The notes under the pieces: model-generated | The model's database searches: none | The model's input: only the letters and a program-made list of their open reading frames with translations | Told to the model about the DNA's origin: nothing | In this document: one piece after another, positions 1 to 49,815 of the stretch | Position numbering within the stretch: the stretch's first letter is position 1 | Layout: every line of letters starts with the position of its first letter | Position numbers and translations under genes: made by a program | Origin: Candidatus Pacearchaeota archaeon | Lineage (GTDB): Archaea > Nanobdellota > Nanobdellia > Pacearchaeales > GW2011-AR1 | Direction: 5' to 3' | Length of the DNA stretch: 49,815 nt | Assembly: GCA_018303855.1 (NCBI GenBank) | Contig: JAGVXI010000011.1 | Coordinates: 1 to 49,815, forward strand

Positions 1-254
1 TTCTTGAGTGCTGTCAAGATTGCCAATCCTAATAACAATCTTGAAGTCTCACGAACTAAAGTAGGGAGTTTACATAAGCAACAAATCTTGATGTATTAAT
101 AATTGGCATAATTTAATACTATAAAAAGTAATAAGTGAACAGTTGGTTAACAGTTAGTTTAAAAGAATATCTTATATTAACTGTCAAAGTCCTATTTACA
201 AATTAACAAATACCATACAATTATATTTTTAAACTAACAATCCCTATACTTTTT

Positions 255-533
255 ATGGTTGGAATAGGCAATAGAGTTAATGAACTTGTAAACTATCTTA
301 AAAAGAATGTTAAGAAAGGATATACTATGGATTCTTTAAAATGGGCTTTAATTGAGCAGGGTTATTTAAGGGTTCAAGTTGAAAGAGCGATTGAATTAGC
401 AACCAAAGAGCTTGCTGATGAAGCCCCTAAACTTAAGGAAAAACCAAAGATAACCTATGAAGTTATTGGCGAGCATAACCAGCCAATGGAAATAAAGAAG
501 CCTTGGTGGAAAAAGTTGTTTGGTATGGACTAA
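255..533 (+). CDS. small hypothetical protein
   Basis: Intact 92-aa ORF, charged helical sequence ending KPWWKKLFGMD; no family recognised. Confidence 0.55.
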   Translation: MVGIGNRVNELVNYLKKNVKKGYTMDSLKWALIEQGYLRVQVERAIELATKELADEAPKLKEKPKITYEVIGEHNQPMEIKKPWWKKLFGMD

Positions 534-715
534 TTTTTAATTTTAAGCGCGTTCTTTTAGGTATTTGTTAATTGCAAAAACACAAAGCTTTGTTAAGTTA
601 TAATCATTTATTATAGTAAACTTCAATAGCAAACTCTTACCTTATTTATACACTCTCTTATCAATCAATTTAAAAAGCACAAGTTTTTTAACTCTACTCA
701 GTTTAAATTAATTAT

Positions 716-796
716 GCCGACGTCGCATAATGGTAGTGCACCGGTCTTGAGAACCGGGCCCGCAAGGGCTTCCAGGTTCGATTCCTGGCGTCGGCG
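716..796 (+). tRNA. tRNA-Ser (anticodon TGA)
   Basis: Acceptor GCCGACG/CGTCGGC, anticodon stem CCGGT/ACCGG with loop CTTGAGA, long variable arm GCCCGCAAGGGC, T-arm CCAGG-TTCGATT-CCTGG. Confidence 0.95.
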
Positions 797-866
797 TTTT
801 TTAATTATTTTTTTGATAATAACTAATTATAGCAAATATTAAATATCTTCAAAACATTATTAGTGC

Positions 867-1163
867 ATGCCAAATTATACTCAAGAACAATTAAATGAAG
901 TGGCAGATGCATTAAAATTATATAATAGGGTGATGGAATGTTACTGGTTTTTTGCATATTATCTGGAAACAGATGCTTATCCAAAAAGTTATAGGGCAAA
1001 GATAGTTTTAGAGAATATTAATAAATACAGAAATAAAGTTCCTGGGCAGATTCAAGAGGTTATTGAAATAATAACTTCCCCTAATATTGCTCAACTTGAA
1101 AAAATTTGCACCACAATTGTAGATTCTAAAGCCATTATGGAAAAACTTTCCAAAGGTATCTGA
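867..1163 (+). CDS. hypothetical helical protein
   Basis: 98-aa ORF; no recognised family. Confidence 0.5.
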   Translation: MPNYTQEQLNEVADALKLYNRVMECYWFFAYYLETDAYPKSYRAKIVLENINKYRNKVPGQIQEVIEIITSPNIAQLEKICTTIVDSKAIMEKLSKGI

Positions 1164-1301
1164 GGAGCCCATCATTAGTTTATAATTCTAATTAAAAAAA
1201 GTTTTAAGGCTTGTTTTTTTAAGATTTATATAAAATTATAATATATGCTCTTAGCCTTAAAAGTAAATCAAAATGAGCTGACATTAATTTCAAATTAGCC
1301 G

Positions 1302-1766
1302 TTATTCTTTAACAACCTTAGCATCTAAGAAGTCATAACCTACTGCCTTTCTACTAATTATCTCTCTTTTTCCGTCTCTGTCTATATCCTGCAGGGTATC
1401 AACATATTCTTCCCTATACGTTATAGTTACTTTATCCCCTTCTTTAATATCTCCTTTTTCAAACCTATCCCACAAAGCTTTATATTTTTGTTCTTTTTCT
1501 CTTTCTTCTTCTATAACCAGCCTAACATTATGTTCACAACGAAAAACAATAGTATACATTTCTGGGACTTCAATAAAAATTGAAGGGTTCAAACTTACTT
1601 GTTCTACTTCTCCTTTTTCTGTCATTATTTTAGAATAAGATTTTTGTTTTATTGGTTTTCGTGGGTTATCACAAAAATTAGAAATTCCTAATAACGCTAT
1701 TAATCCTATTGCAGGTAGTCCTATTGCAGGTATTAGTTTAAGCAGTTTTTTATCCATAGAATTCAC
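1302..1766 (-). CDS. hypothetical membrane-anchored protein
   Basis: 154-aa ORF with N-terminal hydrophobic segment PAIGLPAIGLIALLGI. Confidence 0.55.
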   Translation of the reverse strand: MNSMDKKLLKLIPAIGLPAIGLIALLGISNFCDNPRKPIKQKSYSKIMTEKGEVEQVSLNPSIFIEVPEMYTIVFRCEHNVRLVIEEEREKEQKYKALWDRFEKGDIKEGDKVTITYREEYVDTLQDIDRDGKREIISRKAVGYDFLDAKVVKE

Positions 1767-1865
1767 TTTGTGTTTTGCTTTATAAATTTTATTATGCCCC
1801 TCATATAAAAATAATATTTTTTGTTCTAACTATGAGAAGGCTTGTTCTGGATTAAAAAATTATAT

Positions 1866-2150
1866 TTAACCAAACAAAGCAGACAAGCCTTCTGCTGCAG
1901 CTTCAGCTTTCTTTTCTTCTTTTGGCGCTTCTTCTTTCTTTGCTTCTCCGGTACTTGCTGCAGGAGCAGCAACTAAACTTGCGTTTGCAAGTTCTGCATC
2001 AATGTCAACGCCTTTTAAGCTAGCTATAAGCGACTTAATTTTGCTTTCATCAGCCTCTATATCAGCAGATGCAATAACCTTCTTCAGATTATGTTCATTC
2101 AATTCTTTGCCAAGTTTGTGCAAAAGCAGTGCACCATATACATATTCCAT
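1866..2150 (-). CDS. rpl12: 50S ribosomal protein L12 (P1 stalk protein)
   Basis: MEYVYGALLLHKLGKELNEHNLKKVIASADIEAD..., Ala/Lys/Glu hinge, EGLSALFG C-terminus. Confidence 0.95.
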   Translation of the reverse strand: MEYVYGALLLHKLGKELNEHNLKKVIASADIEADESKIKSLIASLKGVDIDAELANASLVAAPAASTGEAKKEEAPKEEKKAEAAAEGLSALFG

Positions 2151-2488
2151 TATTTTTTATCCTCCTCTGGTTTATTTTGATTATCCTGTTCTGGTTGAAG
2201 TAAAAATTTTTGAACATATGCATCCAAATTTTCTTTTAACTTTTCTAATGTTTCCAGACTCTGTTCTAAAATTGATAATTGTTCTCTTTTGTTTGCTGTA
2301 TGAAACTCAATAATTGAGTTGGGGGTTTCAGATTCAATTTGAGTTAGTCTTTGATATATGCAAAACTCCTGCTTATAAAAATTCTCCATAACTTCTATAG
2401 CCCTATCCAATTCTCTTGGATTGCCGCTTCTTATTGCAATTTGGGCTACTTCATAAACCAATATTGATTCATCCATTTTCCCCTCCAT
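2150..2488 (-). CDS. hypothetical protein embedded between L10 and L12
   Basis: 112-aa helical ORF overlapping the L10 3' end and the L12 start codon (TAATG). Confidence 0.7.
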   Translation of the reverse strand: MEGKMDESILVYEVAQIAIRSGNPRELDRAIEVMENFYKQEFCIYQRLTQIESETPNSIIEFHTANKREQLSILEQSLETLEKLKENLDAYVQKFLLQPEQDNQNKPEEDKK

Positions 2489-3341
2489 TTTTTAACTTAC
2501 TTTCCTCGTTTTGAGTATTGTCAGCTTTATTACTACCCTCGCTACCTGATACTTTATCCACATTTATATTAATTAAATTGCTTAAAGCTTTTTCATGACT
2601 ACTTGCCTTGCTAATCAAAAATTTAATTGTATCTTCATTAGCATACCCAATGCTAACTACAAATGCCAAAGCTCTGTTAAAGGCATATTTAAGCTCAGCA
2701 ATTGTGCCTTGGGGATCAATTTTGATATTAAGGTACATCTTTTCTTCTTTAGTATCAAAAGCTACCAGTGGTTCAAAGCCAACTGTAAAAGGCTTGATGT
2801 CAAGTTTATTCATAATGCCTGCAGCACCCTCGCTTATCTTTTCACCTTTTTTGGCTATCACCTTTGGTTTCCTGATGTGGATTTTTCCCTCTTTAATCTC
2901 TATTTGAATACCCAAACTTCCTAGTTCAGATATTGCAGGTCCAGGAACCAAATCAGTTGGACCAACTTCAATTTCAATATCTGTGGGAGCTTCTTGCCCG
3001 ATTTTTGCCTTTGCCGCAACTTTGTTTTTTACTAACTCTGTAGCAACATCAAAAGCATCCAAATCAGAAAAGATTATAGCAATATCGCCTGTAATCTGCT
3101 CTTTTAAATGCTTAATTGCCCCCTTTTCAATTTTTTCAATTGCCCTGAACATAATGCTTTTTTTAGGAACTTTAATTATAACTTTCCCTCGGAGTTTTTT
3201 TCTTATATCTTGAAACTGGCTGTCTGGCAAATTTTTTGTTGAAGCTATAAGAATGGTTCTTTTTGTGCTTGCTAGTTCCACTAATTCATCAACTGCCCTA
3301 GTTTTTTTCTTTGGAATTGGTTTTTCTCTTGTTTTATCCAT
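2469..3341 (-). CDS. rplP0: 50S ribosomal protein L10 (P0), short C-terminus
   Basis: PGPAISELGSLGIQIEIKEGKIHI...KPFTVGFEPLVAF; sits between L1 and L12. Confidence 0.92.
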   Translation of the reverse strand: MDKTREKPIPKKKTRAVDELVELASTKRTILIASTKNLPDSQFQDIRKKLRGKVIIKVPKKSIMFRAIEKIEKGAIKHLKEQITGDIAIIFSDLDAFDVATELVKNKVAAKAKIGQEAPTDIEIEVGPTDLVPGPAISELGSLGIQIEIKEGKIHIRKPKVIAKKGEKISEGAAGIMNKLDIKPFTVGFEPLVAFDTKEEKMYLNIKIDPQGTIAELKYAFNRALAFVVSIGYANEDTIKFLISKASSHEKALSNLININVDKVSGSEGSNKADNTQNEESKLKNGGENG

Positions 3342-3342
3342 T

Positions 3343-3972
3343 CTATCTTATTGCAATCTTTTGGGGTTTAGTCATTGTGAATTTTATTCCAAGGTTTCTT
3401 ATATTCTCTTTTTGCCTGGGAAGACTTTTTAATAAGCTGTTATAAATTGTAGTAATATTATCAATAATATGCTCATCAGGCATACTTTGCTTTCCAACAG
3501 CAATTTTTATGCTTGGTTCTTTCGTCCTTAATTTTACGCTTTTGTTTATTTTTTCAAGGAGTTCTTTTATTATTCTTTCGTCGGTATTAGTAACAATTCC
3601 TAATTGTGGCGATGGCATCTTGCCAAGTGGCCCAAGGTTTTTCCCAAAAGTTGTTGCTACTTTTGGCATTAGTGATGCCTGTGCAATAAAGAAATCAAAC
3701 TGTTTAGCAAGTTTTTTAATTTTTTTCTTGTCAGCGTATTTTTTAAATTCAGATTCCAAAATTGTTTCTACATTATTATTCTTTGCCTCAAGAAAACCGC
3801 AAACTCTCAGATTTTTAATTTTATGCGGTACTTGGGTAAAAATATTAAGTGAATTCCGTTTAATGTCAAATTTTTGCAGATTTACAATTAAATCAACTGT
3901 TTGATCAAATTTCTTTTCTTCATTTTTTCTTAGCTCTTCTAAAGCTTTCTTTAACTTTAATTCCAATTCCAT
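3343..3972 (-). CDS. rpl1: 50S ribosomal protein L1
   Basis: FGKNLGPLGKMPSPQ motif; operon with L10/L12. Confidence 0.93.
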   Translation of the reverse strand: MELELKLKKALEELRKNEEKKFDQTVDLIVNLQKFDIKRNSLNIFTQVPHKIKNLRVCGFLEAKNNNVETILESEFKKYADKKKIKKLAKQFDFFIAQASLMPKVATTFGKNLGPLGKMPSPQLGIVTNTDERIIKELLEKINKSVKLRTKEPSIKIAVGKQSMPDEHIIDNITTIYNSLLKSLPRQKENIRNLGIKFTMTKPQKIAIR

Positions 3973-3984
3973 TTTGTTTGTCTC

Positions 3985-4037
3985 CTACATTATGCGTCTG
4001 GGCTCAGAATAACTAAATAAGAGCCTTGACGATGTAG
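3985..4037 (-). promoter_or_regulatory. leader hairpin upstream of L1, candidate L1 autoregulatory site
   Basis: CTACAT(3985-3990)/ATGTAG(4032-4037), CGTC(3995-3998)/GACG(4028-4031), GGCTC(4001-4005)/GAGCC(4021-4025); abuts the AGGAG SD; TATA-like TTTATAAA near 4070. Confidence 0.6.
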
Positions 4038-4132
4038 TTTATCGACAATATTTTTAGAAATTACTGGTTTATAAATATTCCTATCATCTTAAATACAATA
4101 ATCCTTATAAATATCTTAATTCTATTTCCGGT

Positions 4133-4483
4133 ATGGAATTAGTTGCTCTTTTATCGTCGGGAAAAGGAACTTGGGCACAAGTTGCTGGTTTACTTAATAA
4201 AGGGGAGTGGGACAATGTAATTCTTGTTGGCGGCGATTTTGCAAAAAAATTTACTTCTAATAAAAAATTCGAATTTATTCAAGTTGATTTAGACAAAAAA
4301 CTGAGGGATTTAAGAGAAGAACTAATGCAGAGACTTAATGGGAAAATTTATGGAACAGAAGTTGCACTTTCAATTGCCAGTGGTGACGGCAAAGAGCACA
4401 TGGCACTTATTTCTGCTTTGCTAAGTCTTCCTGTGGGCATAAGATTTGCAGCCTTAACAAAAGACGGAATAGTTGATTTATAG
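4133..4483 (+). CDS. Rossmann-like hypothetical protein, possibly CARF-like
   Basis: LSIASGDGKEHMALISALLSLPVGIRFAALT resembles the glycine-rich strand-loop-helix of CARF domains; inspection only. Confidence 0.5.
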   Translation: MELVALLSSGKGTWAQVAGLLNKGEWDNVILVGGDFAKKFTSNKKFEFIQVDLDKKLRDLREELMQRLNGKIYGTEVALSIASGDGKEHMALISALLSLPVGIRFAALTKDGIVDL

Positions 4484-4577
4484 ATAATTGTTTATTCTAT
4501 GTATTAATTGCAAATCTCAATTGGACTAAGTCTTATTCTCCACAATATTTATAAATGGTTATAACGAGGGGTAGATT

Positions 4578-4958
4578 ATGGAATTGCACAAGCCAGATGT
4601 TGTAGGACCTAACAATCATCTGCAAGCAACAACAAAAGAATTTTGGTTACATCCATCAGAAGCAGAGAAATTTAAAACCAATGAAGAGTGGAAACATTAC
4701 AACTTATTGAAATTTAAAAGAAAAGTTTTAGGATTATGTGGCAAGAAAACAATTAAAACTCTTGATGAAATAACAGGAATTATGAAAGATATTGGGCTAC
4801 CAAAAAGAAAAGATGATGTGAAATTTTTTCTTAATCTGCATGAAGGAACGCATTTTTATTATTTTGGGGAAAATTCTTTAACCTTTACTCGCACTATATC
4901 AAATCGTAGTGATATTCTAGCTTATCAAATAAACCACTACTCACCCCATATCAAATAA
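4578..4958 (+). CDS. hypothetical protein
   Basis: 126-aa ORF; 3' end altered by a local duplication. Confidence 0.5.
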   Translation: MELHKPDVVGPNNHLQATTKEFWLHPSEAEKFKTNEEWKHYNLLKFKRKVLGLCGKKTIKTLDEITGIMKDIGLPKRKDDVKFFLNLHEGTHFYYFGENSLTFTRTISNRSDILAYQINHYSPHIK

Positions 4959-5016
4959 ACCACTGCGTACTCCCAATTATTATTAACTCACTAAATAGGT
5001 AGTGGTAATTATTTAT

Positions 5017-5694
5017 TCAAATAGAAGCCTTTATTTTTTTATTCCACTTAAGATTATTCTTTTTGACTTTATGTCCTTTGCCAATTTTTTTCCATAGCTC
5101 AATGTTGCTTGCTTTAATTTCTATTGGGTCAGCTTTTCTTAAACCTAAAATTTCGTTTTTGGTCAATATTGAAAAGTGTTTCTCTTCGGCAAGATATTCC
5201 GGGATATACCAAACATCTTCTTCAGAAGTCATCCACCCAAATTTATCAAATCTTGAAAGATTTACTGGTAAAGTGTAAGACCTTAGGGTTTTCTTGCCGT
5301 CGTCGAGAAAATACTCATTAAAATAACTCATTACAAGCTCGCGAATTGATTTGTATACAGGATCCCTATATCTAAGCACAGCATGATTTGTTTTAGTGAT
5401 TGCCCCCCATTTATTATTCTTTTTAAAAACAGCAAGAACATGGTCATAATCTCTATCCACGGTTGTTAAATCAACCAATAATGGAGAACACCTATTAAAT
5501 CTTAAAGCAACAGCAGCCAACAAAGCTGCTTCAATGCAATGAGCTTTTTTAGTCCTTAAAACCATTCTTGGTGACATGCAAGTATCTCCATCAGGTTCAA
5601 AATTTATTTTTAGTTTCTCGAGAAAATCCTGAATTTTCTTGGGATTATTCAAACTTCTGAATATTTTAACTTCTTTTTTATTAAATCCGTACAT
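5017..5694 (-). CDS. transglutaminase-like (papain-fold) protein
   Basis: Candidate Cys (KAHCIEAALLAAVAL), His (RDYDHVLAVF) and a later NHAVLRYRDP segment in the expected order. Confidence 0.65.
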   Translation of the reverse strand: MYGFNKKEVKIFRSLNNPKKIQDFLEKLKINFEPDGDTCMSPRMVLRTKKAHCIEAALLAAVALRFNRCSPLLVDLTTVDRDYDHVLAVFKKNNKWGAITKTNHAVLRYRDPVYKSIRELVMSYFNEYFLDDGKKTLRSYTLPVNLSRFDKFGWMTSEEDVWYIPEYLAEEKHFSILTKNEILGLRKADPIEIKASNIELWKKIGKGHKVKKNNLKWNKKIKASI

Positions 5695-5771
5695 AAATAA
5701 TAGATAGCAGCAGAAATTTATAAACTTTTACAAACAAATTAAAAAATAAAAAAATAAAATCAAGTTAAGGA

Positions 5772-5813
5772 CTATCTTCTTTTCTTCTTCTTCGCTTTTT
5801 TCTTTTTTGCCAT
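5772..5813 (-). CDS. 13-aa lysine-rich micro-ORF MAKKKKAKKKKRR
   Basis: Complete ATG...TAG; upstream TTTAAA TATA-like element and GAGGT SD-like sequence on the minus strand. Confidence 0.45.
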   Translation of the reverse strand: MAKKKKAKKKKRR

Positions 5814-5917
5814 TTTATATAACCTCTTTTTAACTAGTGCATTAAGGATAATTTAGTTTAAATACTTTTCTAAAATAATTTTTAACTTTACAAAAAAAGG
5901 AGTTTGCCGTCGGTAAG

Positions 5918-7348
5918 TCATATAAATGAAATGCCCCAAAAAATCATCAGGAGTAAAATTAAAATCAAAAACACTTTTGTAGCCCATGAGGAGATTTTAT
6001 TTGCTGTTTTTTCATTCTTTACAAAAGCTAGGACAGTTAGATAAAAGAATCTGCCGCCATCAAATATTCCTGCTGGGAGCATATTAACAAGAGCAACGCT
6101 TATGCTTATTAAAATAACCCACCATAATAAATTGTAAATAAACAAACTAACTTCAAATTTTGGTTCGTAATAAACATGCTCTTTTTTAAATGAAGCCAAT
6201 AAAATATAAGTCTTGCTTAAAATTCCTCTTCCTTGCCGGTCAATAAAGCCGACTCCAAGCCATGCTTTGCTTGGATTAGCCGGGGTTTTTCCAAGCACAA
6301 TGAGATGCTCCAAAATCTCCTCATCATTTTTTACTTTTATTTTAATCTCATCGCCAGGGGCATATTTTTCAAGCTCTTTTCCAAGTTTTTCAACATCAGT
6401 TATCTTTACTCCGTTAATTTCCATTATCACCCCATCTAACCCGGCATTTATTGCCGGCGCATCATCATATAAGATTAATTTTCCTTGCTGAAACAATTCT
6501 GCATTTTGCACTTTTTGCATTTCTAAATATGCCTTGTTTATTTTATAACTTCCGCTGTCAACTTCAATTTTGTTAAATTCCTCTCCTTCAATATTATTTA
6601 AAACATCCTCATAAGTTGGGCTGTTCAGGGCAGTGTTGCCAACTGATATTATATCATTAATATTAATAATAGAATAAGGATAAGTATCGAAAATAACTCC
6701 CGAAGGAGTAAACGACATGCTAAAAAACCACCATATGATAAAAAAGAAAAGAATTGACGTTAAAACATTTGCAAATGTGCCTGCAGAAAGAATAGCCAGT
6801 TGTTTGAACTTTTTTTCTTTTACCATTTTCTTTTCATCTAATTCTACAAATGCAGCCAAAAAAGGTCCAAGAAAACCAAAGCCAGTTGATTTTATCCCTA
6901 TATTGTATCTTTTTGCAAATATTCCGTGGGCAAATTCATGAGTCACTGCAATTATCGCAAGTATAACAATCCAATAAGTGAAATAAAAAGGGGGCAAAAA
7001 ATCCAGCTTAAATATGCTTGGTAAGTAAGGAATGAGTGGCATTATTGGAGGAATTTTAATTGCCCTTACAATCCCAGGAAAAGCAGCATATAGATAAATA
7101 ATTTGGGCAAACAAGTATATTATTCCAATCATTAAGATGTATCCTATCCCTATAGATATGTAACTTAAAACCTTTAATGTTCTTTTATATTTTGTTCCGA
7201 CGTAATTAATCAGTTTTATGCCCCAACTTGTTTTATACAAATACAAAATCCCCTCTCTTTTCAGGTTTTTTCGCTTAGTGTAAAGAAACCAAACTATGAA
7301 ACTGCTAAATACAATTAGAAGTATTATATCATACATTAAAAAACTCAT
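5918..7348 (-). CDS. site-2 protease family (M50) with PDZ domain
   Basis: HEFAHG zinc motif, NMLPAGIFDGGR second motif, PDZ-like INAGLDGVIMEINGVKITDVEKL, multiple TMs. Confidence 0.88.
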   Translation of the reverse strand: MSFLMYDIILLIVFSSFIVWFLYTKRKNLKREGILYLYKTSWGIKLINYVGTKYKRTLKVLSYISIGIGYILMIGIIYLFAQIIYLYAAFPGIVRAIKIPPIMPLIPYLPSIFKLDFLPPFYFTYWIVILAIIAVTHEFAHGIFAKRYNIGIKSTGFGFLGPFLAAFVELDEKKMVKEKKFKQLAILSAGTFANVLTSILFFFIIWWFFSMSFTPSGVIFDTYPYSIININDIISVGNTALNSPTYEDVLNNIEGEEFNKIEVDSGSYKINKAYLEMQKVQNAELFQQGKLILYDDAPAINAGLDGVIMEINGVKITDVEKLGKELEKYAPGDEIKIKVKNDEEILEHLIVLGKTPANPSKAWLGVGFIDRQGRGILSKTYILLASFKKEHVYYEPKFEVSLFIYNLLWWVILISISVALVNMLPAGIFDGGRFFYLTVLAFVKNEKTANKISSWATKVFLILILLLMIFWGISFI

Positions 7349-7362
7349 TTAATAGCCACCCT

Positions 7363-7524
7363 CTATTTTTTCCTCAAAGGTCTAAAAGCCTTTGTTTTAC
7401 ATTTTCTGCATTTGATTTTTCCTTCAAGGATTTTTCTAGGATCTGCTCTAATTTTACTATGGCATCTTTTACAAACAAAAACATTCTTGAATAATCTGTG
7501 TTGCGCTTCAGGTATCTTTGCCAT
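7363..7524 (-). CDS. rpl40e: 50S ribosomal protein L40e
   Basis: My translation MAKIPEAQHRLFKNVFVCKRCHSKIRADPRKILEGKIKCRKCKTKAFRPLRKK (53 aa); CxxC...CxxC; missing from ORF track. Confidence 0.92.
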   Translation of the reverse strand: MAKIPEAQHRLFKNVFVCKRCHSKIRADPRKILEGKIKCRKCKTKAFRPLRKK

Positions 7525-7714
7525 TTTTATTTTTTTGCTTTAATTTATTTGTTGTTTAGTGGTCGAGTTGGGAATATAATGTTTAGTCCTATGTTCTTAT
7601 TAATAATATCTCTTTAAGGCTAATAAATAATTCAATTTTTTTAACCTTTTAAGCTTAAATTTTCCTTTTAATTATTTTTTTACTTTCTGCATACTTGCAG
7701 AATAGTACTAAGAT

Positions 7715-8101
7715 TTAAAGCTTTCGCTTTATAATCTTTTCACCTTCAATATTCCAATATTCAACATTATCGCTTTCTTTTAATTCATTTTTAATATCTT
7801 CATCGCAAGGCATCTCAATTGTTTCAAAGCTTTCTAAATCCATTATGCTTACTTTGTCTCCGACTGCCAAAACCTGAGCTTTTTTCTTCTCAATTAAAGG
7901 CACTTCAAATCTTTCATGCCCTGGAACAACAATAACTTTTTTATTGTCAGTAATTATGCCAACAGCTTCTATTCTGCATTTGCTGTGCCCATGCTTGCCT
8001 GTTTTGCTTATATCAATGCTTTTGACAGTGCAGGCTATGTCATCAATCAGAATATTAGTACCTACTTTTATTTCTGTGGCATTAATTAACTTAAAAACCA
8101 T
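7715..8101 (-). CDS. eif5a: translation initiation factor aIF5A
   Basis: SKTGKHGHSK hypusination loop, IVVPGHERFEVPLIEKK. Confidence 0.93.
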   Translation of the reverse strand: MVFKLINATEIKVGTNILIDDIACTVKSIDISKTGKHGHSKCRIEAVGIITDNKKVIVVPGHERFEVPLIEKKKAQVLAVGDKVSIMDLESFETIEMPCDEDIKNELKESDNVEYWNIEGEKIIKRKL

Positions 8102-8151
8102 AGTTAATTCAGAAAAAATAGATTTATAAACGTTTTTACTTAAAGAATAAA

Positions 8152-8856
8152 ATGAATATCCCGGAAAAAATTTCGAAAAAGGATTTTATTGAAATAGCAT
8201 TTACTGCGCGAATCAAAGATGGAAAGATATTTGATTCTAATATTAAAGAGGATATAGAAAAAGAAAAATTGCCGCTAAAACCAAAACCTTTTGTTTTTTG
8301 TCTTGGACATGAAATGTTTATTAAAGCTGTTGATGAATTTTTGGAAGGAAAAGAAGTTGGGAGGTTATACACTATTGAAATAGAGCCAGAAAAAGCATTT
8401 GGTAAAAGAGATGTTAATTTGATAAAGAAAGTTCCTCTAAAAATTTTTACAGAAATGAAACAAACTCCTCAACCAGGGATGATATTCAATTTTGATGGCC
8501 AATTTGGTAAAATCTTAAGCGTTTCAGGAGGCAGGGTAATCACAGATTTTAACAACCCTCTGGCTGGAAAAGATATAATCTATACTATAAAAGTAGATAG
8601 GAAAGTAACAGATAATAAGGAAAAGACAAAAGCAATTTTAGATTTTTTCTTTGGGCAAGAGTTTAAATTTGAAATTGATGAAAAAGGCAAGGAGATTATT
8701 ATTGAGGCAAGTGCAGAATTAAAGCCACTTTTTGAGCTTTTTAAAAATAAATTCAAGGAAATGCTTGGTTTTGATTTGAAATTCAAAGAGATTAAAGAGG
8801 TAGAGAAATCTAAAGGAAAAGAAGCTGAGGCTAAAAACAACCATAATGCTATATAA
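8152..8856 (+). CDS. FKBP-type peptidyl-prolyl isomerase (SlyD-like)
   Basis: GKIFDSN...CLGHEMFIKAVDEFLEGKEVG...IEPEKAFGKRD. Confidence 0.9.
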   Translation: MNIPEKISKKDFIEIAFTARIKDGKIFDSNIKEDIEKEKLPLKPKPFVFCLGHEMFIKAVDEFLEGKEVGRLYTIEIEPEKAFGKRDVNLIKKVPLKIFTEMKQTPQPGMIFNFDGQFGKILSVSGGRVITDFNNPLAGKDIIYTIKVDRKVTDNKEKTKAILDFFFGQEFKFEIDEKGKEIIIEASAELKPLFELFKNKFKEMLGFDLKFKEIKEVEKSKGKEAEAKNNHNAI

Positions 8857-8888
8857 ATACTTATAAATCTCAAATTTCTAATTATGCT

Positions 8889-10004
8889 ATGGCTGAAATT
8901 TATGGAAAAAGCAGTGATGTTCTTGGTATTTCTAATGAGCTCGATGCTGATTTGAGGATTATTGATCAAGAATTAGAAGAATTGTTAAAAAAACAATCTG
9001 CAAAAATAAAAGTTATTGGGGTAGGCGGCGGGGGGAACAATTCTCTATCAAGAATGAGAGAGATTGGAATAAAAGGCGGGGAATTAATTGCAGTAAATAC
9101 AGATGCTCAAGACTTGCTATACGCTAATGCTGATAAAAAAATATTGATTGGAAGAGAGCTGACTAGCGGGTTAGGAGCAGGGAGCAATCCTAAGATTGGG
9201 GAAGAAGCTGCTAAAGAATCTGAAAGTGAAATCAAAAAGAAAATTTCCGGAAGTGATATGATATTTATTACCTGTGGTTTAGGCGGTGGGACAGGAACAG
9301 GAGCAGCTCCTGTGATTGCCAGCTTAGCAAAAAAACAAGGGGCATTAACTATTGGCGTGGTAACTTTGCCTTTTACAATTGAAGGCAAGAAAAGATTAGA
9401 AAATGCAATGAACGGTTTAGAAAAATTAGAGGCTGTCGTAGATACTTTGATTATTATTCCAAATGACAAGCTTCTTGAACTCGCCCCGGAATTGCCCCTG
9501 CAAACAGCATTTAAAATTGCAGATGAAATTCTGACAAATGCAGTTAAAGGAACCACTGAATTAGTAACTAAAGCCGGGCTTGTTAATTTAGATTTTGCTG
9601 ACATAAAAGCAATTATGCTGGATGGGGGGGTATCTTTAATTGGAGTTGGTGAAAGTGACAGCCAGAATCGGGCATTAGAAGCAGTAGAAAAAGCAATACA
9701 AAATCCTTTGCTTGATGTTGATATAACTAATGCAACAGGGGCTTTGGTGAATATTATTGGAGGTCCAGACATGAGCCTTGATGAATGCAAGACTATTATT
9801 GAAACAGTTGGAAAACAAATGAGTCCTGATGCAAAATTAATATGGGGCGCTCAAATTAGCGAAGATATGGAAAAATCCCTTAGGGTTTTGTTAATTATAA
9901 CAGGGGTAAAAAGCTCGCAAATAATTGGGCGGGATGAAAGCATTGAAAGCAGAAGGCATAAAGAAATTGAAGAAGAGCTTGGAATTGAGTTTTTGGAGGA
10001 TTAA
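8889..10004 (+). CDS. ftsZ: cell division protein FtsZ
   Basis: GVGGGGNNSL; tubulin signature GGGTGTGAAPVIA. Confidence 0.97.
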   Translation: MAEIYGKSSDVLGISNELDADLRIIDQELEELLKKQSAKIKVIGVGGGGNNSLSRMREIGIKGGELIAVNTDAQDLLYANADKKILIGRELTSGLGAGSNPKIGEEAAKESESEIKKKISGSDMIFITCGLGGGTGTGAAPVIASLAKKQGALTIGVVTLPFTIEGKKRLENAMNGLEKLEAVVDTLIIIPNDKLLELAPELPLQTAFKIADEILTNAVKGTTELVTKAGLVNLDFADIKAIMLDGGVSLIGVGESDSQNRALEAVEKAIQNPLLDVDITNATGALVNIIGGPDMSLDECKTIIETVGKQMSPDAKLIWGAQISEDMEKSLRVLLIITGVKSSQIIGRDESIESRRHKEIEEELGIEFLED

Positions 10005-10005
10005 A

Positions 10006-10245
10006 ATGCCATCAAAACTAATTAAAATTATTAGTAAGTGTGATACTTTACCTGCTGCATTTGAAAAATTGAGAAAAAAAGGAGTTCCTATTTGGACAAT
10101 GAACACCCTTAATGGACAAGATTCTAGGAAAATTTTGTTAGTTAAATCAGAGCATATAGTTTTACAAGGAGAATCAGGAGGAGATAGAGAGATAATCCAT
10201 CCGTATGGTTCTTCAATAGAGTATACACCAAACTTTCAAAATTAA
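10006..10245 (+). CDS. 79-aa hypothetical protein directly downstream of ftsZ
   Basis: ATG at 10006, one base after the ftsZ stop; MPSKLIKIISKCDTLPAAFEKLRKKGVPIW...; start revised from the ORF track's 9925. Confidence 0.6.
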   Translation: MPSKLIKIISKCDTLPAAFEKLRKKGVPIWTMNTLNGQDSRKILLVKSEHIVLQGESGGDREIIHPYGSSIEYTPNFQN

Positions 10246-10284
10246 TTTAAAAAACCTTAAAAACCCCCTCTTATTCTTTAAAGT

Positions 10285-10470
10285 ATGTTAAAGGAATTGG
10301 TTATTTCAACAAAAACATTTTATCATAAATGCGTGAGGGTATGGCATCTTATGAAAAAACCAACAAAAAAAGAATTTGAGCAAATTGCAAAAGTATCTGC
10401 AATTGGAATTTTAATAATTGGGGCACTTGGTTTTCTTGTTTCAATTTTAATGCAATTTTTTATCAGATAA
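10285..10470 (+). CDS. secE: preprotein translocase SecE/Sec61-gamma
   Basis: 61 aa; RVWHLMKKPTKKEFEQIAKVSAIGILIIGALGFLVSILM; ftsZ-secE-spt5-L11 context. Confidence 0.85.
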   Translation: MLKELVISTKTFYHKCVRVWHLMKKPTKKEFEQIAKVSAIGILIIGALGFLVSILMQFFIR

Positions 10471-10519
10471 CAATGCACTATAATAATATTTAAAAATAGA
10501 TTAGAGATAAGGTTTGATA

Positions 10520-10753
10520 ATGGATGGATTTGATTTTCTTGCTGGGGGGCTTGGAATGTTGTTAGGAGGCATTGGAGTATATATAGCAACAAGTGGGATT
10601 TATGAATGCATTAGTGAAAAATATCTTGGGAAACAAGCTTTAAAGAAATTATCGATACTAGAAATACTCGCTAAGAATAATCCAAGTATGACTTCTAAAG
10701 AGTTTTTTGAATCTTATGATAATTTATTAAAAGAAGAAAAGGAAGAAAACTAA
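10520..10753 (+). CDS. small membrane protein, hypothetical
   Basis: Gly-rich hydrophobic N-terminus; internal ATG at 10520 preferred. Confidence 0.55.
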   Translation: MDGFDFLAGGLGMLLGGIGVYIATSGIYECISEKYLGKQALKKLSILEILAKNNPSMTSKEFFESYDNLLKEEKEEN

Positions 10754-10913
10754 AGGTTAATAAAATGGGTGCTGGGGTTTTCTCCAATATAATTTAGGAT
10801 TTTCAAAAAATCAAAAACAAAATATTTAAAAACCCGTGATTTTACATAATATTACTACTCCTTGTATATTTATGGGGTAGCTGGAGCAAAGTAAATTAAA
10901 GGAAAAAATAAAG

Positions 10914-11378
10914 ATGATATTTATCATTAAAGTTACGACAAACAAAGAAGAAAGAGCAGTTGATATGATAGCTGAAAGAGCGCAAAAAAAACAGCTTAAT
11001 GTATATGCTGTTTCGCGTCCCCACGGTTTGCGGGGATATGTTCTGCTTGAAGCAGAGGACAGGGAAAGCGCAGAGGAATCTGCGTTTAATCTTCCTTATG
11101 TTAAAGGGATTATTGGAAAAACAATAAGCTACAAAGAAATTGAAAATATGATTAAACCTTCTGTTGAATCAGTAAGTATTAAGGAAGGGGATATTGTAGA
11201 AATTATCTCAGAACCATTCAAGAAGGAAAAAGCAAAAGTTTTAAGAATAGACAAACAAAAAGAAGAGATAGTGGCATCTTTGCTCGGCGCAGTTGTTCCA
11301 TTACCAGTAACCTTAAAATTAGATAATGTTAAAGTTATAAGGCGTGAAGAAGCTGAAGAAGAAAAAATTTCAGAATAA
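10914..11378 (+). CDS. spt5: transcription elongation factor Spt5 (NusG)
   Basis: NGN domain then KOW-like EGDIVEIISEPFKKEKAKVLRID; upstream of L11. Confidence 0.92.
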   Translation: MIFIIKVTTNKEERAVDMIAERAQKKQLNVYAVSRPHGLRGYVLLEAEDRESAEESAFNLPYVKGIIGKTISYKEIENMIKPSVESVSIKEGDIVEIISEPFKKEKAKVLRIDKQKEEIVASLLGAVVPLPVTLKLDNVKVIRREEAEEEKISE

Positions 11379-11385
11379 AAACACA

Positions 11386-12069
11386 ATGCAAATAAAAGTT
11401 TTGACAGAAGGCGGAAGCATGAAACCAGGCCCTGCACTTAGTCAGAAGCTTGGACCAGCAGGAATTAATATGGGGCAGGTTATCTCAAAGATTAATGAAG
11501 CTACAAAAAGTTTTGCTGGCTTAAAGGTTCCTGTTGAATTAGACATAGATACTGCAGCAAAAACATTTTCTGTTAAAGTTTTTTCTCCGCCTGTCTCAGA
11601 GCTCTTGAAAAAAGAACTTAAAATTGATAAAGGCTCTAATGCACAGAAAAAAATTAGGGTGGCTAATGCATCAATCGAACAGATTATAAGTGTTGCTAAA
11701 ACAAAAATGCCAAACATGTTAAGTAAAAATTTAAAATCAGCCGTTAAATCAGTTGTTGGGACTTGCATTAGTCTCGGCACATTAATAGAGAATAAATCCG
11801 CTAAAGAAATTATTGAAGATATAAATGCAGGAATATATGATGAAGAAATTCAGGCAGAAAAAACAGAAACTTCATCTGACAAAAGAAAAAAGTTAGACCA
11901 GTATTTTTCAGAAGTAAAAGCAGAGCAAGAAAAAATACTTCAGCAAGAGCAAGCTGCTAAAGAGGCTGCAGAGGCTGCAGCTGCTGTGAAACCCGAAGAA
12001 GGAGCAGAAGCTAAGAAAGAAGAAGTGCCAAAAGAAGAGAAGAAAGAAAAAGAACCATCAAAGAAATAA
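11386..12069 (+). CDS. rpl11: 50S ribosomal protein L11 with long charged C-terminal extension
   Basis: MQIKVLTEGGSMKPGPALSQKLGPAGINMGQV; ATG at 11386; Lys/Glu/Ala-rich tail. Confidence 0.94.
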   Translation: MQIKVLTEGGSMKPGPALSQKLGPAGINMGQVISKINEATKSFAGLKVPVELDIDTAAKTFSVKVFSPPVSELLKKELKIDKGSNAQKKIRVANASIEQIISVAKTKMPNMLSKNLKSAVKSVVGTCISLGTLIENKSAKEIIEDINAGIYDEEIQAEKTETSSDKRKKLDQYFSEVKAEQEKILQQEQAAKEAAEAAAAVKPEEGAEAKKEEVPKEEKKEKEPSKK

Positions 12070-12101
12070 TTTATAAACAGCTTCAAATTCTATTTTTAAT
12101 A

Positions 12102-12174
12102 GGGATCATGGGGTAGTCTGGTAGCCTCCGAGCTTTGGGAGCTCGTGACCCCGGTTCAAATCCGGGTGGTCCCA
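12102..12174 (+). tRNA. tRNA-Pro (anticodon TGG)
   Basis: Acceptor GGGATCA/TGGTCCC, anticodon stem CGAGC/GCTCG loop TTTGGGA, T-arm CCCGG-TTCAAAT-CCGGG. Confidence 0.95.
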
Positions 12175-12422
12175 TTGGTTCTATCTTACTGAAAAATTTG
12201 TTAGAGGGATATGTTACAACGGGTGATGGAATAGCAAATTTTATAATTTTATCGTTTATAAACGACAGATAATTAAAGTTTCAATAATTGTATTTTTTGT
12301 TAGTTATGATATGCAAAATGTCGTCGGTTAATCATCAATTTAATGGCATTTATCACCTTTTAAGTTAACGCAGTCCACAATAGAATACTTTAAAAATACT
12401 CTTAAATACAGATTTCTATAAA

Positions 12423-12641
12423 ATGACATCAAAAACAAAAAAATCAAAATCTGCTGGAAGATTCGGAGCAAGATATGGTAAAACAGTAAGAGCCAGGCTT
12501 GTTGCTGTAGAAGAAAAACAGAGAAAAAAACAAAAATGTCCTCTTTGTGGCAGACTTGGAGTAAAAAGATTATCAAAAGGCATATGGAAATGCAAAAAAT
12601 GCAATAAAAAATTTGCATCTGGTGTTTATCATTTAGAATAA
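12423..12641 (+). CDS. rpl37ae: 50S ribosomal protein L37Ae (L43e)
   Basis: RFGARYGKTVRARL...CPLCGRLGVKRLSKGIWKCKKC...KFASGVY. Confidence 0.95.
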   Translation: MTSKTKKSKSAGRFGARYGKTVRARLVAVEEKQRKKQKCPLCGRLGVKRLSKGIWKCKKCNKKFASGVYHLE

Positions 12642-12803
12642 TTTTCATTACAAAATGTTAGATAATATTAATTGGGAAAATTTAAAAGGCTTATAATATA
12701 TAAATTAAAATAAGGTTAACTATTAAATAACAAACACATCCTAAATTAACTTGCTATAAAACAATTTTTAAATATTAAAAAATTAATAATATAACGTATA
12801 AAA

Positions 12804-12941
12804 ATGGCAGCATATAAATGTTTTAAATGCGGGAAAAAGATTTCTGACGCAAATCTTGGAAAAAGATTTGTTTGCCCTCATTGTGGCAGCAAAATATTTT
12901 TTAAACCAAGGACTCACATAAAAAAAGTAAAAGCTATCTAA
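12804..12941 (+). CDS. rpoP: RNA polymerase subunit RpoP (Rpb12)
   Basis: My translation MAAYKCFKCGKKISDANLGKRFVCPHCGSKIFFKPRTHIKKVKAI (45 aa); missing from ORF track. Confidence 0.92.
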   Translation: MAAYKCFKCGKKISDANLGKRFVCPHCGSKIFFKPRTHIKKVKAI

Positions 12942-12951
12942 ACCAATAAAA

Positions 12952-13272
12952 ATGGAAAAAGATAACCAACAAATTCAAGAGTTGCAAATGCTAGAACAGA
13001 GCATTCAAAATTTATTTTTGCAAAAACAAGTTTTTCAATTAGAGTTAAACGAGACGCAAAAAGCTCTCGAAGAAATAAAAGATTCAAGAGGGGACATTTT
13101 TAAGATTATTGGGCAGTTAATGATAAAAACTGATGGTGAAAAAGTAGAAAAAGAGCTGGAAGGGCGCGAAAAAATGCTTGATTTAAAGCTAAAATCTTTG
13201 GAAAAACAAGAAAAAACAATTGTTGAAAGAGCAGACGATGTCAGAAAAGAGGTTATAAAGAACATAAAGTGA
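12952..13272 (+). CDS. pfdB: prefoldin beta subunit
   Basis: Coiled-coil/hairpin/coiled-coil; downstream of L37Ae-RpoP. Confidence 0.88.
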   Translation: MEKDNQQIQELQMLEQSIQNLFLQKQVFQLELNETQKALEEIKDSRGDIFKIIGQLMIKTDGEKVEKELEGREKMLDLKLKSLEKQEKTIVERADDVRKEVIKNIK

Positions 13273-13345
13273 GGCAATAACCTGTTTGCGAAATATACTA
13301 AAAAACTTCCGAAATCTTTATAAAGATTTTATTTGTCAGATAAAT

Positions 13346-13735
13346 ATGGTTTTCAATTGGTTAAAAGAGAATTTTTCCAAAGCATTAGGCGATGGCTCTG
13401 AAGATGAGTATATTGAGATTGATCTTGGAAAAGAAGAAAGACAAAATAAAGTTTTGGTAAAACTTTTTTCTTTAAAAAGTTATGAGGATATAAATGAAAT
13501 TCTTAATGCTTTGAGAGAAGGGTATACTATTGCCATAGTTGATATCAGGATTCTAAGGCAAAAAGATTCTATTGAATTAAAACGGGCAATTTCAAAACTT
13601 AAAAAAACAACAGATGCTCTTGAAGGAAGCATTGCTGGTTTTGGAGAAAATACTGTTATCGTTACTCCTTCTTTTGCAAAAATTCATAAAGAAGTAGTAA
13701 AGCCTAAAGAAGAAAAAAAGAGCAGGTTTGATTAA
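13346..13735 (+). CDS. sepF: SepF-like cell division protein
   Basis: KVLVKLFSLKSYEDINEILNALREGYTIAIVDI...LKKTTDALEGSIAGFGENTVIVTP; ATG at 13346. Confidence 0.87.
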   Translation: MVFNWLKENFSKALGDGSEDEYIEIDLGKEERQNKVLVKLFSLKSYEDINEILNALREGYTIAIVDIRILRQKDSIELKRAISKLKKTTDALEGSIAGFGENTVIVTPSFAKIHKEVVKPKEEKKSRFD

Positions 13736-13974
13736 TCAAACTTATTAGTGGATTATTAATTGCTTCTATGAGTAATAAACTCCTATTATTATATTATGTT
13801 TCTTTATACTGCGTAGCATTATGCTTCAGCTATTAATATAAACTCTTGCGAATTTATTTTTATCAACCACTAATTAACTATTGGTTGTTGTGTACATATT
13901 CAATAGATAACCTAATGTTAGCTATCTTAAATTTAGTTTAATTCATCTTGTCGTAAGTTGTATTTTTAGGGATA

Positions 13975-14364
13975 TTAAACCTTAGAAATATTAAAAACTG
14001 TTTTTAATGCTACAATTATTGTTGCAGGTGCAAATAATGCAAGCAATGCTCCAAATGTGCTTGATACAATGTCCTGGATTCCAATGCCTATTAAAGAGCC
14101 ATAAGCTCCTTCTTTTCCTAACCAGCCTACTAGCACAATAACTGTGCCACTTACCAAAAAAGTGTGGGCATCTTTCCCGGTAACTCCAACAAACCCAACT
14201 ATTATACCTAAAATAACAAGAATAGCATAAATTGCTGGACTGTAAATTGTTTTAACATCTGGTTGGATAAATGTGCTTGAAAATAAACCAATTATAACTG
14301 CAAGAATAACCCCGATTAAAAAAGCCCATGCGCCCAAAGTGTTTTCTTGAGATTTAATCGGCAT
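13975..14364 (-). CDS. polytopic membrane protein, hypothetical
   Basis: Multiple hydrophobic segments across 129 aa. Confidence 0.65.
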   Translation of the reverse strand: MPIKSQENTLGAWAFLIGVILAVIIGLFSSTFIQPDVKTIYSPAIYAILVILGIIVGFVGVTGKDAHTFLVSGTVIVLVGWLGKEGAYGSLIGIGIQDIVSSTFGALLALFAPATIIVALKTVFNISKV

Positions 14365-14504
14365 TTTCTTCTCTTCTCTTTTTCTCTCTTTATTTAATAA
14401 ATTCAGGGCAAGATGCTATATAAATTTTTTGAAAATAACATCTTATACTATATTTTAAAAAATAGAAATATTTATAAACCATAGTAACTGGAAAATGATT
14501 ACAA

Positions 14505-16145
14505 ATGAAAGCACAAAATTACCTCTTTTTGTTATTTGCAGTATTAATTTTGTCTATTAGCTTAGTTAGTGCAACACTGACTATCTCAAGCCCTAAACTT
14601 TTACAGACAGGAACTGCAGTTGAAATTACAGTTACAAGCCTTGTTGATTATACCATATCTGAGATAACAGCATCTCCTGATCCTATTAATTATAAGTCAA
14701 AGACAATTGATTTTGTATCACCTTCAATGCCAATTGTTCTTAATGCTAGTATACCTAAAATAATTACTATTAATTATACTATACAACCGGGCTTTGAATT
14801 TGATTTTGGGCAAGAATACCCAACTACACTGACAGTTAAAAATAGTTCTGGTGATCAAACCACTCAAGTTTTGTCTTTTGAAGAAACTGACTTTTGCGAA
14901 AATAAAGGAAATCTAGGAGATATAGATGTTTCAATAGAAGATATTACTGTCAATGGAATTGATGGAACAACAGTTTTTAGCGATAAAGATACAGAATGGT
15001 ATCCTGGTGAAGAGATAGAAATAGAGGTTAAAGTTGATGCAGGGAATTATGGCCTTCAAAATATTGACCTTGAATGGTGTTTGTTTGATGCTGACCAAAA
15101 AAAATGTGTAATGGATGATACAGAAAATCTTGAAGATGAAGATTTGGATGACGGTGATGATACCACAGGAATTTTTAAATTTACAATAACTCCTGATGAT
15201 CTTGATCCAGATTCAACTGATTATGAGCTACATGTCAGAGCTATTGGTGAAATAGATGATTCTGATGCAGGTGTTAATGACGGAAAAAGCACTTGCGCAT
15301 CTGAGGCAGAAGATATTGACATAATAGTTGGCAATGATTTTGTTGTGCTTAGTGATATTAAAATGTCAGAAACAGCTTCATGTGGAGAAGAAATTCAAAT
15401 TACAGCAGATGTTTGGAATATTGGGGAAGAAAATCAAGACAATGTTTATGTTGTTGTAGAAAATTCTGACTTAGATATCTCTGAACAAGTAGAAGTAGGG
15501 GATATAGATTCATTTGAAAACGAGGATTTAAACTTGAAATTCTCTGTGCCTAAAGATGCAAAAGAAGGCAGTTATAAGCTTATTTTAACAGTGTATGATG
15601 AAAATGATGATGTCTATGAGAGTGAGGATAAGGGGGATTCAATTTTTTCAAGAACATTAAAAATAGAAGGGAGTTGCAATGCAGAATCTGTTGCGCCAAA
15701 GGTTATACTTACTGCGAGTGTAGAATCTGGCGGGCAAGCTGGAAAAGAGCTTGTGGTTAAAGCAACTCTTGCAAATACTGGAGATGAAACAGGAACATTT
15801 GTTATTAGCGCAGAAAATTATGGTGATTGGGCAGAATTATTAGGAATAGAGCCTGCAGTTGTTACACTTGCAAAAGGAGAGTCAAAAGACATTTTATTAA
15901 AGCTTCTTGTTAACGAAGATGCCTCAGGCGACAAAACATTTAACATTAAGGCAACTCCATCAGCACAAGGGCAGGAATTAATTCAGCCAGTTTCAGTTAA
16001 AATTGATGGCAAGCAAGGATTTAAATTTGGAATTACAGGCGGGGTAATCAATGAAGGAAACTGGTATTTGTGGGGAATTGGCGCTCTTAATATTATTCTT
16101 GTGATTATAATCATAATTGTAGCAATAAGGGTTGCAAAAAGTTAA
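14505..16145 (+). CDS. secreted surface protein with CARDB/COG1361-like repeats and C-terminal TM
   Basis: Signal peptide LFLLFAVLILSISLVSA, repeated beta-sandwich pattern, FGITGGVI before the C-terminal TM. Confidence 0.75.
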   Translation: MKAQNYLFLLFAVLILSISLVSATLTISSPKLLQTGTAVEITVTSLVDYTISEITASPDPINYKSKTIDFVSPSMPIVLNASIPKIITINYTIQPGFEFDFGQEYPTTLTVKNSSGDQTTQVLSFEETDFCENKGNLGDIDVSIEDITVNGIDGTTVFSDKDTEWYPGEEIEIEVKVDAGNYGLQNIDLEWCLFDADQKKCVMDDTENLEDEDLDDGDDTTGIFKFTITPDDLDPDSTDYELHVRAIGEIDDSDAGVNDGKSTCASEAEDIDIIVGNDFVVLSDIKMSETASCGEEIQITADVWNIGEENQDNVYVVVENSDLDISEQVEVGDIDSFENEDLNLKFSVPKDAKEGSYKLILTVYDENDDVYESEDKGDSIFSRTLKIEGSCNAESVAPKVILTASVESGGQAGKELVVKATLANTGDETGTFVISAENYGDWAELLGIEPAVVTLAKGESKDILLKLLVNEDASGDKTFNIKATPSAQGQELIQPVSVKIDGKQGFKFGITGGVINEGNWYLWGIGALNIILVIIIIIVAIRVAKS

Positions 16146-16169
16146 GATTTTTACTTAGAATAATACAAA

Positions 16170-16529
16170 ATGAAAAATTTATACAAATCTGTTAAAAGTC
16201 TTGGAAGGGGCTTGTTGTTAGTTGGTGGTTTAACAGGACTTGCTGTTCTTACAACTAGCTGTGATGAAAACAAGGATACTCTCTTGTATGAAACAACTTA
16301 CCAAGGCCCTGTGACAGTAAGAGCAATAAGAGAAGTTCAAGGAGGAAAGTATGACAATTTCAGATTAGATGTTGTTGATAAAGATGGGCAACTAATAACT
16401 TCTGTAACAGATGTTGAGGGGCCGTATAAAGTTATGATTAAAGAAGATGAAACTAAGCAAAGCAAGGTTTACTCTATTAATAATAAATGGAATAGTGGCG
16501 GAATTGATTTAGGAAAGAGAAGTAATTAA
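16170..16529 (+). CDS. putative lipoprotein
   Basis: N-terminal hydrophobic stretch and lipobox-like LTTSC. Confidence 0.65.
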   Translation: MKNLYKSVKSLGRGLLLVGGLTGLAVLTTSCDENKDTLLYETTYQGPVTVRAIREVQGGKYDNFRLDVVDKDGQLITSVTDVEGPYKVMIKEDETKQSKVYSINNKWNSGGIDLGKRSN

Positions 16530-16809
16530 TTATAATAAGTTTGACTCTATTCTATCTGATTTAACATTCTTTTTATGATATACCCGCATTTATTTTTTGA
16601 TGTTATTCCCTATTTTTAAGATAGCAAACCTAAAATAAGCTAAATGTTCTGAAGTTAATATTAAAGCAAGTGTTAAACATAAACTCGACCAAGATAAATT
16701 GGGTTTTTCTCACTAATCGTAATTTTCATCAATCTATAAGTATTTGCCTCTGCTTTTGAATGTGGTTGTTTATTAGCTGTTCTTATAAAAATAATTTCCT
16801 ATAAAAGAA

Positions 16810-17454
16810 TTAAACCCCAATAACTTTATTATAGGTTTTTTGCCAGAAATGGCTTTCTTCTTCCTTGTTAATTATTATCAGCCCAATAAAATACCCAATT
16901 ATTCCGCCGACAATTACATCGCTTAAGAAATGCAGTCCAAGATAAACCCTTGAAAAAGCCACAAGCCCTGCAAATAAAATCCAGGCATACTTGAATTTTG
17001 GGAAATTTTTTGATACAATCGGAACAGCGCAAAAAACCATCATTGCTTGAAATGATGGAAAAGAAAAATTCCATGAGCTATAATTTGCTTTTTCTAATAA
17101 GTCAAATGTTGAAACAAGCTCTGCTTGAAATGGTCTCTCTCTTTTTATCATTAGTTTTAAGAAAAAACCAGCAATCGCAGAAATAGCTAATGTAAACCAT
17201 AATGGCATTATCCATTTTCTTTTATCATACTGCCATAAGAGTATAACACTCAAAAAAACAGCAATAATTCCTTCAGAACTTGCAAGGGCTATTGCAATAA
17301 AAAAGACAGTTAATGCCTCTGCTCTCATTAGTGCAATGTCCTTTACAATTTGATTATCCCAATAAAAGCTGGTGACAATAATTAAAGCAACTGCAATAAA
17401 AATAATTGCAAACTCAATATCTCTTTTTTTCATTTTTGATAAAAAGACAAGCAA
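16810..17454 (-). CDS. PAP2-superfamily membrane protein with altered motif 2
   Basis: KLMIKRERPF, PSFQ in place of PSGH, SRVYLGLHFLSDVIVG. Confidence 0.8.
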   Translation of the reverse strand: MLVFLSKMKKRDIEFAIIFIAVALIIVTSFYWDNQIVKDIALMRAEALTVFFIAIALASSEGIIAVFLSVILLWQYDKRKWIMPLWFTLAISAIAGFFLKLMIKRERPFQAELVSTFDLLEKANYSSWNFSFPSFQAMMVFCAVPIVSKNFPKFKYAWILFAGLVAFSRVYLGLHFLSDVIVGGIIGYFIGLIIINKEEESHFWQKTYNKVIGV

Positions 17455-17671
17455 AATATAATTAATAAAGGTTTATGTGTTTATTTATTATTAAATATCA
17501 ACTCGCTAAAAATCTTAACTACAAGTTCTCCCTTATTTAGTAATTATAGTTATACTGAATTATATAAAATGTTTTATAGGTGATAATTAATTATGTAGTT
17601 TTATTTATCCTGCACCAAATTATATCTGTTAAATATTTTAGTAAAGATATTTAAATAAATTTTCACTGCAT

Positions 17672-18217
17672 ATGATTATGGACAAACTGCAAAAAAAAGT
17701 CGCATGGATTATATCCAGGTACACCCTTCTTTTATTAATGGCTTTTCCAAATTTATATGTATTTTATCTAATCTTAACTCCCCTAACAATTTATCCATCT
17801 TATTTTTTATTAAAAGCCTTTTTTAACATTGATTTAATTAGAAATGTCTTGATAATTAATGGCTCAACTGCCATTGAGTTAAGCAAAGCATGCATTGCAG
17901 GAGCTGCATATTATTTATTGCTTATCTTAAATTTGTCTATTCAAAAAGTAAGCATTGCTAAAAGATTAAAAATGGTTTTATGCTCTTTTTTGATACTCTT
18001 GTTGCTGAATATACTAAGAATTTTTTTACTTACAATAATGTTCTTGTCTGGAAACAATTATTTTGATATAACACATAAATTATTCTGGTATTCTCTCAGT
18101 ACAATCTTCGTAGTTGGTATTTGGTTCTGGGAAGTAAATACATTTAAGATAAAGGAAATTCCTTTTTATTCAGATTTAAAATTTTTATATGAAAAATCCC
18201 TCTTTGTTAAAAAATGA
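17672..18217 (+). CDS. archaeosortase/exosortase-family transmembrane transpeptidase
   Basis: Polytopic; ordered Cys (ELSKACIAGAAYYLL), Arg (LNILRIFLL), His (DITHKLFWYSLSTI) matching the exosortase/archaeosortase pattern. Confidence 0.75.
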   Translation: MIMDKLQKKVAWIISRYTLLLLMAFPNLYVFYLILTPLTIYPSYFLLKAFFNIDLIRNVLIINGSTAIELSKACIAGAAYYLLLILNLSIQKVSIAKRLKMVLCSFLILLLLNILRIFLLTIMFLSGNNYFDITHKLFWYSLSTIFVVGIWFWEVNTFKIKEIPFYSDLKFLYEKSLFVKK

Positions 18218-18867
18218 TTGCTGAACTAATAAACCAGTTTATTGAGCTGTTACTGGCTTTTGCAAGCCAATTAGGTTATTTTGGGATTTTTATTTTAATG
18301 GCTGTTGAAAGCTCTTTTATTCCATTTCCAAGCGAAGTTGTGTTAATACCAGCAGGGGCATTAATTGCAAGAGGAGAAATGGCCTTAACAGCAGTTTTTT
18401 TAGCTGGATTGCTTGGTAGCCTTGCAGGAGCTTTGTTTAATTATTTTTTTGCTCTATTGCTTGGAAGAAGGTCAGTTGATTATCTTGTAAATAAATACGG
18501 AAAATTTCTATTTCTTGACAGGGAAAAATTGTACAATGCCGATACCTATTTTAAAAAACACGGAGAAATTACCACCTTTATTGGCAGATTAATACCTGTC
18601 ATAAGGCAATTAATCTCACTTCCGGCTGGTTTTGCAAGAATGAACCTATTTAAATTTTGTTTGTTTACTGCATTAGGAGCAGGAATATGGACGTTAATCT
18701 TAATTTATATTGGTTATTTATTTGGGCAAAATATTGTGTTAATTAAAGAGAATATTAATATCATCACGCTAATTTTACTGCTTTTATCTTCAATAATTGT
18801 AGCAGTATATATTTTAGCGAGGAAAAGAAAGAGGGGATTATCAAAAAGAATTGCTAACAAGTTATAA
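18214..18867 (+). CDS. DedA-family membrane protein
   Basis: ESSFIPFPSEVVLIPAG, FIGRLIPVIRQLISLPAGFARM; ATGA overlap with upstream gene. Confidence 0.92.
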   Translation: MIAELINQFIELLLAFASQLGYFGIFILMAVESSFIPFPSEVVLIPAGALIARGEMALTAVFLAGLLGSLAGALFNYFFALLLGRRSVDYLVNKYGKFLFLDREKLYNADTYFKKHGEITTFIGRLIPVIRQLISLPAGFARMNLFKFCLFTALGAGIWTLILIYIGYLFGQNIVLIKENINIITLILLLLSSIIVAVYILARKRKRGLSKRIANKL

Positions 18868-18980
18868 TAGTCTGCTTAATAATAAGATTCAGTTGGTTAG
18901 TCAGATTTAGCTCTACCTTAACTATATGGACAGCTTGAAATAAAACAAATAGTTCAAATGTTAATTATCCAGTTAATATT

Positions 18981-19625
18981 TTACCCATTAGCTTGAACAA
19001 TTGCTTCTAGCATAAATCTCTCAATTCCCTCAAGAATCTCGCAGTTATTCACATTTATGTTGTAGCATGATGGTCCAAACTGCTCAATTCCTGTTTGCAT
19101 ATTCTCTTGAACTCTGATAAAGGTGTATTTTCCATCAGGATCACATCCTACTTCAGAAGCCTCGCCTTTATACATATTCCTTAAAAAAGGCGGATCTGAA
19201 AAATAAATATTCATGCTTGTAAATGCAACTACCTGCTTTCCCTCGCAATCAAATTCTTGCGGAGCAATAACCACCACATCTTTTTTTAAGTCTAACTCCC
19301 CATCAAAAGGAATTTTATTAAGCTGTCTCGGGTCAGTTCTAAGATAAACATTATAGTTTGAGACATGTTCACCAGTTATCTTAAAAATGCGAAAAGTAGT
19401 CTTGTAGAATATCAACTCACCTTCTTTAACAACATTAAATTGAGTTCCCTGATATTCAAAGTTTCTTATAGAATCAAGCAGTACATACCCAATAACTGCA
19501 AGCACGAACACAGAAGCTATAATAACCATCACAATTTTTGCCTGTTCATTGTAAGATTTTTTAGAGTTTTCTTTTTTTATTGATTTTATAGTCTTCTCTT
19601 TTACTTCTTTTTTCTCTTTTTTCAT
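18981..19625 (-). CDS. single-TM extracytoplasmic protein, hypothetical (paralogue of 19908-20549)
   Basis: Lys-rich N-terminus, one TM; YQGTQFNVVKEGELIFYKTTF and INVNNCEILEGIERFMLEAI. Confidence 0.7.
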   Translation of the reverse strand: MKKEKKEVKEKTIKSIKKENSKKSYNEQAKIVMVIIASVFVLAVIGYVLLDSIRNFEYQGTQFNVVKEGELIFYKTTFRIFKITGEHVSNYNVYLRTDPRQLNKIPFDGELDLKKDVVVIAPQEFDCEGKQVVAFTSMNIYFSDPPFLRNMYKGEASEVGCDPDGKYTFIRVQENMQTGIEQFGPSCYNINVNNCEILEGIERFMLEAIVQANG

Positions 19626-19907
19626 TATTATAATTTAAATCTCTGGTTTTTAAGGTTTATTGCTTTTGATATATATGATTAAGACTGTTAAATAATAACA
19701 TCCAAAGTTTTTAATTCAATAGTTATGCTCAATCATGTTATATTATAGTCAACGACTTTAATATCTTCCCCATTTTGTCGTTGAGTATTTAGGAAAAGAC
19801 TTATGTCTTTAACTATAACTAACTTATTTAATGTTTACCCATCCCTCGTTTTATTATTAACTATCTTGACATTTTATTAAGTATCGGAAAACTGCATTTA
19901 CAAACTT

Positions 19908-20549
19908 TTATTGCTCTATACCAAACATTTTAAATAAAAATTCATCGCTTACTTTTAAAAGCTCCTCTTCTGTTCCCTGAATAAACACGCAGTTATTCTG
20001 CTGGGTAATGTTTGAATCATCTGCTTTTTTGATGATTATAAAATTGTCTTCACAGGTTTTAACTGGCAATTCGTCTGATTCGCATGTTTCCCCTTCCAAA
20101 CAAGCTGGCTGAACTCTCTGAACAAACCTATAAATGGCATTATAAATTTCTGCTCCTGCCATATCATGTTCAGAACTTATATAAAGAGGTTTATTGTAAT
20201 AATTATCAAGCCTTTTTATATTTGAATTGCTCTTTTCTACTTCAGTCGGATTATAACTAAAAATAAGCTCTGTTTCTTTAATTGTTAAAACCCAAGATCC
20301 TTGGCGACTTGCAAACTCATATCCATTATACTTAATTTTTTGCTCAGAATTCTGTTTATTTTCTCTACCGCTAAATCCATACCCCAAAACACTAAAAAGC
20401 ATGATAAAGATTAACAAGAGTCCAAGAATTACCTGGTTTCTTTTTCTTTTGCTTTCTTCGTTTTGTTTTGGTTCAAGTTTTCTCATTTTTGTTATTGGTA
20501 TGTTTAATAATAAACCTAAGGTTGTTAAGTATTTTTCGCTTAAAAACAT
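19908..20549 (-). CDS. single-TM extracytoplasmic protein, hypothetical (paralogue of 18981-19625)
   Basis: YNGYEFASRQGSWVLTIKETELIFSYNP and QQNNCVFIQGTEEELLKVSDEFLFKMFGI at matching positions. Confidence 0.7.
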   Translation of the reverse strand: MFLSEKYLTTLGLLLNIPITKMRKLEPKQNEESKRKRNQVILGLLLIFIMLFSVLGYGFSGRENKQNSEQKIKYNGYEFASRQGSWVLTIKETELIFSYNPTEVEKSNSNIKRLDNYYNKPLYISSEHDMAGAEIYNAIYRFVQRVQPACLEGETCESDELPVKTCEDNFIIIKKADDSNITQQNNCVFIQGTEEELLKVSDEFLFKMFGIEQ

Positions 20550-20639
20550 TTTGTTAAGTTAATAATTAACAAGAAATCTCCGCTAACAGAAAAAATAAAA
20601 AAAGAAAAATAAAAAATAAAAAAAATTTGTTTTTAGCTT

Positions 20640-23183
20640 TTACGCAGCTTGTGTCAAAGGAACTGATGTTGTAACAGATGTAACCTTAACTCCAGTGCCA
20701 GCATCAGTTGTAACTGGTTGAGTCTGCAAGAATGTCGAAGCCATCTGAGTATCTGCAACGTTGTAACCTGCAACTAACAATGCAATCTTTCCAGTTGCAT
20801 AAGCGTCAGCATAACTCTTGATAATAGCTTGTCCTGCACCAATTCCAGTTTTTTCTGTAAACTTAGCACCACATGCAGCCTCGCCAACAAGTTTAGCTGC
20901 AGCTGAGTTAATACAGCTACCACCGACAACAATCAAGTTCTTAGAAGCTACAGACGAAACCTTGCTATCTTCTACTACAATCTTGCCGATATTTCCAGCA
21001 GGAAGTGCAGCAGTTGAAGTTGCGCTTATATCTGCGCCTTCAGCAGCAAGATAAACCAGTCCATATGACTCGCCACCGTGATATTCAAGCTCTGCATTAT
21101 GCTGAGCATCTGAACCACTTGGTTTGTTGTATATAACTTTTGTTGCTAAATCACTAAGCATCCAGTCAACAAATATGTCGCTTCCGCTTTCTGTTTCCAA
21201 ATCAGGGTCATTTGCAGCAGCACCATCACTTGCCCATAGCCAAGTTCTAATCTGGCTAACTCTTGTTCTAGAACCGCTCCATCCAAGAGTGAAGTTAATT
21301 TGCTTAGTTCCTGCTCCAAGGTTGCCATCTTTATCTTCTTCAACAGCAACAAGCTCCCATGAGGTTGCATTAAGCCCCTCACCACTACCAGTAAGAGCTG
21401 CTCCGCCCTCTACTGATAAGTTAATTGCATTCCAAGCAACATTACCCAATTCGTCAGCAGTAGTCCCATTAAAAGCTACTGGCAAGTAAAATGTCAATCC
21501 TTCTGCAGAATACACTCTTTCAAATGAACCGCCGTCATTAATTGTTAATGTGACAGTATCATCATCAGGGTCAGCAGCACTTGTTGTCAAAATAATGTTC
21601 CCGACTTTACAATCAGAACCGCTTGCAACATCTTCACAAACATTAACATTTAGTGAAGAATCCTTATAGCCAACTCTTTTGATTGTTGTATAGTTGATTC
21701 CTGTTTTCTTTGTAACTCCTACAACTGATAACAAATGTGATTCAGCATCTGTTGTAGAGTTCCATGACGCAACAAAATACTCATCATTATTAGTGACATT
21801 AAAGATAATCACGCTGTTGTTTGTTGTCTGAAGTTTCTTTGTTTTATCGCTTCCAAGATATTCCCAAGTTGAGTCATTACCAAATAACAATGGCACACTT
21901 GCTAAACCGCTTTTTAATGGAACATCCAATATCATAGCATCTGTTCCATCATCAGTTACTTTAATCATCTCTGTTGCAGGTGTGTAAAATCCAGCAGTAG
22001 CAAATTTTAATCCGCCAAGTGCTGGTATTGTTATTGCGCTGTCATCAGCTGCAAAATGCTCTTCTTTAGCCTGCCAAGTAAAGATAATATTTCCTAATTG
22101 TTGTTTGCTTCCAGAAGGTGTCTGAGTCATGTTCACAGTTATGCCATCAACATCCTCATCATTAAGTTCTAATGTTTGGCCGTCTTGAAGAGTAAGCTTC
22201 TCTGCTCCTAAACTATATTCAACTGAGTCACAATAACCTGTCTTAGAGTAATAAGTGATATCTCTAATACCCAATTGCACTCCATTAAGAAGGTCTCTTG
22301 TTTCACCTTCATTCATGTTTGCATAACACTTTTCTTCTCCTCCATCAATTGCTACGCAAAGTTTAGATTCTGTGCTAGAAGTTATACTCTCTACTCTTAT
22401 AGCATATTTTGAATCTGCTAGAGTTGGTTCACTTAAAGGCGCAATTCCTTGTGTTGTACATGCTTCGCTTGGAACACCAACACTGCCTATATAAGCTCCA
22501 CCCATTAACTCAAGTTTAGCTTGGTTGCTATTAACACTAGCGTTATATGCATTGAGGATAGTATAAGACTTCCCCAACATAATAATTTCGCTATCTTCAA
22601 GGTCTTCTAATTTGCCTGCAGTTGTAGTATCTGACTGCGGTTGTTTTTTCCAACTAACCGTATAGTTCAAAACACGATTGTTTTTGTCTATGTGGATACC
22701 TATTGAAGGTTTCTCATCTTTATAGTCTCTATCACCAAATGCTGTAAAGTTAAGTATGTCTAACTCTATTTTTTGAGTATAGCCATATGTTTTACCATCT
22801 CCTGAAATGTAGTCAAGCTCTGCAAGTACATTTGGTAATTCAGTGTCATCAATTGAACTTGTTTTTATATCTAAAAGCTGGTCACCAATATTCACTTTTG
22901 TAGATGCCTGCTCAATTAAGTAGCAATCTCCACCAGCGCAACTTGTTGTAGTTCCGCCTCCTGTGCTGCCCATTCTTGACTGCAAATCAGCCTGAATAAA
23001 GCCAGCTTCAAATGCATCAAGTTGAGAAACTCCTGAACCAGTACCTACAATAACAGCCACGTCTGCTCCACTTCCAGTCACAAAAGGAGCTGGATATTGT
23101 GCAGCAGCTGCAATACCTGCAGTTGACAAAAGCATTACCGCGCTTGTCGCTATAGCTGAAATCTTTCTAAAATTAAATACCAT
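20640..23183 (-). CDS. S-layer protein (methanococcal-type architecture)
   Basis: MVFNFRKISAIATSAVMLLSTAGIAAA signal, VIVGTGSGVSQLDAFEAGFIQADLQSRMG, NLIVVGGSCINSAAAKL near C-terminus. Confidence 0.9.
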   Translation of the reverse strand: MVFNFRKISAIATSAVMLLSTAGIAAAAQYPAPFVTGSGADVAVIVGTGSGVSQLDAFEAGFIQADLQSRMGSTGGGTTTSCAGGDCYLIEQASTKVNIGDQLLDIKTSSIDDTELPNVLAELDYISGDGKTYGYTQKIELDILNFTAFGDRDYKDEKPSIGIHIDKNNRVLNYTVSWKKQPQSDTTTAGKLEDLEDSEIIMLGKSYTILNAYNASVNSNQAKLELMGGAYIGSVGVPSEACTTQGIAPLSEPTLADSKYAIRVESITSSTESKLCVAIDGGEEKCYANMNEGETRDLLNGVQLGIRDITYYSKTGYCDSVEYSLGAEKLTLQDGQTLELNDEDVDGITVNMTQTPSGSKQQLGNIIFTWQAKEEHFAADDSAITIPALGGLKFATAGFYTPATEMIKVTDDGTDAMILDVPLKSGLASVPLLFGNDSTWEYLGSDKTKKLQTTNNSVIIFNVTNNDEYFVASWNSTTDAESHLLSVVGVTKKTGINYTTIKRVGYKDSSLNVNVCEDVASGSDCKVGNIILTTSAADPDDDTVTLTINDGGSFERVYSAEGLTFYLPVAFNGTTADELGNVAWNAINLSVEGGAALTGSGEGLNATSWELVAVEEDKDGNLGAGTKQINFTLGWSGSRTRVSQIRTWLWASDGAAANDPDLETESGSDIFVDWMLSDLATKVIYNKPSGSDAQHNAELEYHGGESYGLVYLAAEGADISATSTAALPAGNIGKIVVEDSKVSSVASKNLIVVGGSCINSAAAKLVGEAACGAKFTEKTGIGAGQAIIKSYADAYATGKIALLVAGYNVADTQMASTFLQTQPVTTDAGTGVKVTSVTTSVPLTQAA

Positions 23184-23190
23184 ATTTCAT

Positions 23191-23406
23191 AACCTCCTTT
23201 CACCTGTATAAACATGTTGTCTTATGACAACCTTTTTCTTTAACTCCATGGTTATAGGGAATGCCATATTGTTAAAGATTTGGTGTTTAATCCCTATAGA
23301 TTATTTCACCGGTAAGGATGTTAATGAATCTGCTTTAAAAAGGTTGTTCCTGTTTTGCCACCTTAATCCTTAAAACTACATATCTCCATGGTTTTTATTT
23401 ATAAAG
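23191..23406 (-). promoter_or_regulatory. S-layer gene promoter and long structured 5' leader
   Basis: Minus-strand TATA (CTTTATAAATA) ~23396-23406; SD AAAGGAGGTT at 23191-23200; inverted repeats between. Confidence 0.65.
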
Positions 23407-23577
23407 GTTATGCTATTACTAAATAATTAACATCTATTGCATTTCCCTATATAAACGAAAGATTTATTAATATATGGGATTTAATATGATATATATAATA
23501 CCAAATCATATAACAGAGAAATAGATATTATTGATATATAATAATAAAAGGTATATATTAGTTTCCGACGAGGTACA

Positions 23578-23931
23578 ATGGTTAGAACAAAAACACGTGA
23601 AATTACCATTATTGAATCAAGGGGGGCTTTTTCCATATTTAGGGCTATAAAACCTAAAAAAGAGGAGTATGATTTTGCTGGGATGCAGGCTTTAAGGCAG
23701 CTTTTAAGCAATGAAAAAGCCCGCATTTTGGATATAATCAAAAATCAAAAGCCTAGTTCTATTTATGATTTGGCTAAAAAGCTTGGCAGGAGCTTTAAAT
23801 CAGTGCTTGATGATATAAGGTTTCTTGAACGATTAGGGATTATTGAGCTAACAGAAGAAAAAGTGAACAATCGTATAAGACATAAGCCAGAGATTGTAGT
23901 GGATACAATGACGTTTCACATAAGAATATAA
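23578..23931 (+). CDS. winged-helix DNA-binding protein (HVO_A0114-like)
   Basis: MQALRQLLSNEKARILDIIKNQKPSSIYDLAKKLGRSFKSVLDDIRFLERLGIIEL. Confidence 0.75.
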   Translation: MVRTKTREITIIESRGAFSIFRAIKPKKEEYDFAGMQALRQLLSNEKARILDIIKNQKPSSIYDLAKKLGRSFKSVLDDIRFLERLGIIELTEEKVNNRIRHKPEIVVDTMTFHIRI

Positions 23932-24109
23932 CAGGATAAATAGCTACTATTAGTTAAAGCTTCTTATAATTAACCTCTATAATAAGCTCAGAACATTAAT
24001 ACTCCTTATTTTTAACCTTATAACCCCCTAAAATTAGTCATTCACAAGATTAACTTAACAATACTCATTTATGCCCCTATAACACTAATTTTGTTCCTTT
24101 ATGCAATGA

Positions 24110-24613
24110 TTAATAATAAGCATTAAAAAATACTCTAATACCACCAGATAAAACTTCAACAGCATTCTTGTAGTTTAGGGTTTCATTGCCTGCCTGAATT
24201 GCAGGTATTACTGGGTTATATATACTCCCTACTTCTTCTACAATTTCTATTTTATATCCCTTAACAGGTCTTTCTTGCCCTACAAGCCAACTTTCTTCTA
24301 CAATTCTCTTTATATCTTGATTTAAAACATCACAGCTGTCTCTTTCATCATAGCACTTTGCTTTTGTTTTGCATGCATATATCAATCCTTTGGTGGAATA
24401 ATAGTCAATATCAGCTGTTCTCGAGCAATTCGAGGTATATTGGAGCATAGAAGCAACAAACCCGTGTGCCTCATAACTTTCAATTAATTCCTCATTTGCT
24501 GGTTTTTTAAGTGAAAAAACAAGGAAAACTAATAATACAACTGCTACTATAACTACAATTAGGGCAAACCCAACTATTTCTTCCTGTGCCTTTTTGTTGT
24601 TTCTGATTCTCAT
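24110..24613 (-). CDS. pilin-like single-TM protein
   Basis: RNNKKAQEEIVGFALIVVIVAVVLLVFLVF N-terminus resembling class III signal peptides. Confidence 0.7.
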   Translation of the reverse strand: MRIRNNKKAQEEIVGFALIVVIVAVVLLVFLVFSLKKPANEELIESYEAHGFVASMLQYTSNCSRTADIDYYSTKGLIYACKTKAKCYDERDSCDVLNQDIKRIVEESWLVGQERPVKGYKIEIVEEVGSIYNPVIPAIQAGNETLNYKNAVEVLSGGIRVFFNAYY

Positions 24614-24743
24614 TTTTATTGGTTTTAGTTTTTTAATGGTTCTAATAAATAATTAGTTAATAAATTGCTTAAGCTAAGTTTAACATTGCTGGCTTGTTCA
24701 TTAACTAACTTTCTTTTTGACCCTATTCTTAAACATTTATTTA

Positions 24744-25337
24744 TCATTCTCTTTGCTCAATGTTTTCATAGCTAACTATGAGTTTAGCAATCTCACATTT
24801 ATCATACACCTGCCCCTCGAAATTTTCTTTTCTGCATAAAGCCACAAAATTAGATTTTTCTCCTTCTTTTGCATCTACATTCCGTGAATAAATATATATG
24901 ATGTTGCAAATATTCACGTTTCCTTGGTTGCACTCAATATCTGCTCCTTCATGTTTCGGGTATAATATTCTTAGGCTTATTTCTGTTACTTTCCAAAATC
25001 CTCTATAATCATTTATATGGTTTTTTAATGCCAGGATTTTATCAAAATCAATGCAATTGCTTTCACCTTCAAAAGCCTGCCCACAGGAGAACTCAGGAGA
25101 GTTTGCAAGTTTTGTAATTAAAAGCATAGCATCATTTTCTGCAAGTGTTGTTGCAGAACGTTTTAAGCTGCTAAGTCCAATGCCTAAAGCAAACAAACCA
25201 GCCAAAGCAAAAAACAAAGTCACAGCAATTAGCATAAATGCCATCTGCTGAATTTTCAATTGCGCTTTTTTGTTTTTTTGGGTTTTTATTTTCAACATTT
25301 TTTGTTTGTACTCAAGGTTGATTAATATTATTATCAA
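24744..25337 (-). CDS. pilin-like single-TM protein
   Basis: KNKKAQLKIQQMAFMLIAVTLFFALAGLF; likely start at the internal Met at 25298. Confidence 0.7.
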   Translation of the reverse strand: MIIILINLEYKQKMLKIKTQKNKKAQLKIQQMAFMLIAVTLFFALAGLFALGIGLSSLKRSATTLAENDAMLLITKLANSPEFSCGQAFEGESNCIDFDKILALKNHINDYRGFWKVTEISLRILYPKHEGADIECNQGNVNICNIIYIYSRNVDAKEGEKSNFVALCRKENFEGQVYDKCEIAKLIVSYENIEQRE

Positions 25338-25415
25338 CTATAATATGCTGCCAGCTTGTCATAACAGTTTGATTTAACATTATAACTTCCGTTATTAATT
25401 CTGTTCTGTTTATTC

Positions 25416-26348
25416 TCACCATAACTTGCACACTCCCTGGTTTTTTTCATTAATTTCTTTTACAACAGGATAAAGATTAAAAACAACCCCTCTGGATTCA
25501 TCCAGATTTTTAGTTAAGCTATACAAAATTCCCAATTCAGTATTAATATTCGAGTTGCACCCTTTTTGAGCAACATAGTTTGCTTTGTCAGAGTATATTA
25601 AAGCAAGTTCAGCTGTTCTTGCCATAAGTCTTTTTACTTGGCATTCATAAATATCCGGCTCTGAAAAAATAGCCCCGTACATTAAAGCATTTCCTATAAA
25701 GTATATCCTCTTGCCGTTTTTTTCAACAAAGCCATTGCGCTCATTGTCATACTCAACTTTTATATCACAATTCCTGCTTGTTTTAAAGCAGATTTTTATG
25801 CTTCCAGCAGAGCAGTTTCTCGCTTCTATATTATCTTGCAAACCAGAAATTTCAAGTTCAATGCTGTTTGGAGCATCAACAAAGCAGTAATTATTAAGCG
25901 AAGATGTTAGAACAATAACATTCCCAACTTTAAAAGGAAAATTAAAACCAGCTGAAAGCATGTAAAATTTTTTTCCTTCAACATATGAATCTGAAAATAG
26001 ATATTTGTTTGGAAAAGAGGTTGGCCTGCTGATTTCCGCCCATTTTCCAAAGCTTTTTTGCGAGACACTTATTATCTGCCTTCCAAGTCCAGCAGAATCA
26101 CACTCGCTATAAATTCTTGTTTCTGTTTGTGTGTTCATTGGCACACTTGTTAAACTTTCAAACCCTGTTTCTAATGGATTTAAAAGCGTACCTATTTGAG
26201 TTGCTGTTTCAACGCCTGTTGTTTGCTGTCCAATGCCAATAACTTTGACAGAGATAAATATCGCTAAAAATAATATAAATGCTCCTACAATCAGCGCAAA
26301 AAGCCATGCAAATGATATTTGGAGATAACCTATTTTGTTTTTCAACAT
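25416..26348 (-). CDS. pilin-like single-TM protein
   Basis: MLKNKIGYLQISFAWLFALIVGAFILFLAIF; internal ATG at 26348 preferred to 26429. Confidence 0.7.
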   Translation of the reverse strand: MLKNKIGYLQISFAWLFALIVGAFILFLAIFISVKVIGIGQQTTGVETATQIGTLLNPLETGFESLTSVPMNTQTETRIYSECDSAGLGRQIISVSQKSFGKWAEISRPTSFPNKYLFSDSYVEGKKFYMLSAGFNFPFKVGNVIVLTSSLNNYCFVDAPNSIELEISGLQDNIEARNCSAGSIKICFKTSRNCDIKVEYDNERNGFVEKNGKRIYFIGNALMYGAIFSEPDIYECQVKRLMARTAELALIYSDKANYVAQKGCNSNINTELGILYSLTKNLDESRGVVFNLYPVVKEINEKNQGVCKLW

Positions 26349-26526
26349 TTTTTGTTTTGTTTTAATTGTGCTCAAGACGGATTGGTGTGTTATTGTTAAC
26401 TTTGGAATTGACTTATAATTCATTCCCACGCCATTTTATTTTAACAACCTTAAACATTATTAATTTAATTATTCAAATTTAATAACTGCCTAAACCCCCA
26501 AGCATTAACAACTTTTCATTATTTAA

Positions 26527-27009
26527 TCAATTCCCTTCAATATCAACCAAAGCATCTCTATAATTTGCTTTTTTAATTATCATGCTTATTTTTCCATCTT
26601 TTTTATTTATGCAATAGTCGTTTCCACTGGCTCTCGCAAGTATTTTATCAATATCAATGTGTTCAATTATTCTTGGGTCAAGTCCTTGCCCAGAGCCAGG
26701 CGGTTCAAAATAGATATTTGAATCTCGTGTAAAGCAAATTTTGTCTATTTTGCTGCAAGTGGTGTATTTTGGAGTACTTGAGCCTCCACCGCGCCATATT
26801 TTATCAACATCATTTTTAAATTCATTTATAAAATCAGCTATCTGAACATGGCATTGGAAATCAAGAAATTTCTTTATTGCATAAAACGCAAATACAAGAA
26901 AAACAACAATGAGTATTATTGAAAAAATCATGCTAAAAGACATGTTTAGCTCAGCTTTTTTTACAGCATCTTTTTTTGCATTACACCTGCACACGCCTCT
27001 TCTTTTCAT
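26527..27009 (-). CDS. pilin-like single-TM protein
   Basis: KKAELNMSFSMIFSIILIVVFLVFAFYAI; conserved Cys residues. Confidence 0.68.
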   Translation of the reverse strand: MKRRGVCRCNAKKDAVKKAELNMSFSMIFSIILIVVFLVFAFYAIKKFLDFQCHVQIADFINEFKNDVDKIWRGGGSSTPKYTTCSKIDKICFTRDSNIYFEPPGSGQGLDPRIIEHIDIDKILARASGNDYCINKKDGKISMIIKKANYRDALVDIEGN

Positions 27010-27162
27010 GATTACCTAAGAAGAATATAATTAATAAATGTTTAGAATTTATTTTTATTGAAAACAAGTATAATCTATAAAAATTAAAATGTTATAATGC
27101 CTTACATTGTAACACGCCTCTTAACAATTAAAATTTTTTTTAGTATATAGCTAAGCTCAATT

Positions 27163-29442
27163 CTATACTGCATTATTTCCTTTGATAAGCTCAAAAGCCC
27201 TTACAACCATATTACACTCATTTGCTATTGGCTGGTTGCCAAATTTATCTTTGCACTTAATATAATAATTAAAGTTAGTGTTCCATTCTGCATAATGCTC
27301 TAAATCATCTTTTTGCGCGCGCATTTTTGTTCCATCTTCAAACCTATAACTACAAGTGTCTGTTGCATAAACACACTCTGCTTTTTCATTTGTTATTAAT
27401 TTCAAGTTTGTTCCATAATGATAAACTCTTACAATTGTTGGTGCAATATTGTCTGATTCGACGCTGAATTCCAATTTTTTCTGGTCTGCATTTCCGCCTA
27501 AGTCAAGGCATTTAATATAGTAAGTGTAAGCTCCTGGCAACAAACTCAACTCTTGGGAATGCTCATGCCCTCCTGTTTTAAAGAACAGGATATAAGAGTT
27601 ATCTTTTCCTGTGCTTGAATAATAACAAGAAGCTTCTCCATCTCTTGCACCTCCATTGCTGATAACTCTTCCTGCCCCTGCACTTGTTTTTGCTTCTAAA
27701 GTTACTTTTACAGGAGAAGTTGAATCTCTTATTGTTTCATTCGGTTTAACCCAGTCAATTATTAATGGCTCAGAACCCCATACTGTAAACTCAAGACTTT
27801 CTTTGTTTTCATTTCTATCATTTTCTTTTGCTTTTGGCTGGTCTTTGCACCTGAAGTAAAATTTATTCTCCTGCCTGTTTTTTAATCCATTTAAAGTTGT
27901 TGAGCATTTGTAAAGCATCTGGGCATTTGCTTCAAATACACTGCTTGAACACGCCATTTCTGTTTCCATATCATCATAATCCATATCATTTATGCTCCAT
28001 CTACAAGTTGCTGGTTCATTTACATAAACATCTATATTTGTTTGAGTTGTGTTATAAGCAACTGGCATTCCATTTAACAAGCTTGTTGTAACAATCAAAG
28101 GAGGAGTTGTGTCTGGTCCTTTGTCAACGCAGAATCTGAACAAGAAATCAGCTGTGTTGTAATTTCCATTTGCATCCATGCATCTTACAAACAATTCATA
28201 ATTGCCGTCATTTTCTAATATTGGCGACTCATTATTTATTGCACTTGGGCCAGGCAAGCTCAAAACCTGAGTGTGATTATATCTGTATAATTTGCTTCCT
28301 CCAAAATAAAAACCCATGTTATCATATGCTGATTTTCTTGTGTAATCAAGTTTACATTGTGCTGGCTCATTTAAGATTACTCCAAAACTTAATGGAGTAA
28401 ATGCTTTTATGCACTTATCTGTTGATTTTTCATATTCTATCTTTACCCCTTTGTCAGGAGGCGAGATTGTATTATCAGGAGCATATTTATGATCAACTGT
28501 TAAAACATCTCTCCATGGTTCTATTATTGGGAAACTTGTATCTCTTCTGTCTTTCCAAATACATTTTTGCTCTTCTGTTCCTGCATTTACAATTTCACAA
28601 GCTTGCCCTAATGCTCTGCATTGGTATTCTGTGCATTTTAAAATTCCTTCATTGCATTTTTCACAATCTGCGCCACCAGTAGGAGCTTCCCATGGGTCGC
28701 ACTCAAATGTAACTATCTTATAGCTGTCATCTTTATACATCCATAAATATATTACAATTGTAGTTACTACACCAACAGCGAATCCAAATCCTCCTGCACT
28801 CCATCCTAATTTGTCTGTAACAAAAGTAGTAAGCCCTTTCCATTTCCCGCTTGTAACAAGACTTGCAGCTCCTTTTCCAGCAAATGCTCCCCAGCCAAGT
28901 GCAGCAGAAGCAGCATCAATTGTATTTTGTTCCCATCCAAGCCAGCCTCCAATCATCTTTACACCAAAATAAACACTTAATCCCCATGCAGCGCTTGAAA
29001 CAATCATATCTGTCCAACCCCCACCTGTTAACCATCCAGGTCCGGGAGTTTTTATTATTGTGTTTGTTGAATCTGTATATGTTATACCTGTTCCTTCAGC
29101 ATAACCATAAATGCTCTGGAAGAAGCCGACAGATTGTGTTGGTTTATCTGTGACTGAGGGGGATCCTACACTTATGTCTTCTTTACCTATAGAATCAAGT
29201 ATCTGTTTATCTGTAATATATGCTCCAGGGTCATTCCCCCCACTTACCCATTCCCACTTATTTTCAGCTACTTTCTTCCAAGTATCTCCTGACTTAAATG
29301 TGACTATTTGATTAATTGGAAAACCTGCTCTAACTACTCTGAATTCTTGTCCGATAAAATATGCAAATGCAAATAGGGATATAATTAATATTGCTATTTC
29401 AATTGTGCTTACTGCGATTTTTCCTCTTTTATTCATTTTCAC
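27163..29442 (-). CDS. large membrane protein with Cys-rich and beta-sandwich repeats (type C2)
   Basis: NKRGKIAVSTIEIAILIISLFAF N-terminus, Gly-rich TMs, PWEAPTGGADCEKCNE motif, CMDANGNYN/CLDLGGNAD repeats. Confidence 0.75.
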   Translation of the reverse strand: MKMNKRGKIAVSTIEIAILIISLFAFAYFIGQEFRVVRAGFPINQIVTFKSGDTWKKVAENKWEWVSGGNDPGAYITDKQILDSIGKEDISVGSPSVTDKPTQSVGFFQSIYGYAEGTGITYTDSTNTIIKTPGPGWLTGGGWTDMIVSSAAWGLSVYFGVKMIGGWLGWEQNTIDAASAALGWGAFAGKGAASLVTSGKWKGLTTFVTDKLGWSAGGFGFAVGVVTTIVIYLWMYKDDSYKIVTFECDPWEAPTGGADCEKCNEGILKCTEYQCRALGQACEIVNAGTEEQKCIWKDRRDTSFPIIEPWRDVLTVDHKYAPDNTISPPDKGVKIEYEKSTDKCIKAFTPLSFGVILNEPAQCKLDYTRKSAYDNMGFYFGGSKLYRYNHTQVLSLPGPSAINNESPILENDGNYELFVRCMDANGNYNTADFLFRFCVDKGPDTTPPLIVTTSLLNGMPVAYNTTQTNIDVYVNEPATCRWSINDMDYDDMETEMACSSSVFEANAQMLYKCSTTLNGLKNRQENKFYFRCKDQPKAKENDRNENKESLEFTVWGSEPLIIDWVKPNETIRDSTSPVKVTLEAKTSAGAGRVISNGGARDGEASCYYSSTGKDNSYILFFKTGGHEHSQELSLLPGAYTYYIKCLDLGGNADQKKLEFSVESDNIAPTIVRVYHYGTNLKLITNEKAECVYATDTCSYRFEDGTKMRAQKDDLEHYAEWNTNFNYYIKCKDKFGNQPIANECNMVVRAFELIKGNNAV

Positions 29443-29460
29443 TCTTTTTATTTTTGTGTT

Positions 29461-29946
29461 TTATTTTTTGATTGAACCATCAGGACCCATCTCTTCTGTA
29501 TGCCCATCAGCAAAGTAAAAAGTTCTTACTCCATTAACAATTTCTTCATAAGGAGTTTCTATTACACTTACAGGTCCAGTAGGATAAAATTCTTTTACTG
29601 CTGCATTTGGATAAAGTTCAAGTCTTGATCCATCAGAGAAGTAAAATACTTTTTTCTCATACCCCTTTGAATTATTTTTGTCTTTTATTATTTCTTGACT
29701 AACAACATATTTTCTTTCATTATCCCATCTTCCTTCCTTATTATTATAAACATTAACATTTGTCTGATTTGGATTTACACTACGTTTAATATCTTCAGTT
29801 GCTGCTGTCATGAATAAACCTGTTAAGACAGCTTCTCCTTGAGGAGATATTCCTCCAGGCCCTACACATCCACTAACTCCAAGAGCTAAACCTCCTGCTA
29901 GCAGAGGAATTCCGACAATCTGTACCAAACTTTTTGCTTTTTTCAT
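29461..29946 (-). CDS. putative lipoprotein with YF-DG repeats
   Basis: Lipobox-like VSGC; VFYFSDGSRLELYPNAAV and TFYFADGHTEEMGPDGSI. Confidence 0.65.
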   Translation of the reverse strand: MKKAKSLVQIVGIPLLAGGLALGVSGCVGPGGISPQGEAVLTGLFMTAATEDIKRSVNPNQTNVNVYNNKEGRWDNERKYVVSQEIIKDKNNSKGYEKKVFYFSDGSRLELYPNAAVKEFYPTGPVSVIETPYEEIVNGVRTFYFADGHTEEMGPDGSIKK

Positions 29947-29948
29947 TT

Positions 29949-30281
29949 TTAATTTAATACTGCTCTTTCCAACAATTTTTGATTATAAATTTCCATAAAT
30001 TTTTTTTGCATATCAATATTTTCAAAATTATATTCTTCTTGAGCATCTTGAACACCATACACTCTTTGCTTTATTTCAGACATTAATCTTTCTGAAAATT
30101 CTTTTCTCACAATTTCTCTTAGAGAAGATTTAGTATCAATTCTATTTTGCGCCTGATAATTTTTATCATTCAAATTAATGGCGCTTAAAACCAAAGCTGC
30201 ATTAATGCTGCAAGCTAAGCCTATTGCTGCATATCCAGTAACTCTATTTATTAACCCACACCATGTCTTATTTTTTTCCAT
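29949..30281 (-). CDS. hypothetical single-TM protein
   Basis: 110-aa ORF with N-terminal hydrophobic stretch, tightly linked to 29461-29946. Confidence 0.55.
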   Translation of the reverse strand: MEKNKTWCGLINRVTGYAAIGLACSINAALVLSAINLNDKNYQAQNRIDTKSSLREIVRKEFSERLMSEIKQRVYGVQDAQEEYNFENIDMQKKFMEIYNQKLLERAVLN

Positions 30282-30340
30282 TTTCCTTGTTTTTTAGCCA
30301 CATTTGAAGTATTTAAATGTTACTTTTAAGTTACGACATA

Positions 30341-32155
30341 TCATTTCTTACTTGATGTTTCCTCTGGTTCATATTTTTTTAGTTTAGTTGAATATCCTTC
30401 ATCATAACCAGCCTTGCCAACAAAATTCACTTTGTCTCCACAATCTCCAATAGCCACGCACACTTCCATTTTATCATCAATCCAAGAATCATCCAAGCAT
30501 TCGCAGTTTTCAATGCATTCTTTCTCCCCTAAAGCTGTTTTTTGATATTTCACAATGCACTGTGAATCTGCCATTGAACAAAATGATTCTGCATCTCCCC
30601 CATTTGGATTCCAAAAATCATATCCAGGTGGGAACAATGGAAGACATGCTCCTTTATTCTTATTATCTTCATTATCTTTGCTACTATCATCGCCCCCAAA
30701 AATTCCACCAAAAATTGCTTGTCCCGTGATTGAATTTGTGCCAGCTGTTTTGTCTTCTTCTGTTCCTTTAAATGGTTGTGTTGTTCCTTGGTTTGATAAA
30801 CTTCCTTCTTGAGGATTTGCCAAAGAAGCTCCTTCAATCCATTTGCAATCTCTCTTATCAGAGTTTTCGCAATCTCCCTGTGTTGTCTGAACAAAACAAT
30901 CCTGCCATATATTCTGTCTGCATGCTGCACTGCTAAATCCATTAACATCGCTCTGCAAACAAAGCTGCTGCTTAAATTCAGCGCAGGGCTCAACACTTAC
31001 TTCATTATTATAACAAACCAGTCTGAAATCCTTGCCTCCAACACTTTCTTTTCCTATTCCTCCTTTAGTGTTTGATGCGCACCATGTTTCTCCATGCTCA
31101 TATTTTTGCCCGTTATATTCGCAAGCTAAATTTCTGCAAATATTATCTCCATAACTTGGTCTTGCTTTGTCCTTTGAAACTTCATAAGCCCTGCATGTTG
31201 AACCAAGATAATAATCACAATTTCCGCATGATTTAGAATCACCATTGCTCTTGCCATAACCACAACTATCTACTTTATCATAAATTTTTGTCCAATAGTT
31301 AGTATCTTTTATTCTATCAGCATCATAAACATTAGCTAAGTTACCGCAAGAATCAACCAAATAAACTTCATCTTTTCCTTCAATACATTTTGTTTCTTCT
31401 GTCGGTCCGCAGTTTGTTGCCAATTCTTCAGCAGAGCATAAAAACCCCTCATGAAAGTTAACTTTTGTTTGATTGCCTTCATAATTTTCTTTAAAGCTTT
31501 GACACTCTTTTTTTGTTAAAAGCCTGCAAGTTGTTTCAAAATTTTCTTCAAAAACACACGCACCTTTAACATCAGAGCTTGCAGAAGCAATGCACTGAAC
31601 CTCATTTGTAATATCACTTCTAAAATCAGTTTCTAATGAATATAAAGAAGAAAGCTTTTTGCATCTAACCGGTGTTACAAATGCTGCCTGGTCTCCAATA
31701 AGACAGCATCTAAGTTCGCATTGGGGCGGAGTTTCTCCTGTATCTTCTGTCCAAGTCCCTCCTTCTAATTCGCAAACTTTTTGAGGAGCATTTTCCATGC
31801 AAGTTCCTTCTTTGCTGTCATAGCAATACCCTTTCTTGCAATAAGAAGTTGCCTCGCAGGAAGAAGGATTTATTCTTAATCCATTTGTTTCATCACAGCT
31901 TTCTTTTGGAGCATTTTGGCACCATGCTCCACTTATTGTTTTCTCACAACAATATGAAGTAGAAACTGCTGATGCTTCTGTTTGGGCTGTTATAAGATTT
32001 ATAGATAGAATGGTTAATGTAAAGATTGTTAATATAATAAATAATAAAACTGGTAGGGCTGTTAATATAATTAACCCACTGCTTTTGGCATTGAGCTTAT
32101 CACGATTAAACCTTTTTTTCATTTTCATCTTTTTACCAATTTCATTAACATTCAT
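30341..32155 (-). CDS. Cys-rich surface protein (type B2)
   Basis: N-terminal TM; DSCGN...NVYDA, SCGNCDYYLGSTC, GETWCAS, VEPCAEFKQQLCLQS; ITGQAI motif. Confidence 0.75.
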   Translation of the reverse strand: MNVNEIGKKMKMKKRFNRDKLNAKSSGLIILTALPVLLFIILTIFTLTILSINLITAQTEASAVSTSYCCEKTISGAWCQNAPKESCDETNGLRINPSSCEATSYCKKGYCYDSKEGTCMENAPQKVCELEGGTWTEDTGETPPQCELRCCLIGDQAAFVTPVRCKKLSSLYSLETDFRSDITNEVQCIASASSDVKGACVFEENFETTCRLLTKKECQSFKENYEGNQTKVNFHEGFLCSAEELATNCGPTEETKCIEGKDEVYLVDSCGNLANVYDADRIKDTNYWTKIYDKVDSCGYGKSNGDSKSCGNCDYYLGSTCRAYEVSKDKARPSYGDNICRNLACEYNGQKYEHGETWCASNTKGGIGKESVGGKDFRLVCYNNEVSVEPCAEFKQQLCLQSDVNGFSSAACRQNIWQDCFVQTTQGDCENSDKRDCKWIEGASLANPQEGSLSNQGTTQPFKGTEEDKTAGTNSITGQAIFGGIFGGDDSSKDNEDNKNKGACLPLFPPGYDFWNPNGGDAESFCSMADSQCIVKYQKTALGEKECIENCECLDDSWIDDKMEVCVAIGDCGDKVNFVGKAGYDEGYSTKLKKYEPEETSSKK

Positions 32156-32168
32156 TTTTTAAATAAAT

Positions 32169-32999
32169 TTAAATTCCAGGAGGCCATGCAACACTCCTTA
32201 CAGCAAACTGGAATTTATCCCCTTTAATTCTGTCAGTTAAAATATAAATCTTGCTTCCATCGCCTTGCTTGTATTTCTCAACTTTCAAGTCATGGTAATA
32301 GTTCATATAAATTGTTGTTTCTGAATCCCCATAATTTGATTCCCAATTAATTATGCTATTTGCTATGCTTATTAATTCATAAATATTATTGTGAAGCAAT
32401 ACTCTTATTTTTTTCTGGGGATTGTCTGCAGAGCCATAAACTTCTCGCTCTTCTCCCTGAGTCAATGTTAGAACATTGCTAAATGAAACCTCGATTATGC
32501 CTGGCAATAATTCAACCTGATATTCTCCATTGCTTAAACTAACGCTGTATCCTCTTGCTTCAAATGTTTTTTCTAAATCATCCAAGCATTCTCCAACTTT
32601 TTCTCTAACTGCCGTTTTTATCTCTTTTTCAATATGTGTTTTTAGCATTGGCTGTTGAACAATACAAGGAAGATAATATTCTTCCTGATAGCATAAATAT
32701 TCTATTTTATTGCTCTCATATAAAAGATAAAGCTGAGGCTCTAAACTTCCTCCTTGCAAAGAAAGTTTATTAGCAGAATTTTGCAAATCATCTTCTAAGC
32801 AATTTTGCATAAATGCCTGGGGGTTTTTTGGAGTCAAACCAAATGCAACCTGGATTTTTGGAAAAAATAAGTAAAACAAAACAGCCAAGCCAACAATCAC
32901 CAGTGCAATTATTATAAATAAGGTAATTTGCCCACTTTTGTTCCTAAGTAATTTCATTTTCCCCTCCTTTAAGCTCATACTTTTTAGAGGAAAACACAA
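32169..32999 (-). CDS. pilin-like membrane protein (type A2)
   Basis: NKSGQITLFIIIALVIVGLAVLFYLF; paralogue of 37164-38057. Confidence 0.75.
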   Translation of the reverse strand: MCFPLKSMSLKEGKMKLLRNKSGQITLFIIIALVIVGLAVLFYLFFPKIQVAFGLTPKNPQAFMQNCLEDDLQNSANKLSLQGGSLEPQLYLLYESNKIEYLCYQEEYYLPCIVQQPMLKTHIEKEIKTAVREKVGECLDDLEKTFEARGYSVSLSNGEYQVELLPGIIEVSFSNVLTLTQGEEREVYGSADNPQKKIRVLLHNNIYELISIANSIINWESNYGDSETTIYMNYYHDLKVEKYKQGDGSKIYILTDRIKGDKFQFAVRSVAWPPGI

Positions 33000-33255
33000 T
33001 TTATAAATTTAGCCTTCGCTTAAAATTTATAATAAATAATGGATAAAAACTGAAAAAGGCTAATGTCTAAAAAATTAAATTATAGTTAAAATTAAAGCAA
33101 GATAGTATTTTAGTTAATAATCTGGAAAGTAATTATATCTATTTAATCTATATGATAAATTATATTAAGTATATTACAAATTTGCCCCATAGTTATTATT
33201 TCTTTCAGATAGCTAATAATCTTCATTGAATTACCAACTAATATAAAAATCAAAC

Positions 33256-36200
33256 CTAAATAAAAGAACTTGGAGAAACCTGAAGTGTGCAGCCAATAGG
33301 CGCATTGCCCCAAGTATCCTTGCATCTTATACGGTAAGTATTTGCAGTATTCCAGTCAGCATAATGTTCTCTTGCAAATGCAGTCGTCATTTTTGTGCCA
33401 TTATCAATATTAAAGTTGCATCTATTTAAATCATAGTAGCATTCTGCATCTTCATCTGTTACTAATTTTAATCTTCCTCCGCTGTTAAATGCTCTTACAA
33501 TAATCGGTGGGAAAGTGTCAATATTTAAGGTAAAAGATGTTTTTTCAGAAGCAATATTATTTGCATTATCCTGACATTTAACATAAATATTATAATTCCC
33601 TCTTGTCATTAAATCAAATACCTGGCTATGAGAACTTGAAAATGTATTGAAAAATGAAGTCATTTTTTCATAACCTGTAAAGCTGTAAAAACATTGTGCT
33701 TTTCCAGATTCAGCTCCTCCAGAGGTTTCAACTTGTAAAGTTACAATAATTGGCTCAAATCCGTATGAAGCCTCTTCCTGAGGAGAGATTGAATCTATCT
33801 TTAAATTTCCAGACGAGGCATGCAATTTGTAAACATAGCTTGCCAAATTAATATTTCTCTTGCTGTCATCATCTGTAAGCCAAGGCTGGTCTTTGCACTT
33901 TATATAAAATGTATCTATTGAACTTGTTAATCCGCTTAAAAGAGTTTCACAAGGCCATCCATAAATTGCTGCATCATTTAATCCTGTCTCGCAAACAAAA
34001 GGAGTTTCCATTTCAGCATAAGATTTATCCTGCTTGGAGTATTTACATTCAGCTGGCTCACTTAAATAAACTTTTAATAAAGTTTCGTTTAATCCAAATT
34101 TTTTTATTGCTCCATTAACAGGAATAGCTTGAACAATTTGCGGTTCTGTTGTATCTGGCCCTGATTTAACACAGAAATTCACAGCATAATCTTTTGTGTT
34201 TTTATTTCCAGCAGTATCTTGACATCTTACATACATATTCAAATCAGCAAGCCTCTCTTTTATATTTCCTGTTATTGTAATATTAAACTCTGCTTCTAAT
34301 GCTGCAATGCTTGGCATGATGAATGCATTTGTATGATTTTTTTTGTAAGAATTTTGCTCTAAGAAAAATTCAGACATATCATCAAAGTCATTTTTCTTTT
34401 CATAATCATATCTGCATTGGCTAAATTCATTTGTTTCTAAGCTGAATAAAATAGAAGTAAACTCTGGAATGCAGTTATTTTCAGAATCATCTTGTCTTAT
34501 TTTTATTCCATCTGCTACTGCATCTGTAAATTTAAATCCTGCTGAGATTGTTCCTGGTTTTATTGTTGGTGGAGTGTTGTCATTGGATTGATTATTTATA
34601 CAAACAGGATTTTCATCATTTGGATTAACAATCTGGCACGATTGTCCTAAAGACAAACACTTGTATTCTGTGCATGGTTTTAAAGGATCTTCATTGCACT
34701 TTTCGCAGTTTGCACCTCCTGATGGACGCTCCCACGGCATGCATGTTGATTTAACAATGATTTTTTTGATTTTTCCGATGCCAAGGATTTTTAAAATAAT
34801 TGCTAGTATCAGTAAGACTATCAAAATAATAATTAAGCAAGGGAGACACCATGCTGTTGCTTTTGCTGATATAGCAACCCATGCCACATATGAGGCTGCT
34901 CCAACTACTCCTGCAGCAGTCATTATTTGAGCAGCTTGCCCACTTAATCCAAATGCTTTTGTTAATAACCCAGAAACAATAAGGATAATGCCTGCTGCAA
35001 GAAATACTTTAGCTACTGCAGCTATTTGTCCTGCTGGAAGCCTTGCTGCTTCTACCCAACCTGATTGTGCAAGAAGGTTATAAGCTTCTGCAATGCCCCC
35101 TGTCTTAAAGGCTATCGCTGAAAAACCCAATAACCCACTAACTGTCCCAAGGGCTAAGTAACTACTTGCTTCTTCACCTTCATATTTACCTTTTTTTGCA
35201 CCAAAAACTCCGCCTAAAATTTCATTTATATTTTTTGGCTCTGCATATTGTCCTGCAACAGGTTTTGCATATTTTTTATAATCCTGCCAAGAAACATCTC
35301 CATCATTTTTTATTTTAATTCCGCTGTCTGTTCCATCCCCAACATAATTAACATAGCTCCCACAATCTCCTAATGAAATGCATAAATCATTCATCTGTTC
35401 TGCAAATTTGCCTTTTTCGCAATTGCAATTAAATACACATTTCCAACCAGATATTTTTTTCTCGTAAATTACAGTGCATTTTTGATTTGCCACTGCGCAA
35501 AGTTGCGATTCTTTATCATAATTTTCTCCTGTTAGGTCAAATCCTCTCGGATATCTTGAAGTACAAAAATCAAATGTAAATCCTTTATCAACATTAATAT
35601 GCTTTAACAAACAATCTGGATTTTCTTCACATTTTGCCAAACTTGTTTTATCTTTATTTTTATCCATTATGCATATTGTTGCTTCGTTTATACTGCATGA
35701 AGCTCCTGTAAACTTTTTTCCATCATCTGTGGTAATTTCACTTTGTACACAGATTTCTCCTCTATAATCAGCACATGGCTCAACTTTAACTTCTCCATCA
35801 ATGCAATATCTTTTCCAGTGCCTGCTTCCAGCAGGATCTTTTCCATCTCCAATATAAGAATCATAAACACACCAACTTTCTCCATTTTCTCTTTTTTCGC
35901 CTTTTTCATCAATGCAAGTTAAATCTTCACAAATAAAATTTCCATCATTCACTTTATTTGCACCACTAGATGGAGAGCAAATGCTTCCTAAAAAATAATT
36001 GCAGTTCCCGCATGTTTTAGAATTTATATTTGCTGAATTGGGATTGCATGATTCATTCTTGCCAAGTATATTCCCATTATTCCATGAAACATCTTTATTA
36101 GCGTTATAAATATTTTCTTTATTCCCGCATGAATCGAACCAATAAATTTCATGCTCTCCTTCTGCACATCCCACAGAAGCTTGTTTTTGGCAGTCTGTTG

Positions 36201-37050
36201 ACAATGCAGAATTAGAACAAAGCAAACCTGCATTAAATTGCCCTCCAATTTTTGCACACTCAATTTCTGTTTCAATACTACATCTCCCTCCAATTGAAAC
36301 GCATGCCCCTGTTTCCTGGCTTGCACCTAATGCAAGACATTCTATTTCTGTTTGTGTATCTCTAAAGTCTTTTGCAAACCCTTGAACAAGAGATAATCTA
36401 TTGCATCTTGTTTCAGTAACAAATGAAACTCCTTGCCCGAGAACACAACACCCTCTTTGTGCTTCTGGAATCAAACACTCTTTATTATCATACCAAACCC
36501 CCCCATCTTGAAAACACTTTTGATAAGGCGCATTTGTGGAATATGTTCCTTCAATTGGATCCACACAGCATCCAATTTTGCATTCAATTGTGTTTTCGCA
36601 TTTTGTTGGAAGTTTGCTAACAGCACAACTCTCTTCATCGTCAGAAGAAATGCTCTGGCAAGTTGCTCCGCTTGTTGTTAAAGGACAGCAATTCCATGAA
36701 ACATCTATCCCTAATTCAGAATCTTGTGCATAATTGGTTGTATCTCCTGTTGTTGTCGCTGCTGCGAGGGGTGATTCGCTTGTATCTCTGAAACTTGAGG
36801 CGCTAACACTTCCAATTCCATCAATAGTTAAAAAACCAACCAACAAATTCAAGCCATAATTCAAGATTTTTGTTTTATAATCTTGTTGCTTAGAATTTTC
36901 TATATTTGCTGTTTCAATAACCCCATCTGTCTGGTGGATTATATAACTTTCAGAAGGAGTTAAGTTTATCAATAAAAATAATTGTAAAGCCACAATTAAC
37001 AAAATCCCTTTGCTAATACCCACCTTGTTTAATCTTAATGCTTTTATCAT
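33256..37050 (-). CDS. 1264-aa Cys-rich surface protein (fused B1-C1)
   Basis: N-terminal half parallels 30341-32155; C-terminal half parallels 27163-29442. Confidence 0.78.
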   Translation of the reverse strand: MIKALRLNKVGISKGILLIVALQLFLLINLTPSESYIIHQTDGVIETANIENSKQQDYKTKILNYGLNLLVGFLTIDGIGSVSASSFRDTSESPLAAATTTGDTTNYAQDSELGIDVSWNCCPLTTSGATCQSISSDDEESCAVSKLPTKCENTIECKIGCCVDPIEGTYSTNAPYQKCFQDGGVWYDNKECLIPEAQRGCCVLGQGVSFVTETRCNRLSLVQGFAKDFRDTQTEIECLALGASQETGACVSIGGRCSIETEIECAKIGGQFNAGLLCSNSALSTDCQKQASVGCAEGEHEIYWFDSCGNKENIYNANKDVSWNNGNILGKNESCNPNSANINSKTCGNCNYFLGSICSPSSGANKVNDGNFICEDLTCIDEKGEKRENGESWCVYDSYIGDGKDPAGSRHWKRYCIDGEVKVEPCADYRGEICVQSEITTDDGKKFTGASCSINEATICIMDKNKDKTSLAKCEENPDCLLKHINVDKGFTFDFCTSRYPRGFDLTGENYDKESQLCAVANQKCTVIYEKKISGWKCVFNCNCEKGKFAEQMNDLCISLGDCGSYVNYVGDGTDSGIKIKNDGDVSWQDYKKYAKPVAGQYAEPKNINEILGGVFGAKKGKYEGEEASSYLALGTVSGLLGFSAIAFKTGGIAEAYNLLAQSGWVEAARLPAGQIAAVAKVFLAAGIILIVSGLLTKAFGLSGQAAQIMTAAGVVGAASYVAWVAISAKATAWCLPCLIIILIVLLILAIILKILGIGKIKKIIVKSTCMPWERPSGGANCEKCNEDPLKPCTEYKCLSLGQSCQIVNPNDENPVCINNQSNDNTPPTIKPGTISAGFKFTDAVADGIKIRQDDSENNCIPEFTSILFSLETNEFSQCRYDYEKKNDFDDMSEFFLEQNSYKKNHTNAFIMPSIAALEAEFNITITGNIKERLADLNMYVRCQDTAGNKNTKDYAVNFCVKSGPDTTEPQIVQAIPVNGAIKKFGLNETLLKVYLSEPAECKYSKQDKSYAEMETPFVCETGLNDAAIYGWPCETLLSGLTSSIDTFYIKCKDQPWLTDDDSKRNINLASYVYKLHASSGNLKIDSISPQEEASYGFEPIIVTLQVETSGGAESGKAQCFYSFTGYEKMTSFFNTFSSSHSQVFDLMTRGNYNIYVKCQDNANNIASEKTSFTLNIDTFPPIIVRAFNSGGRLKLVTDEDAECYYDLNRCNFNIDNGTKMTTAFAREHYADWNTANTYRIRCKDTWGNAPIGCTLQVSPSSFI

Positions 37051-37163
37051 TTTTTATTTAAAGTAGCCATAGGTAAATCTAGTTAAGTTTATTATATCTA
37101 ACTTATGGCGCAGTTTTTTTATCAAATCCTTTTTATTTAGTTTTATTACTATCATTTTAAACA

Positions 37164-38057
37164 TTAAAATGCTGGGCGTACCACGCACCCCCTTATAGCA
37201 AACCTGAATGTCTCTCCGGTTTTTTTGTGTTTAACTGTGTATATTGTGTCGCCATCTCCTGTTTTGAATTTGTCAAAATCAAATTCAGGATAAAATAATG
37301 TAAAGCCCTGTTGCTCAAAATTGCAAAATCTTGCTTCCTGGCTTAAAATTTCCTGAACAACAACTGCAATATCATAAAATCTGCTTAAAACATAAATTTT
37401 AAAGTTTTCATAATTTTTAACTTCCCCTACTCTTGTCAGCTTAACATTCCTGTTTATATCAATAAGGATTTTTTTAGGCATTAACTCAACATCAAATTTC
37501 ATGGCTCCCATTTCAATTTTATACCCCTGATCTTCAAGATTTTTCTTCATATCAATAAAAGCCTGTTCAACATCATTTTCAATGTCCTCCTTTAACTCCT
37601 GCTTTAAGTGTTCTATTAACACTGGTTCTTGGTTAATACAAGAGTAATAGTAATTCTGATTATAGCACAAATAAGCAACTCTTGTTCTATTAAATTCCCG
37701 CGATAAATTCGGGGTTATATACCCTCCATTAAAAGAAATAGTTTCAACAGACTTTCTGACAATTGGTTCAAGAGTAAAATCCAAATATCCTTGAGGGTCT
37801 TTTGGAATTTGCTGTTCAATCCCAGGAATTCTTGGAATTTGTTTTGTCCTTAAAAGAAAAAACAATAAGATTGTCCCAACAATCAATATTGCAACTATGA
37901 TAAATATGGTTGTTTGCGAGCGTTTTGACTTTACTAACTGTTTCTCACCTTTGATTAATCCAGAAGTCAAGGCGCGAGTTGAGCGTTTTGACTTTACTAA
38001 CTGTTTCTCACCTCTTATTAATCTAGAAGTCCGGGTGCGAGTTCCTCTTTTTTTCAT
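37164..38057 (-). CDS. pilin-like membrane protein (type A1)
   Basis: KRSQTTIFIIVAILIVGTILLFFLL; GDGDTIYTVKHKKTGETFRFAIR parallels GDGSKIYILTDRIKGDKFQFAVR in 32169-32999. Confidence 0.75.
   Translation of the reverse strand: MKKRGTRTRTSRLIRGEKQLVKSKRSTRALTSGLIKGEKQLVKSKRSQTTIFIIVAILIVGTILLFFLLRTKQIPRIPGIEQQIPKDPQGYLDFTLEPIVRKSVETISFNGGYITPNLSREFNRTRVAYLCYNQNYYYSCINQEPVLIEHLKQELKEDIENDVEQAFIDMKKNLEDQGYKIEMGAMKFDVELMPKKILIDINRNVKLTRVGEVKNYENFKIYVLSRFYDIAVVVQEILSQEARFCNFEQQGFTLFYPEFDFDKFKTGDGDTIYTVKHKKTGETFRFAIRGCVVRPAF
37918..38043 (-). repeat. 63-bp in-frame tandem duplication, 2 copies
   Basis: GAGCGTTTTGACTTTACTAACTGTTTCTCACCT...ATTAAT at 37918 and 37981. Confidence 0.9.
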
Positions 38058-38167
38058 ATTATCCCTATGTTTTTCGCACTTATAAATTTTGTTGAGATTA
38101 CGCTAAAATAAAAATTATCTAGTGAAGTTTGTTTAATAAACAAAAGTAGATGTTACAACCTGAATAA

Positions 38168-38207
38168 ATTTGGGAATGTAAGTATATATTTGGGAATGTG
38201 AGTATAT
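38168..38207. repeat. 20-bp direct tandem repeat, 2 copies
   Basis: ATTTGGGAATGTAAGTATAT / ATTTGGGAATGTGAGTATAT. Confidence 0.9.
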
Positions 38208-38302
38208 CAAAGCGAGTTTACATTAACTATTTTGTTTCAAATATAGCATTAATCCTCTACTCAGACAAGCTATTTTTATTTATAGCTTAATTACTTAAAT
38301 CG

Positions 38303-39028
38303 CTAATCCTCGGTCTCCACCCTTGGTGCAAGAATAAAGACTAATTCAAAGTTTTCTGCTTTAACATCCATTCTTAATGGATGATCTTCTGCGAATTGCA
38401 GCAATGTTTTACTGCTAAGTTTAGCGCCTTTCATAAATTTCTGTAGGTATTCAATGCTGAATTTTACTTTGCAGTTTTCAGCCTCAATTTTTGCTTCATC
38501 ACCTGAGAATTCAGACATAGCAGAGTTTAATGATTTTGCTTTAATGATAAAATTATTATCCTGAACAATAAAAGAGCAGGCATCTGCAACAATAGCGCAG
38601 TCTTCTATGGAGTCAATTAAATCAACTGAATTAAGCTCAACTTTTGCACTATATTCCAGCTGTGGAATTTCTTTTTCTTCTGATTCAATGTCTATCAGAC
38701 TTAGGGTAAATGTTCTTTTAATTCTGTCCTGAATAAGTATCTGCAAAAGATTATCCTTCTTTTCCATAATCAAAGAGCTCCCAGTATCGCACCTTTTTAG
38801 AATCTGCTTTAAGTTATCAAGATTCACACTCAAAATTTCATGTCCTGCTTCAAACTGGCTAAATGAATTTCGTGGGAGCTTGAATCCAACAAGTGCAACA
38901 TTTGCAGGGTCAATTGCGATAATGCTTAACCCAACCTCGCTGATTTTAATCCTGACTTCTGTGACTAGCTCAGAAATAATTTCCACGGCTTTTGATAATA
39001 AGGTAGGATTGTCTAACTTAACTAGCAT
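38303..39028 (-). CDS. pcn: DNA polymerase sliding clamp PCNA
   Basis: IAIDPANVALVGFKL, FAEDHPLRMDVKAENFELVFILAPRVE. Confidence 0.95.
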   Translation of the reverse strand: MLVKLDNPTLLSKAVEIISELVTEVRIKISEVGLSIIAIDPANVALVGFKLPRNSFSQFEAGHEILSVNLDNLKQILKRCDTGSSLIMEKKDNLLQILIQDRIKRTFTLSLIDIESEEKEIPQLEYSAKVELNSVDLIDSIEDCAIVADACSFIVQDNNFIIKAKSLNSAMSEFSGDEAKIEAENCKVKFSIEYLQKFMKGAKLSSKTLLQFAEDHPLRMDVKAENFELVFILAPRVETED

Positions 39029-39224
39029 AACCAGAAAAACCCAGTCCTGTTTTTAAGTATTGTTATTATGAAGTATAAGCTAATTATTTAAACTCTTTGA
39101 TTTTTTGAGTATGATTGGTGTTACATAGATCTATAACTATTGCAGAAAGTTAAAGTTAGTATGCAATTAAGAATTGTGTAGAGATTATTTTTAATATGCA
39201 GTAGAGGATTTAGAGAGATACTTA

Positions 39225-39243
39225 ATAGTTAATTATTAACTAT
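39225..39243. promoter_or_regulatory. 19-bp perfect palindrome just upstream of priS
   Basis: ATAGTTAAT-T-ATTAACTAT, ending 9 bp before the ATG at 39253. Confidence 0.55.
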
Positions 39244-39252
39244 CAATGAAAA

Positions 39253-40572
39253 ATGGAAAATAAGCAGGAAGAGAATAATAAAGAGGCTGAAAAATCTGAA
39301 AGAGAACAAAGAATCAGACAAATAACTCATCTTTATTATTCACGTCCAGAAATCCAAAAAGCGATTTTTGAATTTTCGCAACAAAGAGAAGTTGTTCCAA
39401 GATATTTTGAAGGGTTTGGCAAACGTCCAGACTCACTTCAATACCCAAGTGATGTTTTTGAGCTCGTGAAAAAAGGAGCAACATCTTTTCATTGTTCAGA
39501 AGAAATTTGGCAAGAACCATTGAAACTCTCAACAGAGTTGACAGAAGCCCAGTTTAATGAATTAAGAATTGGATGGGATTTGTTAATAGACATTGACTCA
39601 AAATATTTGGATTACAGCAAAATTGCAGCAGAGATTATAATAAAATTTTTGGAGTTTAATGGTGTGAAAAATATTGGATTGAAGTTCAGTGGTAGCAAAG
39701 GTTTTCATCTTATTGTTCCATTTAAAGCATTTCCTAAAGAAATAAATAATGTTCAAGCAAAAGATATGTTCCCAGAATGGCCAAGGATAATCTTAAAATA
39801 TATAATTGAAAAAATAAAACCCCATTTAATTGAGAAAGTAACAAAACTAATCTCTGAAAAGCAAAGTAAATATATCAAGGATTTTGATGCTTCAAAACAA
39901 GTTGTTCCAGACATAATACTGGTTTCTCCTAGGCATTTGTTCAGAATTCCATACTCTTTGCATGAAAAAACTGCTCTTGCCAGTGTTGTTATTGGTAAAA
40001 CTGAGATAAAAGATTTTCAGCCAAAAGATGCAGGCCCTTTAAAAGTTAAAATAAAAAACTTTCTGCCAGATTGTAAGCAAGGAGAAGCTTCCGAACTGCT
40101 GATGCAGGCTCTTGATTGGTATAGAGAAACAGGGCAATGGGATGAGCCTGCAACAATAACAGAATTTAAACCAGTAAAGCTTGCTAAGATTTCAAATGAA
40201 TTTTTCCCTCCAAGCATTCAGAAAATTCTGCAGGGTGTTGCTGATGGTAAAAAAAGGGCGCTGTTTATCCTGATAAATTTATTCCGCTCAATTGGCATGG
40301 AAAAAGAAGAGCTTGAAAAGAGAATTGAAGATTGGAACAATAAAAATCAAATGCCATTAAAAAATGGTTATATTAAATCTCAGCTGTCTTGGAGTTATAG
40401 AAATAAAATTGTACCACCTCCAAATTTTGACAAAGATTATTATGCCGGTATTGGAATAATTCCAACCCAAGAAGAAAAGAGATACAAAAACCCGATTAAT
40501 TATGTTATCAAGAAAGCTCTTCAACTTAGTAACCCAGATAATCCTGTAGAGAAGCATAAACCTGAAGTCTAG
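39253..40572 (+). CDS. priS: DNA primase small-subunit-type protein with C-terminal PriL-CTD-like region
   Basis: LLIDIDSKYLDYSK, GLKFSGSKGFHLIVPF, VSPRHLFRIPYSLHEKT; C-terminal extension. Confidence 0.88.
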   Translation: MENKQEENNKEAEKSEREQRIRQITHLYYSRPEIQKAIFEFSQQREVVPRYFEGFGKRPDSLQYPSDVFELVKKGATSFHCSEEIWQEPLKLSTELTEAQFNELRIGWDLLIDIDSKYLDYSKIAAEIIIKFLEFNGVKNIGLKFSGSKGFHLIVPFKAFPKEINNVQAKDMFPEWPRIILKYIIEKIKPHLIEKVTKLISEKQSKYIKDFDASKQVVPDIILVSPRHLFRIPYSLHEKTALASVVIGKTEIKDFQPKDAGPLKVKIKNFLPDCKQGEASELLMQALDWYRETGQWDEPATITEFKPVKLAKISNEFFPPSIQKILQGVADGKKRALFILINLFRSIGMEKEELEKRIEDWNNKNQMPLKNGYIKSQLSWSYRNKIVPPPNFDKDYYAGIGIIPTQEEKRYKNPINYVIKKALQLSNPDNPVEKHKPEV

Positions 40573-40786
40573 AAATTTTTTTGTATGTGCCTTAATTTCT
40601 TAGCTTTAAAATTTGCATCCAAATATGACAAATTTTAAAACATCAAAAATTTCTCGAATGTCCTGAATTTTTGTGGGCTTAAAATTTGCATCCAAATATG
40701 ACAAATTTTAAAACATAGAAATTTCTTATGTAATCCCTTAATTTCTTGGCTTTAAAATTTGCATCCAAATATGACAAATTTTAAAA
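40571..40786. repeat. three-unit 73-bp tandem hairpin array
   Basis: TTAAAATTTGCATCCAAATATGACAAATTTTAAAA core starts at 40606, 40679 and 40752; alternates with a second inverted repeat. Confidence 0.93.
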
Positions 40787-40808
40787 AGAACAAATAATTC
40801 AATCTAAT

Positions 40809-42659
40809 ATGCAAAAAGGGGTATTGATTGGAATTTTCGTGATATGTTTAGTCCTAACAATCTCTTTTATCAGTGCAGCCGAGAATATAACCTCTGTTGA
40901 TGATAATTCTGAACAAGCAAAAGTTAATAAGGCGTATAATTGGTTAGAAGACAAAGTTGAAGGTAACTGCGGAAGTTTAAGCATAGACCAGCAAATTTTT
41001 TCTTTGCTTGCATTATCTTATAATTCTAATATTAAATCAGAGTGCAGAGGCAAACTTGTCCAGGAAACTAATCAACAATGCTGGCCAAAAGGGAGTTGTA
41101 ATATTAAAACAACTGCCCAGGCTATTCTTGCTTTAAACAAAGCAGGCGATGATACGGAAAAAGCAGAAGAGTGGCTTCTTTCTCAAAACAAAACTCCGAC
41201 AGATTTAATATGGTATTTGGAAATTGACAGCAATGAAGCAACTACATGCAATATTAAATCTGGTGCCGGTCAAGGATATGCAATAAATATAGATTCAGAA
41301 AAAAAGTTAAGCGGAAATGCAGGAGGTTGCTTAACTTTAGAGCCTCATGGATACTGGCTAAGAGTTGCATCAAGCTGTTATGACAAGGAATTTGAAATTA
41401 GTTGCGATAAAGGATTTTTAACAACTTTGCTTTATTCAAGACAAGGTTCTAGCACAATTTATGTTTCTGAAACTGTTCATGAGGGAAGTGCAGGTGATAC
41501 TACCAAAGAAAAAATTGAGTCATTTTGCTTTAAACAAGGAGGCAACTGCAATTATGAAGGAAGCCTGTGGGCTGCAAATGTTTTAAGTTATTTAGGGAGA
41601 GATGTTTCATCATTCCTTCCTTATTTGATTGCTGCATCAGAAGATACTGAAAATAAAAAATATCTGCCAGATTCTTTCTTGTATTCTTTAACAGGACAGC
41701 AGGAATTTTATATTAAACTGCTAAATAAACAAAAGGACAAGCACTGGGATGAATCAGGTGAAGAGTTTTATGATACCCCTGTTGCAATGCTTTCTTTATA
41801 TGGGGGGGAAGACTCTAGAATAACAGATGCTAAGAATTGGTTATTAGACAAGCAAGATAAAGACGGAAGCTGGAGAGCTAATATAAGAAATACAGCATTC
41901 ATTCTTGCAGCTGTTTGGCCAAAAGTAGCAGACACTTTTGACGACGGAGATCCAGATGACTGCATTTCTTCAAATCTTTATTGTGTTCCTCAAACAGAAT
42001 GTGATGAAGCCCAAGGCAATGTTTTAAATGCTTATGAATGCGCAGGATTAAAAGTTTGTTGTGACAAGCAAAAAACCATCGACACATGCGCAGTTCAAGG
42101 GGGGGCAAAGTGTGATTCTTCTACTCATAAATGTTCTTATGGTGGAAGCACAGTTGAAGCATCAGACATTACATCAGGGCAAATATGTTGTGTTGGCGGG
42201 ACCTGTGAAGAAAAAGAACCAGAAATAACTGCAACTTGTACATCAGATATTGGAACCTGCAGAATAACTTCTTGCCGTGACGACGAAGAAGAAAAATCGT
42301 CATACACCTGCCAGTATGAAACAGATAAATGTTGTGCACAAAAGCAAGAACCTCCTAAAAACTGGTTATGGATTTGGATATTTTTAGCATTAATTGTTTT
42401 AGTAATAATCGGAATTATTTTCAGGGATAAATTAAGAGAAGTCTGGTTTAAAACAAAATCAAGATTTGGTGGCAAAAAAGGAGGAGTACAGCCTCCAAGG
42501 GGAATGCCTCCAACACTAATGCCTCCAGGAGCAAGACTAATGCCAAGGAGAATATTGCCCCCAGGTGCTGTGCGCCCTATAATGAGGCCAATACCTAGCA
42601 GAAAACCAGAAAGCGAGATGGAAGAAGTTCTTAAAAAACTAAAAGCCATGGGAAAATAG
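40809..42659 (+). CDS. surface protein with prenyltransferase/terpenoid-cyclase-like alpha-alpha repeats, Cys-rich region and C-terminal TM
   Basis: Signal peptide; TTAQAILALNKAGDDTEKAEEWLLSQ, DAKNWLLDKQDKDGSWRANIRNTAFILAAV; TM then Pro-rich tail. Confidence 0.68.
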   Translation: MQKGVLIGIFVICLVLTISFISAAENITSVDDNSEQAKVNKAYNWLEDKVEGNCGSLSIDQQIFSLLALSYNSNIKSECRGKLVQETNQQCWPKGSCNIKTTAQAILALNKAGDDTEKAEEWLLSQNKTPTDLIWYLEIDSNEATTCNIKSGAGQGYAINIDSEKKLSGNAGGCLTLEPHGYWLRVASSCYDKEFEISCDKGFLTTLLYSRQGSSTIYVSETVHEGSAGDTTKEKIESFCFKQGGNCNYEGSLWAANVLSYLGRDVSSFLPYLIAASEDTENKKYLPDSFLYSLTGQQEFYIKLLNKQKDKHWDESGEEFYDTPVAMLSLYGGEDSRITDAKNWLLDKQDKDGSWRANIRNTAFILAAVWPKVADTFDDGDPDDCISSNLYCVPQTECDEAQGNVLNAYECAGLKVCCDKQKTIDTCAVQGGAKCDSSTHKCSYGGSTVEASDITSGQICCVGGTCEEKEPEITATCTSDIGTCRITSCRDDEEEKSSYTCQYETDKCCAQKQEPPKNWLWIWIFLALIVLVIIGIIFRDKLREVWFKTKSRFGGKKGGVQPPRGMPPTLMPPGARLMPRRILPPGAVRPIMRPIPSRKPESEMEEVLKKLKAMGK

Positions 42660-42745
42660 GACTTTAGATTATTTAGTTTCTATATCAGAAAACAATTAGT
42701 TTATGGAACAATAATTTTTATAAACGTTTATTTTCAACTTACTAA

Positions 42746-43000
42746 ATGGAATTTGAATTACACCAGTATTTTCTTAAAAAATTAAAGGAATTAGAAGAAA
42801 AAGATCCAGAGTATAATAAAGCTCTTTTTGGTTCTATTATGTTAGGGGGTGCTTCTGCTCCCTCTGTCTGCATTACATTATACGATGCACTTGAAGCTCA
42901 AATTAATTACCAAGCAAAAAGAAAAAACACTTCTCCAAAAAATATTGTTGATACGCTTTTTTTACAATCAAATGCGGACGAATTCATGCAGTTACTTTAA
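42746..43000 (+). CDS. small hypothetical protein
   Basis: 84-aa ORF. Confidence 0.5.
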   Translation: MEFELHQYFLKKLKELEEKDPEYNKALFGSIMLGGASAPSVCITLYDALEAQINYQAKRKNTSPKNIVDTLFLQSNADEFMQLL

Positions 43001-43101
43001 GCATGATTATGTTATAAGTTAGTTTAAAATAGAGAAAATAAAAATTTATTAACCTCTTTTTCTTTAGGATATTGCTAATGTAAAGCCTATGATAAAACAC
43101 G

Positions 43102-44463
43102 ATGTCATACAAAGTGCTAAATATTAAAAGTTGTTTGCTGGTTATCATTTTGACTTTTTTTGTATTAGCAATTTTTTCAATATCAATTATCTCTGCTATT
43201 GAAACCAATATTCCAGCTCAAGTTGCCAAAGGAGAAACGATAATTGCGAAAGTTTCTGGAAACTTTCTAAGCAGCATAAAGCCTGAAAACGTGTATTTTT
43301 ATAGGGAGCATGTTAGAGTGCCATTTCCTTATGATGTTGCTCAGATAAATGATGAATTTTATCTTTATGCTTTGACAGAAGATAAACAAGAAGGCAATTA
43401 TTCTATTGTAGTAAAAGGAGTTGAGTATTACGCAGGTTCCCAGATTACTGATAATGATATAATCCTGCCTTTCTCAATATCAAATAAAACAGCAGATTTT
43501 TCAGTTTTTCCTGGATTTATCATAACAAAAAATAATTTTTACCTTAAAGTCCAGAATCTTCAAAATAATAAAATAAACATAATTATAAAAATAAATCCAG
43601 AAGCTAAAGGGAGTACTGCTGGATTTTTTGCTTCACTATTTGGTTTTAGCGGCGATAATAGTGGCAACAACAATGAAACTATAATTAGTCTAAAATCTGG
43701 AGAAATAAAAAAAATAAATTTTGAGACAAACAGTATGAATACATCAATATTTGAAGCAGTAGAGTTAAGTTCTGATAGTTTAACCTATAATATTCCCGTT
43801 TATATTATTGCAAACAAAACCCAGCCAGCAGAAGAAACAACTTTATTTAGGTTTGACCCTGCCTTTATCAATCTTACAATGCCAACAAATACCAGCACAA
43901 AAAGAATAATTTACTTGCAGAACATAGGACAGACTGATTTGGAAAACATCACTCTTTTAGTTTCTGGAGGGCTTAACCCATATCTTTCTCTCTCAATGAG
44001 TGGGATTGACGAATTGGAAGCAGGTAAAACCAGCGAGGCAATTGAGCTTTCTTTTAATTCTTCTAATGAAGAAATAACAATTGAAGAAGAGATACGAGCA
44101 AAAACAGAAGGCGGGTTATTTGATTATCTCCCAATAACTTTGAAATTTGAGAAGAATTATGCCCCTCTTCAAAATAATAGTGCAATTAGCGATTACCAGC
44201 CATCGCGCATAAAAACTTGCGAAGAGTTGGATGGAGTAATTTGTGCAGAAAATCAAACCTGTGAAGGAGAAACACAAACTGCCAGTGATGGTCCCTGTTG
44301 TTTAACTCAGTGCAAGGAAAAATCAAAAAGCTTGTTAAGGCAGACAATTGGATGGACAATTGTTATTGTTTTGATTATATTTTTAGGCTGGTTTTTTAAA
44401 TATAAGTATCGTGGGGCAAAACAAGAAGTTGATTTGTTAAAAACGGCAGGCGGGAAGAGATGA
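43102..44463 (+). CDS. secreted surface protein with C-terminal Cys module and TM
   Basis: Signal peptide, NEW/CARDB-like beta-rich pattern, TCEELDGVICAENQTC...PCCLTQC, TM. Confidence 0.7.
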   Translation: MSYKVLNIKSCLLVIILTFFVLAIFSISIISAIETNIPAQVAKGETIIAKVSGNFLSSIKPENVYFYREHVRVPFPYDVAQINDEFYLYALTEDKQEGNYSIVVKGVEYYAGSQITDNDIILPFSISNKTADFSVFPGFIITKNNFYLKVQNLQNNKINIIIKINPEAKGSTAGFFASLFGFSGDNSGNNNETIISLKSGEIKKINFETNSMNTSIFEAVELSSDSLTYNIPVYIIANKTQPAEETTLFRFDPAFINLTMPTNTSTKRIIYLQNIGQTDLENITLLVSGGLNPYLSLSMSGIDELEAGKTSEAIELSFNSSNEEITIEEEIRAKTEGGLFDYLPITLKFEKNYAPLQNNSAISDYQPSRIKTCEELDGVICAENQTCEGETQTASDGPCCLTQCKEKSKSLLRQTIGWTIVIVLIIFLGWFFKYKYRGAKQEVDLLKTAGGKR

Positions 44464-44608
44464 TTTTATTTAGTTTATTTAGGAGTAAATTAATGCGGGA
44501 AATATACGATTTAAATAAAAATTGTGGAGGCATATAGATTAGTTGATTAATAACTTGTTGAGCACTGATTATCTACTAATCCCTTCTTAATAAATCTTGA
44601 TTAAATAA

Positions 44609-45124
44609 CTATCTTCTCTTTTTTTCAGGTTTATTCTCATCCTTTACTTTTTTGTTTCTTGCTTTATTCACCTTTTCTTTTTTTGGTTCTCCTTTACCCA
44701 ACATTTCTTCAAGCTGTTTTTTAAGTTTTTTATTTTCAAAACTCAAAACTCTTGCAATTTCATCATATCCATGAAGTCTTCTTGTTAGTTCACTTAAAAT
44801 ATCTCCCCATCCCTGGTTTGTAATAGCAATTAATTCAGGGTAAACAACTTCTACATGGGCAGGCATATACTTAAACATCAAAATTACCAAGCTCATAATC
44901 TCATCAATTTCAACTTCGACTTCAGCAAACGTTGTGTAAAAATCTTTTTGCTCTTTTATCAGTACAGGCTCTTTTATTTTCTTTTCTTTAACCTTAACCC
45001 CTTTTTCCTCGTCAATTCTTTTTATTATTGCTTCAAGGCTTTCAATTAAATGCTCTGGTGGACGCCCTATGATTTCAAGCAGCAAAACTGCTTTAATTAA
45101 GTTTGTATCTTTATTTGATTCCAT
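44609..45124 (-). CDS. hypothetical soluble helical protein
   Basis: 171-aa ORF overlapping the start-proximal gene 45111-45815; basic C-terminus. Confidence 0.6.
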   Translation of the reverse strand: MESNKDTNLIKAVLLLEIIGRPPEHLIESLEAIIKRIDEEKGVKVKEKKIKEPVLIKEQKDFYTTFAEVEVEIDEIMSLVILMFKYMPAHVEVVYPELIAITNQGWGDILSELTRRLHGYDEIARVLSFENKKLKKQLEEMLGKGEPKKEKVNKARNKKVKDENKPEKKRR

Positions 45125-45815
45125 TTTTCCTTACATCATTTACTTTTTTTAGGATAAACAATAATATTAATGCTATACAAAAAAGAGCAAAAGCCCAAAT
45201 AGTATTCTTTCCTTTTGCTTCTGATTTAAAATTTTCATCTGTTTTTATATCTTTTGGATTTAGATATATAATATTTGATTTATCTTCATCATTTATCGCA
45301 CTCCCTGTTAATTGTACAGAACGCTCGCCATTAGTGTTTTTATCATTAACACTTTCTGGCTCTTCTTGAGTTTCATCAATTTGGTTTTCAGGTTCTTGCC
45401 ATTCTTGCAGAGTATCCGAATCTTTTGAAATAAGACTATAACCACCAAAGATTAAATATTTGGTTTCGCTTCCTGATTCTCGTATTTTAACTTCAAAATT
45501 AATATTTCCTACATAACTCTCAATTTTCATTGTAAAATCTTCTTCTTGCCCTGATTCAATGGCTTCGCTAATATAATAAACAGTTGATTTCCATACTCCA
45601 TTATTTAATATTCTTGCAATTCTTGCACCATCGCCAAACATATCAATTTTTACATCATAAGTGCCTGATTCAAAATCAATTAATTGAAGTTTAATCTGAA
45701 ATTCTTTTCCTATTTCAACTTCATCAGGATAATCAATGGAAATATTCTGTGCAGAAATTGTAGGAATTACTAATAAGAAAAATAGGCAAAGCAATATTAT
45801 CCTATTTTTTGCCAT
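45111..45815 (-). CDS. secreted protein with beta-sandwich domain and C-terminal TM
   Basis: Signal peptide ILLCLFFLLVIPTISA; VQLTGSAI; C-terminal TM with basic tail. Confidence 0.68.
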   Translation of the reverse strand: MAKNRIILLCLFFLLVIPTISAQNISIDYPDEVEIGKEFQIKLQLIDFESGTYDVKIDMFGDGARIARILNNGVWKSTVYYISEAIESGQEEDFTMKIESYVGNINFEVKIRESGSETKYLIFGGYSLISKDSDTLQEWQEPENQIDETQEEPESVNDKNTNGERSVQLTGSAINDEDKSNIIYLNPKDIKTDENFKSEAKGKNTIWAFALFCIALILLFILKKVNDVRKNGIK

Positions 45816-45846
45816 GAATAAAAGAGTAAACCAAACTATTTATATT

Positions 45847-47466
45847 TTATTTTAATACAGGAGCATAAGTATGAGGATAATTTCTTTCAGGTATTCTGCT
45901 TACACTCAGACTTTTTACAAATGCTCCTGGAGCAATTTCTGTACCACTTACTTTTCCTGATTCAGCACCGCAAAATCCGTGAAAAACTCCATAATTACCA
46001 TCTGTTAAATCAATATGCATTAATGTTTGATTAGGTTCTCCAGTAATAAATACCCCACGAACTTCTTGAATTTTTCCATTTGTATAAACTCGAAATGCCC
46101 TTTTTGGATAAGTGTTATAATGACTTTCTTCTGGTAAAGTTAATCCTCCTTCAGTTCCCACCAACAATAAGCCATATTTTAACCCTTTTTTCTCGCATTC
46201 TGCTATCAATTCTTTTTTTAATTTTTCTTTTGAAACAGTTTTTGAAGAGGTTACAATAATATTAGACATTCTTGGGCATGGATCTGAATTTAATTCAGCC
46301 CTTGCATGTCCGTTTGAATTTGTTTTGAAATATCCTGCTGTTTCTCTTGAATGCATGTATTCTTTTAAAACTCCATTCTCCAAAAGCTTTACTTTCTTGC
46401 CAGCCACTCCCTCTTCGTCAAATTTATAATGTCCAAAAAGCGGATTCCCATTCCAATTTTCCAATGCAGGGTTATCTTCTACATGCAAAAAATTTGGCGC
46501 AATTTTTTCCCCAAGTCTGTCTTTAAATAAAGTTACTCCTCCTTCGCTAAACCACTCTTCGTCATCTTTCATTCTATGCGCTTCTAATGCATGCCCCATA
46601 ACTTCATGAAATAATACCCCTACGTTTTCTCCATCAAGAATTGCCGGAAATGCTCCGCTATTTTGTATTGGAGCTTTTAATATTTCGCTTAATTCATGGG
46701 TAATTTGTTTTCCTTTTTTTATTATTTCGGTTATAGAAGGGATTTTAGTTATATCATTTCCCACCCATCTAAAGCTGTGAGGGATGACTCTCTTTTGCCC
46801 ATCAACAGCCGTTATTTCCATAGATAAAAAATAATCTATAAAATTTGTAAATATCCTTGTTCCTTCTGAATTCAAGTAATATCTTTTTGTTAATGAAGCA
46901 TCAAAATCAAAATTAATATCTTTTATTATCCGATTATTAATTTCTAATGAAGCTTTTGCGAGGTCACTTTCTAATTTTTTTAAATCAAATTCAAGGTTTT
47001 TTTCTTTTTCTGTATACTCTACTTTTTTGGCATCTGCAAAAAAAACATATTGCTCTCTTTTTTTTGTTCTTCCTAAAGTTTGGGCAAACCTTGATTCTAA
47101 ATCTTCTGCACATTGCCAAAAAGTAGCATTTCCTACATCTTTTAAAACAATGTTACTCGCCAATGGTTCTAAGTTTCCTGGCAATTTGAATGATTCACTC
47201 TGAATCCCTCCGCCTTCTATTGGATGCCCCATTCTTATTTCAAGTCTTGCTTTTAAAGGAGTATAGCCTAAAGGTTCTTTTAAGAAATAAACTCCTCCAT
47301 TCTCCATTTCCAGAATGTGCGAAATAGAATCATCTATCACACTCATAGAACAAAAAAATGGGGAATAACCTATTTTTGTATTATTTGGCCTTTTTACTTT
47401 TATTTTACTTTCTCTTAATTGTTCCAAATACCTTTCCATTATCCTAAAAATTTTAGAGTCAGCCAT
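45847..47466 (-). CDS. tldD: TldD/PmbA-family metalloprotease
   Basis: GVLFHEVMGHALEAH; NPLFGHYKFDEEGV, LLVGTEGG. Confidence 0.88.
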   Translation of the reverse strand: MADSKIFRIMERYLEQLRESKIKVKRPNNTKIGYSPFFCSMSVIDDSISHILEMENGGVYFLKEPLGYTPLKARLEIRMGHPIEGGGIQSESFKLPGNLEPLASNIVLKDVGNATFWQCAEDLESRFAQTLGRTKKREQYVFFADAKKVEYTEKEKNLEFDLKKLESDLAKASLEINNRIIKDINFDFDASLTKRYYLNSEGTRIFTNFIDYFLSMEITAVDGQKRVIPHSFRWVGNDITKIPSITEIIKKGKQITHELSEILKAPIQNSGAFPAILDGENVGVLFHEVMGHALEAHRMKDDEEWFSEGGVTLFKDRLGEKIAPNFLHVEDNPALENWNGNPLFGHYKFDEEGVAGKKVKLLENGVLKEYMHSRETAGYFKTNSNGHARAELNSDPCPRMSNIIVTSSKTVSKEKLKKELIAECEKKGLKYGLLLVGTEGGLTLPEESHYNTYPKRAFRVYTNGKIQEVRGVFITGEPNQTLMHIDLTDGNYGVFHGFCGAESGKVSGTEIAPGAFVKSLSVSRIPERNYPHTYAPVLK

Positions 47467-47554
47467 TCTGTTTATAAACCCAATAACGCTTTTTAAGAAT
47501 AATTGTTGTCCAAAATAGATTTATTATTAAATAAGATACTCTTCCTACATCCAA

Positions 47555-47947
47555 TTAATAACTAAAAAACTGGCTAAATCTCTCGCCTTTCTTTTTTGCC
47601 TCTTCTAAAGAAACTGCCCAGTTATTTCCCACATCTCTTAGCTTTTTAGGGTGCAAGAAAAGCCATCCTTCTCTGTTAAAACGCAGGGCAATTACTGGAT
47701 GTAACCCAAAAATCTCGCAAAAAATCATAAACTGCTCAATTTGTTGTTTTGAAATATACTTCACAGGTTTTTTGCTTGATTTAACTTCAATTGCATATTT
47801 TCTCCCGCCTGCTTTGCCTGCAATTAAATCGCATTCAGCATTTTCCATAACACCGCTTCCTGCAACCCTTACAGCTCTCCATCCAGCTTCAATGAATTTC
47901 TTAAATAACTCGCGTTCAGCATTGCTTCCCTTGGATTTGTTGGACAT
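47555..47947 (-). CDS. hjc: archaeal Holliday junction resolvase Hjc
   Basis: KGSNAERELFKKFIEAGWRAVRVAGSG...CDLIAGKAGGRKYAIEVKSSK. Confidence 0.92.
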   Translation of the reverse strand: MSNKSKGSNAERELFKKFIEAGWRAVRVAGSGVMENAECDLIAGKAGGRKYAIEVKSSKKPVKYISKQQIEQFMIFCEIFGLHPVIALRFNREGWLFLHPKKLRDVGNNWAVSLEEAKKKGERFSQFFSY

Positions 47948-47963
47948 TTTTTACAAGTTCTTT

Positions 47964-48785
47964 TTATAGGTTATCTAATGGACTTTTTATATTTTTTATA
48001 GATGCCTGAGAAATTTGTGTGTAGATTTGCGTTGTTTTTATATCTGAATGCCCTAAAAGCTTCTGAATTATTCTCAAATCAGTTCCATTTTCAAGAAGGT
48101 GTGTTGCAAAAGAATGCCTAAGCAGGTGTGGATAAACTTCTTTTGTAATTTCCGCCTTTTTTGCGGAATTCTCAACTATTTTTCCAATACTCTTCTTTGT
48201 TAATTTTCCTCCTCGATTTGATGGAAAAAGAATTTTATCAGGGTTCAATTTGATATATGCTTTAAGCTCTTCTGTGAGTGATTCAGGAACTTTGACAAAC
48301 CTGTCTTTCTTTCCTTTTGCTAGGTTTATATGAATTAATTTTTCTTCAAAATTAACATTCTCTTTTTTTAAATTAATAATTTCAGAAACTCTTAATCCGC
48401 AACCATAAAGAATTTTTAATATGAGTTTATGTTTTATGTTTGAAGTAATCTTAATCATTTTTTTAATTTCTTCTGGTGTTAATATTATAGGGATTGTTTT
48501 GTTTCTTTTTGGTTTTGGAATATAAATGTTTTGATTTAAAATATTCTTAAAAAAATATTCAAGTGCGAAAATTGTATGATGTACAGAAGAAGGTTCGTTT
48601 TTCTCAAGCTTTTTTAATATATATTTTTTAGCATTTTCAAAATTTGGCATTTCATTAAAATAATTCAAAAATTCAAAATATTTTTTAATATGAACAAGGT
48701 AGGCTTTAGAAGTTTCTTTAGAATAATTTCTTAAAATCAAGTTTTCTTTTAATTTGTCAAAGAGCACCCATTTTTCTTCCTGCAT
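47964..48785 (-). CDS. xerA: tyrosine recombinase XerA
   Basis: YGCGLRVSEIINLK, HLLRHSFATHLLENGTDLRIIQKLLGHSDIKTTQIYTQI. Confidence 0.93.
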   Translation of the reverse strand: MQEEKWVLFDKLKENLILRNYSKETSKAYLVHIKKYFEFLNYFNEMPNFENAKKYILKKLEKNEPSSVHHTIFALEYFFKNILNQNIYIPKPKRNKTIPIILTPEEIKKMIKITSNIKHKLILKILYGCGLRVSEIINLKKENVNFEEKLIHINLAKGKKDRFVKVPESLTEELKAYIKLNPDKILFPSNRGGKLTKKSIGKIVENSAKKAEITKEVYPHLLRHSFATHLLENGTDLRIIQKLLGHSDIKTTQIYTQISQASIKNIKSPLDNL

Positions 48786-48939
48786 AATTTAATCAAACCC
48801 TTATTACTTAAAAAGGTTACCATACATCTCTTTTAAGATGGGAATATAACCTCTGGTTCTATTTCCATCATGTTAGTTTCAATTTTTGAGAATGCCTACA
48901 AGTTAGAGTTCAAACAAAGAAATAGGAAATAATATTTTT

Positions 48940-49215
48940 TCTCCCACCCAATAGGAGAGACGCGCGCAGTTTTCTTTTCAAGAAAACTAGATAGCAAAAA
49001 CTTCGTTTTTGGATTTATATGGGGATTTCCTTAGTGCTTCGCACAGATAGTCTCGGCTTCGCCTCGCAGAAAAACTTCTTTTATCCGACCAATGAAAACC
49101 CACGAAATTAAAATTTCGTCTAACAGAGGATAAAAGGTTCGCTGTCGCTCTCCCAAATTTTTCTATTTATTTTGGGGGAGTTCCTAATCCTTCGGATAGA
49201 TAGTCGGCTCACGCC
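48940..49215. repeat. dense hairpin block with repeated AGATAG-linked stem-loops; possible structured RNA or ssDNA element
   Basis: At least seven perfect or near-perfect stems, several closed as C(TTC)G; two aligned ~42-bp copies with covarying stems. Confidence 0.75.
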
Positions 49216-49218
49216 AAA

Positions 49219-49815
49219 TTATCTTCTCCTACTTCTTCCTCTGCCAGTTAAAGCCCAAATTATTACTCCCACAATAACTGAAGCAATTATCCAACCTGTC
49301 CAATTACTAAAAAATCCTTTTATCACACTTATAATTTTTGAAAAAGAATTTGTTTGAATCTCAACACCTTCGGATTTTCCTTCAAATTTTACTTGATTAT
49401 CTACTATGCTGTTTGGGATTTTATATTGAGAATTTATGTTTATTGCTTTTTTCTCATCATAAGGATTTTGATAATACTCAATATTTTGAAGGTCTAAAGT
49501 CGGTGTCAAAATCCAATCACTTACTCTTTTATCTCTCTCCATATTATTATAAGAATTTAATGGAATATAAAACTCAAATTTGCTTTTTGGAGGAATATAA
49601 GCTGGACTTCCCATAATTTTATGAGTTTCAGTTTCTTTACCATTTCCATTCCAATTTCCTAAATTTTTGTTTTCTACTAAAATCCTCAAATTTATAGAAT
49701 CACTATTTTCAGAACCCACTTTAACCCAAAAATCAAAATTATTTTTTATGGTAACTTTTAACATAACATTATTATCAGGATTTGCAATTCCCTTGATACA
49801 TCCTTGATAACATTC
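49219..49815 (-). CDS. C-tail-anchored surface protein, 5' end beyond the window
   Basis: Reading frame stays open upstream of 49764 to the edge (...VIKDCIKGIANPDNNVMLKVTIKNN); C-terminal TM then TGRGRSRRR. Confidence 0.6.
   Translation of the reverse strand, partial: ECYQGCIKGIANPDNNVMLKVTIKNNFDFWVKVGSENSDSINLRILVENKNLGNWNGNGKETETHKIMGSPAYIPPKSKFEFYIPLNSYNNMERDKRVSDWILTPTLDLQNIEYYQNPYDEKKAININSQYKIPNSIVDNQVKFEGKSEGVEIQTNSFSKIISVIKGFFSNWTGWIIASVIVGVIIWALTGRGRSRRR

Follow-up and report, generated by a model that had tools for sequence, protein, structure and literature searches.

A probable mobile two-hairpin element in tandem in the promoter downstream of priS in a Pacearchaeota genome

The priS locus and its hairpin array

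The window, i.e. the whole stretch of 49,815 nucleotides analysed here, corresponds to contig C13 of an archaeal genome of 860 kb in 16 contigs. Within it, priS, which encodes the small subunit of DNA primase, is followed by the gene of a 616-aa secreted or membrane protein to which no Pfam family could be matched. The gene order PCNA-priS-616-aa gene is kept in many relatives. The region between the two latter genes harbours an array of hairpins, the extent of which is based on the TRF period, the exact cores and matches to the covariance model R1 introduced below:

39253..40572, + strand: priS, DNA primase small subunit (PF01896), upstream gene
40571..40789, + strand: tandem array of three 73-bp twin-hairpin units
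40571..40600, + strand: unit 1, first hairpin, subtype b (AG-AAATT/AATTT-CT..GGC-like), stem arms AGAAATT/AATTTCT at 40571-40577/40594-40600
40606..40638, + strand: unit 1, second hairpin (TTAAAATTTG/CAAATTTTAA), exact core copy 1
40644..40673, + strand: unit 2, first hairpin, subtype a (CAAAAATT/AATTTTTG, then TGGGC), stem arms at 40644-40651/40666-40673, fitting the family consensus
40679..40711, + strand: unit 2, second hairpin, exact core copy 2
40717..40746, + strand: unit 3, first hairpin, subtype b (AGAAATT/AATTTCT, then TGGC), stem arms at 40717-40723/40740-40746
40752..40784, + strand: unit 3, second hairpin, exact core copy 3
40779..40785, + strand: TTTTAAA forming the last hairpin's 3' arm; located 23 nt ahead of the downstream ATG, it is the probable TATA box of the 616-aa gene
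40809..42659, + strand: 616-aa secreted/membrane protein, downstream gene with the array in its promoter

TRF assigns a period of 73 bp and 2.7 copies to the array, and the 33-bp core TTAAAATTTGCATCCAAATATGACAAATTTTAA recurs without any exchange at 40606, 40679 and 40752 (expectation 0 from 100 shuffles). The matches of model R1 cover 40563-40644, 40636-40717 and 40709-40790. A preceding sequence-only reading had recognised the 73-bp period with its identical core, the spacer stems AGAAATT/AATTTCT, CAAAAATT/AATTTTTG and AGAAATT/AATTTCT, as well as the overlap of the first stem, starting at 40571, with the priS stop codon TAG at 40570-40572, all of which is confirmed here. The left edge of the array, GAAGTC|TAGAAATT, lies inside this stop codon and shows no TTTAAA; the exact 231-bp array occurs a single time in the genome. 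While the core halves are identical between the units, the spacer halves match at 17-27 of 36 positions only. As these intervening 36 bp represent homologous hairpins rather than unrelated spacers, a CRISPR array was rejected. The presence of identical cores next to differing first hairpins (p = 0.002 for units 1 and 3) is predicted neither by simple tandem duplication nor by independent insertion and possibly results from selection for the core sequence or from conversion among the units.

The same reading had deduced selection on folding from compensatory changes among the spacer stems. Within the array, such changes amount to one true pair (G-C to A-T) and one mismatch replaced by C-G, and to no more than that. 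In part, they coincide with the difference between two subtypes of the first hairpin which occur across the whole family described below, and the invariant cores provide no evidence in either direction.

That three tandem units adjoin priS and PCNA could point to an iteron-like or replication-origin array tied to these genes. Relatives sharing the order of PCNA, priS and the downstream gene, however, mostly lack the element, which is present in single copies ahead of many other genes. Moreover, since the loops range from 0 to about 17 nt, the unit is unsuited as a fixed-spacing dimer site or iteron, and we consider an origin array most improbable.

Three further observations concern this neighbourhood. 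In a number of relatives (G006, G008-G010, G018-G020, G022, G023, G026-G029, G031, G032) priS yields a two-piece match around residue 200-215 within one longer open frame of ~510-590 aa, which, judged from sequence, suggests a segment inserted within the primase small subunit. In G024, belonging to another genus, the intergenic region downstream of priS (L004, ~2860-3010) carries an element of another kind, bounded by long terminal inverted repeats (AGGCTTCATCCCAAATT...AATATGGGATGAAGCCT), which argues that this promoter region has been struck repeatedly. Finally, a 63-bp tandem duplication (90% match) at 37918-38043 of the window affects the 5' end of a 297-aa ORF on the minus strand (37164-38057) and doubles its basic N-terminal peptide.

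A dispersed family with covarying stems

A BLAST search with the array against 185 genomes of the same family returned weak matches confined to one genus. Read by eye, these have the junction motifs of the array unit in common, namely ACATC ahead of the first hairpin, GTGGC separating the two hairpins and a terminal AATTTTTAAA; their loops differ. A pattern search, accompanied by a reversed control and by reading of the context, led to 16 family members with the consensus C-AT(CAAAAATC-loop-GATTTTTG)TGGC(TTAAAAATT-loop-AATTTTTAA)A. Among these 16 is a single unit elsewhere in the genome of the window (C12:7507-7582), ahead of the gene of a zinc-ribbon/HTH protein which, from its sequence, we take to resemble aMBF1.

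Alignment A1 of the members shows 93% pairing. Ten of the 17 pairs exhibit two-sided change, and the 17 cells with such change compare with a mean of 4.0 after shuffling, slid controls giving 0-3. The stems of the family thus covary while its loops vary freely (0 to ~17 nt). Conserved folding is thereby supported, and by a much larger set of sequences than the initial reading had at its disposal; the compensatory changes could stem from hairpin-templated repair instead of selection.

Covariance model R1 detects members in 32 of the 185 family genomes, the highest counts being found in one genus (14 in G166, the maximum, and 10 in G106). The copies within one genome all differ from each other, unlike those of a recent burst. 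A strict pattern applied to 85,488 species, each represented by one genome, retrieved 17 loci, all of them in Pacearchaeota/Nanoarchaeota MAGs, and none in viral contigs. As far as these sequences tell, the element has so far been found only in this group of tiny archaea. The exact core did not match any contig of IMG/VR or GTDB, which is due to the loops differing between copies. The objection that the core may be a common dispersed repeat, raised already in the initial reading, therefore applies by half: while the core in its exact form is unique, its element family is a dispersed one.

Larger copies (L175, L176, L188) consist of four hairpins arranged as CATC-H1-GTGGTC-Ha-AGGACCAG-Hb-CTTGGC-H2. 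Twin units accordingly are of two sorts, H1-TGGC-H2 or Hb-CTTGGC-H2. Units 1 and 3 of the window belong to the latter and unit 2 to the former, the two spacer-stem versions of the array corresponding to the two family-wide subtypes of the first hairpin.

Insertion at TATA boxes

In the genome of the window, TTTAAA is located 21 nt (31 genes) or 23 nt (50 genes) before the ATG, considering 567 upstream regions, and hardly elsewhere. In archaeal promoters a motif at this spacing is the TATA box of leaderless genes, and TTTAAA is the TATA box in this genome. The terminal TTTAAA of the element is situated 21-24 nt before an ATG in 11 loci, among them the window with 23 nt. With the TATA box thus provided by the element's own end, transcripts of the downstream gene, at least where mRNAs are leaderless, probably start beyond most of the element.

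We compared filled and empty orthologous promoters among 20 genomes of one genus of relatives, different from that of the window. Insertion precisely after the TATA box, TTTAAA^[C...TTTAAA], is observed at four genes, with a second independent insertion at rps17e. The sister genomes G166 and G183 differ at the gene of a type II/IV-secretion-type ATPase, the proteins being 90% identical: the empty site of G166, AAGTTTTAAATAGTCG, has the junction AAGTTTTAAA^TAGTCG, while G183 contains, between AAGTTTTAAA and TAGTCG, a 106-bp four-hairpin version ending GGAATTTTTAAA. At rps17e, G183 is empty (ATATTTAAAAACCTTAAAAATAAG, junction ATATTTAAAAA^CCTTAAAAATAAG) while G166 is filled by 54 bp; in the MAG STD1_118 this gene was independently filled at the same base, the empty form being present in G191. 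STD1_118 is also filled at the UMP kinase gene, of which the empty form CAATCTTTAAATAAA (junction CAATCTTTAAA^TAAA) is found in at least five genomes. The 109-aa gene downstream of rps17e, finally, is filled in G166 and empty in G183. All pairs are in agreement with the junction [..TTTAAA or ..TAAAAA] ^ C...TTTAAA. The TATA sequence flanking the element on its left changes with the target (TTTAAA, TTTATAAA, TTTACAAA), while the TTTAAA on the right covaries with the 5' arm of its hairpin, from which it follows that the former is target DNA and the latter encoded by the element.

Not every copy occupies a promoter in this manner. In G166, the element at the proteasome beta gene follows the conserved CTTTATAAACCC promoter and is inserted at another TTTTTAAA, probably within the 5' UTR, which indicates that the target sequence matters and not the promoter position alone. 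The placement at TATA boxes (11 of 62 elements) is only modestly more frequent than the 12% expected from intergenic TTTAAA sites alone (P = 0.12); the target may simply be TTTAAA, combined with selection against coding insertions. As a side observation, the neighbourhood of rps17e contains twin-hairpin elements in four genomes (L156 in G166:C57, L215 in STD1_118, L189 in G183:C60, L166 in G172:C4) and, from their differing positions and orientations, resembles a hotspot of insertion.

A structured RNA or RNA-processing element, such as a small RNA or a 5' leader switch, would be in line with the covarying twin hairpins and with the location in a probable 5' UTR at some loci (as at the proteasome beta gene of G166). 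In 11 loci, however, the terminal TTTAAA serves as TATA box of a gene that is probably leaderless, which places the element upstream of the transcript. Rfam, searched with the window, identifies two tRNAs only and does not match the array. Furthermore, the first hairpin of L169 is loopless (CAAAAATTTTTG), which is possible for a DNA palindrome but not for an RNA hairpin of such length. An RNA function therefore appears very unlikely to us.

Somewhat less remote, though still improbable, is a promoter-proximal regulatory structure kept by the host, in which the hairpins adjoining the TATA box control downstream transcription, either extruded from the DNA or serving as binding sites. Elements within 60 nt of a gene face the downstream gene in 22 cases and point away in about 7 (22/29), the last arm coincides with the TATA box, the stems are kept via compensatory change, and the promoter between priS and the 600/616-aa gene carries the element in two genera. 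On the other hand, no common theme links the downstream genes, which serve housekeeping or membrane functions (proteasome, rps17e, UMP kinase, Mre11, UppP, ProRS), for which reason a regulon was rejected. In addition, the presence of the element is patchy between sister genomes, its loops differ widely in length and some copies reside in a 5' UTR or elsewhere, as at the proteasome beta gene. A regulatory role of the promoter element that is acquired after insertion may exist beside mobility. The repeat RNA, iteron-like site or RNA-processing element proposed in the sequence-only reading are not borne out, as the unit proves to be a dispersed insertion element found at many promoters in many genomes.

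We therefore consider it probable that the 73-bp unit is a non-autonomous mobile two-hairpin element which inserts at TATA boxes and rebuilds them, and that the window contains three of them in tandem. As seen in the relatives, insertion takes place on the 3' side of the TATA-box sequence TTTAAA. Because the element carries at its end a TTTAAA of its own, representing the 3' arm of its second hairpin, the spacing between TATA box and gene start would be preserved. The three units of the window, which occupy the promoter of the 616-aa gene in head-to-tail orientation, would have accumulated by tandem duplication or by successive insertions, each into the TTTAAA supplied by an earlier copy. We infer that this array arose by the same insertion route as the copies of the relatives.

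Mode of transposition and related systems

The element has no terminal inverted repeats (TIR), a hairpin at each tip, one-sided insertion at a short target and a target-like sequence at its other end. By analogy, this layout would work like single-strand (HUH-type) transposition or like REPINs. Transposition presumably reads a folded single strand, and the enzyme moving the element would be encoded elsewhere. A Y1 transposase (PF01797) is absent from the genome of the window. Y1 transposases exceed the cut-off in ~73-74 of the 185 family genomes but are not linked to the element; their presence in 11 of 14 genomes with at least three model matches, compared to 74 of 185 overall, is confounded with genome size. 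The ends of Y1 insertion sequences in relatives are unlike the element (12 loci inspected by eye and 28 by model, with only weak matches of 23-26 bits). Missing linkage and unlike ends speak against a Y1 transposase as carrier; an enzyme of another kind is as likely. No transposase was found beside a larger repeat in G179 which duplicates an element together with its flanks. In draft MAGs, longer and autonomous copies may go unnoticed where contigs end.

Among known systems, the REPINs or REP-BIMEs of bacteria, which are mobilised by RAYT (PMC3116915, PMC2817692), resemble the element in being short, non-coding, intergenic, dispersed and non-autonomous, in their two adjacent hairpins, in possible tandem or mosaic arrays and in a fold that is kept as the sequence drifts. 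The element, in contrast, lacks the GTAG/CGTC tag at the hairpin foot, with C-AT and TGGC as consensus junctions instead, its hairpins are not oriented as inverted copies, and it inserts by the TATA box. It is also far lower in copy number, AT-rich, archaeal (DPANN) and without a linked RAYT gene. With the ends of IS200/IS605 elements (Y1/HUH, single-strand transposition) it shares the absence of terminal inverted repeats and of a clear target-site duplication (TSD), a hairpin near each end, insertion 3' of a short fixed target, as seen at the TTTAAA^ junctions of the filled/empty pairs, and an end carrying target-like sequence. Its hairpins, however, reach the very tips, an internal transposase is absent, guide sequences are not recognisable, and its ends are unlike those of the sampled Y1 elements of the same genomes. 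Classical MITEs are likewise small, non-coding, multi-copy and inserted between genes, but the ends CATC... and ...AATTTTTAAA of the element are not inverted copies, there is no DDE-type TIR, and a fixed TSD independent of the target motif is missing. DPANN groups do not appear in a survey covering bacterial and archaeal REPs (PMC12306157), and in the open-access literature searched no comparable element is described from Pacearchaeota or DPANN archaea.

The family thus adds a mobile element to a major symbiotic archaeal group in which small repeats have hardly been described. It suggests a way for a genetic parasite to enter promoters without silencing genes, namely by bringing along its own TATA box. 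As its sequence drifts while its folds are kept, it is naturally suited as a data set from which to derive the structural rules governing its mobility, and it could mark promoters whose output was tuned by insertion. More tentatively, the element might represent a DPANN-specific mobile class in which a novel enzyme recognises the hairpins in their folded, single-stranded form and directs insertion to the TATA box itself, possibly via TBP, a working TATA box being regenerated from the element's own end. If true, such a class would be the archaeal counterpart, in its logic, to promoter-targeting retroelements.

Two minor observations concern the contig ends of the genome. Contigs C2-C5, C9-C12 and C15 exhibit two shared end sequences, CAGACTTTGAAAGAGC...GGATGTCAC and TAGAAACCAGCCC...GCTTTAA, which resemble the two termini of a multi-copy IS200/IS605-like element, the assembly lacking its body. 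In addition, positions 1-98 of the window and the 5' ends of C1, C5, C9 and C11 (L037, L049, L044, L045) belong to a dispersed repeat of ~270 bp composed of several TCAAG...CTTGA hairpins; the contig of the window begins inside this repeat, and several contigs break there. It matches the twin-hairpin model weakly (~28 bits) and may be a distant cousin of the twin-hairpin element.

Follow-up and report, generated by a model that had tools for sequence, protein, structure and literature searches.

The integrase gene, attI-like palindrome and hairpin block

The window, meaning the whole 49,815-nt stretch analysed here, belongs to a genome of 0.86 Mb and carries, towards its right end, an integrase gene, an attI-like palindrome, a G^TT crossover and a hairpin block, in that order (Table 1). 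The block is followed by part of a gene whose product matches no family in Pfam or NCBIfam. A Holliday-junction resolvase (Hjc) gene (47555-47947) lies directly after the integrase gene, and elsewhere in the window, between two genes, short tandem repeats with units of ~73 nt, 83-92% alike, occupy positions 40570-40786. The archaeal genes of the window (XerA-type, Hjc), together with the genome size, point to an archaeal host.

Table 1 Coordinates of the recombinase gene, the putative recombination sites and the elements of the hairpin block in the window.
Feature	Coordinates	Strand	Sequence or remark
XerA-type tyrosine recombinase, candidate array integrase	47964..48785	-	273 aa
Putative attI core	48837..48869		from sequence: inverted repeat GATGGGAATATAACC / GGTTCTATTTCCATC, 13/15 complementary, 3-nt spacer
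Crossover G^TT, attI/first cassette junction	48872..48874	+	context ATG^TTAGTTTCAA
Arm S1 of cassette leader	48883..48896	+	TTTTTGAGAATGCC; start 11 nt from crossover
Arm S2	48955..48967	+	GAGAGACGCGCGC
Tandem hairpins 3' of S2	48968..49011	+	joined by AGATAG
Third related hairpin unit	48968-49010
Arm SD	49019..49030	+	ATGGGGATTTCC
Hairpin repeat copy 1	49021-49063
Tandem C(TTC)G hairpins	49034..49063	+	GTGCTTCGCAC - AGATAG - GGCTTCGCC; bottom strand C(GAA)G
Module B, circularly permuted attC-like element	49066..49166	+	covariance model R1, covariation, permuted attC match
Module B stem	49078-49086/49128-49136		CTTTTATCC/GGATAAAAG
Module B stem	49102-49119		ACGAAAT/ATTTCGT
Stem	49079-49135		TTTTATCC/GGATAAAA
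Stem	49148-49180		CTCTCCCAAA/TTTGGGGGAG
Hairpin repeat copy 2	49174-49215
Arm S3	49174..49186	+	GGGGGAGTTCCTA; perfect 13-nt partner TAGGAACTCCCCC on contig C7
Tandem hairpins	49187..49215	+	ATCCTTCGGAT - AGATAG - GGCTCACGCC; bottom-strand loops C(GAA)G, C(GTGA)G
First cassette gene, 3' part	49219..49815	-	signal-peptide, membrane-anchored protein; 5' end on contig C7

The recombinase retains the invariant catalytic positions R132, H220, R223, H246 and Y255. It scores above the cut-off of the archaeal XerA model NF040815 (234.1 against 220 bits), and below that of the integron integrase model TIGR02249 (204 against 265), which it matches in two separated pieces. The nearest solved structure is Pyrococcus XerA (4a8e), and alignment to the structure of Vibrio IntI4 (2a3v) opens a 42-residue gap at the IntI-specific domain. 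With this domain, near patch III, missing, the enzyme falls outside the IntIs as they have been defined (PMC9668308), the insertion being held necessary for integron recombination; the system taken together nevertheless behaves as an integron does. From the order of a Pseudoalteromonas 79 genomes were sampled, and in 42 of them IntIs score above the TIGR02249 cut-off, with a match that is nearly always full-length. In a tree of the archaeal enzymes, those linked to arrays lie mostly apart from the XerA-like paralogues that these lineages have on the chromosome; the sub-clade of 11 containing the window enzyme is well supported (100/99), while the wider grouping is not (86/67). Several genomes hold an array paralogue distinct from the chromosomal XerA, and a single copy is seen in the window genome. 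The C-terminal SPLD motif fails to separate array from chromosomal enzymes.

Palindromes followed by GTT, comparable to the putative attI core of the window, adjoin the integrases of three relatives (L048, L058, L053), and the position of the window G^TT matches the cassette starts found after attC sites in relatives.

On inspection, every stem listed in the initial annotation is present where it had been placed. Its 'repeat copies' exist as well, and are more exactly successive arms, each followed by a hairpin-AGATAG-hairpin unit. The global fold of the 291-nt block exceeds chance only modestly: the + strand RNA fold has a z of -2.24 (3/200 shuffles are equally good) and the - strand RNA fold a z of -1.14, with DNA folds at -1.39 (+) and, for a slightly longer stretch, -1.93 (-). 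It is the perfect hairpins at local scale that are out of the ordinary in this genome, three C(TTC)G hairpins with a stem of at least 4 lying in the block and none with C(TTC)G or C(GAA)G in window positions 1-47960. The checks proposed with the annotation included an Rfam scan and a genome-wide search for the AGATAG-linked hairpin pair. No Rfam family matched the block, and in a pattern search of the window's own genome the block was the sole occurrence of the pair. A DNA search of 95 related genomes returned stretches 75-97% identical from many other genera. There are several of them to a genome, their orientation is fixed, and they often lie upstream of a Xer-like recombinase. These matches, with the compensatory changes that they carry, are strong evidence that the block is more than chance, and the covariation of stems claimed in the annotation is seen in relatives. 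In relatives it resolves into module A (about 48892-49063) and module B (49066-49166), whose distributions are separate. A CRISPR leader, a tracr/omega RNA, an H/ACA RNA, origin repeats and chance palindromes were also considered as identities for the block and dropped.

Cassette arrays in relatives and the complementarity of cassette ends

Relatives of the window genome carry attC-like sites in tandem, all on the same strand and built from R''-L''-L'-R' boxes; those of G029 (contig C17) read R''(..AAC) A L'' hairpin CCCAAAT ... L' GAT G^TT. A covariance model was built from an alignment of 19 such sites; these were chosen partly for pairing, so that the covariation within the model is itself biased upward. 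By this model, 28 of 57 relatives have attC-like sites, which are closely packed in same-strand arrays and number up to 20 in a genome. The arrays sit in fragmented MAGs. Where integrase and attC sites share a contig, in G029, G012, G026, G022 (two arrays), G002, G045, G005, G037 and G038, the integrase adjoins the same-strand attC array and is transcribed away from it. The cassettes are joined at G^TT, and their genes point both ways (31 sense, 29 antisense). The cargo is varied and exchanged between genomes; among the proteins recognized by Pfam are a DNA methylase with RAMA, a TdeIII restriction enzyme, NYN and DsbA-like proteins. One methylase cassette is common to two genera (G012 and G073), and a cassette of ArsR type, as judged by reading its sequence rather than from a database match, is likewise found in two genera (G060 and G029). 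Further intergenic repeat families are common to arrays of different genera (L048 4370-16258, L053 6200-12350, L058 5700-9680). An attC scan of the window and of 17 loci of other phyla with distant XerA-like genes gave nothing convincing, and the array type therefore seems confined to the wider lineage of the window.

The two ends of a cassette were compared by the total length of their exact complementary stems, taking the 350 nt that follow G^TT at one end and the 350 nt that precede R'' at the other, with mismatched ends of different cassettes as the control; exact stems and a separate validation set replaced an initial test on BLAST scores, which was too noisy. In the discovery set (29 cassettes), the total stem is 20.3 nt between own ends and 3.5 nt between mismatched ends (p=6e-9). 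The validation set of 32 new cassettes gives 26.3 nt against 2.9 nt (p=8e-21), with an own-end stem in 27 of them; these p-values are nominal, as cassettes within one array are not all independent. RNA folding of the joined ends agrees more weakly (p 0.003). The first arm, S1, has a preferred start, exactly 11 nt away from the G in G^TT: arms at an offset of 9-13 are found in 9/29 own against 5/722 mismatched pairs in the discovery set, and in 7/32 against 5/952 in the validation set. Nothing of the kind appears in 51 bacterial cassettes from five arrays (2.0 vs 2.1 nt, p=0.73; S1 in 0/51), which were located by recurrent k-mers after strict bacterial attC patterns had failed; a Pseudoalteromonas locus (L213) with just two attC-like repeats was left out of this control. 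At the level of sequence, then, the array architecture, the attC-like sites and the cassette boundaries are established, and so is the private complementarity of each cassette's two ends, whose arms differ from cassette to cassette. We found no description of self-complementary cassette ends.

The arms of the window leader have counterparts in these cassettes. In a G022 cassette (contig C31), an arm identical to S1 pairs with the 3' end of its own cassette, and so does S2; the SD arm is found paired with the 3' end of a G065 cassette (L062). The far end of the window's own cassette was reached through a protein search: positions 49717-49815 are identical to the end of contig C7 (L197:8755-8853), an overlap of exactly 99 nt that connects the window's contig to C7 within the first cassette gene. 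The search on C7 for a partner of S3 was a prediction of end pairing tried in the window genome, and it came out positive, with a perfect complement at the far end of the cassette. The hairpin and arm order after this complement is that of a complete G029 cassette, and is followed by an attC without R'' and L''. The next cassette on C7 has GTTAGTTTCAA-TAAGCGGGCGAGC at its start and GCTCGCCCGCTTA at its end, a second case of a 13-nt arm at offset 11. S3 is the one arm of the window leader seen to pair with its own cassette's far end; the first arms, S1 and S2, do not match the tail, which is of the G029 type (window 48872-49063 compared with L197, reverse complement 1190-1260). As they differ from the tail in type, the window leader is a hybrid of two cassette types in which the full stem cannot form, and leaders seem to be swapped as modules. 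Under the attC covariance model, no site of the window genome passes and only degenerate sites are present, the first attC having lost R''/L''.

Strand-specific loops and module B

Around all attC-like sites, hairpin loops on the top strand read C(TNC)G in 87 cases and C(GNA)G in 1, against a C(TNC)G background of 0.85 in shuffles and 0 in 148 kb of chromosomal DNA; for C(TNNC)G loops the count is 14 against 0.6. The bottom-strand equivalents of the two loop types are C(GNA)G and C(GNNA)G, which are exceptionally stable DNA mini-hairpins (PMC4686876), and the bottom strand of attC is reported to be the one recombined by bacterial integrases (PMC2117344). An RNA UNCG tetraloop needs an adjacent C-G pair, which is present in just 23 of the 87 C(TNC)G loops. 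Bacterial attC sites have the same bias in smaller numbers, 17:1 for C(TNC)G on the top strand (L216, L219, L221, L222, L223), and we found no description of it. Judging from these loci, the bias is a general trait of integron sites.

Module B is recognized by the covariance model R1 at 114.5 bits in the window, whose copy is among the source sequences of that model. Its main stem varies in a compensatory manner (TTTTATCC/GGATAAAA, TCTTAACC/GGTTAAGA, TCTTATCG/CGATAAGA), with 25 double-change cells; shuffling yields 8.7, and sliding the partner no more than 3. When B is cut in its central hairpin and the halves are swapped, the match to the attC profile improves in 19/19 cases and reaches up to 22.6 bits, the best shuffle scoring 2.0. 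Module B thus corresponds, by its profile match, to a circularly permuted attC lacking G^TT. Among 24 B modules, 14 are preceded by an attC crossover no more than about 200 nt away, and 3 by an integrase/attI. Four copies (L060:3474-3579, L057:7557-7662, L066:8163-8265, L054:10154-10257) have arms of mismatched types, such as an exchange of halves would leave. The module-B core is also present on two IMG/VR viral contigs (L195:7526-7543, L196:686-703), a hint of cassettes on viruses; the covariance model finds no attC on either.

A proposed role in recombination and its alternatives

The block is very probably the 5' leader of the first cassette in an archaeal integron-type array, with the adjacent XerA-type recombinase as its integrase and a single-stranded DNA architecture in place of an RNA gene. 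In the mechanism that we propose, the integrase would use the attI-like palindrome as its insertion site, with cassettes entering between G and TT. Once a cassette is excised as a circle, its bottom strand would fold so that the attC hairpin sits atop a long branched stem built from the cassette's own ends (S1, S2, SD and S3), with the GNA-capped mini-hairpins and module B as side branches. Since the leader in an array follows the attC of the preceding cassette, the end stem can surround attC only in the circle; it may therefore aid extrusion of attC from the circular cassette and favour integration over excision. Both the use of attC-like sites by the integrase and the action of the paired ends in a circular single strand are read from sequence patterns. 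The initial annotation had suggested folded single-stranded DNA connected with the neighbouring tyrosine recombinase, a suggestion that the data support and for which its remark on GCGAAGC loops on the minus strand was the key; it missed that the block is a cassette leader.

That annotation had offered a structured non-coding RNA in the same breath, and this part is not supported. A transcript or 5'/3' UTR element from the block, regulating for example the recombinase or the cassette genes, would agree with the covarying stems, the + strand RNA fold and the loops that read C(UUCG)G. However, cassette genes in equal numbers in both orientations argue against an RNA leader, the C-G pair for UNCG accompanies a minority of the C(TNC)G loops, all of which read as C(GNA)G DNA loops on the other strand, the arms pair across 0.5-5 kb of coding DNA, and an Rfam match is absent; we give an RNA very little chance. 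Inverted-repeat ends, the recurrence of module B and a leader A common to different genera at over 90% identity could also be explained by another mobile element, fold-back or HUH/IS200-like, entering the arrays independently of the integrase. Against such an origin, which we consider very improbable, the distance between the integron crossover and the start of the arms is fixed at 11 nt, the units follow attC or attI in most cases, the cargo varies by cassette, and no transposase was found among the ORFs examined with Pfam.

It is also conceivable, though unlikely, that the array is an integron whose complementary ends are by-products with no part in recombination, either relics of inverted duplication or terminator-like hairpins that act on the cassette genes. 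T-rich hairpins do occur near gene ends and some arms are short, but in both sets of cassettes, taken separately, the arms are cassette-specific and fit the far end of their own cassette, and nothing comparable is seen in the bacterial ones. With the cassette-leader reading preferred, a further proposal is put forward more tentatively, at somewhat less than even confidence: the arrays could form a distinct integron class. Its integrase, of XerA type and lacking the IntI domain, would act on cassettes with a long, branched single-stranded DNA scaffold of their own, the ends of the circular cassette would zip round attC so that an intact circle is integrated rather than excised, and the permuted attC of module B would provide an extra integrase-binding branch.

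Archaeal integrons have been reported (Ghaly et al. 2022, PMC9668308), with Nanoarchaeota among the phyla. They share with the present arrays the archaeal MAG hosts, the folded attC-type sites, the cassettes and the integrase-attI-array layout; their IntIs, however, have the IntI-specific domain and most of their arrays are integrase-less, whereas here a domain-less integrase adjoins the arrays and self-complementary cassette ends are an added feature. Bacterial chromosomal integrons have the R/L boxes, the G^TT crossover, the divergent integrase and the bottom-strand C(GNA)G loops in common with these arrays, and differ in lacking cassette-end complementarity and in an IntI that matches TIGR02249 over its full length. 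In archaeal XerA/dif resolution the enzyme is close to the present integrase, but the array integrases, besides being mostly separate from the chromosomal paralogues, are tied to attC arrays. The d(GCGAAGC) GNA/GNNA DNA mini-hairpins (Hirao; PMC4686876) are identical in loop and closing pair to the bottom strand here; they are known as a biophysical motif and aptamer part, whereas in these arrays they form a natural strand-specific signature. What goes beyond known integrons, as far as sequence comparison can tell, is the private complementarity of the ends, the strand-specific C(TNC)G loops and the permuted attC of module B.

Integrons are the main natural platforms of gene capture. If a XerA-type enzyme without the IntI domain uses folded attC sites, the rule by which integrons are now recognized would have to be revised, as would the number of archaeal arrays counted as 'without integrase'. 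If the proposal is true, self-complementary cassette ends would add a new level at which the balance of insertion and excision is controlled. The strand-specific GNA loops may serve as a simple sequence signature of single-stranded DNA folding, helpful in finding more sites.
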